Assembly (NCBI GenBank): GCA_003158475.1
Contig: PMJR01000092.1
Coordinates: forward strand, 4,175 to 57,869
Origin: Ignavibacteriota bacterium
Lineage (GTDB): Bacteria; Bacteroidota; Ignavibacteria; UBA10030; UBA6906
Length of the DNA: 53,695 bases
Direction of reading: 5' to 3'
Positions 1 to 53,695 of this stretch are shown here, piece after piece. The position numbers and the translations under genes are program-made. How positions within the stretch are numbered: the stretch's first letter is position 1; every line of letters begins with the position of its first letter. The notes beneath the pieces are model-generated. The model saw nothing but the letters and a program-made list of their open reading frames with translations. It had not been told where the DNA came from and did not search any database.

Positions 1-345
1 CTCTTCTGGGTCGGCGAAAACATGATGGACGTCAGCCTCTACATCCGGGACGCCCCCGTCCGGATGCTCCCGTTGCTCGGAGGGGACAAATCCGGGCATG
101 ACTGGCACTATCTTCTTTCGCAGTGGGGAGAAATGGATTCCGCCGGGACCCTTGCAGACTTCATGTATTACGGGGGAGTCATAACGTGCATCGGTGCGAT
201 CGCCACAGGCATCGTCCTGGCGGTCATGACATTCATGCAGTCGGGCCGCCCGGCCCCGGTGTTCCCTTCCGCACAGCCCTCTCTCGCTCCACGGGCGCAG
301 GAAGAACTCGACCAGCAGATCAGGAAGATCGAGGGACTCCCGTAG
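1..345 (+). CDS. C-terminal part of an integral membrane protein (gene starts before the window)
   Basis: The reading frame is open from base 1, so the ATG at 22 is probably internal and about 114 C-terminal residues are visible. One clear membrane segment (YYGGVITCIGAIATGIVLAV, about 57-76 counted from base 1) is followed by a Pro/Ala-rich tail ending in an acidic helix. A GHDWHYLL motif lies just before the membrane segment. The tail reminds me vaguely of M50-like membrane proteins seen in Bacteroidota, but no HExxH motif is in view, so I do not assign a function. It converges on the nucleotidyltransferase gene, and the 68 bases between them hold only a weak 5-bp hairpin. Confidence 0.6.
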   Translation, partial: LFWVGENMMDVSLYIRDAPVRMLPLLGGDKSGHDWHYLLSQWGEMDSAGTLADFMYYGGVITCIGAIATGIVLAVMTFMQSGRPAPVFPSAQPSLAPRAQEELDQQIRKIEGLP

Positions 346-413
346 GAAAGACGGACCTCAGTCACGGCTGAGATCGGTGTACTCGTTGACCCTGGTTCAA
401 ATCGGCGGGACTC

Positions 414-1160
414 TCAGGGGCGGGACACGCCATGAAGGAGGGCGCTCACGGAGCGGGCGGCATGCAGGTCCTCAGCGGTGTCGATCTCGATACATTGCAG
501 TTCGCCGACGTCCACGGCGCTCATCACCGCTCCTTCGACTATCGCCTGCTGGAATCCGGCTTCGTAGAACTGATTCACATTGTGTTCTCTGGTGATCATC
601 CTCTCCAGTATCCGGTAGAGTCCTCCCAGGAATTCCCCGCTCATCATTTCGATCCCTATCGATTCTCCGGCGGCGTCGCGCGGGGGAACGTCCTTGCCGA
701 TCCTGCGTATCTCCCCGCCGGGTGCAACCTGTATCTTTATTTCCTCATCGCCCAGTGTCTTTCCCCGGGTCATGGCGAGACAGTTCTCGTGACCGGCTCC
801 CGTCAGAAGCCCGATAATGCGCCGGTCGAACACGATGTCACTATCCAGGAGGACGACACCCTCGCCTCCCACGGCACGTTCGGTCAACCAGAGCGAGTAA
901 CTGTTGTTTGTCGTTTCGAAGCGATCGTTCCTCACGAACTCGACGTCCAGGGCGGGAAACGCGGTTCGGACGAAGCTGCGGATCTGATCCTCACGGTATC
1001 CCGTCACAATGACGATATCGCCGATGCCGTTCGCAATGAGGTTCTCGAGCGTCATGCCGAGTATCGTCCTGTCTCCCAGCTCCAGGAGACATTTGGGAAC
1101 GAGGTCGGTGAGGGGCCTGAGCCTGGACGATACCCCCGCTGCGAGAATGACCCCTTTCAT
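414..1160 (-). CDS. LicC-like sugar/alcohol-phosphate nucleotidyltransferase
   Basis: This 248-residue protein has the NTP_transferase fold: MKGVILAAGVSSRLRPLT at the start (nucleotide loop), VPKCLLEL, TNNSYSLW, and DSDIV for the metal site. The TNNSYSLW segment is typical of cytidylyltransferases such as LicC and of inositol-phosphate or phosphonate cytidylyltransferases, so the likely reaction is CTP plus a phosphorylated or phosphonylated alcohol giving a CDP-linked product. The start at 1160 is chosen because the family consensus begins there and the ATG overlaps the upstream stop (TGATG), implying translational coupling. It is the last gene of a trio with a CDP-alcohol phosphotransferase and a HisC-like enzyme. 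The exact substrate cannot be read from sequence. Confidence 0.85.
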   Translation of the reverse strand: MKGVILAAGVSSRLRPLTDLVPKCLLELGDRTILGMTLENLIANGIGDIVIVTGYREDQIRSFVRTAFPALDVEFVRNDRFETTNNSYSLWLTERAVGGEGVVLLDSDIVFDRRIIGLLTGAGHENCLAMTRGKTLGDEEIKIQVAPGGEIRRIGKDVPPRDAAGESIGIEMMSGEFLGGLYRILERMITREHNVNQFYEAGFQQAIVEGAVMSAVDVGELQCIEIDTAEDLHAARSVSALLHGVSRP

Positions 1161-2041
1161 CAACCCCCCTCGACCGCAAGGTGTCCGTTGCTCCACCGCT
1201 GCGCTAGCATCATGATGACCGCAAGCAGGTTCCCCGCACCGGCAATCCCCCAGAGGTAGATGTCGAGACGGCCGCAAAACGCGCACACGATAAGGAGCGT
1301 CCACTGCGTGGTCGGCCCGAGATATGTCCAGCAGTGCATGAGGACCCTGTTCGCCCGGACGTAGTCCGACGGATCGCCTGTCAGGGCCTGCGCAACAGTT
1401 CCTCTCTCTCCCGTCAGGCGCTGCTGGACCCGGGAGTAGATTAGGTACGTGCCGATGAGGAATTTCTCGAGCCCCTTTCCCTTCCGGAGGCGGAGCCCGT
1501 CATACTCTTCCCTGAGTGCCTGCTGTTCGTCCACAAGCACGCTCTTCCTGACACCGGTGGCGTCGAGAAACCTGTTCCTGTAGAAGTCCAGAAGACCCGA
1601 CTGGGCCGCATTGCTGAACCCTGCCGCGGCGGTCAGGACCCACATGAGGAACGGCCTGTCCGACGCGCTGGCGAAGCCGATCCCGATCCCCAGGTAGGCG
1701 GCGAGGCTGACCACATAATCCGCAACGCCGTCCAGAATCCTGCCGAGATGCGTCCCCGAGTGGTTCAGCCGGGCAAGCTGCCCGTCGCTGCAATCCACGA
1801 TATTGTAGAGGAGGAAGAACACCCCCCCCGCCGCGAGCGCCCCCGGAGTGCCAAGCGCGAGGCTCGCACCCCCCAGGACGCCGAACACCATCGAGAGAAA
1901 TGTGAGCTGGTTGGGAGTGACGCCGGTCCGGCAGATCAGTTTGACGAGCAGAAATGCAAGGGGTCGGTAGAACACCAGATCGAACAGCTCTTCGACGGCA
2001 ACCGACTTCAGTCCCTGTTTGTATTCCGCGAGGAGTCCCAT
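1160..2041 (-). CDS. CDP-alcohol phosphatidyltransferase family membrane enzyme
   Basis: The 293-residue protein carries the CDP-OH-P signature: D83, then D86-G87, A90-R91, G100, D104 and D108, in the expected D-G-x2-A-R-x8-G-x3-D-x3-D spacing. Hydrophobic segments follow at about 120-145 and 230-280. Enzymes of this family move a phospho-alcohol from a CDP carrier to an acceptor alcohol at the cytoplasmic membrane. The stretch at about 145-205 is a soluble insert, and the protein is longer than PgsA or PssA (about 180-240 residues). It lies 9 bases after the HisC-like gene and overlaps the nucleotidyltransferase start, so the three probably act in sequence. The donor and acceptor are unknown. 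Confidence 0.85.
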   Translation of the reverse strand: MGLLAEYKQGLKSVAVEELFDLVFYRPLAFLLVKLICRTGVTPNQLTFLSMVFGVLGGASLALGTPGALAAGGVFFLLYNIVDCSDGQLARLNHSGTHLGRILDGVADYVVSLAAYLGIGIGFASASDRPFLMWVLTAAAGFSNAAQSGLLDFYRNRFLDATGVRKSVLVDEQQALREEYDGLRLRKGKGLEKFLIGTYLIYSRVQQRLTGERGTVAQALTGDPSDYVRANRVLMHCWTYLGPTTQWTLLIVCAFCGRLDIYLWGIAGAGNLLAVIMMLAQRWSNGHLAVEGG

Positions 2042-2050
2042 GGGCCGCCC

Positions 2051-3079
2051 TCAGTCGTAATACGACGTTATCGCATCGATGAGCAGTCGGTTCTCTTCCT
2101 GCGTTCCGATGGTGATCCTGACATGAGAGTTCAGGAGCGCCTCGTCCATGAACTTGATGACCAGATTCCGTTTCTCGAGGTGGGCTTTCAGTCCCGCCTT
2201 CTGCGCCGGGGGGATCTCGGCGAGAATGAAATTTGCGTCAGAGCGGAACACCCGGAATCCGGGGAGTCGCCCCAGAGCGGCATAGTACCGTTCTTTGTCC
2301 TCGTTCATCTTCCCGGTGATCTCCCTGTAGTACTCGGGAGAGTCCAGTGCGGCGATCGCGAGCTCCTCCGAGAGACGGTTGTACCCAAGGTATCTGTCGC
2401 TGAATTTCGCGAGCGCGGTGAGATCCTTCCCCATCAGGGCGAAGCCGATCCGCACGCCTGCGAGCGCGTAGTACTTTGACATCGTGCGCACCACCAGGAG
2501 GTTCGGGTTCGCGTCGATGAGGCCTTTGACGTACCCCGTCGTCGTCCCGTGGACGTACGCCTCGTCGAGCACCACTACCGACTCCCTGAAATCGCCCAGT
2601 ATTGCTTCCAGGTCGGCCGGATGCAGGGTATTGCCGGTCGGGTTGTTCGGCGAGCTTATGAAGACGACCGCCGGCCGCTCGCGCGCATGCACTTCACGCA
2701 TCGCGGGAAGATCATACAGGAACCGGTCCTCACCGAGGGTCATGGGGAACTCCACGCTCAGACCGTCGACTTCGGAGGCAATCTTCTTGTAGTACCACCA
2801 GGAGTAGGCGGGGATCATGAGTTTCTTCCCCTTGGGGAGGTAGCACTGGATCGCCTGCTTGAGTATGTGTTCCGCCCCGTACCCGAGCAACACGCGGTCC
2901 TCCGCCACGCCGAAATCACGTGCGAGCCGATCGGAAAGGAGGCCTTTGATCCCCCTGTTGAACGACCTGTCGTACCAGCTGAGCCGCGAGAGGTCCGCCT
3001 TCCTCAGTATGTCGTAGCACGCCGGCGCCGGGCCGTAGTTGTTCTCGTTCCTGTCAAGGTATATCGTTTTCCGTGTCAT
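2051..3079 (-). CDS. HisC/CobD-like class I/II PLP-dependent aminotransferase or decarboxylase
   Basis: This 342-residue fold-type I PLP enzyme begins IYLDRNENNYGP, as HisC-family proteins do. Visible residues include SPNNPTG (about 143-149), D172 in LDEAYV, the PLP lysine K202 in TMSKYYALAG and R210. HisC itself makes histidinol phosphate, but no his gene is nearby. The neighbours are a nucleotidyltransferase and a CDP-alcohol transferase, which points to making an amino-alcohol phosphate or aminophosphonate. Relatives such as CobD-type enzymes decarboxylate phosphothreonine or phosphoserine, which would fit CDP-ethanolamine-like chemistry. That role is inference; the fold assignment is firm. 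Confidence 0.8.
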   Translation of the reverse strand: MTRKTIYLDRNENNYGPAPACYDILRKADLSRLSWYDRSFNRGIKGLLSDRLARDFGVAEDRVLLGYGAEHILKQAIQCYLPKGKKLMIPAYSWWYYKKIASEVDGLSVEFPMTLGEDRFLYDLPAMREVHARERPAVVFISSPNNPTGNTLHPADLEAILGDFRESVVVLDEAYVHGTTTGYVKGLIDANPNLLVVRTMSKYYALAGVRIGFALMGKDLTALAKFSDRYLGYNRLSEELAIAALDSPEYYREITGKMNEDKERYYAALGRLPGFRVFRSDANFILAEIPPAQKAGLKAHLEKRNLVIKFMDEALLNSHVRITIGTQEENRLLIDAITSYYD

Positions 3080-3095
3080 CGTGATTGGTCCGTTT

Positions 3096-4664
3096 TCATT
3101 TAGTGTTCATACCCCCTTCCCTTTTCGGTTCCTTGACCGGGGGCCATTCCTGGAGCTTGCCGGCCCCTTTATCCATGGGCATCGCGCGCCGCTCACGGGA
3201 GATGAATTCCGGATCTTCGGAGGCCAGATACGCCAGGCACGCTGCGAGGACGACATTGTTCTTCAGGTCGTCAAAGACGAGCTTGTCATACGTATCCCTG
3301 TTCGTGTGCCATGTGTACGAAAAGTAGTCCCAATTCAGCGATCCCAGGCCGAACCCGGGAGCCCCTGCGGCGTCGAAGGAAGCATGGTCGGTCCCTCCTC
3401 CCGCCGGCATTCCGGGGAAATCCACTTTGATATTTTGCGTGACTTGATTGGGGATGCGTGAGAGCCAGCGCCCCAAGTGCTCCGCCGCGTTCATCAGTCC
3501 CGCAGCGCTCATCGTCTGCACGCGCCCCGTGCCGTTGTCCTGGTTGAAGAGCGCCTGGAGGTGCTCGACGATCTCAGGGTGGTCTTTGACGAATGCGCGG
3601 GAACCGTTGAGTCCCTGCTCCTCGCTCCCCCAGTGACCGACCATGATCGTCCGGCGCGGCGCAGGATAGCACTTCTTTAATACGCGCATCGCCTCCATCA
3701 TGACGAGCGTCCCGGTCCCGTTGTCGGTCGCACCGGAGGAGGCGTCCCACGAATCCAAATGTGCCGAGAGCATGACAAATTCACCCGGCTTCTCCCCCCC
3801 CCGCATGGTGCCGACGGTGTTGTATGTCGGCACCGGGTCGACGCTGTTCGACACGGCCTCGATGCGGACTTCCGGGTTGTCCCCGTATTCAGCGAGCCGG
3901 AAGAGGAGGTTGTAGTCTTCAAGGCTCAATGCGACGGCCGGGATCTTCGTCGCCCGCGTGTCGAACACACGATAGGAACCCCATCCCGTGGACCAGAGGG
4001 ACGTGATCACACCCATAGCTCCGGCCTCTTCCAGGACGAGCGGGAGTGAATCGGCTTTCACCGCCGAGGCCGCCAGACGGTGTTCCCAGTTTCCCCTGAT
4101 CTTTTCACGGAGGGCCTTCAGGCTGTCGAATGACTCCTTCGTGCCGAACTCCTCCCAGTTCTTGTCGGGGCGTCCCGTCGGCTGGGGCTGCGAGACGAGA
4201 ACGAACCTTCCGCGGACCGAGGGGAGCCATTTCTGAAATGACGCGGAATCCGGTGCATCAACCAGAACGATCAGGCGCGCGGTGACGCCCCCTTTGCGAG
4301 TCCCGGGGCTGAACGCGAGCATTGTCCCTTCGAGCGTCCGCACGCGCGGGGAGAGGAGGTCGATGTGTGTGGTCCCGCGCTCCCAGCCCCGCCAGCTGCC
4401 GAACTGCTGGTTCACGGCCTCGATCCCCCACTTCCTGTACTTCGCCACGGCCCAGTTATGGGCTTTCATCATCCCGGGAGAGCCGACCAGGCGCGGGCCG
4501 ATGACATCGAAGAGCTCATGTGCCAGGGAGGGCAATTGCGTCGAATCCATCGCCTCCGTCCAGATCTTCCGTACGACCGGATCGTCTGACGGGAACGTCT
4601 GCGAGACCGCTATCGAACAGCAGGCAACCACAAGGAGGGCGAAAACGCCCCATCGTCGGTCCAT
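3096..4664 (-). CDS. Secreted M28-family zinc aminopeptidase
   Basis: The 522-residue protein starts with a signal peptide (MDRRW, a hydrophobic run, then AVSQ near residue 21). I prefer this ATG at 4664 to one 60 bases upstream because the signal peptide begins here. The di-zinc site of M28 peptidases is visible: H302 and D304 in SAHLDSWD, D314 in GATDNGTG, the E348/E349 pair in GSEEQG, a QDNGTG aspartate and a final H in GGGTDHASF. Residues about 125-260 form a PA-like insert, as in glutamate carboxypeptidase and PGCP relatives. It should remove N-terminal residues from peptides outside the cytoplasm. It is followed 16 bases later by the HisC-like gene. Confidence 0.9.
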   Translation of the reverse strand: MDRRWGVFALLVVACCSIAVSQTFPSDDPVVRKIWTEAMDSTQLPSLAHELFDVIGPRLVGSPGMMKAHNWAVAKYRKWGIEAVNQQFGSWRGWERGTTHIDLLSPRVRTLEGTMLAFSPGTRKGGVTARLIVLVDAPDSASFQKWLPSVRGRFVLVSQPQPTGRPDKNWEEFGTKESFDSLKALREKIRGNWEHRLAASAVKADSLPLVLEEAGAMGVITSLWSTGWGSYRVFDTRATKIPAVALSLEDYNLLFRLAEYGDNPEVRIEAVSNSVDPVPTYNTVGTMRGGEKPGEFVMLSAHLDSWDASSGATDNGTGTLVMMEAMRVLKKCYPAPRRTIMVGHWGSEEQGLNGSRAFVKDHPEIVEHLQALFNQDNGTGRVQTMSAAGLMNAAEHLGRWLSRIPNQVTQNIKVDFPGMPAGGGTDHASFDAAGAPGFGLGSLNWDYFSYTWHTNRDTYDKLVFDDLKNNVVLAACLAYLASEDPEFISRERRAMPMDKGAGKLQEWPPVKEPKREGGMNTK

Positions 4665-4739
4665 TGATTGATCCGTCAGGGTATCTGTGGAAGGAGAACA
4701 CATGCAGATGAAAGAAGAAAACAAAATACGGCCACAAAG

Positions 4740-5384
4740 TCAACGGGTTTTGAGCTCTCTGATCCCTTCCAGGACCTCCTCCCTCGGAAGATTTCCCGAT
4801 CGGAGATCCCCGTCCGATTTCATCAGAAGCCGGCTGTAAAACTGCAGTCCCTCCGGCGCGAAATCGGGCGTTGCAGCGAGTATGTCGAAGAGCACGTTTT
4901 CAGCCCTGTCGAAGTGACCTCTCCTTTCATGGTAGGACATGACCTTCACCAGGAGTTCAGGCGGGAGCGCACATCCCTCGAGTCCTGCCAGGAGCGCATC
5001 AACATGGTCCGTGTGGTCCGGGGCCAGGGACTTTCCCTCAGGCAACCACGCGCCGATCAGCAGCTCGAGCGACTTCAGATTGAGAATGTCGGCTTCATCC
5101 TCTTCCCCCATAGTCGAACGTATTTCCGCCTCTTCCTCCAGCAGGAGTCCCAGTATATATGCTTTGGGGATCGCCAGCGACGGGTCGGTGCCGAGGAGCA
5201 CCATGAGCTGGGCGGGACTGAACTGACGGATGAGCGTATGATCGATGCCGAGGAGCGTCCTGCTTGTGGCCTGGATCTCCAGCAGGGCGCGGGGGAAATC
5301 TTTCTGGTTCTTCAGGAAGAGGATCCTGGCCAGCATCCCCGCGAGCATGCTGACCATCCGCATGAAGTAGTCCTGCTCGATCAT
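4740..5384 (-). CDS. DUF6483-like helical protein of unknown function
   Basis: The 214-residue product starts MIEQDYFMRMV, which I recognise as the opening of a DUF6483-type family found in many Bacteria. It is nearly all alpha-helical and rich in Leu and Glu, with helix pairs at about 45-110 and 125-205 reminiscent of TPR-like solenoids. There is no signal peptide and no catalytic motif. The start at 5384 is chosen from the family N terminus; the longer upstream reading is Pro/Arg-rich and unlikely to be translated. It sits 19 bases after the 6-phosphogluconolactonase gene and is probably its co-transcribed third member. The function is not known. Confidence 0.7.
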   Translation of the reverse strand: MIEQDYFMRMVSMLAGMLARILFLKNQKDFPRALLEIQATSRTLLGIDHTLIRQFSPAQLMVLLGTDPSLAIPKAYILGLLLEEEAEIRSTMGEEDEADILNLKSLELLIGAWLPEGKSLAPDHTDHVDALLAGLEGCALPPELLVKVMSYHERRGHFDRAENVLFDILAATPDFAPEGLQFYSRLLMKSDGDLRSGNLPREEVLEGIRELKTR

Positions 5385-5403
5385 GGGCGTGTCCTCGGGC
5401 GAT

Positions 5404-6159
5404 TCATACCGTATCACTTCCCGTCCCCGGCTGAACGGACGCACCCGATTCGCAGTCCAGCATCCAGTGGGGGGTGGAATCAGCAGGATTGACAAGTGTC
5501 GCAGGGGTGTCCGCTGCCGGGCCGGGGGATCCCAGAACCCGGCGGACAATATCATTTTTCCTCGCTCCGGAGACGAGGAACAGGACCTCCCTCGCGCTGT
5601 TTATGACGGGGAGTGTCACGGTCACACGCCAGGCAGAGAGCCGGGAGACATAGACCGCACAGACGGTTTTCTCGCTTTCCCCGAGGGCATCCGTGTCGGG
5701 AAACAGCGATGCCGTGTGGCCATCTTCACCGAGACCGAGAAGAACGAGGTCAAATCTCCCTCCGGAAAAGGAGAGAGCACGTTCAAGATCGGCGGCATAT
5801 TCCGCCGCCGCAACATCGGGAGGTCTCTCCCCGCGAATCCGGTGTACGTTCCCCGCCGGCAAGGGAATACGGCATATGAGCTCATGACGCACCATACCGT
5901 AGTTGCTCCCCGGATCGTCCGGTGGGACCATCCTCTCATCGCCGAAGCAAAGATGTATCCGGCTCCAATCGGGCGCTTCCCCCACCGGCAGAACAGCGAG
6001 CCTCCGGTACAGGCCGCGCGGGGTCTCCCCTCCGGACAGCGCCAGCGTGCAGGCACCTCTGTCGCGGATCGCCCGGCGGGCGATTCCGAGGACCTCGCGT
6101 TCCGCCGCGGATTCCATCTCGCCCGTTGACTCATATATGTCGATGCGCGGCCGCTTCAC
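5404..6159 (-). CDS. pgl: 6-phosphogluconolactonase
   Basis: The 251-residue protein has the family hallmarks [34 protein letters not shown], and [14 protein letters not shown] with the catalytic region around GEDGHTAS. It hydrolyses 6-phosphogluconolactone to 6-phosphogluconate in the oxidative pentose phosphate pathway. I choose a GTG start at 6159 because it makes a 4-base GTGA overlap with the end of zwf and gives the normal N terminus ([11 protein letters not shown]); the longer reading lies entirely inside zwf. The direct zwf partner makes the assignment secure. There is no gnd in the window, so the product may instead enter an Entner-Doudoroff route. Confidence 0.93.
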
Positions 6160-7649
6160 TTTTGCGGCTTTGCAGGAGGAAGTGAAGGACCCGGGTGAGG
6201 AGAGCAGTCGTGCCTCCACCACCGTCCCTCATGCGCGAGCAGCGAGTCTCCCCCTTCCGGCCCCCAGCTCCCCCCGGCGTACGTTTCAAGCAGAGGACCG
6301 TCACCGCTCTCCCAGCTTCTCCTCACACCGTCGATAAATCGCCATGCGAGTTCGATTTCATCCCCCCGGGCAAAAAGGGACGCGTCTCCCTGAAGGGCGT
6401 CGAGGAGCAGGCGCTCATACGCCTCCGGGATCGCATTGTTGCCGAACGAATCCCTGTAATGGAATTCCATGTCGACCGGGCGCGTGTGCATCCCCTGGTC
6501 AGGGACCTTCGCCATGAAGCGGAGGTGCATCCCTTCGTCCGGCTGTATGCAGATGCTCAGGTGGTTCGTGAAAAGCTCCGTGACGCCGGCCTGGAGGTCG
6601 AATATCTGCGTCGGGGGACGCCGGAACTGGATGATGATTTCCGAACTCTTTTCACTTAGTTTCTTCCCGGAGCGAAGGTAGAACGGCACGCCCTGCCAGC
6701 GCCAGTTGTCGATATAGAGCTGGAGCGCCGCATATGTTTCTGTCACGGAACGGGGATCCACCCCCTCCTCGGTGGTGTAGCCCCCGTACTGGCCCCGGAC
6801 GGTATACCGGTGGGAGTATTCGGTCGGAATTTCGCGGAGCGCGGTAAGCACCTTCACTTTCTCGTTCCGGAGCGAGTCTGCATCCACGACGGCCGGGGGT
6901 TCCATCGCGACCAGCGTAAGAAGCTGGAGGAGATGGTTCTGAAACATGTCCCTGAGCACGCCGGCGGTCTCGTAGTAGCCCGCCCGGCGTTCCACGCCCA
7001 CCGTTTCGGCGACGGTGATCTGGACATGGTCGACATGGTTCCTGTTCCAGAGAGGCTCAAAAATCGCATTGCCGAACCGGAGCATGAGGACATTCTGGAC
7101 GGTTTCCTTGCCCAGGTAATGATCGATCCGGAATATCTGGTCCTCATGGAGCAGCTGGTGGAGCTCATCGTTGAGCGCACGCGCAGTCTCAAGGTCGCGC
7201 CCGAACGGTTTCTCGACGATGATACGTTTGTAGGGTCCCCCCTTTGTCTCGGCAATCAGGTCTGCCGCCGCAAGTCGTGCAATGACGACAGGGTAGAAAC
7301 CGGGAGCGGTCGCAAGATAGTAGAGGCAATTGACGGGGGTGCCCCCGGGGCTGATTTTCCGGGCGAGGTCTGCGTACGAGGAAGGGTTCTCGAGGTCCCC
7401 CGGCTGGTAGGAAAGGGACCCGGCGAATTCTCCCCACGCCTGTGCGTCGTATTCTGCCGGTGCGGACGCCCGGACTGCATCATTCAGCTTCGCCCGGAAA
7501 GCATCGTCGGTGATCGGTGTCCGGGAGAACCCGATGATACGCGTGAGAGGGGGGAGCCGCTTCTTCCTGAAATTGTTGTAAAGGGCGGGAATGAGTTTTC
7601 TTGTCGTCAGATCACCCGATCCTCCAAATATGACGATCACAGTCTCCAT
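6156..7649 (-). CDS. zwf: Glucose-6-phosphate 1-dehydrogenase
   Basis: The 497-residue protein has the NADP-binding start [21 protein letters not shown], the active-site block [13 protein letters not shown] with the catalytic His pair region, and the EKPFGRD motif. It oxidises glucose-6-phosphate to the lactone that the overlapping pgl gene product hydrolyses. The start is placed at METVIVIF by family alignment; about 67 further codons are open upstream but are Pro/Cys-rich and lie in the divergent promoter region. It is the first gene of zwf-pgl-DUF6483. The divergent neighbour starts about 214 bases away at 7863. Confidence 0.95.
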
Positions 7650-7862
7650 GCCGGCTCTCGGGGGATGATGGATGAACGGGGAAACAGTCCCCTCAGTGAA
7701 GGGGGGACCGTCGCACAGTGTCAAAAGGAATGAAACGGAGCAGGAAAAGTCAACCGGGTGTTGCGATTGACGATGCGGGTCGCTATTTTTGAAGCGTTTC
7801 GGCGGAGGCTCCGCAGTCACAAAGTTCAAACCCCATCCACCCCCACCCACAGGAGCACTTTC

Positions 7863-8657
7863 ATGAAGAAATGTATCGTTGTACTCATGCTGGTCGCAGC
7901 CTTCCTGGCAGCGCAGATTCAGCCTGTCGCGATGGCGCAGGACAAGCCGGACAAGACGGAGACCAAGTCCAAGGCGGAGAAGGCCAAGGAAAAGGCAGAG
8001 GCCAAGGCGAAGAAGACAAAGGAAAAGGCTGAGTCCAAGGCGGAAAAGACAAAGGAGAAGGCGGAGGCCACGGCAAAGACGACCAAGGAAAAGGGAGAGG
8101 CCAAGGCCACGAAGACCTTGAAGGAGTCAAAGGCGAAGATGGCCAAGGAAAAGGAAGGCGCGACGCACAGGGTGAAGTCCGCCACGAAATCGAACGAAAA
8201 AGCGGGTGCCAAGGCGGAATCCGGGGCCAAGGAGACCAAAGAGTCCGGCAAAACGACGATGAAGGAGAAGATAAAGGCGGCGGCGGCCAAGTATAAAGGA
8301 GCCGGATCTTCAACAACGACCGGGACGACGGAGGCCGCCGCGAAAGAGGGTGCCGAGGCAAAGGAGAAATCATCGGCGAAGGCGACCAAAACCGCACCGG
8401 AAGCGAAAGAAATGGGAAAGGAAGCCAAGGACGAGGCGGTGGGGAAGACAGCCGATGGAAAGACCGTCTTCGAAGGGGCCAAGAACGGACATTACTACCT
8501 CAACGAGAAGGGGGACAAGACGTACGTGAAGGACTTCGTCGGGGCAAAGATCGTCGGCCAGACGAAAAAGGGGCAGAATATCTACGAAGGGCCGCGCGGC
8601 GGGCACTTCTACTACACGGAGAGCGGGAACAAGGAGTACGTGAAGAAAGAGAAGTAG
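7863..8657 (+). CDS. Secreted Lys/Glu/Ala-rich protein with two PBCV basic-adaptor-like repeats
   Basis: The 264-residue protein has a signal peptide ([14 protein letters not shown] to about AMA-Q26). A long charged low-complexity region built of K-A-E-K units follows (about 30-115), predicted as a single helix, then a Thr/Ala/Lys linker. The last 70 residues hold two 28-residue repeats of the form G-K/Q-x-V/I-(F/Y)-E-G-x3-G-H-(Y/F)-Y-x4-G-(D/N)-K-x-Y-V, joined by [10 protein letters not shown]. This resembles the PBCV-specific basic adaptor domain, which is proposed to anchor proteins to polymers or surfaces. A shorter paralogue is at 38954-39319. An AGGAG ribosome site lies at 7851-7855. 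The biological role is unknown; extracytoplasmic location is likely. Confidence 0.8.
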
Positions 8658-8690
8658 GACGCCATACCCTCTCTCTTGTGTGTTTCATAC

Positions 8691-8728
8691 CGGGCCACAG
8701 CGCGGCAAGAAAACCGCGTTGTGGCCCG
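8691..8728. terminator. Long hairpin between convergent genes
   Basis: A 15-bp stem (8691-8705 with 8714-8728, one G-T wobble) encloses an 8-base A-rich loop. It sits between the stop at 8657 (+) and the stop at 8774 (-). No T-run follows on either strand, so it may act as a bidirectional transcript end or an RNA-stabilising structure. Confidence 0.6.
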
Positions 8729-8773
8729 GGCGCATTGTGGAGGTCAGTCCATGGCGTGTCGCAGAGGCGCCAT

Positions 8774-9961
8774 TCATCCGGCAAGAATGAGCGCTTCCTG
8801 AGGTGTCGACAGATACTCCGCACCGTCAGCGCGCAAGATCACCATTTCCTCCACGGTGGCGATCCCGCGGCCGGGGACCGTCAGCCGGGGTTCAAGCGTG
8901 AACACCATCCCCGCTTCAAGCGGGAGGAACGGCTTCCCGGCGTATTTCTCCCATGCAGGTCCCAGCAGCGCGTTCCCGTCGTGGGCAAACCTGCCGACCT
9001 GGTGCCCCAGGGCGTGCGGAAACTCCTCGTAGCCCGCCTGCGTGATGACCCGACGGGCTACCGCGTCGATCGACTGGCCGGTGACCCCGGGGCGCATCGC
9101 CTTCCGCGATTCCTCGATGGCGCGCACGATCGTATCGAACCCCCGCTGGACATCGGGAGGGACGGCGCGTTCCCCCTTCCGGGGGATGTAGAATGTCCTC
9201 TGCAGATCGGAGCAGTATTCCTCGACTTTCAGTCCGAAGTCCATGTTGAGTATGTGCCCTTCTTCCACCTGCCGATCCGTCGGCGAATAATGGGCAGCCG
9301 CCGTGTCGGGGCCTGTGAACACCCCGGGGCAGACCTTTGCATCCCACGCAAACGGGATCTCTCTTTCATTGGCACATTCTTTCATGAAGTGCGCGATCTC
9401 CCGTTCAGTCCGCCCCGGACGTATAAACAGCGCGACTTCGGAGAATATCCTCTCCGTCTCGGCGATCGCCCTTTTCATCCTTTCAAGCTCGGCCGGGGTC
9501 TTCCGCTGGCGGAGCGCACCGATGATCTGATCCGCCTGCGTGAGCCTCTCCTTGAGGCCGATCTCAGAGAGCATATCGCAGAGCGTCAGATACATGCCGT
9601 GCGTGAGCCCGTCACAGATTTCGCTCTCCCGGGAATAGTTCACAGCGATCTTCCCCGGCCCGATGCCGCGGAGCGTCTCCTGGAGGGGTTCCCTGATACC
9701 TTCGACATAACCGATCACTTCCGAATACACGCCGAGGTCCTCCACCCCTTTCTTGTCGTACTGGCCGACGATGGCGCAGGTCCTCCCGCTTTTCGTGATG
9801 ATCAGCGCGCTGTGCCATGTGAGATCGCCGCCGACGAGGAAGGGAAGCGTCGGGTCACCGTTGATGGCGGTCTCGCGGGTGAACGTGAGCCAGCAGTCGG
9901 TGTCGAATTCGCGCAGGATACCGACGGCCTGGGAGATCTTTTCCGTTATGAGTGGCGTCAT
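8774..9961 (-). CDS. M24-family Xaa-Pro dipeptidase
   Basis: The 395-residue protein has a creatinase-like N domain (about 1-150) and a pita-bread M24 domain. Metal ligands are visible in order: D in NMDFGLK, D in SDLQRTF, H in HALGHQVG, E in FTLEPRL and E in TVEEMVI. It cleaves peptides with proline or hydroxyproline in the second position. Its ATG overlaps the end of the hydroxyproline dehydratase-like gene (ATGA), so it probably supplies free hydroxyproline from imported dipeptides. No signal peptide is seen, so it is cytoplasmic. It is the last gene of the hydroxyproline directon. Confidence 0.9.
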   Translation of the reverse strand: MTPLITEKISQAVGILREFDTDCWLTFTRETAINGDPTLPFLVGGDLTWHSALIITKSGRTCAIVGQYDKKGVEDLGVYSEVIGYVEGIREPLQETLRGIGPGKIAVNYSRESEICDGLTHGMYLTLCDMLSEIGLKERLTQADQIIGALRQRKTPAELERMKRAIAETERIFSEVALFIRPGRTEREIAHFMKECANEREIPFAWDAKVCPGVFTGPDTAAAHYSPTDRQVEEGHILNMDFGLKVEEYCSDLQRTFYIPRKGERAVPPDVQRGFDTIVRAIEESRKAMRPGVTGQSIDAVARRVITQAGYEEFPHALGHQVGRFAHDGNALLGPAWEKYAGKPFLPLEAGMVFTLEPRLTVPGRGIATVEEMVILRADGAEYLSTPQEALILAG

Positions 9962-12321
9962 TGTGAGAGCGAATGGTGTTCGGTGCGGGCGATGATCTCG
10001 TCCTGCAGGGGACGGCCGAGGTCGCAGAAATAGTCGCTGTAGCCTGCCACGCGGACGATGAGATCCCTGTGTTCCCCGGGGTGGGACTGTGCCGCCCGGA
10101 GCGTTGCGGCGTCCACGACGTTGAATTGGATGTGGTGCCCCCCCATCCGGAAATACGCCCGGATGAGAGCGACGAGGCTGTCGATCCCCTTCTCCCCCTC
10201 CAGTGTCTTCGGGGAAAACTTCTGGTTGAGGAGCGTCCCCCCCGTTCGGACGTGATCCATTTTTGCCGCCGACATCAGCACCGCAGTGGGGCCGTGGCGG
10301 TCAGCCCCCTGCACAGGCGAAATCCCCTCCGAGACGGGGGTCCATGCCTTCCTCCCGTCGGGCGTTGCACCGGTCACCGCACCGAAATAGATGTGGCATG
10401 TCGTGGGGAGGAGATTGATCCGGTACGCCCCCCCGCGCGTATTGGGGCGGCCATCGATCGCCTTGAAATAGATCTCGAATACCGAGCGCATGATCGCGTC
10501 CGCCGCATCGTCGTCATTCCCGTACCGGGGGGTCTTGTTGACGAGGAGCAGGCGGGTCTTTTCGAATCCCCGGAAGTCGGCCGCCAGGACGCGGAGCAGG
10601 TCGGCCATCCGCATTGCTTCGTCACCGAACACGTGATGCCGGATCGCCGAGAGGCTGTCGGTCACGGTCCCGATCCCCACCCCCTGGATGTAGCTCGTGT
10701 TGTACCGCGCCCCGCCGGCATTGTAGTCCGTCCCCTTTGCGATGCAATCGTCGATGAGAAGTGAGAGGAACGGAACGGGCAGGTATTCGGCGTACAGACG
10801 CTCGATCACGTTGCTCCCGCGGATTTTCACATCCACGAAGTGATTCACCTGCGTTCGGAACGCATGCACAAATTCATCAAATGAGTGGAAGGCCGCCGGG
10901 TCGCCGGTCTCCGGCCCCAACTGATTTCCGGTCCGGGGATCGCGCCCCGAGTTCAGCGTCAGCTCGAGAATCTTCGGGAGATTGAAATACCCCGTCAGTA
11001 TGCACGCCTCCTTGCCGAACGCCCCTGTCTCAACGCAGCCGCTGGTCCCCCCTTCCCGCGCGTCCTCGATCTTTTTCCCCTGCCGAATCATCTCGTCGAC
11101 GACGACATCGGCGTTGAAGACCGACGGCTGCCCCCACCCCTTCCGGATGACTTTTGCCGCCGCCCTGATAAAGGCGTCAGGGTTTTTCCTGCTGAGCTGT
11201 ATGTTGGAGCCGGGTTGCACGAGACGCATTTCGTCGATCACTTCCAGGACGAGATACGTCACATCGTTGACCCCGTCTTCACCGTCCGGGGTGAGGCCGC
11301 CGCTGTTGATATTGGCAAAGTCAGTGTACGTGGAACTTTCCTCGGCCGTGACGCCGACCTTGGGGGGCGCCGGCTGATTGTTGAACTTCACCCAGAAGCA
11401 CCCGAGCAATTCCTTTGCGGCATCGCGTGTCAGGCTCCCATCGGCCGTCCCCCGTGCATAGAACGGGAGGAGGTGCTGGTCGAGGCGCCCCGGGTTGAAT
11501 GCGTCCCACGGGTTGAGCTCGGTGATGACACCCAGGTGGACGAACCAGTACGCCTGGAGGGCCTCCCGGAACGATTCCGGCGGGCGGGCGGGGACACGGC
11601 GGCAGATGCGGGCGATCTCGCGCAGCTCGCTTTTCAGGAGCGGATCGGGAACACGCGCCGCACGCTCCTCCGCCTCTTCCGCATGCCTGCGGGCAAGCGT
11701 CATCACCGCGTCCGCGCAGATCCCCATCGCGGTCAGCTCGTTCCGTTTCGCTTCCGATTCCGGATCGGTATGCCCTTCAAGGGACTGCAGTGCGGATGCG
11801 ACGTCCGCTTTCAAACCGAGCAGACCCTTCACGTACAGCTTTCCGTTGAGGACGGTATGCCCGGGGGCGCGCTGTTCCATGAACTCCGTAAATATCCCCG
11901 CCGCATAGGCATCCTTCCATTCTCCGTCCATCATGCCGAATATCCTCTCGCGCATGGTTTTCCCCTTCCAGAAGGGGATGATGCGCTCCCGGTACACCTT
12001 CTTCGTCTCCTCGCTGACGCGGAAGGAGATCTTCGCACGCGTGTCGAGAATGGCAAGGTCGTCAAGCGTGTGACAGCAGAGCTCGGGATACGTCGATGCG
12101 GCCTTCGGGGCCGGGCCCCTTTCCCCGACGATCAGCTCACCATCGTTGATGACGACCGTTTGCTTTTCCATCAGGGTCCGGAACGCGTGCGCGCGCCGGA
12201 GCGGCGGAGGGAGCGTTTCCGCGCTCATTGCTGATTCCGTCACCAGGAGTCCCCTCTCGTGCGACACGGCAGGGACCGCCGCAAGGCTCTGTTCCCGAAG
12301 CAGACGGACCCGCTCGGTCAT
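9958..12321 (-). CDS. hypD: Glycyl radical enzyme, probable trans-4-hydroxy-L-proline dehydratase
   Basis: The 787-residue protein is a pyruvate formate-lyase-type glycyl radical enzyme. The thiyl cysteine is C429 with E431 in GTSGCVETG, and the radical glycine is G760 in RVAGYSDYF. From memory, HypD of Clostridioides difficile uses F152, H160, D278, S334, F340, C434, E436, Y450, T645 and G765. Each has an identical residue here five positions earlier (F147, H155, D273, S329, F335, C429, E431, Y445, T640, G760), which strongly favours a hydroxyproline substrate. The expected product is pyrroline-5-carboxylate. The related C-N lyase HplG, acting on trans-4-hydroxy-D-proline, remains possible. 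GGAGG precedes the ATG. Its activase lies 4 bases upstream. Confidence 0.85.
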   Translation of the reverse strand: MTERVRLLREQSLAAVPAVSHERGLLVTESAMSAETLPPPLRRAHAFRTLMEKQTVVINDGELIVGERGPAPKAASTYPELCCHTLDDLAILDTRAKISFRVSEETKKVYRERIIPFWKGKTMRERIFGMMDGEWKDAYAAGIFTEFMEQRAPGHTVLNGKLYVKGLLGLKADVASALQSLEGHTDPESEAKRNELTAMGICADAVMTLARRHAEEAEERAARVPDPLLKSELREIARICRRVPARPPESFREALQAYWFVHLGVITELNPWDAFNPGRLDQHLLPFYARGTADGSLTRDAAKELLGCFWVKFNNQPAPPKVGVTAEESSTYTDFANINSGGLTPDGEDGVNDVTYLVLEVIDEMRLVQPGSNIQLSRKNPDAFIRAAAKVIRKGWGQPSVFNADVVVDEMIRQGKKIEDAREGGTSGCVETGAFGKEACILTGYFNLPKILELTLNSGRDPRTGNQLGPETGDPAAFHSFDEFVHAFRTQVNHFVDVKIRGSNVIERLYAEYLPVPFLSLLIDDCIAKGTDYNAGGARYNTSYIQGVGIGTVTDSLSAIRHHVFGDEAMRMADLLRVLAADFRGFEKTRLLLVNKTPRYGNDDDAADAIMRSVFEIYFKAIDGRPNTRGGAYRINLLPTTCHIYFGAVTGATPDGRKAWTPVSEGISPVQGADRHGPTAVLMSAAKMDHVRTGGTLLNQKFSPKTLEGEKGIDSLVALIRAYFRMGGHHIQFNVVDAATLRAAQSHPGEHRDLIVRVAGYSDYFCDLGRPLQDEIIARTEHHSLSQ

Positions 12322-12325
12322 GATC

Positions 12326-13264
12326 TTATCCTCCGATACTGACCACGGGATGGAACCTGAGAAGTTCCTCCGCGATGCTGTTCAGGTAGCCGCTGGACGG
12401 TGTTTGCACAGCGGGGAGGGAATACGGGACACCCAGCCGCGCATACTTGGCGACGCCTATCGTGTGATACGGCAACAACTGGACCTGGACCACATTCCCG
12501 AGGGAGGCGATAAACCTCCCGGCAGCGTCGATATTCGAACGGGAGTCATTGACCCCCGGAACGATCGGCATCCGGATCACCACTTTCTTTCCCCAGGAGG
12601 CGAGCCGCTCCAGGTTCCCCCTGATCAGAGCGCCCGATACACCGGTAAACCGGCGGTGGATTTCTTCATCCACCGATTTCAGGTCGTAGAGGAAGAGATC
12701 CGTGAGCTCCGCCACCCGAAACAGGACGTCGGGGGACGCGTACCCGGCCGTATCAACGACGGTATGGAATCCCCTCATGACGCAGGAGCGGAGGAGCAAA
12801 ACGAGGAACCGGTGCTGAAGAAGCGGTTCCCCGCCTGAGAACGTCACGCCCCCTCCGGACTCAAGGTAAAACGGCGCGTCCCGCTCGACCTCGCGCGTAA
12901 CCTCGTCGACTGTCATCAGACGCCCGATCACCTCGCGCGCGTCCGCCGCGCATGCATCGGCGCAGGTGCCGCAACGGGCGCAGAGCTCCGTCCGGGTCTC
13001 GTACTTCCCTTCCTTTTCGACGATCGCATGCCGGGGACAGACGTCCATGCAGTCTCCGCAGGCGATGCAGCGATCGGGACGGAAAAGCAGCTCCTTTCCG
13101 CCTGAAAGGGCCTCGGGGTTATGACACCAGGCGCACTCGAGCGGACATCCTTTCAGGAAGACGGTCGTCCGGATTCCCGGACCGTCCTGGACGGAGAACC
13201 GGATGATGTTGAACACCGTGCCGGTCGGGGCTTCCCCGGGTGGATCCGCTATGGCATTGTCCAT
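12326..13264 (-). CDS. Glycyl radical enzyme activase (radical SAM)
   Basis: The 312-residue protein has the radical SAM motif GCPLECAWC (CxxxCxxC) after QDGPGIRTTVFLKG. Two ferredoxin-type clusters follow (CIACGDCMDVCP and CARCGTCADAC), then GGGVTFSGGEPLLQ. This layout is the usual one for activases that abstract hydrogen from the radical glycine of eliminase-type glycyl radical enzymes. I place the start at the ATG at 13264 with GGTGAGG just before it; a GTG three bases upstream is the alternative. It lies immediately before its substrate gene, the HypD-like enzyme, so the partner is clear. Its activity needs anoxic conditions. Confidence 0.93.
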   Translation of the reverse strand: MDNAIADPPGEAPTGTVFNIIRFSVQDGPGIRTTVFLKGCPLECAWCHNPEALSGGKELLFRPDRCIACGDCMDVCPRHAIVEKEGKYETRTELCARCGTCADACAADAREVIGRLMTVDEVTREVERDAPFYLESGGGVTFSGGEPLLQHRFLVLLLRSCVMRGFHTVVDTAGYASPDVLFRVAELTDLFLYDLKSVDEEIHRRFTGVSGALIRGNLERLASWGKKVVIRMPIVPGVNDSRSNIDAAGRFIASLGNVVQVQLLPYHTIGVAKYARLGVPYSLPAVQTPSSGYLNSIAEELLRFHPVVSIGG

Positions 13265-13268
13265 CACC

Positions 13269-14525
13269 TCACCTGTACCTGTCCGGCCTGAGCAGGTGAA
13301 GATCGATCGATGGGATCAGGCCGTGCACGATCTGTGTGACGAGTTTTCCCGTGATGGGTGCGAGCGAGATTCCCACCATCGCATGCCCCGTCGCCGCGAT
13401 CAGGTTATCATACGTACGGAACCTCCCGATAAACGGGAGCCCATCCGGCGTACACGGACGGAGCCCGGCCCACATTTCCCCCTGTTCCAGCTCCGCGGGC
13501 TCCAGGCCTCCCAGATACGAAGGGACGGACTCGAGGAGCGCCCGCACGCGCCGGATGTTGATGGAACTGTCAAGGCCGGCGAGTTCCATCGTCCCCGAGA
13601 ACCGGAGCCTGTCCCCCATCGGGGTCACGGCTACGCGCGCCTCCTCAAGAAGCATGGGGATCCGCGGACGGACGGCGGGGTTCCTCACCGTCACGCTGTA
13701 TCCTTTTCCGGGCTGCATCGGAATCTGGAGGCGGAGCGACCGGACGATCAGGGGGGACCATGATCCTCCCGCCAGGACAAACTCGTCTGCGGCATACGTC
13801 CCCCCCGTCGTCGTGACCGCGTTGATGCCCGACGGACGGGTCACGAACCCCGTGACGCGCGTCGAACCGACAAACCGCACCCCCCGGGCGATCAGGTGTT
13901 CCCGCAGCCGGTCGACAAAGAGTGCGGGCGTCAGGTGGGCGTCTCCCGGATAGTAGACGCCCCCCATGGCTTTGAAATCCACGCCGGGTTCGAGCTCGCG
14001 AAGCTGTTCCCTGTCAAGCACGTTCGCCTCGATGCCGATCCTCGAAGCCTGTTCGGCCGTTTTCAACGAGCCTTCCCGTCCGTGCCCTGTCCGGAACAGC
14101 ATCAACAGTCCGTTCTTCCGGAATTCAAATTCCATTCCCCCGGCCGAGGCGAGATCCTCGTACAGCGCAAGGCTGGCGACGCTCATATCCCGGAGGAGGT
14201 GCACCGCCCGTTCCGTGCGCCTGGTTGTCGATGCGCGCGCAAATTGCCAGAGCCACGTGAGCAGATCGGGATCGAGGCGCGGCTTGATATAGAAAGGGCT
14301 TTCCGGACGGAGCATCCAACGGAGCCCCAGCATGACCATCCCGGGAGCGGCAAGAGGGACGAAGTGACTCGGGACGATGAGGCCGGCATTGTGCAACGAT
14401 GAGCCCTCGCCGATCATTCCACGTTCGACGATGGTCACTTCGCACCCGGAGGCCCTCAGGTAGTGCGCCGCGCACAATCCCACCGCGCCGCCGCCGATCA
14501 CCAGAATGTGTTTGAACTCCGCCAT
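13269..14525 (-). CDS. FAD-dependent D-amino-acid/D-hydroxyproline dehydrogenase (DadA-like)
   Basis: The 418-residue protein begins with a Rossmann FAD loop (ILVIGGGAVGLCAAHYL) and an ERGMIGEGSS stretch. It ends with the DAO-family C terminus WAGLRPCTPDGLPFIGR and ATGHAMVGISLAP. Such enzymes oxidise D-proline-type substrates at the amine carbon. In the aerobic hydroxyproline route, cis-4-hydroxy-D-proline made by an epimerase is oxidised this way. Here it sits between the epimerase remnant and the activase, supporting a D-hydroxyproline role. Without an intact epimerase its substrate must come from elsewhere. Other D-amino acids or sarcosine-like substrates are possible. Confidence 0.85.
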   Translation of the reverse strand: MAEFKHILVIGGGAVGLCAAHYLRASGCEVTIVERGMIGEGSSLHNAGLIVPSHFVPLAAPGMVMLGLRWMLRPESPFYIKPRLDPDLLTWLWQFARASTTRRTERAVHLLRDMSVASLALYEDLASAGGMEFEFRKNGLLMLFRTGHGREGSLKTAEQASRIGIEANVLDREQLRELEPGVDFKAMGGVYYPGDAHLTPALFVDRLREHLIARGVRFVGSTRVTGFVTRPSGINAVTTTGGTYAADEFVLAGGSWSPLIVRSLRLQIPMQPGKGYSVTVRNPAVRPRIPMLLEEARVAVTPMGDRLRFSGTMELAGLDSSINIRRVRALLESVPSYLGGLEPAELEQGEMWAGLRPCTPDGLPFIGRFRTYDNLIAATGHAMVGISLAPITGKLVTQIVHGLIPSIDLHLLRPDRYR

Positions 14526-14540
14526 CCGCCCCGACCGAAG

Positions 14541-14774
14541 CTAAAGTACCTGGAAACCCTTCGCGAATGGATCATCCTCGTCGTCGATGACGATGGTGTT
14601 GAACCCCGTGATCTTCGCCCATCCCTCGATGCTTGGAACGATCCCCTTCTTCTCCCCCACCATCACCGGCCGTTCGACCCTTCCTCTGAATATGCTCCCG
14701 ATGATGCTTTCGTGAACGAATTCATCCCCCGTTTGGTGTGTTGCATCAATGCAGAAAAAAGTGTGTCGGGCCAT
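14541..14774 (-). pseudogene. 4-hydroxyproline epimerase / proline racemase remnant with internal deletion
   Basis: This 77-residue reading frame joins the first 11 or so residues of a proline racemase/hydroxyproline epimerase (MARHTFFCIDA) directly to the last 65 (GDEFVHESIIGSIFRG, IEGWAKITGFNTIVIDD, FAKGFQVL). Normal family members have about 310-340 residues, so roughly 255 codons are missing, including both catalytic cysteines. The ribosome site (GGAAGGAG) and the start codon are intact and the joint is in frame. It lies between the GntR gene and the D-amino-acid dehydrogenase, exactly where an epimerase is expected. It cannot be catalytic. A collapsed assembly is an alternative explanation. 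Confidence 0.8.
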
Positions 14775-14787
14775 CTCCTTCCGCTCC

Positions 14788-15483
14788 TCAGACGAGATCG
14801 AGCGCTATCCTGGCGAATTCTTCGAGGTAATCGACAAGGGCATCCGATGCCGCGCCGGCCGCCTGCTCGTCGCCTGCAGCCACCGCGTGCATCAGGCCAG
14901 AGTGAAGCTCCGCGGCCCGTTTCAGGTCACCGTTGTGCCGGTAGAAGTACCAGAACCTGCGGCAATGGGCATGCAGGGGAACGAAGGCCTGGAGGGCAAA
15001 CGCGCTCCGCGACGCAGCTTCGACGATCCGGTCAAACCCGGTATCCAGACGCATAAACCCGGCCATATCGCCCCGTTCAGCCGCGACGGCCATGCCCTTC
15101 GCGATCTTCTCCAGCAGCTTGCGCTGCTCCGGCGTCGCGCGCCTGGCGGCCTTCGCCGCAACCAGCCGGTCCAGGACGCGGCGCGTTTCAAGCACGGCGA
15201 GGTGGTCAACGATATTGACGTCGCTGACCACGACTCCCCGACGCGGCAGTGTCCTGACAAGACCCTGGACCTGCAGACGCTGCAGGGCCTCGCGCAGGGG
15301 GGTCCGCCCGATCCGGACTTTCCGGCTCAGGTCCGCTTCCGAGAAGACGGTTCCCGGCTGAAGCTCGAGCGTCACGATCATCTCTTCAAGTCGCATGTAC
15401 GCCTCGTCGCCGAGACTCAACCTTCCGGACGCGCGTCGCGCACCGGCGCGCGTCTGTGATTTTCGGACTGTATCGACGGGCAT
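14788..15483 (-). CDS. GntR-family (FCD-type) transcriptional regulator
   Basis: The 231-residue protein has an N-terminal winged helix (about 25-95; TLELQPGTVFSEADLS, IGRTPLREALQRLQVQGLV) and a helical FCD ligand-binding domain with conserved metal-site residues (D and H at the R-x-D-x2-F, LHAHCRRF and ELHSGLMHA stretches). It is the first gene of the hydroxyproline directon and probably senses hydroxyproline or a downstream intermediate. The ATG at 15483 is preceded by GAGGAG. A 7-bp inverted repeat upstream (15498-15516) is a likely autoregulatory site. Confidence 0.9.
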   Translation of the reverse strand: MPVDTVRKSQTRAGARRASGRLSLGDEAYMRLEEMIVTLELQPGTVFSEADLSRKVRIGRTPLREALQRLQVQGLVRTLPRRGVVVSDVNIVDHLAVLETRRVLDRLVAAKAARRATPEQRKLLEKIAKGMAVAAERGDMAGFMRLDTGFDRIVEAASRSAFALQAFVPLHAHCRRFWYFYRHNGDLKRAAELHSGLMHAVAAGDEQAAGAASDALVDYLEEFARIALDLV

Positions 15484-15497
15484 AGACTTGCTCCTCA

Positions 15498-15516
15498 GAT
15501 ATATCTCTAATATATC
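15498..15516. promoter_or_regulatory. Inverted repeat upstream of the GntR gene
   Basis: The perfect 7-bp arms GATATAT and ATATATC are separated by 5 bases and end 14 bases before the GntR start codon. The element is much more A/T-rich than its surroundings. Position and symmetry suggest an operator for the GntR regulator, or a -10 region overlapped by one; the binding protein is inferred only. Confidence 0.5.
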
Positions 15517-15603
15517 ACGCACCCGCGTTCCTGTCAAGGCGATTCTCGTTGAAATTGATCGAGAAATGCGCGATTATGAAGAGTTTCACTTCCAGGAATC
15601 TCC

Positions 15604-16263
15604 ATGCAACGCTTCTCGGCAACGTTACTCCTCGCGGTCGTTGCAGTGACGATGCTCCACGCAGAGAGCTGGCTCGGCGTCTCTGCAGGTGCGGGACCTG
15701 CATTCCCGCTCCGGGGGATCAAGAGGATGTTCGGGATCGGATACGGGGGGACAGGCTCGATGGATCTTCTGCTGAACGAAAACATCAGCGTCGTCGTTCG
15801 GGGAGGATATTTCCGCTGGGGATTCAACAGCGACAGGATCAACGCTTCGGCGGTCGCCGATGGCGCCGCCGCCGGGTTTGATGTCAGCGGCCCTTTCCAG
15901 GCGATCCCGGCGATGATCGGCGCCAGGATCACGTTCGACGGCGCACTCCTCAGACCGTACGTCGGACTTTTGGGAGGCGCCTGTTTTCTCCACTGGAGGA
16001 TCGCGGGGAGCACCTCCGCCCGGGGGGCGCCGTTCCCCTCGGGCGAATTTTCCAGCACGTGGACCGAACCGGCCATGAGCATTGACGCGGGGTTGAAGCT
16101 GGTCCTTTCGCGCAGCCTGACATTCGACATCCAGGGGAGCTACACCGCATTCTCGAACGCGGACGACCGTATGGAGCCGTCGGGATTTTTCGGAGTGAAA
16201 ATCACGGGACTCAACACCGCGACATTCGTCGGGGTGCAGGCAGGGTTGAGTGTGGAGTTTTGA
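15604..16263 (+). CDS. Outer-membrane beta-barrel protein, small
   Basis: The 219-residue protein has a signal peptide (to about MLHA-E21). The rest is alternating hydrophobic and polar strands rich in Gly, and it ends in SVEF with the terminal Phe typical of BAM-assembled barrels. The length fits an eight-stranded barrel of the OmpW/OmpA-like size class. No conserved functional motif was recognised. It is transcribed away from the GntR gene and followed by a strong hairpin at 16276-16301, so it is probably monocistronic. Confidence 0.75.
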   Translation: MQRFSATLLLAVVAVTMLHAESWLGVSAGAGPAFPLRGIKRMFGIGYGGTGSMDLLLNENISVVVRGGYFRWGFNSDRINASAVADGAAAGFDVSGPFQAIPAMIGARITFDGALLRPYVGLLGGACFLHWRIAGSTSARGAPFPSGEFSSTWTEPAMSIDAGLKLVLSRSLTFDIQGSYTAFSNADDRMEPSGFFGVKITGLNTATFVGVQAGLSVEF

Positions 16264-16275
16264 GGGGGGCGCCCC

Positions 16276-16301
16276 AAAGGAGCGCCTTGCGGCGCCCCTT
16301 T
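16276..16301 (+). terminator. Hairpin after the beta-barrel gene
   Basis: An 11-bp stem with one mismatch (16276-16286 with 16291-16301) and a 4-base TTGC loop starts 12 bases after the stop codon. The 3' arm ends in CCCCTTT. It lies between convergent genes and may serve both. Confidence 0.6.
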
Positions 16302-16315
16302 GAATGGCGGCGGGT

Positions 16316-16519
16316 TTACTCGATTGTTTTGTTCTTGTTGGTCATGTAAAAGAGCACTCCCGCAAGAAGAATGACTGCTCCCCACCAGACTCCGGGATGG
16401 AGTTCGGCAAGGACGGTTTTCTGGACGGGGGGATTGTACAGATCGTAGATCCCCGAGGCGAAGACGATGACGCCGGTCGCGGTCAGAAAGAGTCCGACAA
16501 AATACCAGATTGGTTTCAT
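16316..16519 (-). CDS. Small two-helix membrane protein next to the SSS symporter
   Basis: The 67-residue product has two membrane segments (about 5-25 and 45-60) and a Lys-rich C terminus (TNKNKTIE). The ATG at 16519 has GGAGG 5 bases upstream; a GTG three bases earlier is the alternative. It begins 10 bases after the stop of the sodium:solute symporter and must be co-transcribed with it. Small membrane companions of SSS transporters exist, but I cannot name this family. A role in symporter assembly or stability is inference. Confidence 0.7.
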   Translation of the reverse strand: MKPIWYFVGLFLTATGVIVFASGIYDLYNPPVQKTVLAELHPGVWWGAVILLAGVLFYMTNKNKTIE

Positions 16520-16529
16520 CACGTCCTCC

Positions 16530-18191
16530 CTACCAGAAGTAAATGTTGAGTATCACGAGCACGATCACCGAGAGGATCGCGTAGAATTCCGGCCGCTTGA
16601 CGAAGGGAATACCCTCCCGGGCGGTCTTCTCCGTCAGTCCCTTCACGAGTCCCACCAGCTCCTCTTTCGGCTTCTTCTTTGTGAAGAGGCTGATAAAGAT
16701 CGTCAACGAGAAACAGACGAGCCAGGCCCACCAGGCACGCCAGAAATTCACCGCCATGTCGCTCGCCGTGTTCGAGAGCGTGAGGGTGGCGGGGTCGATC
16801 CAATGAAACTTCACGCCGAGGAACATCGCGATCGACGTCCCCATCCCCGCGAGCAGACCCCAGAACGCTCCGGCCGGCGTGATCCAGACGACGAACATGC
16901 CGAGAAGCATCGTCGCAAACAGCGGCGCGTTCACCCACGAGAATATCGCCTGCATGTAATCCATGATGCTCGGGAACCCTTTGGCCCAGTAGGCTGTGAC
17001 GACGCTCAGGACCACACCCACCACCGTGGAGATCCGGCCGACCCACATGAGGTTGGCGTCGCTCGCGTTTTTGTTGATGATCGCCCTGTAGACGTCGTAT
17101 GTCCATACCGTGTTGAAAGCGCTGATGTTCCCCGCCTGCCCCGCCATGAACCCCGCGAGAAGTGCCGAGACTCCGAGACCGACGAGCCCGTGCGGATAAT
17201 ACCGCATAATCAGGAGCGGGAGTGTGGAGTCGTAATTGACCTGCCCGCCGTCCTGGAGGAGCGCGAAGCCGCTCCCCGGAGTCTTCGCAAGTATGAGCGC
17301 GATGAGCCCGGTCAGCACCACGATGACCGGGACAGCCATTTTCGGGAACGAGGCGATGATCGGCGTCAACCGCGCCGCACGGAGATTTTTCGCCGAAAAC
17401 GCCCGCTGGACCACAAGGAAGTCTGTCGTCCAGTAGCCGAACGAGAGGACGAAGCCCAACCCGAGCACTATCCCCGCCCACGTGATCGCCATTCCGTTCT
17501 GAGAGGCGTCCGCAGAGGTCGACCAGAGAGTCCCGAACGATGCCGGGATGTTCCTCAAGACCTGATCCACCCCCCCGATCTCGACAAGCCCCAGGATCGT
17601 GACAAGGAAGAGCCCGAACCAGATCAGGAAGAACTGAATGATCTCCGTGAATATTGCGGACATCAGCCCGCTGAGTGTCACATAGAACGCCACGGTCGCC
17701 GCTGAAACCCACATGCTCACATTCCAGTCCCATCCGAGGAACGTCCGGAGGACGAGCGCCATGGCATACAGGTTGATTCCCGAGACGAGGAGCGTCATCA
17801 TGCCGAAAGCGATCCCGTTCAGCACCCGTGTCTTCTCATCGAACCTGAGCTTCAGGTACCCCGGTACCGAGTGGATCCTGCTGCTGTAATAGAAGGGCAT
17901 CATGTAGAGCCCCAGGAAGAGCATCGCCGGAATTGCCCCCACCCAGTAAAAATGGGCGACGTACATCCCGTATTTGTAGGTGTTCCCCGTCATCCCCAGG
18001 AGTTCCAGCGCCCCGAGGTTGGCTGAAAGGAACGCAATGCCGGCCACCCATGCACTGTTCTTGCGTCCCGCCATGAAATAGTCTTCCTGGCTCTTCGTAA
18101 ATCTCTTGAGGTAGTAGCCGAGCCCCAGGATAAACACGAAGTAAATCGCCAGGATCAGCCAGTCAACGACATTGAGGTTGAAAGTCGCCAT
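16530..18191 (-). CDS. Sodium:solute symporter (SSS/SLC5 family, vSGLT-like)
   Basis: The 553-residue protein has 13-14 predicted membrane segments beginning VVDWLILAIYFVFILGLGYY, then the SSS features SQEDYFMAGRKNSAWVAGIAFLSANLGALELLG and YLKLRFDEKTRVLNG. It resembles sugar-transporting members such as vSGLT more than amino-acid ones. The gene directly follows the GH20 hexosaminidase (34 bases) and precedes the small membrane protein, so the likely cargo is N-acetylhexosamine or a short amino-sugar glycan product. GAGG precedes the ATG. Confidence 0.9.
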   Translation of the reverse strand: MATFNLNVVDWLILAIYFVFILGLGYYLKRFTKSQEDYFMAGRKNSAWVAGIAFLSANLGALELLGMTGNTYKYGMYVAHFYWVGAIPAMLFLGLYMMPFYYSSRIHSVPGYLKLRFDEKTRVLNGIAFGMMTLLVSGINLYAMALVLRTFLGWDWNVSMWVSAATVAFYVTLSGLMSAIFTEIIQFFLIWFGLFLVTILGLVEIGGVDQVLRNIPASFGTLWSTSADASQNGMAITWAGIVLGLGFVLSFGYWTTDFLVVQRAFSAKNLRAARLTPIIASFPKMAVPVIVVLTGLIALILAKTPGSGFALLQDGGQVNYDSTLPLLIMRYYPHGLVGLGVSALLAGFMAGQAGNISAFNTVWTYDVYRAIINKNASDANLMWVGRISTVVGVVLSVVTAYWAKGFPSIMDYMQAIFSWVNAPLFATMLLGMFVVWITPAGAFWGLLAGMGTSIAMFLGVKFHWIDPATLTLSNTASDMAVNFWRAWWAWLVCFSLTIFISLFTKKKPKEELVGLVKGLTEKTAREGIPFVKRPEFYAILSVIVLVILNIYFW

Positions 18192-18225
18192 GCGTAATCC
18201 TCATGGTTGTTTGTTGTGGTTGTGA

Positions 18226-20583
18226 TCAGCGCGGACGCCGCCAGAGCATGGATGCGGGGATCGCCTGCAGTTCGAGTCCCGGACCTTTGATGTTCAGGTC
18301 CAGGCCGGCCTGCCGCCCCATTGTGACGACCGTAACGCTGAGTTTGTGCGAGCCGCTGCGAAGATGGAACAGTCCCGCAGGCACCCCCCACCCGACCGCA
18401 GCCCTGTTCTCCAGGAGAGGGGACCCGTCGATATTGAGCGTCGCGGAATCCTCCTGAGCGATTGTGAATTGATAGACTCCTTCCTCCCCGACGAGGAGGT
18501 AGGAATCCAGCAAGATAGTCACGCTTTCAGGACCGAGCGGAAGTCCCTCGAGGGACATCCGGTATGTGACACCCCGGAGCGTGTCCGACGCAAGACCGGG
18601 GGATGTCGGTCGCGCGGCGATCCTGTAGGAAACACCGTTCGCGCCGGGGTCGACGATGCTGAACACGCCCGAGGGAACGGGACTCATCCCACCGGAGGGG
18701 AGGAATGTCCTTGCCTTTATTCTGGTACTCGTGTGCAACGGGAGGGGACCCGTGAGGATGCGGGAAACCGCCGTCGGATCCTCCCCGTCAGTCGTGTAAC
18801 GGACGACAGATCCCGGGACCTGGCTCACCAGCGTGATGGAGGTGTCCCGAAAAAAGACGGCGCTCCCTTCAAAACCCCCCGGCGGAGGGATACGCACATT
18901 GACCCCGCGGGCGAGGAGCCGCTCGTACTGACCCGCCATCCGGGCTGAAAAATCCCGGAAGTCCCTCTTTCCGGAGGGAGACCAGACGACCTCGCTCATG
19001 GCACAGGCGCGGGGAAACGTCATATACTCGACCTTCCGCGCGTCGGCCATGTACTCCGTCCAGACATTTCCCTGCGCCCCGAGTATGCGGCGGGCCTCCT
19101 CCTTCGTGAGCCCCGGAGGGACAGGCTCGTAGGAGTAGACACGGTCCAGGGGGAGGTAATTGCCGATGGCGACGGGTTCCCCGGTGAGCCCCTGGTAGTA
19201 GTCGAAGTAACAGTTGGAGGTCGGCGTCATGACGACATCGTGTCCTGAGGAGGCGGCCGCGTTCCCGCCATCGATCCCGCGCCATGACATCACCGTGGCG
19301 TTCGGCGCAAGTCCCCCTTCCAGTATTTCATCCCACCCGACCAGTCTCTTCCCATGTGCGTTGAGAAACTTCTCGATTCTCCTGATGAAGTAGCTCTGGA
19401 GCTCGTGCTCGCCGGCAAGCCCCTCCGCCTTTATCCGTGCCTGGCACCGTGGACAGACTTTCCAGCGCGTCTTCGGGCACTCGTCGCCCCCTATGTGTAT
19501 GAACTGACCCGGGAAGAGATCCATGACTTCCGTCAGTACATCCTGGAGGATTTCAAACGTATGGTCGTTCCCGGCGCAGTAGACGTCTTCGAAGACACCC
19601 CATTTTGTCTGGACTTCAAGAGGGTCCCCCGTGCAGGAGAGTTCGGGATACGCGGCAATCGCCGCAGTCGAATGCCCCGGCATCTCGATTTCAGGGACGA
19701 TCGTCACGAACCTCTGGCGTGCGTAGGCCACCACCTCGCGCACTTCGTCCTGCGTGTAGAACCCACCGTGGGGTTGCCCGTCCCCCATCGTTTCTTTTCG
19801 CCAGGCGCCGACGGAGGTCAGCTTCGGGTATTTCTTTATCTCTATCCGCCACCCCTGGTCTTCGGTCAGGTGCCAGTGAAACACGTTGAACTTGTAGCGC
19901 GAGATCAGATCGATATACTCCTTGACGAATTTTTTCCCGAAAAAATGCCTTCCGACGTCCAGGTGCATCCCCCGCCAGGGGAACCTCGGGGCGTCCTGTA
20001 TCCTCACACACGGGACCTCCCACGCCAGGCCGTGAACAGGGACACCGTATTCGAATTCCGGCGGGAGGAGCTGGAAGAGAGTCTGGAGCGCATGGAACGC
20101 GCCGGCAGCTCCCTCCGCAGCAATCCGGATGCCGTTTTGAGCGACGGCCAATTCATACCCCTCTCCTCCCGCGGTGGTCCCCCCGCGTGCAAGCGTTAGA
20201 TATATCTTCCTCAGGGGCTTGTCGGAGGTCGCCGCAGTGTCCAGCGGGAGCGGGTACCCTGTCGACTCCCGGAGCCGGGACGCCAGAAACTCCCCGACAT
20301 CCTTCAGCACCGCGGCATTGCCGTCGACGGCGATGGATGTGCTCCCGTCGATCACGAAATTCCCCTGGCGCTGTTCGACACTCACCGGATTCGGCACGAG
20401 GGAAAGAACGTTTCGTGTCTCCCCGGCGGAGGCCGGCACGGAGGAGATCAGGAGAAACGACAGAAGGAAAAGGGGAAACCGGAGGGACGGAACTCCGAAG
20501 AGGCCGAGGTAGTCCTGGTGTTCGCCGAACAGGCAGACGCGTCCCGGGGTGGAGACGGAAATGACGGCAGAGGTTGTCTGCAT
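18226..20583 (-). CDS. GH20 beta-N-acetylhexosaminidase fused to a GHMP-kinase N-terminal remnant
   Basis: From residue 35 this is a secreted GH20 enzyme: hydrophobic signal (about 35-53), GH20b domain (60-190), catalytic barrel with the D367-E368 pair in HIGGDECPKTRW, a chitobiase C-terminal/Fn3-like piece (about 560-625) and a PA14-like domain (about 640-770). It removes terminal GlcNAc or GalNAc. The first 28 residues do not belong: STPGRVCLFGEHQDYLGL is the ATP-site opening of galactokinase-type GHMP kinases. No ATG, GTG or TTG lies between that block and the signal peptide, so the kinase start now drives the hydrolase. This looks like an in-frame deletion joint. It is followed by its SSS symporter. 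Confidence 0.88.
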   Translation of the reverse strand: MQTTSAVISVSTPGRVCLFGEHQDYLGLFGVPSLRFPLFLLSFLLISSVPASAGETRNVLSLVPNPVSVEQRQGNFVIDGSTSIAVDGNAAVLKDVGEFLASRLRESTGYPLPLDTAATSDKPLRKIYLTLARGGTTAGGEGYELAVAQNGIRIAAEGAAGAFHALQTLFQLLPPEFEYGVPVHGLAWEVPCVRIQDAPRFPWRGMHLDVGRHFFGKKFVKEYIDLISRYKFNVFHWHLTEDQGWRIEIKKYPKLTSVGAWRKETMGDGQPHGGFYTQDEVREVVAYARQRFVTIVPEIEMPGHSTAAIAAYPELSCTGDPLEVQTKWGVFEDVYCAGNDHTFEILQDVLTEVMDLFPGQFIHIGGDECPKTRWKVCPRCQARIKAEGLAGEHELQSYFIRRIEKFLNAHGKRLVGWDEILEGGLAPNATVMSWRGIDGGNAAASSGHDVVMTPTSNCYFDYYQGLTGEPVAIGNYLPLDRVYSYEPVPPGLTKEEARRILGAQGNVWTEYMADARKVEYMTFPRACAMSEVVWSPSGKRDFRDFSARMAGQYERLLARGVNVRIPPPGGFEGSAVFFRDTSITLVSQVPGSVVRYTTDGEDPTAVSRILTGPLPLHTSTRIKARTFLPSGGMSPVPSGVFSIVDPGANGVSYRIAARPTSPGLASDTLRGVTYRMSLEGLPLGPESVTILLDSYLLVGEEGVYQFTIAQEDSATLNIDGSPLLENRAAVGWGVPAGLFHLRSGSHKLSVTVVTMGRQAGLDLNIKGPGLELQAIPASMLWRRPR

Positions 20584-20703
20584 GGGCAGATCAGAGACGG
20601 AAAAGGGGGGCGCGGGCGGACAACGGTCCGGAGGATCCCCCGTGAAGAGGACAGGATTTGGCGCAGCATAATGTATGACGGATCTGCGACAATTGCCAGC
20701 CGT

Positions 20704-21516
20704 TCAGACCGGAACGATTTCGGAGGGGAGCGATTTGAAAGTCTGGACCACGCGGACCGCGGTGAACCCCTCGCGGAGGAGTGCCCCGGCGGTCGCCCGC
20801 TCCGCCAGCTCGTTCGTGTTGCATTGCTGGCTGATATGTGCGAGGACGACCGCGCCGGGGGGCCGGGCGCTGGAACGGACCACCTCGCTGACGAATCCGG
20901 CACACTGGTCGTTGGAGAGATGCCCGATCTCCTTGATCCGCTTTTTCAGCCAGGCGGGGCGCCCCGATCCTTCAAGCATCGCGAGGTCATGGTTTGACTC
21001 GATCACCACGGCATGCGCATCCCTGAAATGCTCAACGAGTCCCTCCCCGGCAAAGCCCAGGTCCGTGGCGATGGCCACCTTGCAGCGCCCTGGGACAGAT
21101 CGGTCGATGATCCCGAAGCCGAAGCATCCCCCGGGAGAATCGTGCGGCACGCCGAATGACTCGATTCCGAACGTTCCGGCTTCCCCCCCGGCACTCTCGA
21201 GTTCCAAGAGGAGACCCAGTCTCGCCGCTCGCTGGAGAGAAGGGTATGCACGGCGGAGAACATTCGTGAGCTCCCGCCGGACGATGACGGGAACCCGATT
21301 CTGCACCAACAGGTCGATGGAACTATCGTTGACGTGGTCGCTGTGGGCGTGCGTGATGAGGAGCCCCGCAAGGGGGGGGATGTCGAGATCGGGCGACTCG
21401 AGACACGAACTGATGTACCTGCGGCTGAACCCGCAGTCCACCATCACCGTATTCTGTGCGTTCCAGACCAGCGTGCAGTTCCCCGCGCTCGAGCTCCCGA
21501 GTACCCGGAGGTGCAT
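20704..21516 (-). CDS. MBL-fold metallohydrolase, WalJ/YycJ-like
   Basis: The 270-residue protein opens MHLRVLGSSSAGNCTLV and has the metallo-beta-lactamase motif THAHSDHVND, a second-site H (GVPHDS), an ATDLGF aspartate and a late H in VLAHIS. The GSSSxGN start is typical of YycJ/WalJ-type exonuclease-like hydrolases. The start is placed at 21516 by that family N terminus. It lies upstream of and in the same direction as the GH20 gene with a 120-base gap, so it may be independent. The precise substrate is not readable. Confidence 0.85.
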   Translation of the reverse strand: MHLRVLGSSSAGNCTLVWNAQNTVMVDCGFSRRYISSCLESPDLDIPPLAGLLITHAHSDHVNDSSIDLLVQNRVPVIVRRELTNVLRRAYPSLQRAARLGLLLELESAGGEAGTFGIESFGVPHDSPGGCFGFGIIDRSVPGRCKVAIATDLGFAGEGLVEHFRDAHAVVIESNHDLAMLEGSGRPAWLKKRIKEIGHLSNDQCAGFVSEVVRSSARPPGAVVLAHISQQCNTNELAERATAGALLREGFTAVRVVQTFKSLPSEIVPV

Positions 21517-21817
21517 GGCGTCAGCGGAGCGACGTGGTGACTTCCGGTGAGAGCCCGGCAGCCAACCCCACAACTAACCCCACAACTAAGCACAGAGTGC
21601 ATGTCACAGAGAATATCCGTCGGAACATGGTGCCTCTCTTAAAATGGGAAAGCGCGGAAGTGGACAGGGGGGTTCGCGCGCTGCAGAGTATACCAAAAGT
21701 TGACTAAGAGTTCAACATTGATGAGATTTCGTTAGAAGAGGTTCGCCCGGTACGCCAGGGACGCTGCATGGCGGGAATCTCGGGTGCCAGGGACACGACG
21801 AGCCGGAAGGATCACAC
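21517..21817. other. Divergent intergenic region with a 12-bp tandem repeat
   Basis: This 301-base gap separates the MBL gene (-) from the GH89 gene (+). It holds a tandem repeat at 21564-21587 and a GTTGA...TCAAC imperfect inverted repeat near 21700-21715 that could be part of the GH89 promoter. I see no convincing ORF or structured RNA. GGAAGGA lies just before the GH89 start. Confidence 0.5.
21564..21587. repeat. Tandem 12-bp repeat, two copies
   Basis: The unit AACCCCACAACT occurs twice head to tail, and the copies are identical. It lies in the leader of the MBL gene, about 50 bases upstream of its start codon on the minus strand. Confidence 0.85.
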
Positions 21818-23995
21818 GTGACGAAAATCTTACTTGCGGCATTCCTGACCCTCCTGACGTTCGGTTTCTCGGCGGCACAGCCGGCGAAGTCGCGGCTGCC
21901 GCTCGCGGCCGCCGAATGGCTTATCAAGCGGACGATAAAAGAGAGAGCATCGTCATTCAAGCTCGAGCTGATCCCAAGGGATGACGGGAAAGACGTTTTC
22001 GAACTCGCAGCGACAGGCGGGACCGTGACCATCGGGGGATCGGGGGCGCTCGCACTCAGCAGGGGCTTTTATCATTACCTCCGGTACGCCTGCAACTCCC
22101 AGATCACGTGGAGCGGGGCACATCTTGCCCTCCCGGGGCGGCTTCCCGACTTTCCCAAGACACGCGTTGTCTCACCGTATCTCTACCGCCAGTACTTCAA
22201 CGTCTGCACATTCGGCTATTCGACCGTCTGGTGGGACTGGAAGCGCTGGGAGCGGGAGATAGACTGGATGGCGCTCCACGGGATCTCGATGCCTCTCGCA
22301 TTGACCGGGGAGGAGGTCGTATGGAGAAAGGTGTGGCAGTCGATGGGGATCTCCGGCTCGGATCTCGACGCCTACTTCACGGGCCCCGCATTTCTCCCCT
22401 GGCACCGGATGGGGAATGTCAACAAACATGGAGGCCCTATCCCCCGTGGATGGATCGAGGGGCAGGCATCACTGCAGAAGAAGATTCTCGCCAGGATGCG
22501 GGCGCTCGGCATGACCCCGGTCGTCCCGGCATTTTCGGGGTTCGTGCCCGGGCCACTCAAACGGCTCCACCCGGAGGCGCGCGTGCACGACATCGGCGCC
22601 TGGGGAGGTTTTCCGAAAGAGTACGGGACGCACATGCTCTCCCCCGCCTCCCCCCTTTTCCGGGAAATCGGGAAACAGTTCATCACCGAGTACCGGAAAA
22701 CGTTCGGGACGGACCATTACTACCTCGCGGACAGCTTCAACGACCCCGAGGTACCTGTCTCCGATACTGCCCGATATCGCGAGCTCGCACAACTCGGAGA
22801 GGCAGTGTATTCGTCGATCACATCAGGTGACCCGGAAGGGACGTGGGTGATGCAGGGGGGGCTTTTCCACAGCGACAGGGGGTTCTGGGACAAAGCCTCG
22901 GCGCGGGCTCTCCTCAGCAGGGTGCCGAACGACAGGATGATCATACTTGACCTGGACAACGAGCTTTTTCACGGGTGGAAGGAGCAGGAAGGCTTTTACG
23001 GTAAACAGTGGATTTACAGCCTCATACACAATTTCGGCGGCAACACGCCGCTCACAGGGAACCTCGACTTCACCGCGAGTGATCCGGTCGCAGCGCTCCG
23101 GAGTCCGGACCGCGGGAGACTTGCGGGGATGGGGCTCGCACCGGAAGGGATAGAAAACAACGACGTCCTCTACGAGCTCACCACCGACATGAGCTGGTCG
23201 GACGAACCTATCCCCGTCGACCGATGGCTCGAGGGGTATGCCAGGTCCAGGTACGGGAGCCTCCCGGAGGGGATCCGGAAGGCATGGGCCCTCCTTGCCA
23301 CTTCGGCGTACTCCCGGGGAGCGACAAGCATCCGGCACGGATTCCAGATGCGGCCGAGACGGACCGTGCAGGGGAACGTCGATGTATCGCCTGCCTTCGG
23401 AGACGCCGTCCGCCTGTTCCTTTCCTGCAGCGATTCACTCAGGGGAAGTGCGCTCTACACCGGCGACGCGATCGAGCTGGCTGCCCAGTTTCTCGGCGGG
23501 GCGGTCGATGACCGTTTGCGGAATGCCATACGCGCCCACGACGCAGGAATGCCCGGTCTGCGGGACACGCTGGCGGGGGAAGCCTTCAGGCTCATGAACG
23601 GGATCGATGCATTGCTCAACTGCCGGAAGGACAGACGCCTTGAGGGGTGGATCGCGGACGCACGCGGGTGGGGAGTGACCGGGGCGGACTCCGCACTGTA
23701 CGAAGAAAATGCACGGCTCCAGGTCACCGTCTGGGGCGGACCGTTGCTGTTCGACTATGCGTCGAAGATGTGGAGCGGACTCGTCAGGGATTTCTACGCC
23801 GGACGCTGGAAGAGATTTTTCGAGCTCCTCCGTTCCACCCCGCGGGGAGCCGCGGTGCAATCCGAAGAACTTGTTGCATGGGAGGAAGCGTGGACGAAAC
23901 AGAGGACACTCTCCCCCCCCACAACGATCGATGACCCGCTGCGTGCCGCCCGGGAAATGATCGAAACGGCTTCCCGCGCTGACCCGCGGCGGTGA
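21818..23995 (+). CDS. Secreted GH89 alpha-N-acetylglucosaminidase (NAGLU family)
   Basis: The 725-residue protein has a signal peptide (to about SAAQ-P22). The three NAGLU regions follow: an N-terminal alpha/beta domain, the catalytic barrel (WWDWKRWEREIDWMALHGIS, TGEEVVWRKVW, PVVPAFSGFVP, ADSFNDPEVP, QGGLFHS) and a helical C domain (about 470-720). The family hydrolyses terminal alpha-linked GlcNAc, as in heparan sulfate fragments and gastric mucin O-glycans. It starts with GTG at 21818 after GGAAGGA. It is divergent from the MBL gene but close to GH20 and the SSS symporter, forming an amino-sugar glycan module. Confidence 0.93.
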   Translation: MTKILLAAFLTLLTFGFSAAQPAKSRLPLAAAEWLIKRTIKERASSFKLELIPRDDGKDVFELAATGGTVTIGGSGALALSRGFYHYLRYACNSQITWSGAHLALPGRLPDFPKTRVVSPYLYRQYFNVCTFGYSTVWWDWKRWEREIDWMALHGISMPLALTGEEVVWRKVWQSMGISGSDLDAYFTGPAFLPWHRMGNVNKHGGPIPRGWIEGQASLQKKILARMRALGMTPVVPAFSGFVPGPLKRLHPEARVHDIGAWGGFPKEYGTHMLSPASPLFREIGKQFITEYRKTFGTDHYYLADSFNDPEVPVSDTARYRELAQLGEAVYSSITSGDPEGTWVMQGGLFHSDRGFWDKASARALLSRVPNDRMIILDLDNELFHGWKEQEGFYGKQWIYSLIHNFGGNTPLTGNLDFTASDPVAALRSPDRGRLAGMGLAPEGIENNDVLYELTTDMSWSDEPIPVDRWLEGYARSRYGSLPEGIRKAWALLATSAYSRGATSIRHGFQMRPRRTVQGNVDVSPAFGDAVRLFLSCSDSLRGSALYTGDAIELAAQFLGGAVDDRLRNAIRAHDAGMPGLRDTLAGEAFRLMNGIDALLNCRKDRRLEGWIADARGWGVTGADSALYEENARLQVTVWGGPLLFDYASKMWSGLVRDFYAGRWKRFFELLRSTPRGAAVQSEELVAWEEAWTKQRTLSPPTTIDDPLRAAREMIETASRADPRR

Positions 23996-24039
23996 AAATC
24001 GAAGGAGAACCGCCCGGGCCCGAGCGGTGACGGCGATAC

Positions 24040-24684
24040 CTATTTTGCTTCGAGCGAAATCTCTTCCTTTTCGTCGTACATCGTCCCGAAAACGTAATCC
24101 CAGATGGGGGTGCTGACGCCGAACCCCCGCCCGTTGTCGAGGTAATGGTGACGGACGTGGTGGTGCTTCAGCCAGAGGCCCAGCTTCCCCTTCATCGGCG
24201 CATGATGCGTCGCATAGTGGATCTCATCATAGCAGATGTAGCCGAAAATGAACCCGGCGAATGTCGCGGCAACGTAGGGACCGGGGAGCACGAGCGCGAA
24301 CAGGCCGAGAAAAAGAGATGCCAGCGGGATGCTGACCACGGGGGGCATCACCAGGCGTTTCGAATCCTGCGGGTAGTCGTGATGCACGCCGTGCATCAGG
24401 AAGTGAAGGCGCTTTCCCCACATTGTGGTCGGCTCATAATGGAACACGAACCTGTGGAGGAGGTACTCGGTCAGAGTCCACACAAACAGCCCCGCCAGGA
24501 ATTCCATGACGATCCCGGTCGCGGAAAGAACACCGGCTGTCACAGAGATAAAGAAGCAATAAACTACCACCGGCAGGTAGACAATTATGGGAACGCTCCA
24601 GTGGACATGCGTGAAGAGTTCGAGGAAACTGCTCTGGAACAGGCGCGCAGATTCGTCCTTATTTGAGACGTAGAGTTTGGCCAT
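24040..24684 (-). CDS. Fatty acid 2-hydroxylase-like membrane di-iron enzyme
   Basis: The 214-residue protein of the sterol desaturase/fatty acid hydroxylase superfamily shows the histidine boxes HRFVFH, HFLMHGVHHDYP, HYATHH and HHHVRHH. It has four predicted membrane segments (about 30-70 and 120-150). It matches the Scs7/FA2H catalytic domain without the cytochrome b5 part. Such enzymes add a 2-hydroxyl to acyl chains of sphingolipids or other lipids and need oxygen. A good sigma-70-type promoter lies at 24724-24752. It is a single gene converging on GH89. Confidence 0.85.
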   Translation of the reverse strand: MAKLYVSNKDESARLFQSSFLELFTHVHWSVPIIVYLPVVVYCFFISVTAGVLSATGIVMEFLAGLFVWTLTEYLLHRFVFHYEPTTMWGKRLHFLMHGVHHDYPQDSKRLVMPPVVSIPLASLFLGLFALVLPGPYVAATFAGFIFGYICYDEIHYATHHAPMKGKLGLWLKHHHVRHHYLDNGRGFGVSTPIWDYVFGTMYDEKEEISLEAK

Positions 24685-24723
24685 ATATCACCCCGGTCAG
24701 ATGGTACAACTGCAAGTTCAGAC

Positions 24724-24752
24724 AATATATGAAAAATGTGTCAATTCTTCAA
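24724..24752 (-). promoter_or_regulatory. Sigma-70-like promoter of the fatty acid hydroxylase gene
   Basis: Read on the minus strand, TTGAAG (24752-24747) and TATATT (24729-24724) are separated by 17 bases. Transcription would start about 35 bases before the ATG at 24684. The region is notably A/T-rich against a GC-rich background. Confidence 0.6.
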
Positions 24753-24848
24753 ATTCTGGAACGAAAAACCGGGACGGGAGGTTCCCGCAGGGGCGTCAAT
24801 CGTGCAAGAGCCGGGGAGGTTCACTACAGAGGCGCGTTCAAGTGGGTC

Positions 24849-25679
24849 TCAGCGGGACCCGACCTTTAGAGAACGGATGATCTCTTCAAGGAGGGTCAGG
24901 TCGGGTGTAAATTTCTTCACCGGGAGCTTATTGAGCATCTCGGTCGTCTGCTTCAGGTAGTCATCGTACCCCGCCCGGAACGCCGCCCCGTTGTCGACCC
25001 GCCCGGACCCAGGAAGCCCCTGGGCGGCCACGGGGAAAACTGCGCAAACGTACCATAAATTGTCGTCGGTCAATCCCTGGAACGTGTACACGAGGAACCT
25101 GTTGTTGATCGGGCTCTGCTCCTGATCATACTGTGTCAGGAACAGCACACCCCGCCCGTCTCTGAACCGGATGAGCCTCTTCCTTCCGACAAACAGCTGC
25201 CGTTCGTCGGCCCAGGGGAGAAAGGGGATGGATTCCGTCACCGAAGCGGCCCGACGTCCCAGCAATTTGTCGAGATCGTCGACCGCCTGTCGCATGGTCG
25301 GATACTCCTCGTCGAACCTGGGGTCCGAGGGATCGGATGTCGGGAAGATGGAGATCTGCGGAAGCGCGTACATGGAGGAGGGTTCGCGGTGAAGACGACC
25401 GGCGTATGAATCCCGGAGCGTGATCACAATATGTTGCGGGGCGACTTCGTCCGGCTTGTCGCTCTTGTCCTCGAGCGGCAGTGCGGGAACCGTTTCCGCC
25501 AGGTACTCCTTCGACAGCGCGGCGTCGAACTCCAGCGTCACCCCCTTGTACGTGACAGAGTGCTTGTGGTTCTTCCCTTGCGCGGCCGCGCCGGAAGAGA
25601 TAACCGGGGCGGCCACGAGCACCGCGATCACCAGCGTGCCGAGAGCCGTGCGGCACCCGGGGACGTATCGTCGTTTCAT
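24849..25679 (-). CDS. Secreted protein of unknown function
   Basis: The 276-residue product starts MKRRYVPG with a signal peptide ending near GAAAQ. The mature part has alternating strands and helices, a central LPWADERQLFVGRKRLIRFRDGRGVLFLTQYDQE block and a helical C terminus (YDDYLKQTTEMLNKLP). I recognise no family or catalytic motif. The 5' start is chosen from the signal peptide. It lies 80 bases downstream of the EamA transporter gene on the same strand and may be co-transcribed with it. Confidence 0.65.
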   Translation of the reverse strand: MKRRYVPGCRTALGTLVIAVLVAAPVISSGAAAQGKNHKHSVTYKGVTLEFDAALSKEYLAETVPALPLEDKSDKPDEVAPQHIVITLRDSYAGRLHREPSSMYALPQISIFPTSDPSDPRFDEEYPTMRQAVDDLDKLLGRRAASVTESIPFLPWADERQLFVGRKRLIRFRDGRGVLFLTQYDQEQSPINNRFLVYTFQGLTDDNLWYVCAVFPVAAQGLPGSGRVDNGAAFRAGYDDYLKQTTEMLNKLPVKKFTPDLTLLEEIIRSLKVGSR

Positions 25680-25759
25680 CTGGGAGATCCCATGCACTAA
25701 TGGTAGTGCCCCTGCGGTTCAGAATCAACTCCTGGAGGTGACCTCCGCCGGCGGACATT

Positions 25760-26644
25760 TCACCGGAGGAACAGAATCGCCACCCCCACCACGGCGAGGA
25801 ATGCACCGCCGATCGCCTTCCAGGTGAGCTGTTCTCTGTAGAATATCCGGACGAGGGGGAGCATCATTATCGGCACCGTCGCCATGATTGCCGCCGCAAC
25901 ACCGACATCCGTATGGGCCACTGCGATAAGGCTGAACGAGATTCCCAGGAACGGCCCGAGGACGGCACCCAGGGCCGTCAGCCAGAGGGCGCGCCGGTCG
26001 GTCCGGAGTGCACGAAAGGAGTCAGACGACCTTGACTCCGCAACGCCGAGAGGAATCATTATAATGAGGGAGGCGAGAATCCGGACCATAGTGGCCACGA
26101 ACCCGTTGATCTCCCCTTCGATGAATGCCATTTTCGCAAATATGAGGCCGACCCCCTGCCCGATTGCCGCCAGGGCACCGAATGTCACCCCCCGCCATGC
26201 GAATGGGACCGCAGGCCCTGCGTTCCTCCCGATTACCACCACCGCCACGCCGGCCAGCGTCACGACTATGCCGACGATCCCCCAAAGGGAGAGTGTCTCG
26301 TGAAGCAGAAGCCAGGCGAGCAGTGCCGCCACCGCGGGAGATGTGGACATGATGAGCATGGTAACGCGCGGTCCGAGTTCCCCAAAGGCCTTGAAGAGGA
26401 AGGAATCGCCGAAGGCAAGCCCAATCACACCGCTGAGCGCGAGCAGACCCACCTGACCGGGCGAGAGGCGGACCTCGAATCCCATGATCGGGATCAGGAG
26501 CGCCAGGTAGAGCGCTGCAAGGATAAGCCTCCCCACGTTGACGGGGATCGCCCCCGCACGGACGGTCGCCGCGGAAAGGACAATCGCGCTTAAGGACCAG
26601 AGCCCCGCCGTGAGGAGCGCGCTCAATTCACCCGGGTATGGCAT
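25760..26644 (-). CDS. EamA/DMT-superfamily transporter
   Basis: The 294-residue protein has ten predicted membrane segments in two EamA repeats (about 5-140 and 150-290), with the repeat ends FGDSFLFKAFGELGPRVTMLIMSTSP and SFSLIAVAHTDVGVAAAIMATVPI. EamA proteins export or import small metabolites such as amino acids or nucleotide-sugar-like compounds. Substrate specificity cannot be deduced. It has its own upstream region of almost 300 bases. Confidence 0.88.
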   Translation of the reverse strand: MPYPGELSALLTAGLWSLSAIVLSAATVRAGAIPVNVGRLILAALYLALLIPIMGFEVRLSPGQVGLLALSGVIGLAFGDSFLFKAFGELGPRVTMLIMSTSPAVAALLAWLLLHETLSLWGIVGIVVTLAGVAVVVIGRNAGPAVPFAWRGVTFGALAAIGQGVGLIFAKMAFIEGEINGFVATMVRILASLIIMIPLGVAESRSSDSFRALRTDRRALWLTALGAVLGPFLGISFSLIAVAHTDVGVAAAIMATVPIMMLPLVRIFYREQLTWKAIGGAFLAVVGVAILFLR

Positions 26645-26868
26645 CGGTGCCCCTTTCCGGTACGCTGGAGGAAAGGAGACAATCTACATATAACTCCCGC
26701 AAGTGCAAGGGGAACGTGTTTTCGATGGGTCGATGTCTTCTCGCTTCGCTCCACGCTTCCTTTCTACGGTCGGTCGCCCTTCCGCAGTTGCGCTTCGCTT
26801 CGATCGCTATGGTCGGCTTTTGGGAGGACCTTCACCTCCAAGGTGTACATCGTGCTGGGCATACTGAA

Positions 26869-26901
26869 AATCCACATCCCGCCTTCAGCGGGATGTGGAT
26901 T
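26869..26901 (-). terminator. Perfect 14-bp terminator hairpin
   Basis: The arms 26869-26882 and 26888-26901 pair perfectly around a 5-base loop. Read on the minus strand the stem is followed by TTTTC, as expected for intrinsic termination of the gene ending at 26933. The rest of 26645-26868 holds the EamA leader and a CTTCGCT-rich patch with no ORF I can support. Confidence 0.75.
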
Positions 26902-26932
26902 GGAGAGGACACAATCGCAGTCGCCTAAGGAG

Positions 26933-27664
26933 TTACTTCGAGCTTAATTCCGGCAACAACTCGATGATCTCTTCGTCGATTCTGCCGACATTCTGGCCGA
27001 GATCGTCCAGATAGCGCGCATATGCGCCTGGACCTGCGATTTCATCAAATGTGTCGGCCAGCGCCTTCCCCATCGGCTGCTCGAGGTCGACAAACCCCTT
27101 CTGAAGCCGCACGGCAATCACCCAATGGGGCTCTCCCGAGAAAAAGCTCGACCAGACCGTGACTTTCGATCCCAGCTTCTCCCACACCTTTTTCCATATC
27201 CCGAACGTCTCCATAAGCCTGACTCCCCGCCCCGGTTTCGGATAGTAAGACCTGAGAAGCGCCTTCTTGAACGTGTTCGATACGGAATCGGTGCTGAATT
27301 CCCTCCGGAGGAGGAGGTACTCCTGGGGGGTTGATTTCTCGACAAGCGGCATTATGTTGGTTTCATAGTCACGCTGGTGCTCGTCGCTGATGTCCTTCCG
27401 ACCTTCCAATGTGGTCCAGGAACTCGGGCCTTCATTCAGCTGGTAGGAGCCTTCATCGGATCCTGAAAGGACGCTGAACACGCGCCATTTCCAATTCCCC
27501 GTGTGGTATTTCGCCGCATGTTCGGCAATGGCCTTTTTCAACGCCGAGTCCTTCCCCGGCTTGGGGGAGACCCGGTAGGTGCTGAGTGTCGATTTATCCT
27601 GCGCATTGAGCACCATACAGGAAAGAAGCCCGGCCAGGGCGAGTAGACCAAGAAAACGTTTCAT
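26933..27664 (-). CDS. Secreted protein with duplicated alpha/beta-barrel-like halves, unknown function
   Basis: The 243-residue protein has a signal peptide (to about LNAQ-D22). The two halves look related: STYRVSPKPGK...KWRVFSVLSGS near residues 26-70 and RSYYPKPGRG...KVTVWSSFFSG near 138-180. Both have a beta-strand, a PKPG turn, a helix and a second strand. This is the layout of dimeric alpha-beta barrel (NIPSNAP/ABM-like) proteins. No catalytic residue is evident. It is monocistronic with AGGAG before the ATG and a strong terminator behind. Confidence 0.65.
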   Translation of the reverse strand: MKRFLGLLALAGLLSCMVLNAQDKSTLSTYRVSPKPGKDSALKKAIAEHAAKYHTGNWKWRVFSVLSGSDEGSYQLNEGPSSWTTLEGRKDISDEHQRDYETNIMPLVEKSTPQEYLLLRREFSTDSVSNTFKKALLRSYYPKPGRGVRLMETFGIWKKVWEKLGSKVTVWSSFFSGEPHWVIAVRLQKGFVDLEQPMGKALADTFDEIAGPGAYARYLDDLGQNVGRIDEEIIELLPELSSK

Positions 27665-28087
27665 AGAACGCTCCTATTGGTGAGTGTGTTGGTGAGTTGA
27701 GTGAGATTTTGAATTCCAACAAACGAGGCCTGAAACCTCAGGGAGGGAATTGTCGGGCGAGAAGGGAAATGCGTATGACTGTGACGGCAGAGTCTGGGAG
27801 CAGAAAGACCGTGGGGGGAGAACAAGGTGGAGATCGAGCGGTCAGAACAGGGGGATCCAGGGTACACCGATCTCCTATTGCCTCTGAGATTCCCCGTTAC
27901 TGCACGAAGGGAGAATCCGTCAAGAGGCGAAGATAAAGAACAGGGGTAAATACTGGAACAATTTACAGTATTTTCTGTGAAAAATCAAGCACAATTCTTC
28001 ACAGCCGGGTGGAGGGAGTTACGGTCGCGAGAAAATTGCGATACAGCCTGTTTGTCCGGTTTCAGCTTCAATAGAACACATCATCGA
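27665..28087. other. Intergenic region, A/T-rich in its second half
   Basis: The 423 bases hold the leader of the secreted protein gene at 27664 and, from about 27930, an A/T-rich tract with a hairpin (27948-27973). The plus-strand frame near 27697-27936 is Arg/Gly-rich without a good ribosome site and I do not accept it. No RNA gene is apparent. Confidence 0.5.
27948..27973. terminator. Hairpin in the A/T-rich intergenic region
   Basis: Arms AAATACTG (27948-27955) and CAGTATTT (27966-27973) pair perfectly over a 10-base loop. T-runs border both ends, so it could end transcription on either strand, for example of the glycerate kinase operon arriving from 28088. Confidence 0.4.
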
Positions 28088-29263
28088 TCATGATTCCCGG
28101 GCGATGAGAGTGAGTACCATGGCACGCGTTTTTTCCTCCAGGACGCGTGAAGCATTTTTCATTGGTGCCCCCGGGGGGCCCGACCCATCCTCGAGAGCCG
28201 CAAGCGCTATGAAACCTTCCCCTCCCACATACTCCCCTTCGGCGCCTTCGACGCTGCCGGCAACAGCCGCCACGGGGATGTGACGGGCCCGGGCACGGCG
28301 GAGGATCCCGGAAAGCGCTTTCCCGGAGCGGGTCTGCGCATCGATCCTCCCTTCTCCCGTCAGGACAAGATCACTTGAGGCCAGCGCCTCATCAAACCCC
28401 GTCACATCGAGAACGACATCGATACCGGAGGAGAGACGGGCATTGCAGAATGCGATCAACCCGGCCCCCAGGCCTCCGGCCGCTCCGCTCCCGGGGATGG
28501 TTTCAACATCCAGCCCGAGATCCGTGCGGAGAACCTCCGCATACCGGTGGAGAGCACTGTCGAGCGCCGCGACCGCGGCCGGGTCTCCCCCCTTCTGCGG
28601 GCCGAATATCCGGGAGGCACCATCGGAGCCCGTGAGAGGGTTCGTCACATCGCAGGCCACGGTCACCGTCGTGTGCGCGAGGCGCGGGTCGAGTCCCTTA
28701 ATGTCAATCCGCGCGAGACCGGCGAGCGCGGCTCCCCCGGGAGGTAATGCGGCTCCCGATGAATCAAGGAACCTCACGCCGAGCGCCGCCCCCATCCCGG
28801 TTCCCCCGTCGTTCGTCCCGCTCCCGCCTATCCCGATGAGTATGGAATCGACATTCCTCTCAAGCGCGTTCCGGATGAGCTCGCCGACACCGAATGTCGT
28901 CGTCACGCGCGGGTCACGCTTCCCGGGAGGGACGAGCATCAGCCCCGCCGCCGATGCCATCTCGATCACCGCCGTTGTCCCTTTCCCCACCAGCGCCCAG
29001 CGGGCCCGGACTTTTTGACCCGGAAGGGGTCCCCGGACTTCAGTCCGGAGCGGCGTCCCTCCCATAAAAGGGATGAGCGCATCGATGAACCCTTCGCCGC
29101 CATCTGAGACGGGACGCAGTGTCACGGAGGCACGGGGGAGGGCGCGACGGACGCCTCTCCCCATTGCCATTGCCGCCTCGGCGGCGCTCAGCGTCCCCTT
29201 GAACGAATCAGGGGCGACCAGTATGCGGCCCCGGTCCAGCCTCACGCTACGTCCCCTCGGCAT
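28088..29263 (-). CDS. glxK: Glycerate 2-kinase (GlxK/GarK family)
   Basis: The 391-residue protein has family blocks LVAPDSFKGTLSAAEAA, VSDGGEGFIDAL, GIGGSGTNDGGTGMGAALG, FGPQKG and GSGAAGGLGAGL. It phosphorylates D-glycerate to 2-phosphoglycerate, feeding lower glycolysis. It is the last gene of the sugar directon, 113 bases after the 1-PfkB kinase. Together with the aldolase it could handle glyceraldehyde- or glycerate-type C3 products. The start at 29263 gives a 10-residue basic leader before the conserved core. Confidence 0.93.
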   Translation of the reverse strand: MPRGRSVRLDRGRILVAPDSFKGTLSAAEAAMAMGRGVRRALPRASVTLRPVSDGGEGFIDALIPFMGGTPLRTEVRGPLPGQKVRARWALVGKGTTAVIEMASAAGLMLVPPGKRDPRVTTTFGVGELIRNALERNVDSILIGIGGSGTNDGGTGMGAALGVRFLDSSGAALPPGGAALAGLARIDIKGLDPRLAHTTVTVACDVTNPLTGSDGASRIFGPQKGGDPAAVAALDSALHRYAEVLRTDLGLDVETIPGSGAAGGLGAGLIAFCNARLSSGIDVVLDVTGFDEALASSDLVLTGEGRIDAQTRSGKALSGILRRARARHIPVAAVAGSVEGAEGEYVGGEGFIALAALEDGSGPPGAPMKNASRVLEEKTRAMVLTLIARES

Positions 29264-29376
29264 GGTGTCCTGCCGATGAACCAGGCCTTGTGCCCGTGCA
29301 CCGCCGGAACTAACGGGACCCTGTCGCAGGGCTCGAAGCTGAGTGCACGAAGAAAACGATTGGACATGAGGTGTAC

Positions 29377-30303
29377 CTACACGCGTTTCACGATGACGCC
29401 GGGGAGGAGGGACATGATATCGTCACGCGAGGATTGCGCGACGTTCCGGACACGGGCATTGGCCGCACCAGCCGCAGCGCCGAACCCCAGGCAGTCGGCA
29501 AACGGCCAGGACTGCCTGAGCCCGAACAGTACTCCTGCGATCATGCTGTCTCCCGATCCGGTCGGGTTGACACTCACCACGCGCGGGGGAGTCACAATCC
29601 ACGCTCCCCCGGCGTCGGCTGCCGCGAAAGGACGCCCCCCGTCGGTGATAAGTGAGTACCGGACACCCCTCGCAACCAGCCGTCGTGCGGCGGCGATCAA
29701 ATCGGACTCTCCCGAAAGCCGCGTGCCGAATGTCTGCTCGAATTCCTCCCTGTTCGGCTTCATGAAATCGGGAATGGACTCCACGCCCCGCGCGAGCGCG
29801 CTGCCGTACGAGTCGAGAACCACGGGGATCCCGCGCGAACGGCAATCGGCGACGATGCTCCGAAAAACATCGTCGGCGGCCGGCGAAGGGGAGCTCCCGC
29901 TGCAGACGACCCAGTCGCTTTTTCCGGCAAGTGCGCGGCACTCCTCCAGAAGCCGCCCCGCTTCGGCCAGGGTCACCGGATGAGACGGCTCGAACACCGA
30001 GGTCATCGTCCCCTCCGGCTCCAGGTACGTGACCCCCTCCCGTGTCATTCCTTCGATCCGGACGAACCTGTGAGAGATCCCTTCAGCGTCCAGCAGCCTC
30101 TCCAGGAGGGAGCCGATTTCCCCGCCGATGAAACCGGTTGCGACGGTCTCCTCACCGAGCACGCGGAGCTGCCGGGAGACGTTCACCCCTTTTCCCCCGA
30201 CGACCATCGACACACCGGAGGCACGGCTCACGGCCCCGCGCCGCAGTGCGTCCACGCTGACCGTCTTGTCGAGCATAGGGTTGAGCGTGACGGTGGTGAT
30301 CAT
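29377..30303 (-). CDS. 1-phosphofructokinase/tagatose-6-phosphate kinase family (PfkB)
   Basis: The 308-residue protein begins ITTVTLNPMLDKTVSVD, the FruK/LacC/PfkB hallmark. It has GGKGVNVSRQLRVLGE, GFIGGEIG, KPNREEFEQ and the catalytic NPTGSGDSMIAG with the base aspartate. It phosphorylates a hexulose phosphate, most likely to a bisphosphate for the partner aldolase, whose stop codon it overlaps (ATGA at 30300-30303). Whether the substrate is fructose-1-P, fructose-6-P or tagatose-6-P cannot be settled here. Confidence 0.9.
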   Translation of the reverse strand: MITTVTLNPMLDKTVSVDALRRGAVSRASGVSMVVGGKGVNVSRQLRVLGEETVATGFIGGEIGSLLERLLDAEGISHRFVRIEGMTREGVTYLEPEGTMTSVFEPSHPVTLAEAGRLLEECRALAGKSDWVVCSGSSPSPAADDVFRSIVADCRSRGIPVVLDSYGSALARGVESIPDFMKPNREEFEQTFGTRLSGESDLIAAARRLVARGVRYSLITDGGRPFAAADAGGAWIVTPPRVVSVNPTGSGDSMIAGVLFGLRQSWPFADCLGFGAAAGAANARVRNVAQSSRDDIMSLLPGVIVKRV

Positions 30304-31154
30304 CGCAGAAGCTTCTGCGCGGACTGCACGCTCTCCTCCTCGTGGACGATCGCGCAGATCGCGTTAATAAGGCGTTCCATTTTCGGGTGCTGCCAGACAT
30401 TCCGCCCGAATATGATCCCCGCAGCGCCCGCGCGCATGCAGTCATGGGCGAGTTGAAGAAGTGCCGCGTCCGTGTTGCCATGGGGGCCGCTCAATTTCGG
30501 CCCCCCCGCAACGATCACCGGCGCGCCGCACGTCTCCACGACGGAGCGAAACCCGGGGATATCCCCCGTGTAGCGCGTCTTGATGAATTCCGCCCCCGTT
30601 TCGACCGCGATGCGCGAGACGTTCCGCGTCTCTTCGACCATGTCCGCGTTTCGCTTCGGGCGAGGGAAGAGATTCGTGCCGAAGTGGTTGTTCAGGTAGC
30701 CGGGAGCGAGCACCTCGGCGATCAACGGGATCCCCCAGAGATCCGCATCAGCGGCAGTGCGGCCGAGGCGTTGCAGGGAGGAGGGCTCCTCCGGAATCCC
30801 GATGAACGTGAAGACGATCACCGCGTCGGCGCCGAGCCTCAGGGCATCCTCCGGCGTCAGGATCGAATGATAGTCAGTCGGGGCGGTGGCGTACGCAGTG
30901 TGACCGCCGTCGATCCTGAGAACGACGCCGAGCTGCCCGAGCACCGGGGCGATGATCCTGAGGACACCCGGGGTCACCAGGACGGCGTCGGCATTCGATC
31001 GCGCGATCCGCTCGGTGAGGCGGACGGGATCCTCCAGTCCCGGCACAACGCCGGAGTAGGAGCCGTGATCATACGGGATGATGACAGCACGGGGGTGCTT
31101 CCAAATCCTCCGCAAACGTATCGAACGACCTGGGTGGACCGTCATGGTCTTCAT
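30300..31154 (-). CDS. Class I (DhnA/archaeal-type) fructose-bisphosphate aldolase family
   Basis: The 284-residue protein of the DeoC/LacD/DhnA family has IPYDHGSYSG near the start, RIDGGHT and the Schiff-base lysine K192 in EFIKTRYTGD, followed by VAGGPKLSG and GIIFGRNVWQ. It should cleave a ketose (bis)phosphate into DHAP and an aldehyde. Translational overlap with the 1-PfkB kinase gene indicates the two work on the same substrate. Relatives include LsrF and 2-amino-3,7-dideoxy-heptulosonate synthase, so other aldol reactions are possible. Confidence 0.88.
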   Translation of the reverse strand: MKTMTVHPGRSIRLRRIWKHPRAVIIPYDHGSYSGVVPGLEDPVRLTERIARSNADAVLVTPGVLRIIAPVLGQLGVVLRIDGGHTAYATAPTDYHSILTPEDALRLGADAVIVFTFIGIPEEPSSLQRLGRTAADADLWGIPLIAEVLAPGYLNNHFGTNLFPRPKRNADMVEETRNVSRIAVETGAEFIKTRYTGDIPGFRSVVETCGAPVIVAGGPKLSGPHGNTDAALLQLAHDCMRAGAAGIIFGRNVWQHPKMERLINAICAIVHEEESVQSAQKLLR

Positions 31155-31272
31155 TTTCCTGATCCGTGAATGAGGTTAGTGGTTTCCCGGCATCGCCACT
31201 TCGAGATACCGACACGGCTGTCCGGCCCTCCGTCCGGCTGGAGGCCGTGCGTGTTCGGGGAGCGCCTGCATC

Positions 31273-32379
31273 CTACGGCTCGAAAACCCGTTCATCGACA
31301 CGGAAGCGCCTGATCGCGGCTTCCGCCGGTTCGTAGCAATTGCCGGTCCCGACAGGTATTTTTATCATCCCCTCGCGGACGGTGATGAGCGGTTCGATGA
31401 TATCATCGATGAACCACCTGGCCGATGACTCAACGTCCGTGGGAAACGCGAAATTCGGCAGCGTCGCCAGGTGGAGGGTCTGCGCCCCGCCGATCCCCAG
31501 TTCCGGCATCGTCCCCGCCCAGACGGGCATTCCCACCGAAGCGCACAGGTCATGCACGGCGATCGCGTTTGCGAGCCCGCCGACACGCTGTATCTTGATG
31601 TTCACCAGACGGCAACTGTTCATCCGTATCGCACGCCGCACAGCCGCGAGATCCCCCGCCCCCTCGTCCAGGCAGACCGGTGTCCTGATTTTCCCCTGCA
31701 GCTCTGCATGTCCCCTGAGATCGTCGCCGGGGAGGGGCTGCTCGATCATCATGAGCCCGAACGCGTCGAGCGACCGGAGGTGCGGAATGTCCTCGCGGGC
31801 GTATGCGCCGTTCGCATCGACCATGAGCGGGATGTCTCCGAACCGCTGCCGTATTTCGCCGAGAGGACCGACATCCCAGCCGGGCTGAATCTTGATCTTG
31901 ACCCTTTTGTAGCCTTCGGCGAGGTACTTCTCGATTGTCGCAATCAGCGCCGGGATCCCATTCGTGATACCGACCTCCAGGCCCGATTCCACGGGCACAT
32001 TGTACCCGCCGATAAGTTGGTAGAGGGGCTTCCCTGCCGACCTGGCCTCAAGATCCCAGAACGCCGTCTCGAGTCCCGCCCGCGCAAACGAGCTCCCGCC
32101 GGTCCGGCGCAGCAGACGGTTGATTGACGCGACGGAGTCCGCCTTTGCTGCGAACGCCGCGGGAATAATCCTGTCCGAAAGGAATTTCCAGACGGAAGCG
32201 GGGGTGTCGTCGGAATAATACGAGCCGGCCATCGGAGACGCCTCCCCCATCCCGGCGAGCCCACCGGCATCGACGCGCACGAGGATCCCGTCCTTATCGC
32301 TCACCTCACCGTTGCTGATCCGGAACGGCTCGATGAGAGGTATCCGGACGTGTGTCAGTGTGATCCGCTCGACCTTCAT
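31273..32379 (-). CDS. Enolase-superfamily enzyme (muconate cycloisomerase/MenC/NAAAR-like)
   Basis: The 368-residue protein has the capping domain and barrel of the MLE subgroup: RVKIKIQPG (KxK base), MVDANGAY, MIEQPLPGDD, CLDEGAG for the metal ligands and NIKIQRVGG for the second lysine. Known members make o-succinylbenzoate or racemise N-acyl amino acids or dipeptides. None of these fits its sugar-gene neighbours. I place the start at MKVERITL; an ATG at 32460 would overlap the ManA-like stop (ATGA) and add a 27-residue Pro/Gly/Arg-rich leader. The true substrate is unknown. Confidence 0.85.
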   Translation of the reverse strand: MKVERITLTHVRIPLIEPFRISNGEVSDKDGILVRVDAGGLAGMGEASPMAGSYYSDDTPASVWKFLSDRIIPAAFAAKADSVASINRLLRRTGGSSFARAGLETAFWDLEARSAGKPLYQLIGGYNVPVESGLEVGITNGIPALIATIEKYLAEGYKRVKIKIQPGWDVGPLGEIRQRFGDIPLMVDANGAYAREDIPHLRSLDAFGLMMIEQPLPGDDLRGHAELQGKIRTPVCLDEGAGDLAAVRRAIRMNSCRLVNIKIQRVGGLANAIAVHDLCASVGMPVWAGTMPELGIGGAQTLHLATLPNFAFPTDVESSARWFIDDIIEPLITVREGMIKIPVGTGNCYEPAEAAIRRFRVDERVFEP

Positions 32380-32456
32380 CGCCCGCGCACCGGGTTCCGG
32401 AGCTCGCCGACCCCCTTTCTCCGGCGGACCATCACGGACCTCTCCCTGATTCCCCA

Positions 32457-33572
32457 TCATTTCTTATCCCCGCGAACCTGCGCGGGGAGGCTCTTGAACA
32501 TGGTCATCCCGTCCCGACTCCGGAATTCGTGCCCTCCGACTGCAGCGGGGACGAACAGCTGCATGCCACGCCGAAGCGGGGTCCGGCCCCCCTGGTGCAC
32601 CATCACACCTTCCCCGCGAAGCACGATAAGGAGAAAGTAGCGCCCCTCCGTGTCGCCGGTCAGGCTCCCCCGGACATCGAGGCTCCGCCCCGCGAAGCAC
32701 TCCGTCGTGTCGTACCCGAGAAGCTCTGATTCCGCGCTCTCCCCTTCGCTGCGGATGACGCGGGGACGGATGAGCAGTTCCCGCCGGACATCCTCCATGG
32801 AGTAGACGCGATGGTCGATAACCGAGAGGACGAGAGACTGCTCGAGCCCGAGGAACGATTCCCCGGGACTGAAATGGTAGTTGGGCGCTGACCGTTCGAG
32901 CATGATCGAGAAGTCCGTCGGTTCCTGGAGTTCCACCATGAACACCCCCCCGCCGATTGCGTGCGGCAGGCCTGCCCTGACGTAGACGACATCCCCCGCC
33001 TTCACGGGGACCCGGTGCATGACGTCGATCATCGACGGGACATCCTGTGCATCCAGCATCGCACGGTAGCGCGCGCGGCTTACCTCTTCCCTGAAGGCTA
33101 TGAGGACGCAGGGGTCGTCCACATCCGGGCGCGTGTCAAGCACGAACCACGCCTCCGTTTTGCCGAAGCAGCTCCCCAGATGCTCCCCAGCGAATGCCTT
33201 CGAAGGGTGTGCGTGGATCATGAGCCGTACAGCGGCATCGAGTATCTTGACGAGCAGCGCCGCATTGGTCCCGTACTCCCGGACATGGGATGGACCGAGC
33301 ATCTCTTCGGGATGCGTCTCAATCACCTTTTTGAGGGTGACGGGATCACCGGGACCGCAGGCGACAAGCGCGAGACCTTCCCCCGGTGTGTAATGTGACC
33401 CCGGGTTCCTCGCCTGGACAGTGGAGCCCACCCAGTCTTCCGGGAATTCCGAATCCTTCCCCTCCGCTTCCCCGTGCAGGAGTCCGATCATCGCCCCTCC
33501 CCGGTATATTCGCCAGACCCGGTTGGAGGCGAGGGGAATCGGGGAGCGGACAATATCTGCGAGCGGGATCAT
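32457..33572 (-). CDS. ManA-like (class I mannose-6-phosphate isomerase family) cupin enzyme
   Basis: The 371-residue protein shows the PMI type I zinc site: KILDAAVRLMIHAHPSK, an acidic ligand region near EHLGSCFGKTEAW, and YVRAGLPHAIGGGVFMVELQEPTDFS. A second cupin half with a glycine-rich end (RGEGVMVHQGGRTPLRRG) follows. It probably interconverts an aldose phosphate and a ketose phosphate. Both ends are translationally coupled: its ATG overlaps the stop of the 54-residue ORF, and its stop overlaps an ATG of the enolase-superfamily gene. Confidence 0.88.
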   Translation of the reverse strand: MIPLADIVRSPIPLASNRVWRIYRGGAMIGLLHGEAEGKDSEFPEDWVGSTVQARNPGSHYTPGEGLALVACGPGDPVTLKKVIETHPEEMLGPSHVREYGTNAALLVKILDAAVRLMIHAHPSKAFAGEHLGSCFGKTEAWFVLDTRPDVDDPCVLIAFREEVSRARYRAMLDAQDVPSMIDVMHRVPVKAGDVVYVRAGLPHAIGGGVFMVELQEPTDFSIMLERSAPNYHFSPGESFLGLEQSLVLSVIDHRVYSMEDVRRELLIRPRVIRSEGESAESELLGYDTTECFAGRSLDVRGSLTGDTEGRYFLLIVLRGEGVMVHQGGRTPLRRGMQLFVPAAVGGHEFRSRDGMTMFKSLPAQVRGDKK

Positions 33573-33733
33573 GCGGGATTCTCAGCGCCGGAAGCAGACG
33601 GTGACAATTCCGATTTCCAGTTTGCCTGCTTGATGAACATCCTGTCGAACGACTTCCGGAGCAATGGGAGCGTCGCGGGGAGATGCGGGTCGGGGCAGCC
33701 CGAGGGGGACACGACATGGTATGTCGGTCTCAT
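33569..33733 (-). CDS. 54-residue ORF coupled at both ends, unknown function
   Basis: This short frame starts with an ATG that overlaps the PfkB stop (ATGA at 33730-33733) and ends with a TGA that overlaps the ManA-like start (ATGA at 33569-33572). Such double coupling is unlikely by chance and argues for translation. The product begins MRPTYHVVSPSGCPDPHLP, has a basic middle (LLRKSFDRMFIKQ) and no membrane segment. I recognise no family. It could be a genuine small protein or, like the nearby epimerase, the joined ends of a larger deleted gene. Confidence 0.55.
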   Translation of the reverse strand: MRPTYHVVSPSGCPDPHLPATLPLLRKSFDRMFIKQANWKSELSPSASGAENPA

Positions 33734-34692
33734 GATCTGTGGTATTCCTTTATCGGCCGGATCGCCGTTGAAGCACCCACGGCGGAGAGGCTCGATGCCG
33801 CCACGGCATTCCCGAGCGCGGCTGCGGCAAACGGGTCCGCACCCGTGATAAGCCCGGCGACGAATCCCGCGACGAACGCATCTCCCGCCCCGGTGGCGTC
33901 CACGACACGCCGGACCTTCCGCGCGGGTAACCGCTTCGCCTTCCCGCGCCATGAGAGATAGCAGCCCTCTGCGCCGAGCTTGACGCCGAGGACCCCGGAG
34001 CCGCCGGCATCCGCGAGCGCCGCAACGATCCGCTCAGGGGCGGTTTCCCCGGTAATGACGGAAGCCTCATCGTAACTCGGAACAAAGTAGTCCACGTGCG
34101 GGAGGAAGGAACGGAGCGTCCTGTCATCGCGCCGGGGAGCGCCCGCGGTGTCGAGGAGCACCGGGATGCCGGTCTTCTGGTGGATCGCCCGGAACAGCCT
34201 TCCGAGGTGCCTGTCGCATTCCGGCAGAAGTCCGTAGTACCCGAAAACCAGTATCCTCCCGCGACGGATAACGTCGATGTGTGCAAGCAGGTCTTCGACG
34301 CGGAAGTTTGCCATGCACCCGCGCGCGTGGAAGAACGTCCTCTCTCCCTTCCTGTCCACCCCCACGATCGTCGATGACGTCTGTCTGGTGTCGTCGAGCA
34401 CCAGGCCTGCCGAGGCGATGCCGTGCATCTCAAGCTGGCTCCTGAGGAAACCGCCGAACGTGTCATTCCCCACCCGGGTCACGGCCCCGACCCGGAAACC
34501 GAGCTTCGACAGGTCGATCCCCACGTTCGGGACGTTACCGCCCGTCGTCATCGTGATCGAGTTGATCGACTGCAACCCGCCGGGTTTCGGCGACCTTCGC
34601 AGGTCGAGGGGACGGCCGATAACGTCCACGACGGAAAGGCCGGCTACTACGGCGTCGAGGTCACGCACTGATGAGGGGGAAGGGAGGGTCAT
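33730..34692 (-). CDS. PfkB-family (ribokinase-like) carbohydrate kinase
   Basis: The 320-residue protein has MTTGGNVPNVGIDLSKLGF at the substrate side, GNDTFGG, a VPSYDEASVITGE stretch and the catalytic DATGAGDAFVAGF with the base aspartate. Kinases of this type phosphorylate sugars or nucleosides such as 2-keto-3-deoxygluconate, ribose or fructose. It is the first gene of the sugar directon after the IclR regulator and overlaps the small ORF. The substrate is not readable. Confidence 0.9.
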   Translation of the reverse strand: MTLPSPSSVRDLDAVVAGLSVVDVIGRPLDLRRSPKPGGLQSINSITMTTGGNVPNVGIDLSKLGFRVGAVTRVGNDTFGGFLRSQLEMHGIASAGLVLDDTRQTSSTIVGVDRKGERTFFHARGCMANFRVEDLLAHIDVIRRGRILVFGYYGLLPECDRHLGRLFRAIHQKTGIPVLLDTAGAPRRDDRTLRSFLPHVDYFVPSYDEASVITGETAPERIVAALADAGGSGVLGVKLGAEGCYLSWRGKAKRLPARKVRRVVDATGAGDAFVAGFVAGLITGADPFAAAALGNAVAASSLSAVGASTAIRPIKEYHRS

Positions 34693-34779
34693 ACTATTCC
34701 ATAGTTGTCAGGTTCCTGAAGTCGGGATCGGGTTTTGTTTCCCGTATGTGACCGAGAGCTTCTGATTTCCCGGAGGAGA

Positions 34780-35559
34780 TCACGCGGCAACCTCCACATA
34801 CCCGATCGCGTGCGAGATGACGGCGGCCTCTTTCTTCAGGACCGTGACGATCCGCGCGATCGCCTCCACCTTCTTCGTCCGTGCGGACTGGATGCCCGTC
34901 ATCAGCGCAGCCACAACATTCGCGTTGTGATCGTAAATCGGGACCGAGATGGCGCAGAGATCCGGTTTGTATTCGGCGTCGGCGACCGAGTAGCCGTCCC
35001 GAACGATCTCCCTGAGCCGCTTCTTCAGCCTGACTTCGCTCGTGATCGTCTTCGGGGTGTATCTCTTCAGCCCGCTTTGCCCGACGATGCGGTCAAGTGT
35101 TTGCATCGGGAGGCCGGCGATGAGCACCTGCCCCGAGGCGGTGGCATGCACAGGGGAGCGGGCCCCCAGGCGGGCGACAATCGACCACGTCTCGGGATTG
35201 TCGGCACGATCGATGATGATGACCTCGTGACCGTCCAGGATCGCGAGGTAGTAGCTCTCACGGGTTTCGTGAGCCATCCGTATGAGGTGGGGATGCACGA
35301 TCGTTTTGAGATCGATCTTTTCGAGTGCCGCGTTCCCCCAGTCGAGGAGTTTCATGCCGAGCCGGAAGATCTTCCTGTCGTGGTCCTGCAGCACGATCGA
35401 GTGCTGCTCGAGGGCGGCGAGAATGCGGAACAGCGAGCTTTTCGGAATGCCGGTCTGGCGGCAGACATCCGCCAGCGAGAAACCGCTATGCGAGGCTGCG
35501 AGGAGTTCGATCACCCGCACCGCACGGTGGATAGCGGGAACGGAGTATTCCCTGACCAT
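34780..35559 (-). CDS. IclR-family transcriptional regulator
   Basis: The 259-residue protein has an N-terminal winged helix (SVPAIHRAVRVIELLA, GFSLADVCRQTGIPKSSLFRILAALEQH). An effector domain follows (RMAHETRESYYLAILDG, ARSPVHATASGQVLIAG, GYSVADAEYKPDLCAISVPIYDH). The start at 35559 matches the family; the longer frame enters the divergent promoter region. It probably controls the sugar genes downstream of it and perhaps the divergent genes. A perfect inverted repeat 16 bases upstream of its start is a candidate operator. Confidence 0.9.
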   Translation of the reverse strand: MVREYSVPAIHRAVRVIELLAASHSGFSLADVCRQTGIPKSSLFRILAALEQHSIVLQDHDRKIFRLGMKLLDWGNAALEKIDLKTIVHPHLIRMAHETRESYYLAILDGHEVIIIDRADNPETWSIVARLGARSPVHATASGQVLIAGLPMQTLDRIVGQSGLKRYTPKTITSEVRLKKRLREIVRDGYSVADAEYKPDLCAISVPIYDHNANVVAALMTGIQSARTKKVEAIARIVTVLKKEAAVISHAIGYVEVAA

Positions 35560-35574
35560 AGGTGCCTTGGTATG

Positions 35575-35599
35575 ACTAATAAAACACTGTTCTATTAGT
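35575..35599. promoter_or_regulatory. Inverted repeat in front of the IclR gene
   Basis: The 7-bp arms ACTAATA and TATTAGT are perfectly complementary and their centres are 18 bases apart. The element starts 16 bases upstream of the IclR start codon in an A/T-rich stretch, as expected for an autoregulated operator. Binding by IclR is inference. Confidence 0.5.
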
Positions 35600-35703
35600 G
35601 ATTGATCAGTATACAAAAAAAGGCCCCCCCGCACAAGTCTCCGGAGCGATGAGCGCGTTGCATCAATCGCAGAAAAATGTTTCCCGGACAGACACCTAAA
35701 CCG

Positions 35704-35723
35704 GTCCAATTCGTATATTGGAC
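35704..35723. promoter_or_regulatory. 20-bp palindrome upstream of the acyltransferase gene
   Basis: Perfect 7-bp arms GTCCAAT and ATTGGAC flank a 6-base centre. The site lies 72 bases before the PlsC-like start codon. It differs from the IclR-proximal repeat, so a second regulator may act here. Confidence 0.5.
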
Positions 35724-35795
35724 AATGGGTCAGGGAGGGAAAAGTGGATCACAGGAAGCATTCCGCGGAACAGATCGGGGAGTGATCATACGACA

Positions 35796-36527
35796 ATGGC
35801 TCTCGCAGGTTCACTCCTTTTCTGGGCTTTCATGCTTGTCACATCCGTTCTATTATTTCCCATCGCCCTGCTCATACGAGTCGTGACGTTCCCCTTCGAC
35901 AGGCGGCTCGCATTCCTCCACACGTTCTCCTGCTTTTGGGCCTCACTCTACACGTGGTGTAATCCTCTCTGGAGCGTCCGGATCGGCGGGAAGGAGCATA
36001 TCGACCGGCATGCCGCATACGTCATGGTGTGCAACCACCAATCGCTCGTCGACATACTTGTGCTGTTCCGGCTTTTTGTACACTTCAAATGGGTCTCCAA
36101 GTCCGAGAATTTCCGGATCCCGTTCGTCGGCTGGAACATGACGCTCAACCGTTACATAAGGATTGACCGGGGGAGGATCAGGGGAAACCTGAGCATGATG
36201 CGCCGGGCGGAAACGGCTCTCGAGGCGGGGAGTTCTGTCATGATATTCCCTGAAGGGACCCGCTCCGCCGGCGGAGCGCTGGGGGAATTCAAGCTGGGAG
36301 CGTTCGAGCTCGCGATCAGATCCGGCCGTCCGATACTTCCGATCGTCGTCCACGGCACCGCCGCGGCACTCCCCAGGCGGGGATTCATCCTGCGCGGCAA
36401 GCACGCAATCCGCATTCGTGTCCTCGAACCGATCTCCCCACCCTGGGCCCCCGGCGCCGATGCGGAGACGCTCAGGACACTGGCGCACGGGAGGATCGCC
36501 GGAGAGCTTGACCGGGAGCCCGGCTGA
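35796..36527 (+). CDS. 1-acyl-sn-glycerol-3-phosphate acyltransferase family (PlsC-like)
   Basis: The 243-residue protein has an N-terminal membrane segment ([20 protein letters not shown]), the acyltransferase HX4D box in NHQSLVDI, the FPEGTRS substrate box and the [11 protein letters not shown] block. It acylates lysophosphatidic acid in phospholipid synthesis or performs a related acyl transfer. I choose the ATG at 35796, which begins just before the membrane segment and follows GGGGAG. It is divergent from the IclR gene and 75 bases before the isomerase gene. Confidence 0.88.
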
Positions 36528-36601
36528 GGACTCCGGCGAACGAGTTGACTGTTCTTCCGTATTTACTCACATTCACGACGACCATACCTGTGAGGAGAAC
36601 C

Positions 36602-38203
36602 ATGCAACCCATCTATCTTATCGCCAACGGCGACCTCCGCCTTTCCGCCAACCGGAACTGCGAAGCGGCACAATCCGCCATGGAGCAGCGACTCGCCCGC
36701 GCTATCGAAGGGCTCGGCGGTTCCGTCAAGAGGGCGCATCCGTTCGACCCGGCAAAGCAGCACGGGTTTATCGACAGCCAGCACTACGGGATGGAGGTGT
36801 TTCGCGGGGTCCCTCCCCGCGCTCCGCTCATAGTCGCCGAAGCCGTCTGGCAATACAGCCATCACGTCCTTGCCGGGCTCATCACACACCGGGGTCCGAT
36901 CCTGACGGTTGCGAACTGGAGCGGCACGTGGCCGGGACTCGTCGGGATGTTGAATCTCAACGGGTGCCTGACAAAGGCGGGGGTCCGGTACAGCACACTC
37001 TGGAGCGAGGACTTCACGGATGCATTTGCGACCGGCGGGTTGAAGAAATGGATGAAGACCGGCACACTCACGCACGACACATCGCACGTGACCCCGTACA
37101 ACGGAGCGCACGTTCCAGCGGCCGCCGCGGAGGCCGGGAAGGAATTCGCCCGTTCGTTCAGGCAGAAGAAAGCCATCATGGGGGTATTCGACGAAGGGTG
37201 CATGGGGATGTACAATGCGATAATCCCCGACGAGCTGCTCCACGCAACCGGCGTCTTCAAGGAGAGGCTGAGCCAGTCGGCGCTGTACGCCAGGATGCTC
37301 ACCGTAAAAGAGCATGAAGCGCGTGGTGTCTACGAGTGGCTGAAGGACCGCGGCATGACATTCCGCTTCGGAAGACACGAAGCGACCGATCTGACTGAGG
37401 CACAGGTGCTGGGGCAATGCCGCATGTACATCGCCGCCCTCCGCCTGGCGCAGGAGTTCCGCTGCGACACGATCGGCATTCAATACCAGCAGGGATTGAA
37501 AGATCTCACCCCCTCCTCGGACCTCGCGGAGGGGATGCTCAACAACGTCGAGCGTCCCCCGGTGTTCGATGACGCCGGGGGAGGCGAGCTTTTCAGAGGG
37601 GAGGCCCTCCCCCACTTCAACGAGGTGGATGAGTGCGCGGGGCTCGACGCGCTCCTCACGTACAGGCTCTGGAGGTCGCTGGGCCTCCCTCCGGAGAATA
37701 CGCTTCACGACATCCGCTGGGGGCGGCAGTGCAGCGTTAACGGCACCGACAAGTTCGTCTGGGTCTTCGAGATATCGGGGGCCGTCCCCCCGGCGCATTT
37801 TGTGGGCGGCTACCGGAGTGCCGTGGGGGAACGCCAGCCTCCGATGTACTTCCGGCTGGGGGGGAGTTCGATCAAGGGGGTGAGCAAGCCGGGACAGATC
37901 GTGTGGAGCCGCGTGTTCCTCGCCGACGGTGCACTCAACTACGACACAGGGCTCGCGGAAGCGGTCTCGCTCCCGGATCCGGAGACCGAGGAACGGTGGA
38001 GGTTGACCACTCCCCAGTGGCCGGTCATGCACGCGGTGATGGAGGGGATCAGCAGGGACCAGATGATGGCACGACACAAATCCAACCACATACATGTCGT
38101 CTATGCGCCCGACAGGGCGACTGCGCGGAAAGCAATGTTCATACGCGGCGCCGCTATGAAGGAACTCGGGCTGAAAGTCAGCTTCTGCGGAAAAACACGG
38201 TGA
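36602..38203 (+). CDS. L-fucose/L-arabinose isomerase-family protein
   Basis: The 533-residue protein has the FucI/AraA layout. The N-terminal Rossmann-like domain opens [12 protein letters not shown]. Next come E198 in [33 protein letters not shown] and HDIRWG, and a C-terminal [12 protein letters not shown] block carrying the last metal histidine. The family interconverts aldoses and ketoses; variants with other C-H chemistries are known. GAGGAG precedes the ATG. It lies beside the kinase/aldolase island and could feed it a ketose, although it is on the opposite strand. Confidence 0.78.
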
Positions 38204-38225
38204 AACACATTCGGAGTGCCTTCCG

Positions 38226-38245
38226 CTCCCCCGGCCTCGGGGGAG
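38226..38245 (+). terminator. Hairpin after the isomerase-like gene
   Basis: Arms CTCCCCC and GGGGGAG pair perfectly over a 6-base loop, 22 bases after the stop codon. No T-run follows. The remaining sequence to 38475 shows no ORF I can support. Confidence 0.5.
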
Positions 38246-38475
38246 ACAGTACGCTACAATGATACCGCAAACGGGACATGGGAGCGGATCAACGCCGGGC
38301 CCGCCGGTGGTTGGTGTGATCACCCGACGGGCGAATCCAGTGACCGGAATGTGGTTTTCTACGGGAACGCCGGGACAAACAGGGCGTGGAAGCCGCAGGC
38401 TTCTTCGGTCTGGACTGGGGGATGAAAGAGGGGGAGTTTGTGGTTGGGGCCCGATGGTCGGTCCGGGGAGCCGAC

Positions 38476-38706
38476 TCAGATCTCCTGCGTCTCTCCCTCT
38501 CCGGAGAGCGACATGAGCGTATCACTCAGGTCGTGAAGTTCTCCCTGGACATCCCTGAGCCCACACGCAATCATGTGCAGCTGTTCAGCAGTCATCGCGG
38601 CCGAGTCCACCGCAAGGGCGGCAACGCCGACCGATTCTGCAACCCGTACGACATCCGCCCGCCTGGACCGGAGCGTCTCGTGAATCCCATCCGCCGAGTT
38701 ATTCAT
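38476..38706 (-). CDS. Small acidic helical protein, unknown function
   Basis: The 76-residue product (MNNSADGIHETLRSRR...) is helical, contains paired Leu/Met heptad-like positions (EQLHMIACGLRDVQGELHDLSDTLMSLSG) and ends acidic. AGGA lies 8 bases before the ATG and a near-consensus promoter is about 100 bases upstream, which supports this strand over a longer antisense frame. I recognise no family. A small coiled-coil regulator or antitoxin-like protein is conceivable but unsupported. Confidence 0.6.
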   Translation of the reverse strand: MNNSADGIHETLRSRRADVVRVAESVGVAALAVDSAAMTAEQLHMIACGLRDVQGELHDLSDTLMSLSGEGETQEI

Positions 38707-38805
38707 ATAATGGATCCTGTCAGAATGCTACGTTTGTGGAGGAACGGTAGGAGAGGCCTTCAATTGGATAAGCCAATTTGGATTAACTCCTTCGTTCCTA
38801 AGACA

Positions 38806-38834
38806 AATATAGTATTCGACCTAATAAAAGTCAA
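38806..38834 (-). promoter_or_regulatory. Near-consensus sigma-70 promoter of the 76-residue protein gene
   Basis: On the minus strand TTGACT (38834-38829) and TATATT (38811-38806) are 17 bases apart. Transcription would begin near 38799, leaving a leader of about 93 bases. That leader holds two similar copies of CAATTGGAT/CAATTTGGAT near 38760-38785. Confidence 0.7.
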
Positions 38835-38892
38835 GCGTCATGGAGTTCCATGTGTCGCTCGTCACCCGGATCGGCAGGATCCCGCTACGCGA

Positions 38893-38918
38893 CCGGGGGA
38901 GGCGTGAGCCCCCCCCGG
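38893..38918 (-). terminator. GC-rich hairpin after the basic-adaptor paralogue
   Basis: An 11-bp stem with one A-C mismatch (38893-38903 with 38908-38918) and GTGA loop lies 35 bases downstream of the stop at 38954 and just before the next promoter, so it probably separates two transcription units. Confidence 0.55.
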
Positions 38919-38953
38919 GGAATATCTTGGTTCGCTCGCGATGAAAGAGAGAG

Positions 38954-39319
38954 TTACTTACCCTTCACGTAGACTTTGTCCCCTTTGGCGGAATAGTAAA
39001 ACTTCCCGCCTTTGGGCCCCCGGAAGATATTCTGACCGTCCTTCGTCTTGCCGACGATCTTCGCACCGACAAAGTCCTTTACGTAGGTTTTGTCTCCTTT
39101 GTCGTTGAGATAGTAGTGTCCCCCTTTGGAGCCTTCAAACACGGTTTTCCCATCGGTCGTCTTGCCGACCGCCGGGTCATCACTCTTCGCAACTTTCTTG
39201 TCGTCCCCCCCCTTCGTTGCGGTGGACTTTGCCATCGCGTCCTTCTTCTGCGCCTGCGCGCCCGACTGAACTGCGATGAAGGCTGCGATGAGTATGAGGA
39301 ACGGAAGGAGTTTCTTCAT
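38954..39319 (-). CDS. Small secreted protein with two PBCV basic-adaptor-like repeats
   Basis: The 121-residue protein starts MKKLLPFLILIAAF with a signal peptide ending near AQAQ. A short Lys/Asp/Ala linker follows, then the same two 28-residue repeats as the protein at 7863-8657: GKTVFEGSKGGHYYLNDKGD and GQNIFRGPKGGKFYYSAKGD, joined by [10 protein letters not shown]. The repeats are nearly identical to those of the long paralogue, whereas the long Lys/Glu helix is absent. The product is basic and extracytoplasmic. AGAAGG lies upstream of the ATG. The role is unknown. Confidence 0.8.
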   Translation of the reverse strand: MKKLLPFLILIAAFIAVQSGAQAQKKDAMAKSTATKGGDDKKVAKSDDPAVGKTTDGKTVFEGSKGGHYYLNDKGDKTYVKDFVGAKIVGKTKDGQNIFRGPKGGKFYYSAKGDKVYVKGK

Positions 39320-39386
39320 GATGAACCTTCTATACGTTGTGGGGTTTGATGTGGATTAGTGGAACGGCTCCCTTGCGCAACGGGAC

Positions 39387-39869
39387 TCAGGAGGGAAGGA
39401 TCCCCACTTCGGCAAGCCGGCGTATCAGATCCTCAGCGCTCCCAGGTTCACAGTGGAAAAGGCAATGGAATGACGCCGGGGGCTCCGCGGACGACCAGTG
39501 GGCCGCAGACGCCGTGAGTATGCCGGCGAATGTCTTCAATTCCCCCGGGCTGTTCTTGAGTACCTGATCGGCATTCGTGAGGATCAGGACGAAAGCTTCC
39601 GCCGAAAGCCACTCCAGGTCCGTCAGGCAATCTTCGAGGGCATCCCAGTTCCGGCCGAAGTACTGCGGAAAATCGAGACCGCGTGCAAACTCGTCCAGCA
39701 GCTCCTCCCTGGTTCCGCAGTGCTTCCCCCGGAGGATACGAACCGCCGCGTGTTTCCGCTGGGGGAGCGTGGCCGCAAACTCCTCTGCCAGGTTACGCGG
39801 AACGGGGGCTATGTGCGCCCAATGTGATCCGCGTTTCAGCAGGGACGGCCATGAAAGTGGACTTGTCAT
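39387..39869 (-). CDS. Barstar-family protein without a visible ribonuclease partner
   Basis: The 160-residue product contains the barstar core: AVRILRGKHCGTREELLDEFARGL, then FPQYFGRNWDALEDCLTDLEWL, and the LILTNADQVL strand. Barstars are tight inhibitors of barnase-type ribonucleases. The protein is longer than classical barstar (about 90 residues), with an extra N-terminal 40 residues and a longer C terminus. No barnase, colicin or polymorphic toxin gene is in the window. It may be an immunity protein against toxins of neighbours. The start at 39869 (MTSPLSWP) is the likely one. Confidence 0.85.
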   Translation of the reverse strand: MTSPLSWPSLLKRGSHWAHIAPVPRNLAEEFAATLPQRKHAAVRILRGKHCGTREELLDEFARGLDFPQYFGRNWDALEDCLTDLEWLSAEAFVLILTNADQVLKNSPGELKTFAGILTASAAHWSSAEPPASFHCLFHCEPGSAEDLIRRLAEVGILPS

Positions 39870-40075
39870 TTCGCACCGATCGGGATGAATGTGCGGCATC
39901 GGGGAGAGGATTCCCGAATGTAATCGAACAACCCCGAATATGCAACCCGCTTACTCCACCGTCAGCAATTTTGGTGTTTTCGAACGGATTCACTAACTTG
40001 GTATTTGGTAGTAAAAAGCAGGCTGAACATCAAGGACTGAAGTACACTCTGAAGGCAACGAAGGAGCGACCGACA

Positions 40076-41410
40076 ATGATCTCACGTGTTCTTCCACTGG
40101 CGCTGGCGGCTATGGTGGCCGCAGCGGCACAGGCGCAGCAATCACCTACCCCGTCACTGACGGTTGAACAGGCGGTACAGATCGGGCTCGAAAACAGCAA
40201 GATGCTCCGCCAGTCGGCAAGCAAGGTCCTGTACGCCGATGCAAAATCGGCGGAGGTCAATGCCTCGAGCCTCCCGAGCATCAGGGCCACCGGGGCTTAT
40301 ATCCGGGTCTCGGACATACCGCCGTTCAGTATCACTCTGCCGTTCACGATCCCCGGGATCCCCAACTCGTTCGTCCTCTCGCAGACGATACTTGACAACT
40401 ACAGCCTCCGCGTCGGGATCCAGCAGCCGCTCTTCACCGGATTCAGGCTGGATGCCTCCAAAGACGCGGCGGCAAGAAACGTCGATGCCTCGAGCCAGGA
40501 CTACGCCAAGGACAAGTCCGATCTCATATTCAACGTGAAGACGGCATACTGGGCGCTCTTCCGTGCCCGGGAGCTGAAGAAGCTCTCCGACGATAACGTC
40601 GCCCAGATCACGGCGCACCTCAATGACGTGAAGAATCTGGAGGATCAGGGGCTCGCGACGATCAATGACATGCTCGCAGCAGAGGTGCAACTCTCCAACG
40701 GGCAACTGGCGCAGGTCGATGCGAACAACAACGCCCAGATTGCGCTCGTGGCGCTCGACAACACGCTCGGCGTCCCCCTCTCCACCGATATCACGATCGC
40801 CTCCCCCGTCGCGGAATCCCCCCGGCAATTTGCATCGCTCGACACTCTCGTCCTGCGCGGGCTTGAGGCCCGTCCCGAGATCAAGGGGATGGATGCGCGC
40901 GTGAAGGCGGGAGAAGCGGGGGTCACGGCCGCGAGGGCCGGATGGTGGCCGCAGATCTACCTTTCGGGAAACTACTACTACGCGAATCCGAACCAGCGTT
41001 TCCAGCCCGCCCAGATCGCCTGGCAGAACACATGGGACGTCGGGGTAAACGTGTCGCTGGATATCTGGAACTGGGGGACGACGGTGCACCAGACGGATCA
41101 GGCTCAGGCGCAGCTCGCACAGACGAAGGAAGCGTTCGGCCAGACGCAGGACGGCGTGACACTCGACATCACGCAGGCGTACCTGACGCTGAAGCAGGCC
41201 CGGGAACGGGTGGCGGTCGCAAAGCAGGCGGTGGCCCGCGCGGAAGAAAACCACCGGGTGACGACGCAGCGGTACAAGGAAGGGCTCGTGCTGAACTCGG
41301 AGATGATCGATGCGCTCTACTCGCTGACAGCGGCGAAGACCACGTACACACAGTCGCTCGTGGACTTGGAACTGGCACAGGCGAGGCTGGCAAAGGCCGT
41401 AGGAGAGTAG
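40076..41410 (+). CDS. TolC-family outer-membrane efflux channel
   Basis: The 444-residue protein has a signal peptide (ending near AQAQ-Q), then the two OEP repeats with long helices (LTVEQAVQIGLENSKML, ARELKKLSDDNVAQITAHLNDVKNLEDQG; second half around LEARPEIKGMDARVKAGEAG and RVTTQRYKEGLVLNSEMIDAL). It forms the trimeric outer-membrane tunnel for export systems. The ATG at 40076 follows AAGGAG. It is followed by a periplasmic adaptor gene 63 bases later, but the RND pump gene usual in such operons is missing. Confidence 0.93.
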   Translation: MISRVLPLALAAMVAAAAQAQQSPTPSLTVEQAVQIGLENSKMLRQSASKVLYADAKSAEVNASSLPSIRATGAYIRVSDIPPFSITLPFTIPGIPNSFVLSQTILDNYSLRVGIQQPLFTGFRLDASKDAAARNVDASSQDYAKDKSDLIFNVKTAYWALFRARELKKLSDDNVAQITAHLNDVKNLEDQGLATINDMLAAEVQLSNGQLAQVDANNNAQIALVALDNTLGVPLSTDITIASPVAESPRQFASLDTLVLRGLEARPEIKGMDARVKAGEAGVTAARAGWWPQIYLSGNYYYANPNQRFQPAQIAWQNTWDVGVNVSLDIWNWGTTVHQTDQAQAQLAQTKEAFGQTQDGVTLDITQAYLTLKQARERVAVAKQAVARAEENHRVTTQRYKEGLVLNSEMIDALYSLTAAKTTYTQSLVDLELAQARLAKAVGE

Positions 41411-41473
41411 GATTGAAAATGGAATATGGCAAATTGAGGATCGAGGATTAATATCTATGAGGAAGGACACACT

Positions 41474-42523
41474 ATGAACAGGACGAGGGCAATAATCGCG
41501 GGGGCGGTCCTCCTGGGGATCATCATCCTGGTGCTGCTGAACAACAGGGCCAATATCAGCGCGAAATCGCGCAATGAATTTCAGGGAGCGATACCCGTGA
41601 CGGTGGCCGAAGCCAGGTCGCAGAAGCTGTCGGAGACGCTGTCGCTCGTGGGAACGATCACCGCGATCAATGACGTTGCGGTCACGGCGGAGGTGGCGGG
41701 GAAAGTGACCGCCGTGCTCGCCGGCGTCGGAGACCACGTGAAGGCCGGCGCGCCCATCATTCAGATCGATGACGAGCTCAAGAAGGCGGCGTTCGAACAG
41801 GCCGAGGCGAACTATGACAGGGCGAAACGTGATTTCGACCGGTTCAAATCGCTCCGGGCCGAACAGTCCGCCACCGAATCACAGAAGGAAAACGCCTGGA
41901 CCGGCTTCAAGGTGGCCGAGGCGCAGTACATCGTGGCAAGGCGGCAGCTCCGTGACACGAAGGTCTGCACCCCGATCGCAGGCATCGTGTCCGCACGGAA
42001 CGTGGAGCCCGGCACCATGGTCAACGACCGCATGGTCGTCGCCAACGTCGTCGACGTCTCACGCCTGAAGGTGAAGCTGAACATCGCCGAAGGGGACGCC
42101 TTCAAGCTGAAGACCGGCGACCGGGTCGAAGTCACGACGGACGTCTATCCCGGCACCACGTTCGAGGGGCGGACCACCTCGATCAGCTCGAAGGCCGACG
42201 AAGGACACACGTACCCGGTCGAGATTACGATGGAAAACAGCAGGGAGCACCCGCTGAAGGCGGGGATGTTCGGACGCATCTCGTTCGTATCACTCGCACC
42301 GACCGAGGTCCTCGCCATACCCCGCGAAGCGCTTGTCGGGAGCATGAAGGATCCGCGTGTCTACGTTGTCGACGGCTCGCTGGCCAGGGTTCGCACGATC
42401 GTCGTCAACGGCGAAGCGGGAACCGACCTGATGGTCCTCTCCGGGCTCAGGGCGGGGGAATCGGTCGTCGTGAACGGGCAGAACAATCTCAAGGACTCGG
42501 TCGCGGTACAGGTACTGAAGTAG
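41474..42523 (+). CDS. Periplasmic adaptor (membrane fusion) protein of an RND-type efflux system
   Basis: The 349-residue protein has an N-terminal membrane anchor (about 6-22), a lipoyl half (VTAEVAGKVTAVLAGVGDHVKAG), a short coiled-coil hairpin (about 100-160), the second lipoyl half (KVCTPIAGIVSARNVEPGTMV), a beta-barrel and a membrane-proximal domain. This is the HlyD/AcrA family of RND type. It bridges an inner-membrane pump to TolC. No pump gene follows; the next gene encodes a TPR protein, so the partner must be elsewhere in the genome or lost. Confidence 0.92.
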   Translation: MNRTRAIIAGAVLLGIIILVLLNNRANISAKSRNEFQGAIPVTVAEARSQKLSETLSLVGTITAINDVAVTAEVAGKVTAVLAGVGDHVKAGAPIIQIDDELKKAAFEQAEANYDRAKRDFDRFKSLRAEQSATESQKENAWTGFKVAEAQYIVARRQLRDTKVCTPIAGIVSARNVEPGTMVNDRMVVANVVDVSRLKVKLNIAEGDAFKLKTGDRVEVTTDVYPGTTFEGRTTSISSKADEGHTYPVEITMENSREHPLKAGMFGRISFVSLAPTEVLAIPREALVGSMKDPRVYVVDGSLARVRTIVVNGEAGTDLMVLSGLRAGESVVVNGQNNLKDSVAVQVLK

Positions 42524-42581
42524 GCTCGCCAGAGGCCGCTCTTTTTCGCACTTCCGAAGGGAGGAGAGGAGAATCAAACCT

Positions 42582-43319
42582 ATGACTCTTCTGCTCGTGG
42601 CGTTGCTTGTGACCGGAGGGGGAGCCTCCGCCCCCCGCCGGATGGCAGGGGACGCGGAGTTCGAGCGGCTCGAATATGCCCGCGCGGAAGTAGCGTACGA
42701 TTCGGCCCGTGCGCTCACACCGGATTCAGCCGGGTACCTCTGGAGGCTCGGCCGGCTGTATGTCTGCATGGGAGACATGGCCGAGCATGATAAGAAGGAA
42801 GAGACGTACAGGAAAGCGGTTGCCTATGCCGAGAGGTGCATACGGGCCGACTCGAACATCGCCGCGGGACACACATGGAAAGCGGCGGCGCTCGGCAATA
42901 TCGCGATGTTTGAAGGGAGCAAGGGGAAGGTCCGGCTCTGCAACGAGATCAAACACGAGCTCGACCGCGCCCTCGCCCTCGATTCGCTTGATGACGTGGC
43001 ATACTCGATCATGGGATCGTTCTACCTCGCGCTCGGGAAAGTAAGCTGGATCGAACGGCAGCTTGCGTCTCTGTTTCTCGGCTCGCTTCCTGACGGGGGA
43101 TTTGAAGAAGCGGAGGCAGCGCTCCGCCGGGCAATCGCGATCGCCCCCGGGATGGTCCGGCACCGGTTCGAACTGGCGCTGGTCCTCAAAGAGGAGGGAA
43201 AAACGCGGGAGGCGATCGAAGCGTTCCGGGCCGCCTCGGAGCTCCCGACGACCGTTGCGAGCGACCCGCGAACGAAGGAACGGGCCCTCCGGATGGCACA
43301 AAAACTCGAAGAAGAATAG
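42582..43319 (+). CDS. Exported TPR protein resembling the RMD (regulator of microtubule dynamics) family
   Basis: The 245-residue protein has a short signal-like start (MTLLLVALLVTGGGASA). TPR helices follow: LEYARAEVAYDSARALTPDS, YRKAVAYAERCIRADSNIAAGHTWKAAAL, KHELDRALALDSLDDVAYSIMGSFY and AEAALRRAIAIAPGMVRHRFELALVLKEEGK. The spacing and the inserted KVSWIERQLASLFLG segment resemble the RMDN/FAM82-like bacterial proteins. It probably serves as a periplasmic scaffold. GAGGAG precedes the ATG, 58 bases after the adaptor gene. Confidence 0.8.
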   Translation: MTLLLVALLVTGGGASAPRRMAGDAEFERLEYARAEVAYDSARALTPDSAGYLWRLGRLYVCMGDMAEHDKKEETYRKAVAYAERCIRADSNIAAGHTWKAAALGNIAMFEGSKGKVRLCNEIKHELDRALALDSLDDVAYSIMGSFYLALGKVSWIERQLASLFLGSLPDGGFEEAEAALRRAIAIAPGMVRHRFELALVLKEEGKTREAIEAFRAASELPTTVASDPRTKERALRMAQKLEEE

Positions 43320-43339
43320 GAGACAGGTGGAGGGGATCG

Positions 43340-44269
43340 TCAGGCGGCCTGGAGTTCGGGGACGGCGACGCCGGCGGGAAGGGCGGGTTGTATTTCCGGA
43401 ATGGTGATGATGCGGTTCTCGATCGATTCCGGGCCGATGTTGATCAGGTTGAACGCTATCCCCCTGCCGGACCCGAGCAGGGATCCCCCTCCATTGAGGA
43501 ACTGCGTCCCGTTCCTCCCGTACTCCCCGTTCATATGCACGTGCCCGTGAAGAACGAGTGCGACGCCGCATTCCCTGAAGAGCTGGAAGAGCCTTTTCTT
43601 TCCATGCAGCTTCATCGTCCGTCGTTCGATGGCTCCCCAGACGCTGTGAAGCGTCCCCTCGGCGGGGGACGGGTACTTGTGAAAGTGGTGGTGAATCAAC
43701 ACGATCTTCCGCTTGCCGCTCAACTGCGGCGCCTCCAGCAGTTGCCTCAGCCTCCTGTATTGCCCGTCCCCCACATCACCGTTTGATCCGACAGGATTCT
43801 TCACCGCCGAATAGCGGGCAATCGAATTAATGCCGAAGAGGACGACGTCCCCCAGGACCTTGGCATACGGAAATGGCTTTGCGTGGGAACCGTACAGGCA
43901 ACGCTCGAACGCCTCATGGAAGTATCCGCGGAACTCATCCACCTGCGCGCCGTAGTCCGTGTGCCTGCACCGGCGGGGGAACGTGAGTATGTCCTCCGGC
44001 ATGTGGACGCCGCCGAACACGTCGTGGTTGCCGATGACAAGAGAGAGCTTCTCGGGAGACAGGAGCCCGCTGTTCCTGAAGAGCCCCCGGGCAATCTCGA
44101 ACTCCCTCCGGTCCGCATCGGCGGCAATATCCCCCGTCACCACCACGTGGTCAACGCGGCGCCGGCTGATTTCCTCCAGGAGCGTTCTCGCGCGTCGCAG
44201 GTTGAAGCGCTTGTGTTCCGCACTCAAGTGGAGATCCGAGATGTGGGCGATCGTGAAGGAATCCATCAT
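43340..44269 (-). CDS. Calcineurin-like metallophosphoesterase, candidate PlcP-type phospholipase C
   Basis: The 309-residue cytoplasmic protein has the full metallophosphoesterase set: D12 and H14 in ISDLHL, D47 in VTGDIAAD, N81-H82-D83 in IGNHD, a HHHFH block and GHVHMNG. The long insert between the fourth and fifth blocks and the absence of a signal peptide fit intracellular phospholipase C-like enzymes such as PlcP. Its ATG overlaps the stop of the glycosyltransferase gene (ATGA at 44266-44269). In Proteobacteria a glycosyltransferase plus PlcP pair swaps phospholipids for glycolipids under phosphate shortage. That role is inferred from context here. Confidence 0.82.
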   Translation of the reverse strand: MMDSFTIAHISDLHLSAEHKRFNLRRARTLLEEISRRRVDHVVVTGDIAADADRREFEIARGLFRNSGLLSPEKLSLVIGNHDVFGGVHMPEDILTFPRRCRHTDYGAQVDEFRGYFHEAFERCLYGSHAKPFPYAKVLGDVVLFGINSIARYSAVKNPVGSNGDVGDGQYRRLRQLLEAPQLSGKRKIVLIHHHFHKYPSPAEGTLHSVWGAIERRTMKLHGKKRLFQLFRECGVALVLHGHVHMNGEYGRNGTQFLNGGGSLLGSGRGIAFNLINIGPESIENRIITIPEIQPALPAGVAVPELQAA

Positions 44270-45435
44270 GCCGCCTTTCTTTTCCGGCTGCGGCCGCCGG
44301 ATGCGAGATCGACATATCCCGCGAAGAGCCGGTCGAATATCCGCTCCCAGGACTGCCCCGCGGCAAATGACAGGGCGGCGACACCCATCTTCATCCGCTC
44401 ATCGGGGCGGTCGATCATGAATCCGATCTTTGCAGCAAGATCCACGCCATCGCGCGGCTCGGCGAGCAACCCCGTGGCCCCCGACTTCACGAATCCGTAC
44501 GCGCCCCCCTCCCGTGCACACACCGGGGGGATCCCGGAGGCCATCGCCTCCAGCGTCACGTTGCCGAAGGTCTCCGTGGTGGAGGGGAACACGAACACGT
44601 CGCTCGACGCGTAGGCGGCCGCGAGCGCCGTCCCTCCCAGTTGTCCCAGAAACACCGCGCGTGGCATCAGAGCGGCGAGTTCTTCGCGGACCGGGCCGTC
44701 CCCCGCCAGGACGAAGAGCGCGTCACTCCTGCGGGCCATGATGATGCGGTACGCTTCCGCCAGCGTACGGAGGTCCTTTTCCCACACCAGCCGACCGGCA
44801 TAAAGGAGCACCGTCTTCCCTTCACATCCGTGAAGCTTCCGCCATTCCTCCGATCTGTACACGGGGTTGAACATCCCCGTATCCACGCCGTGCGGCAGGA
44901 ACTCCGTGGTCTCAAACCCGTGTGCACGGAGTTCCTTCCTGATCGGCTCCGACGGGACGTAGACCCGATCGCAGTCGTTGTACAGGTTCTTCAGGTAGTT
45001 CCAGCTGAATGTCTCGAGAGCCTTGATCTTGTAGTACTTGGCGTAGCTCGGGAAATGCGTGTGGTAGGTGGCGACAACCGGGATTCCCGCGCGCCGGGCG
45101 TACCGCACAGCCGCGTAGCCGAGAGGGCAGGGACTGTTGATGTGAATGACGTCGGGATCAAATGCGGAAAGCCGGGCTTCGAAGTGCTTCTGCCCGGGGT
45201 AGGCGAACCGGTAGTCCCTGTACAGGGGAAACCTGACCGAAGGAACTTCATACATCGGCACCGGCTGAGAGCCGGCGGGAGGAATGATCGGGGAGAAGAA
45301 TATGCTTTCGATCCCCGTCTCCACGAGAGCATCGGTCAGCCGGTAGAGCACGCGCGTCACGCCGTCGTGCCCCGAGCGCATCGTCCCCGCAAAGTACGCA
45401 ATACGGAGGCGGGGATGACCGGGCGTGATGTCCAT
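44266..45435 (-). CDS. GT4 glycosyltransferase, SqdX/MgtA/Agt-like
   Basis: The 389-residue GT-B enzyme has the features of lipid glycosyltransferases related to SqdX and MgtA: GTMRSGHDGVTRVL, HINSPCPLGYAAVRYAR, TYHTHFPSYAKYYK, a LPHGVDTGMFNP turn and the C-terminal donor site PSTTETFGNVTLEAMASG. It probably transfers a sugar to diacylglycerol at the membrane face. The ATG at 45435 follows AAGGAG. It overlaps the metallophosphoesterase gene and is preceded by a 27-residue membrane ORF and a direct-repeat regulatory site, which supports a shared lipid-remodelling job. Confidence 0.88.
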   Translation of the reverse strand: MDITPGHPRLRIAYFAGTMRSGHDGVTRVLYRLTDALVETGIESIFFSPIIPPAGSQPVPMYEVPSVRFPLYRDYRFAYPGQKHFEARLSAFDPDVIHINSPCPLGYAAVRYARRAGIPVVATYHTHFPSYAKYYKIKALETFSWNYLKNLYNDCDRVYVPSEPIRKELRAHGFETTEFLPHGVDTGMFNPVYRSEEWRKLHGCEGKTVLLYAGRLVWEKDLRTLAEAYRIIMARRSDALFVLAGDGPVREELAALMPRAVFLGQLGGTALAAAYASSDVFVFPSTTETFGNVTLEAMASGIPPVCAREGGAYGFVKSGATGLLAEPRDGVDLAAKIGFMIDRPDERMKMGVAALSFAAGQSWERIFDRLFAGYVDLASGGRSRKRKAA

Positions 45436-45507
45436 GGGAGGAGCTCCTTGTCTGTTCAGGGGGTTCCTTTCAGTAGTTTCCCGAGACTTCAGTGGATTCA
45501 TATGAGC

Positions 45508-45591
45508 TCACCTGGCTTGACGGAGCCCGTGCGTCAGAAATTCTGCAACAAACAGGAGGACACAGAGCGTGAAATAGAATGCGGATTTCAT
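45508..45591 (-). CDS. 27-residue single-span membrane peptide
   Basis: This ORF reads MKSAFYFTLCVLLFVAEF followed by a short basic tail (HGLRQAR). It has one membrane segment and a GGAGAGG ribosome site 6 bases upstream of the ATG. It lies between the predicted promoter (-10 at 45632-45637) and the glycosyltransferase gene, so it would be the first gene of that operon. No homologue is known to me. Translation is likely from the ribosome site, but unproven. Confidence 0.5.
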   Translation of the reverse strand: MKSAFYFTLCVLLFVAEFLTHGLRQAR

Positions 45592-45634
45592 GTTGCACCT
45601 CTCCATTGAACGTCTCCAATGTACCTGCCGGATC

Positions 45635-45678
45635 TTACGTGAGTGTTACGGGAATGTTATCAGTAGGTTAAATGATTC
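45635..45678. promoter_or_regulatory. Four 11-bp direct repeats, Pho-box-like regulatory site
   Basis: TTA recurs at 45635, 45646, 45657 and 45668, exactly 11 bases apart, within partly conserved 11-mers (the first two are TTACGTGAGTG and TTACGGGAATG). One helical turn spacing of direct repeats is typical of OmpR/PhoB-family response regulators. On the minus strand TAAGAT at 45637-45632 is a good -10 whose -35 zone is replaced by the repeats, as in activator-dependent Pho promoters. The site also sits just upstream of a plus-strand promoter, so it may control both directions. Confidence 0.6.
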
Positions 45679-45685
45679 CGGAGCG

Positions 45686-45714
45686 TTGAGGTTTCTTCAT
45701 GAATTCGTGATATT
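45686..45714 (+). promoter_or_regulatory. Sigma-70-like promoter of the glycosidase gene
   Basis: TTGAGG (45686-45691) and GATATT (45709-45714) are separated by 17 bases. Transcription would begin near 45721, about 13 bases before the ATG at 45734. The four-fold direct repeat ends 8 bases upstream of the -35 box. Confidence 0.55.
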
Positions 45715-45733
45715 GGGGCCCGAAAAGGACACC

Positions 45734-48151
45734 ATGCAAAGACCCGAATTGATATCGCGCATGCTCGATCTCCTCGTGCGACGCATCGCCGCCGGCCTCA
45801 AAATTCCGGAACCCGCGCTCAGGATGTTTCAGGCGGCCAACGAGCTGAGCGGGCTGGACCGGAAGACACTTCCGACCGAGCTGATCCCTCTCAACACAAT
45901 GCAGATTTCGCGCGGGCTGCTGAACTTCACCCTCCTGCAGAGCCTGGAGGGGTGGGTCTTCCCGTACTGGGCGGAGAGACAATACGACCCGTCCGATGCC
46001 GGATTCATCCCCCGCTCCCATCTCGGACTTTCGATCAACATCACGCGGAGGAACTGGACTGCGGTCGGGACCCCCTCCTGCAGCGTCGAGCCTGTCGTGG
46101 ACCCCGCCGGAGCGGTGATGCCCCTGCGAAACCGGTGGACCTCCGAATGCTGGCTGAAGTGCGGCGACGACGTGTACTTTCCTTCACGCTCACGGAACGT
46201 GCGCCAGAGCCTGCGGGAAGGTCTTCCCATCGTCGCGACGGCATACGAATGCGGAGAAATTCGGCTGGAGCAGACTGTGTATGTGAACGGGACGACGCTC
46301 GTCCAGGAAGTCTCCGTGGCACACACCGGAAATACAATTGAGGATTGCACTCTCGCGTTCGCCATTCGCCCGTTCAACGCGGAAGGGGCATGCCTCGTCC
46401 GTGACATCAGGTTCGGCGGGGGGAACAACTCATTTATTCTTGACGGGACGGACCGGTTCATGCTCCCCGGTCCGCCGGATTCGGTCCACTGTTCGAATCA
46501 CGCAGGGGGAGACTCCGCACGTTCATTCGCGGCAAAGAGTCGGGAGGCCGATCCGTCCACCGGAGCGACATGTCCCGCCGGACTCGCAAACGGTTACGCG
46601 GCGTACGCGCTGAAGCTTGCACCGGGGGAAAGCCGGACGTTCCGCGCGACAATAAACCTGGAAACGAATCTCGACGGGAAGGACACCGGGCCCGGGGAAC
46701 TCCACGAGGCGGAGGCCGCGTGGAAATCCCTTCTCGGTTCCGGCACGGAGATCACGACGCCTGACGAGCACGTGAACACGGTTCTCCGCGCCTCTCTCTC
46801 GACGCTCCTGATGCTCACTGACGGCGATTCAATCACACCGGGACCCTGGACATATCACCAGTTCTGGTTCCGCGATGCAGCGGTCATGCTCAGGGCGCTC
46901 GATGCATTCGGATTCCACACTCAGACCCGCGCGGTCATACTCGCGTTCCCTTCCAGGCAGGAATCCTCCGGATACTTCCGTTCACAGCAGGGTGAGTGGG
47001 ATTCGAACGGACAGGCACTCTGGACAGCATGGCAGCACGCCGTCCTCTCTCAGGATACTTCGTTTGCTTCGGGATTGATCGATTCCCTCGGGAAGGGAGC
47101 CGGCTGGATTGCACGGAAGCGTCGCGAAGATGGGAACACGGGCATGAGTCCGGGACTCATGCCTGCAGGGCTGAGCGCGGAACACCTGGGTCTCGCCGAC
47201 AGGTACTTCTGGGACAACTGGTGGTCGGCTGCCGGGCTCCAGGCATATGCCAGGCTCTGCAGGCTCATGGGAAAGAGGGCCGAAGAGCAGAGCACACGGC
47301 TGGAATTAGAGGAATACAGAGCAGATATCGAGCGGGCCGTAGCCGCTGTCCGGAGATCGAAGGGAATCGAGGTGATCCCCGCGGGCCCTTCACGGGGTAT
47401 CGACTGCGGGATGATAGGGTCATGCGCTCCGTGGTACCCGCTCCAGCTGTACCCCCCCGACGACATGCGGATGCGCCGGACACTTGAAACGCTCGCCGAG
47501 CGCTATTTTCTCCACGGACTGTTTTTCCAGGAGTTCATACACTCCGGGAAGAACCCTTACCTTACACTGCAGATCGCTCAGGCGTGGCTCTATGCGGGGG
47601 ACCGGAAGCGGTTCTGGGACATGTTGACAGACGTCGTTCGCCACGCATCCCCCACATTGAACTACCCGGAGGCAATCCATCCTCTGACCGGAGGTGGAAC
47701 GATGGGAGACGGACACCACGGGTGGGCGGCTGCGGAAGTCGCGCTTGCCCTGCGCAACACTTTTGTCCGGGAGATGTGGACACCGGCGAACGACGTCCCC
47801 CTCCTGATTCTCCTCGGAGGATGCCCCCCCGACTGGTTTTCACCGGGACGGAATTTCGCCATCCGGCACGCCCCCGTCCCGGGGGGAGTGATCAGCATCC
47901 GGGCCGATGCGACCGAAGAGACGCTTTGTGTGGAGATCGATTACGAGAAACGATCGGAAGGGGGAGCGGAACAGTGGAGTTTACAGATACCCGGGGGAGG
48001 GTCCCGCATCGTGGTCAACGGGTCCGCAGCCGCCTCGGTGGCCGTTTCTGATCGTGAGACGTCCATCATGCTCATCCCCGCAGAAGGGCGCACACTTGTT
48101 TCGATCGAGCGGCACGCGGAGACACTTCCAGATCACCCCGCAAACCGGTAA
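45734..48151 (+). CDS. (alpha/alpha)6-barrel glycosidase-like protein, probably cytoplasmic
   Basis: The 805-residue protein lacks a signal peptide. A helical start is followed by a beta-sandwich (about 90-370). From about 375 there is an (alpha/alpha)6 barrel like those of GH15, GH63 and glycogen-debranching enzymes: YHQFWFRDAAVMLRALDAFG, GEWDSNGQALWTAWQHAVL, RYFWDNWWSAAGLQAYARL and HHGWAAAEVALALRNTFV. A small beta domain closes the protein. It should act on alpha-glucan-like or other glycosides; the exact family is not settled. The ATG at 45734 follows AAGGA. Its last 19 bases overlap the convergent kdpE end. Confidence 0.75.
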   Translation: MQRPELISRMLDLLVRRIAAGLKIPEPALRMFQAANELSGLDRKTLPTELIPLNTMQISRGLLNFTLLQSLEGWVFPYWAERQYDPSDAGFIPRSHLGLSINITRRNWTAVGTPSCSVEPVVDPAGAVMPLRNRWTSECWLKCGDDVYFPSRSRNVRQSLREGLPIVATAYECGEIRLEQTVYVNGTTLVQEVSVAHTGNTIEDCTLAFAIRPFNAEGACLVRDIRFGGGNNSFILDGTDRFMLPGPPDSVHCSNHAGGDSARSFAAKSREADPSTGATCPAGLANGYAAYALKLAPGESRTFRATINLETNLDGKDTGPGELHEAEAAWKSLLGSGTEITTPDEHVNTVLRASLSTLLMLTDGDSITPGPWTYHQFWFRDAAVMLRALDAFGFHTQTRAVILAFPSRQESSGYFRSQQGEWDSNGQALWTAWQHAVLSQDTSFASGLIDSLGKGAGWIARKRREDGNTGMSPGLMPAGLSAEHLGLADRYFWDNWWSAAGLQAYARLCRLMGKRAEEQSTRLELEEYRADIERAVAAVRRSKGIEVIPAGPSRGIDCGMIGSCAPWYPLQLYPPDDMRMRRTLETLAERYFLHGLFFQEFIHSGKNPYLTLQIAQAWLYAGDRKRFWDMLTDVVRHASPTLNYPEAIHPLTGGGTMGDGHHGWAAAEVALALRNTFVREMWTPANDVPLLILLGGCPPDWFSPGRNFAIRHAPVPGGVISIRADATEETLCVEIDYEKRSEGGAEQWSLQIPGGGSRIVVNGSAAASVAVSDRETSIMLIPAEGRTLVSIERHAETLPDHPANR

Positions 48152-48825
48152 CCGATCCCGGATTCAGTGACGATCAAAGAAGGGTTCGACGGATCATCTT
48201 CAAGCTTCTTCCGCAACTGCCCCACATAGACCCTTGTGTACTGCGATTCTTCCGCGTATGCCGGGCCCCACACCTGTTCGAGGATGTACCGGTGCGTTAG
48301 GACTCTCCCGGCATTCCTGACAAAGAGCGCCAGCAGCGCGTACTCCGTCCCCGTCATCTTGACGATCTCCCCTCCGCGTTTGACGACCCGTGCATCGAGA
48401 TCAATACTCACGGGACCTGCGACGATAGCCCCTTTCTCCTCCGGCCGCTGCCTGTGCCTGATGGCCGCCTTTATCCTGGCAACCAGCTCTCCCTGACGGA
48501 ACGGCTTTATCAGGTAGTCGTCCGCTCCGGCATTCAGGCAGGCAATCACATCCTGCTCCCCGTTGCGCACGGAGAGAATCAGCACAGGGACTGTTGAGCG
48601 GCTGCGTATCTGCTTGAGGACCTCAATGCCGTCCATATCAGGAAGACCGAGATCAAGGACCACGGCTTCCGGCCGGTCGGTGGAGGAGCGGGCAAGGCCC
48701 TCCTGGCCGTTTGGGGCCTGGTGGACTCTGAAGCCGCTTGATTCCAGAGTGAGTTGTATGAGACGCCTGATCTGAGGCTCATCCTCGATAACAAGGACCG
48801 GAGGTGCGGCAGTGGTAGCGCTCAT
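48133..48825 (-). CDS. kdpE: KDP operon response regulator KdpE
   Basis: The 230-residue OmpR-type regulator has a receiver domain (VIEDEPQIRRLIQ, phosphoacceptor D in VVLDLGLPDMDG, IKPF lysine) and a winged-helix DNA-binding domain (TGTEYALLALFVRNAGRVLTHRYILEQVWG, YVGQLRKKLE). Its ATG overlaps the kdpD stop (ATGA). It activates high-affinity potassium uptake when phosphorylated by KdpD under low potassium. Confidence 0.94.
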   Translation of the reverse strand: MSATTAAPPVLVIEDEPQIRRLIQLTLESSGFRVHQAPNGQEGLARSSTDRPEAVVLDLGLPDMDGIEVLKQIRSRSTVPVLILSVRNGEQDVIACLNAGADDYLIKPFRQGELVARIKAAIRHRQRPEEKGAIVAGPVSIDLDARVVKRGGEIVKMTGTEYALLALFVRNAGRVLTHRYILEQVWGPAYAEESQYTRVYVGQLRKKLEDDPSNPSLIVTESGIGYRFAG

Positions 48826-51497
48826 TGCGGTTCGGGAAGGGGATATTTCTCAAGCGGGAGACGTATCACGAACCGGAGCCCTCCGCCGGCACTGTTCTCG
48901 GCTCTGATGGTCCCCCTGTGGGCTTCGACGAACCCCCGTGCGATCGAGAGTCCGAGGCCGGTCCCCCCCGTCTTGCTCCCGGGCACGCGGAAGAACTTGT
49001 CAAACACCTTCTCCAGCACATCGGGGGGCAACCCGGGTCCGTTGTCCGCAATGCTGATCTCGCACTCGTTGCCGTCGCCGGACGCACGCACACGGATTTC
49101 CGACCCCGCCGGCGTGTACAACGACGCGTTAAGAAGGAGATTCGTGAGGACCTGTTCCATCAGGGCAAAATCGATCTTCACAAGGAGGATATCGGGGGGC
49201 GTGTCGATCTCCACCCGATAGCCCGAGAGCTCCGCCGCGGTCTTCCCGACCGCGGAATTGATCAGATCGCGGACATCGCACCAGTCGAGTTTCGGCCTGA
49301 TGAGTCCCGATTCCAGCCGCGTCATATCCAGCAGGTTTTCCACGAGCCTGTTCAACCGGCCCGCCGCTTCATGGATCTCCCCGATGAGCTCGCGGCGGGT
49401 CGCCGGCTGCTCTGAAACCCTTTCGTCGAGGAGATTCTCGGACGTCCCCATGATCGCCGAGAGAGGGATACGCATTTCGTGGGAGATCGAATTGAACAGC
49501 GTCTTGTAGAGCCGCTCCGATTCCTCGACGACGACCGCCTTCTTCGTGATCTCGTTCAGCGTCTCCCGTTCGATCGCGGAGGCGACCTGGCGTATGAAAT
49601 TCTCGAGAAGCGTCTCCTGATCGATCGAGAGCTTTGTCTCTCCCTTGAGCCTGACGCCGAGGACCCCGAGGGGATAGCGCGGACCGGACATGGGGTAATA
49701 CGTGGCTGTCGCGGAGGGGAGCGTATCGGTGAACCTCCCCGCCTGCTTCTCGTTCCAGTATACCCATGCAGCGACCCCGAGGTCTTTCTCGCTGACCGCC
49801 AGAGTGCTCGCAGGGTGAGGAGCGGTAAAAATGTCGCCATCGGTCTGTCCGAGACAGAGAACGACGTCGGCGTTGAAGAATTTTTTGATGTTGGCGATCG
49901 CCGCCTCGGCGACGGCATCCTTGGTCCGCGCGAGCGAAAGGTCCCTCGAGAGCGTGTAGAGGGCGACCGCCCGTTCTTCCCTGAGCCGGACTGCCCGCTC
50001 CTGCGCGCGCTTCCTCGAGGAGAGCACACCCAGGACAAGCGCGATGCAGAAATACATAAGCAGCATCAATATGTCCGGAACACGGCTGACGGAAAACGTG
50101 AAGACGGGGGGGATGAACAGGTAGTCCCACGCAATTGCGCTCAACGCGGCCGCCAGCAGAACAGGACCCATCCCGAACCGGAGCGGGAGGAGTGCGACGG
50201 TGAAGAGGAGGACAAGCGAGACCGTCTGGTATTCTATGATGTTGGCGAAGGGGAAGCACGCCGCGGCGACGAGGAGCGGTATGACGCCCGCACCGAGGTA
50301 CTGGCGCACGCCCGAATGGGCCTCCAGCAGGCTCGCGAGGCGCCTCTCGGGCTTCGTCTCACCCTCCCCTCCGATCACGTGCACATCCAGATCGCCGCTC
50401 TTATTGATCAGCTCCTGGAGGAGCCTCGCCGACTTCTGAAATGTCCCCTGCCGGGGCTTGCCGATCAGGATCTGTGTGCAGTTTTCCTGACGGGCGACAC
50501 GTATGAGCGCGTCGCCGACGTTCTCATCCGCGGTCGAGACAATCTCGGCCCCCAGTTCTCGCGCCAGCTTTATGTTCTTCGCCAGGAGGTCGTTTTCGAC
50601 GGCGCTGGGGGTTGCAGACGACTCGACATGCACGGCCACCCAGGAGGCATCCTGAGTGAAGGCCATCCTTCGCGCCCACCGTATGAGGTGAACCGAATGG
50701 GGGCTCCCGCTCATCCCCACAAGCAGGCGCTGGCCGGATTTCCACGGCCCCTGGATCCTGTTCGTCCGCATGTAGTCGCGGAGCTGCCGGTCGACGCGCT
50801 CCGCGGTGAGACGGAGGGACATCTCGCGCAGGGCGGTGAGGTTCCCCATGCGGAAAAAGCTCTCGATCGCGCGCTTCGAACGGTCGGGCGTATAGACTTT
50901 CCCCTCGGCAAGCCGGGCAAGGAGCTCGTCGGGAGATATGTCGATCAGCTCGACTTCATCGGCACGCTCGAGGATCGAATCGGGGACCGTCTCGCGCACG
51001 ATCGATCCGGTGATCTGCGCCACCGCGTCGGCCCTGCTCTCGATGTGCTGGACATTGAGGGTCGCGTAGACGTCGATCCCGCTGTCGAGGAGCTCCAGAA
51101 CGTCCTTGTAGCGTTTCGTATGCCTGGATCCCGGCGCATTTGAATGTGCGAGCTCGTCGACGAGGACCAGTTTCGGCTTGCGGGCGAGTATCCCATCCAG
51201 GTCCATTTCCTGGATCTGCGTTCCCTTGTACTCGACAGTTTTCCGGGGGAGGATGGTGAGGCCTTCCAGGAGTGCCTCGGTCTCCCGGCGACCGTGCGTT
51301 TCCACGACCCCCACGACCACATCAATACCGTGGGCCTTCGCGTCGTGGGCCCCCTTGAGCATGTCGTATGTCTTCCCCACGCCGGCGGACATGCCGAAGA
51401 ATATCTTCAGCTTCGCCTTTGACTTGTTCTCCTCCGCCCGCTTGATAGCATGCAGCAGGGCATCGGGATCGGGGCGATTGTCTTCGGGAGAACCCAT
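48822..51497 (-). CDS. kdpD: Potassium sensor histidine kinase KdpD
   Basis: The 891-residue protein has the KdpD N domain with a Walker A-like loop (FFGMSAGVGKTYDML), VVGVVETHGR and LVDELAHSNAPGSRH. A Usp-like domain (about 245-370), four membrane segments (about 400-500), a GAF-like domain, HisKA (ISHEMRIPLSAIMG) and an ATPase domain (NLLLNASLYTPAG, DNGPGLPP, GTGLGLSIARG) follow. It senses potassium and cell status and phosphorylates KdpE. It lies downstream of kdpB and a porin gene, so the whole set is probably one regulon. Confidence 0.95.
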   Translation of the reverse strand: MGSPEDNRPDPDALLHAIKRAEENKSKAKLKIFFGMSAGVGKTYDMLKGAHDAKAHGIDVVVGVVETHGRRETEALLEGLTILPRKTVEYKGTQIQEMDLDGILARKPKLVLVDELAHSNAPGSRHTKRYKDVLELLDSGIDVYATLNVQHIESRADAVAQITGSIVRETVPDSILERADEVELIDISPDELLARLAEGKVYTPDRSKRAIESFFRMGNLTALREMSLRLTAERVDRQLRDYMRTNRIQGPWKSGQRLLVGMSGSPHSVHLIRWARRMAFTQDASWVAVHVESSATPSAVENDLLAKNIKLARELGAEIVSTADENVGDALIRVARQENCTQILIGKPRQGTFQKSARLLQELINKSGDLDVHVIGGEGETKPERRLASLLEAHSGVRQYLGAGVIPLLVAAACFPFANIIEYQTVSLVLLFTVALLPLRFGMGPVLLAAALSAIAWDYLFIPPVFTFSVSRVPDILMLLMYFCIALVLGVLSSRKRAQERAVRLREERAVALYTLSRDLSLARTKDAVAEAAIANIKKFFNADVVLCLGQTDGDIFTAPHPASTLAVSEKDLGVAAWVYWNEKQAGRFTDTLPSATATYYPMSGPRYPLGVLGVRLKGETKLSIDQETLLENFIRQVASAIERETLNEITKKAVVVEESERLYKTLFNSISHEMRIPLSAIMGTSENLLDERVSEQPATRRELIGEIHEAAGRLNRLVENLLDMTRLESGLIRPKLDWCDVRDLINSAVGKTAAELSGYRVEIDTPPDILLVKIDFALMEQVLTNLLLNASLYTPAGSEIRVRASGDGNECEISIADNGPGLPPDVLEKVFDKFFRVPGSKTGGTGLGLSIARGFVEAHRGTIRAENSAGGGLRFVIRLPLEKYPLPEPQ

Positions 51498-51624
51498 GGG
51501 AGAATTAATTTCTATCTGTCAGAGAGAGGGGCAGCGACGGGCCCCGGGTGGACGCGTCGCACGCGCACTGATCAACGACCTTCGTGGGGTTTAGAACGTA
51601 GAATAGAGAAAAAGTCGGGAATAT

Positions 51625-52110
51625 TCAAGGCCAGTGCAGAAGGGCTGCGATGCGGTCCTCCTCGATTCTCTCTGCCCAGTATCCCTTGATCACGGACCCT
51701 TTGAGAACGCGCACGAGGGCCCGTGTTTCTCCCTCGATGCCTATGACCTTCACGAGAGCGACCACTTTCCGGGGACTCTGGAGCCGCCGGGTGAGGTCGC
51801 CAAGGATCCTGATCGGGCGCACGATCTCGAATATCTCCCCCGCGGCCAGGTGCGTCCCCGGGGGAAACATGAGGCATGTCCGTTTGAGGCTGACGTCGAT
51901 CAGAGGAAGCTCGTGGAGCGGTCCCCCTCCGCGGAGTATGAACCGACCAATTCTCAGCGCCCTCGAGCGACCGGACTCTCGCCGGGGGATGGGAGGAACG
52001 AACAGACGGATACGCGGAGGATCATGAGATTCCTTCGCGGTCGGTTCCCGGTTGCCCTCGGGAAGAGGCCGGGATGCAATGATGCGGAACTGCGAAGTGC
52101 GAGACTCCAT
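51625..52110 (-). CDS. Protein of unknown function, possibly a degenerate PilZ-like domain
   Basis: The 161-residue product has a basic start (RPLPEGNREP) and then a beta-rich core: IRLFVPPIPRRESGRSRALRIG, LPLIDVSLKRTCLMFPPGTHL, EIFEIVRPIRILGDL, VVALVKVIGIEGETRALV. The R...R and DVS features recall PilZ (RxxxR, DxSxxG) but the Gly is missing, so cyclic-di-GMP binding is doubtful. It lies between the porin and kdpD genes on the same strand. GAGG lies upstream of the ATG. The function is unknown. Confidence 0.55.
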   Translation of the reverse strand: MESRTSQFRIIASRPLPEGNREPTAKESHDPPRIRLFVPPIPRRESGRSRALRIGRFILRGGGPLHELPLIDVSLKRTCLMFPPGTHLAAGEIFEIVRPIRILGDLTRRLQSPRKVVALVKVIGIEGETRALVRVLKGSVIKGYWAERIEEDRIAALLHWP

Positions 52111-52242
52111 AACCTACCTCACCTGCTTTGACCGGACGAGGCACGCGCGTATGATGTTCGTCCCGGTCTTGCTCTGGATAGGACCGACGCCGTTGGATAT
52201 CCCAGACGGCGGATTGTACTCCTTCGGAGACTTTCAGCTCGT

Positions 52243-53355
52243 TCAGAACATCGCCACAATTCCCACCAGAATCGTCATCTGACCGTTCTCTGTGTTCACG
52301 TTTGCGCCTTTGTCAAAGATCGGCGAATTTGCGTAGTCGTATCGCGCCTCTCCCCGGAGAAGGAGGGCATCTACAAATTTGTACTCATATGTTGCAGTCA
52401 CTTCTTTCACATTGAGCCCGGAAACTCCCAGCCCGGTTGCATATCCCCGGGGATCGTCGAATATCTCCCCCCGCAGGGCCACCGCAGACTTTGCGTTAAA
52501 AGCATACCGCCCGTACACAGCCGCACCCTTCCAGGTATACAAACCGCTGATCAGAGTTTCGTCGCCGTAATCTGCATTAAGTGTTAACGCGAATGCGTCC
52601 GTCACATTTTGAGTCACGATAAGATCAAAAACCTTTTTCTTTCCCACATCAACGCCGGTGGGCTGTTCAAACCCGTCCATCACATTCAGGATCAATCCTG
52701 TCGAACCGGTGGGGGAGTAACTCACCGCGAGTCCGAGCGATTTCTCGGCGTTGTTATCGATGTTGGAGTTCCAGCCGTTTACAATGTGAACGGCAACGGT
52801 GAAATTGTCCGCGAACGGGTATGTCAGCCTCAACCCCGTGTGGTAGTACGGAATCGCCCATGCAAACAGGAGTGACCGGCTGTAGTTCCAGTTGTCCTTT
52901 GATTCGATGACTTCATACCCCATATGCGTTACAAATTTGCCAGCGTCCGCAGTTAATCCATTGCCGACAGGGATCACACCTGTAAGGTACGCCTGCTGAA
53001 TGTTCGTCAGCGTGCTGTAGGGTGTAGTCCCGTACGGGACGATTCCCTGCACAACGTCGTTTGCGGTGCCAAAATCGACGTCCATTCGGAACCCAACGGG
53101 TTGAGCCTTTTTTTGCAGGACAATCTCGGCCAGACTGAGATTGATCTGGTTCTCCGGGATGTCAAAATTCCTCAGCTTGTTTGCGCGGGAAGCCGGGTCT
53201 GCGAGATTCTTGCTATAGTAGACATCGACGAATCCGCTCACGGAAACCGCCTGGCTCGAGTCCTTCGATTGACCCAGGGCGAATTGCGCCGCAAAGAGGG
53301 TACATGTAACCAGTACTCCGGCATTGCGAACCGGTGTGGAACCGAGGATGATCAC
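52243..53355 (-). CDS. Outer-membrane porin, bbp2/OmpL-like, in the kdp cluster
   Basis: The 370-residue protein has a signal peptide (to about ALGQ-S30). Regular beta-strands follow with the family pattern VSGFVDVYYSKNL, ENQINLSLAEIVLQKK, FRMDVDFGT, QQAYLTGVIPVG and GKFVTHMGYEVIE, and the protein ends in VAMF. It resembles the putative beta-barrel porin-2 family, whose members often lie with kdp genes, and would let cations reach the Kdp pump. It starts 31 bases after the kdpB stop, where kdpC would normally be. Confidence 0.85.
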   Translation of the reverse strand: MIILGSTPVRNAGVLVTCTLFAAQFALGQSKDSSQAVSVSGFVDVYYSKNLADPASRANKLRNFDIPENQINLSLAEIVLQKKAQPVGFRMDVDFGTANDVVQGIVPYGTTPYSTLTNIQQAYLTGVIPVGNGLTADAGKFVTHMGYEVIESKDNWNYSRSLLFAWAIPYYHTGLRLTYPFADNFTVAVHIVNGWNSNIDNNAEKSLGLAVSYSPTGSTGLILNVMDGFEQPTGVDVGKKKVFDLIVTQNVTDAFALTLNADYGDETLISGLYTWKGAAVYGRYAFNAKSAVALRGEIFDDPRGYATGLGVSGLNVKEVTATYEYKFVDALLLRGEARYDYANSPIFDKGANVNTENGQMTILVGIVAMF

Positions 53356-53386
53356 AAAATGATCCCTTCAGAAGTGATTGGAGCGT

Positions 53387-53695
53387 TCATGCCCATCCGA
53401 GCGCGGACATGAGCATGTCGATGAGCTTTATACCCAGGAACGGCGCAATCAGGCCACCGAACCCGTAGATGAACAGGTGACGTCGCAGAAGCTGCACGGC
53501 GCTCATCGGGCGGTATTTCACCCCCCGCAGCGCAAGGGGTATCAGCGCCACGATGATCAGCGCATTGAATATGACGGCGGAAAGTATCGCGCTTTCGGGG
53601 GAGGCGAGCTTCATGATATTCAGCGCGTTCAACGCAGGGTATGTCGTCGCGAACGCCGCTGGGATGATGGCAAAGTACTTCGCCACGTCGTTGGC
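53387..53695 (-). CDS. kdpB: C-terminal end of KdpB, potassium-transporting ATPase catalytic subunit (runs past the window end)
   Basis: About 102 residues are visible, starting inside the protein with [16 protein letters not shown], then [40 protein letters not shown], and ending with [23 protein letters not shown]. This is the standard end of KdpB, the P-type ATPase of the KdpFABC complex. The stop at 53387 is in the normal place. The next gene downstream is the porin; no kdpC is present. Confidence 0.95.

Follow-up and report, generated by a model that had tools for sequence, protein, structure and literature searches.

The closest described counterparts of the locus analysed here are the plcP-agt lipid-remodelling systems of S. 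meliloti, A. tumefaciens, Phaeobacter, Pelagibacter, P. aeruginosa and Methylosinus, in which a Pho box precedes a short operon for a cytoplasmic metallophosphoesterase (PlcP) and a GT4 glycosyltransferase (Agt). The P. aeruginosa enzyme Agt1 has been validated (PMC8528852), and an Agt-type enzyme makes alpha-glucosyl-diacylglycerol (PMC8231724). The Agt clade carries an aspartate in its FPSxTDTFG donor motif, which corresponds to Asp256 of GTcp, and more than 90% of GTcp activity is lost in the D256E mutant (PMC8231724). Outside Proteobacteria, PlcP-type remodelling has been published for Flavobacteria, and Fjoh_0541 of Flavobacterium johnsoniae lies within the phoBR operon (PMC4796936, PMC8115612); since flavobacterial PlcP is already known, the existence of phosphate-driven lipid genes beyond Proteobacteria is in itself no novelty. 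As for the regulatory element, direct repeats of 11 nt are the general form of PHO boxes (PMC4415409), and the cyanobacterial box (CTTAACCT) is built of 8+3 bp with an 11-bp period (PMC1906773).

Here we describe a locus in a stretch of 53,695 nucleotides from an Ignavibacteriota bacterium (the window, on G000:C119), whose host genome comprises 3.75 Mb in 153 contigs. The source is a peat-bog bacterium, and the closest named relatives of the window are Ignavibacteriae MAGs labelled 'fen'. Our literature search found no paper on such a phosphate-starvation lipid module in Ignavibacteria. The features of the locus (Table 1) make it, in our judgement, a probable PhoB-controlled phosphate-starvation module of the plcP-agt kind, in which another phosphoesterase takes the place of PlcP.

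Table 1 Features of the locus, with positions in the window
Feature	Position	Strand	Remarks
TPR/RMD-like protein, convergent with the MPE gene, recurrent neighbour, module membership uncertain	42582..43319	+	
Cytoplasmic calcineurin-like metallophosphoesterase (MPE), 309 aa, Pfam Metallophos	43340..44269	-	Metal-site motifs SDLH, GDI, GNHD, HHHF, HGHVH
GT4 lipid-glycosyltransferase candidate, Agt-related, 389 aa	44266..45435	-	Pfam Glyco_transf_4 and Glycos_transf_1
27-aa single-helix membrane peptide MKSAFYFTLCVLLFVAEFLTHGLRQAR, first ORF of the operon	45508..45591	-	Conserved across 10 family genomes in position and character
Pho box (four xTAAC/xTAAG units, 11-bp period) and -10 TACATT	45618..45670	-	Predicted promoter of the small ORF, GT4 and MPE
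Predicted promoter of the divergent gene: TTGAGG (45686-45691), 17 bp, GATATT (45709-45714)	45686..45714	+	15 bp from the box edge
Glycosidase-type protein, 805 aa, weak similarity to GH15 oligosaccharide amylases	45734..48151	+	Divergent from the Pho box

Results

The operon and the pst genes share a Pho box

The fourfold 11-bp TTA repeat that a sequence-only reading of this DNA had placed at the promoter was found at 45635-45670 (TTACGTGAGTG-TTACGGGAATG-TTATCAGTAGG-TTA), 5' of the 27-codon ORF, GT4 and MPE genes, and was the single TTA-N8 array of its kind in the window, against 0 in 100 dinucleotide shuffles of it. Genome-wide, the bare pattern is borderline, since its two exact matches compare with one for a reversed control; the array is significant because its other genomic copy lies at the pst operon and because the same box recurs in relatives. 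This second copy (G000:C11:17595-17630) stands 5' of a porin-like gene, behind which come pstS, pstC, pstA, pstB and two phoU genes, so that a motif scan of the genome did place the repeats near pst/pho genes, as the same reading had anticipated, and phosphate control is thereby supported. The pstB gene of this host operon is broken by two N (L045 3826-3827, G000:C11).

At both promoters, four xTAAC/xTAA units are followed by a hexamer TAYATT whose first base lies 14 nt beyond that of the fourth TAA (TACATT at the operon, 45618-45623; TATATT at pst), a spacing that is kept in nearly all relatives. Because this spacing is common to the operon and pst, we assign the predicted -10 element to TACATT, and TAAGAT, initially taken for the -10 box, becomes the fourth repeat unit. 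Searched in five genomes with up to three mismatches, an extended motif including the -10 gave 22 matches and its reversed pattern 0; in the host genome it matched three times, at the GT4/MPE operon, at the pst promoter and 255 bp upstream of the latter's box. That upstream element is a second complete Pho box (L045 8834-8886; G000:C11:17833-17885) between a formyltransferase-like gene and the porin gene, and a similar pair occurs in G001.

A weight matrix found 58 sites in the examined loci, compared with 1.0 for column-permuted matrices. We trained a second matrix on 12 boxes at pst and other promoters, leaving out the tested GT4/MPE boxes (two of the 12 came from the tested neighbourhood in G014, but belong to other genes). 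It detected a box at 21 of the 22 GT4/MPE promoters of the order, with no more than 1 in 200 mononucleotide shuffles scoring as well, and the sole miss was the MPE gene behind GT4 in G045. Upstream boxes were also detected with this matrix at about nine MPE genes of other families in the class. Moreover, GT4 or MPE genes lie near pst genes in several relatives, and in G058 one of them adjoins a gene for a PhoB-type response regulator, an ortholog of which is present in the host genome (G000:C28:59051-59731) with an adjoining histidine kinase gene.

Judged by its sequence, the array is thus a Pho box of the familiar xTAACA-N5 type, and the suggestion that this lineage uses a different Pho-box sequence did not hold: its core resembles that of the cyanobacterial repeats and of the B. 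subtilis box (TTAACA-N5), with which it shares the xTTAAC/xTAACA core, the 11-bp period and an array of three or four units. What sets the Ignavibacteria element apart is that it has four units, that the distance to the -10 is fixed at 14 nt, and that a second promoter faces away at 15–16 bp.

GT4 is the best Agt match in the genome

The GT4 and MPE genes overlap by ATGA (44266-44269, minus strand), as in the sequence-only reading, and are a GT4/phosphoesterase pair in a non-proteobacterial lineage. For comparison with Agt, we used the validated P. aeruginosa Agt1 from a plasmid record, where it lies beside PlcP. Among 22 candidates in the host genome, the GT4 of the locus alone matched Agt1 at E < 1e-15, and each of ten genomes, including the host, yielded one protein at this level (13–32 candidates); G014 was the exception, with two such proteins, of which the locus copy was the second. 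The GT4 profile aligned with Agt over 322 columns (hhalign E 1.3e-34), and the catalytic histidine is present in 11 of 11 members (YHTHF, aligned with IHTRF of Agt1). The donor motif, in contrast, reads FPSTTETFG or a near variant, with glutamate (Glu288 in the GT4 of the locus) in 11/11 members, where Agt1 has FPSLTDTYG; with Glu in all members against Asp in the Agt clade, we consider GT4 an Agt relative rather than a strict Agt. MshA, another GT4 enzyme, uses glutamate.

A GT4 paralog, 57–58% identical to the GT4 of the window, occurs as a second copy elsewhere in G010 and G014, and also in G004, G018 and G020, genomes that have neither MPE nor the glycosidase-type gene. An apparent GT4-MPE fusion (L028, 648 aa, G005) was rejected, its join containing an undetermined residue X from the assembly.

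The phosphoesterase is related to CpdA and is not PlcP

The metal-site motifs of the MPE are intact in all 14 members checked. PlcP was represented by the proteins of P. aeruginosa (L151, beside Agt1) and S. meliloti (L150, adjoining an acyl-homoserine-lactone synthase gene and a LuxR-type gene), whose identity is supported by the 46.6% that they share, in agreement with 46% in PMC8528852. The MPE had no significant BLASTP match to either PlcP (E 3.9 for P. aeruginosa, 0.59 for S. meliloti), and hhalign aligned its profile with PlcP in pieces of 36 and 76 columns. The same profile aligned end to end with the cAMP phosphodiesterase CpdA (E 9e-9); the MPE of the window matched no cAMP-phosphodiesterase model, its relatives did so weakly (E 2e-7 at best), and the MPE scored below every curated family cut-off, those of the cAMP-phosphodiesterase and nucleotidase families included. 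Taken together, the missing PlcP match, the full-length CpdA alignment and the unreached cut-offs make the MPE, at the level of sequence, a separate subfamily on the Icc/CpdA side, related to CpdA but unplaced. A firm grouping with cAMP or nucleotide phosphodiesterases, raised earlier as the outcome that would speak against lipid remodelling, was thus borne out only in part, by the CpdA alignment but not by the cAMP-phosphodiesterase cut-offs. Since homology to PlcP does not extend beyond the superfamily, a phospholipase activity of the MPE is a guess from context.

That context is as follows. The MPE is present in 21 of 60 relatives, and in GT4-bearing genomes its gene usually adjoins or overlaps GT4, pointing to a pathway that both serve. 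In four order-level genomes the MPE occurs but GT4 and the glycosidase-type gene are absent; the Pho box there is clear in three and marginal in one, so the MPE would seem to work alone as well. A gene for a HAD-family phosphatase follows the MPE gene in G031, G045 and G058, as expected if a phospho-alcohol were released. In view of the order-wide Pho box, the tie to GT4 and the HAD phosphatase, the most likely role predicted for the MPE is to free phosphate from phospholipids or their products.

Other assignments of the MPE were discarded: LpxH, for which the genome has a separate LpxH-like gene, the MPE being present in just 21/60 relatives; the anti-phage DS9/DS8 models at the top of its NCBIfam list, whose scores were far under cut-off; and plasmid matches, of which those in Ensifer had an uninformative context and the one in Roseomonas is a different metallophosphoesterase (27%). 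On the Roseomonas marmotae plasmid (L136 2860-5921), this 27% relative lies beside genes for a CDP-alcohol phosphatidyltransferase and a diacylglycerol kinase-family protein, in a lipid setting. Weaker MPE homologs (E ~1e-45), one per genome, occur in many sampled genomes of g101 and g106, two genera of the Bacteroidota family f27; these homologs are possibly a separate subfamily.

The operon begins with a conserved membrane peptide

The 27-codon ORF is preceded by GGAGAGG, which resembles a ribosome-binding site, and in ten genomes of the family the first ORF of the operon encodes a peptide of 26–35 aa that is hydrophobic in one stretch and basic at its tail. Comparison of G001 with the others among four genus members gave pS values of 0.64–0.79 against pN values of 0.09–0.14, a pattern that the other two frames of the ORF did not have. 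The extra small membrane peptide of the sequence-only reading is therefore real, and its substitution pattern indicates that it is under purifying selection, a finding that is new here. In the order-level genomes G043 and G029, GT4 lies directly behind the box.

A glycosidase-type gene diverges from the Pho box

In 15 of 15 loci, the glycosidase-type gene faces away from a Pho box about 50–150 bp upstream (some of these boxes are weak), and the opposite side of the 15 boxes is variable, being occupied by GT4, MPE, pstS, a TPR gene or others. Its promoter (TTGnnn-N17-nATATT) starts 15–16 bp from the Pho-box edge in 12 of 15 genomes. When presence and absence of the three genes were compared across the 60 relatives of the order, a set uncorrected for kinship, orthologs of the glycosidase-type gene were found in exactly 17 genomes, namely those with both GT4 and MPE (that of G016 is a fragment). 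Since the genera g22, g25 and g33 each contain one member with all three genes and a sister with none, the three seem to come and go together. The co-occurrence and the fixed promoter spacing of this divergent gene are both new here.

The family of the 805-aa protein is undescribed. TIGR01577, a GH15-type oligosaccharide amylase model, has weak similarity to 13 of 14 members (best E 6e-11, far under cut-off); no Pfam family exceeded its threshold, GH15 reaching E 0.056 at best in 2/14 members; a PDB search with the protein gave no match; and GH15, GH37 and GH63 proteins received no hhalign support as relatives. Glu483 and Glu646 are invariant in the family and are candidate catalytic residues. 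Predicted structure models had pLDDT values of 41 and 37 (37 being the mean for the 805-aa protein), too low for a fold comparison, the underlying alignments being thin. In another class of the phylum, homologs of the protein are encoded away from any GT4, MPE or pst genes, and the family is therefore broader than the module.

Outside the module, the window at 42523-42582 is missing a 3.1-kb RND-type efflux transporter gene, which in sister genomes (L025 2215-5238; L027 455-3613) lies between a membrane-fusion gene and the TPR gene; the joins at 42539/42564 are near-clean, and the difference is either a deletion or an assembly collapse. On the other side (48133-51497), overlapping KdpE-like and KdpD-like two-component genes adjoin the module in the genus.

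Discussion

Comparison of genomes established a Pho box and a gene arrangement that recall plcP-agt: a short operon encodes a cytoplasmic metallophosphoesterase and a GT4 that is the best match to Agt1 in its genome, with the same four-base gene overlap as in P. aeruginosa. The Ignavibacteria module differs in that its MPE comes from another branch of the superfamily, its GT4 has Glu for the Asp of Agt, the glycosyltransferase gene comes before that of the phosphoesterase (GT4-MPE, against PlcP-Agt), and it has two further parts, a membrane peptide that is conserved and a glycosidase-type gene that diverges from the operon. Since the MPE failed the PlcP comparison and GT4 lacks one Agt feature, we do not file the module as plcP-agt; the proposed equivalence thus stood for the overall Agt match, and fell short at the donor-motif residue and at the phosphoesterase. 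The flavobacterial systems (Dokdonia MED134; F. johnsoniae Fjoh_4577 and Fjoh_0541) likewise represent phosphate-controlled lipid genes in Bacteroidota, but in those systems PlcP is given as an orphan (pf12850), and the Pi-induced glycosyl transferase is pf04101, not a GT4.

From sequence and context we infer PhoB binding, the enzyme functions and the lipid chemistry as follows. At low phosphate, phosphorylated PhoB would bind the four repeats, stand in for a -35 element and turn the operon on. The MPE would remove phosphate-bearing groups from phospholipids or their products, by which phosphate would be freed and diacylglycerol left, directly or not, and GT4 would add an alpha-linked sugar to the diacylglycerol. 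The membrane peptide might position one of the enzymes at the membrane or regulate it there, and the glycosidase-type protein might trim or recycle the glycolipid, or supply sugar. With the MPE and GT4 steps as predicted, the module would therefore work in the manner of plcP-agt, its MPE doing what PlcP does there.

One competing explanation accepts the Pho control but takes the MPE for a scavenging phosphodiesterase or nucleotidase, which would simply free phosphate from glycerophosphodiester, cyclic or other nucleotide substrates while GT4 glycosylates diacylglycerol from elsewhere. The end-to-end alignment with CpdA would fit it, as would the PDB matches of the MPE (Rv0805, SbcD and the phosphohydrolases 2dxl/2zo9, which we take to be GpdQ-type glycerophosphodiesterases) and the MPE genes with a Pho box, found in four order-level genomes that lack GT4 and, beyond the order, in further families of its class. 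We nevertheless hold it to be rather unlikely, as the MPE reached no cAMP-phosphodiesterase or nucleotidase cut-off and as the usual adjacency or overlap with GT4 suggests a common pathway. To a similar degree we doubt that the divergent glycosidase-type gene is a mere neighbour with a housekeeping role outside the Pho module: it has an ordinary -35/-10 of its own, and its homologs in the other class lack module and pst neighbours, but within the order it is confined to the 17 of 60 genomes with GT4 and MPE, differs inside g22, g25 and g33 together with them, faces away from a Pho box in 15/15 loci and keeps its -35 at 15–16 bp in 12/15.

Improbable is a role of GT4 and the glycosidase-type protein in making and editing a surface glycan without phosphate that takes the place of a phosphate-rich polymer, in the manner of Bacillus teichuronic acid. 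GT4 weakly matches many GT4 families, TuaC among them (83 bits, cut-off 550), but the curated model that it matches best is one for a lipid glycosyltransferase (163 bits, cut-off 480), its best functional match is Agt1, and glycan genes, such as those for a polymerase or a flippase, are not conserved in the cluster. That the repeat arose by chance in AT-rich intergenic DNA has a negligible probability, the single hit of the genome-wide reversed control to the bare fourfold TTA pattern notwithstanding, given the conservation of units and -10 spacing across the order and their presence at pst.

Beyond the preferred reading of a plcP-agt-like module, it is a tentative proposal, and one that we would not yet favour, that Ignavibacteria built a lipid-swap machine of their own, not inherited from the proteobacterial one, from a non-PlcP MPE, a Glu-type GT4, a tuning peptide and a new cytoplasmic glycosidase family, with a two-way Pho-box promoter coupling the making and breaking of glycolipid to phosphate. 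If the preferred reading is right, lipid swapping under phosphate stress would not be one inherited pathway, its phosphate-releasing step having been filled by an unrelated enzyme branch, and two new parts on the same switch would come with the module: a membrane peptide under Pho control and a glycosidase-type family not described before. With a different enzyme branch at work in another phylum, surveys based on PlcP alone would then undercount the trait in soils and peat.
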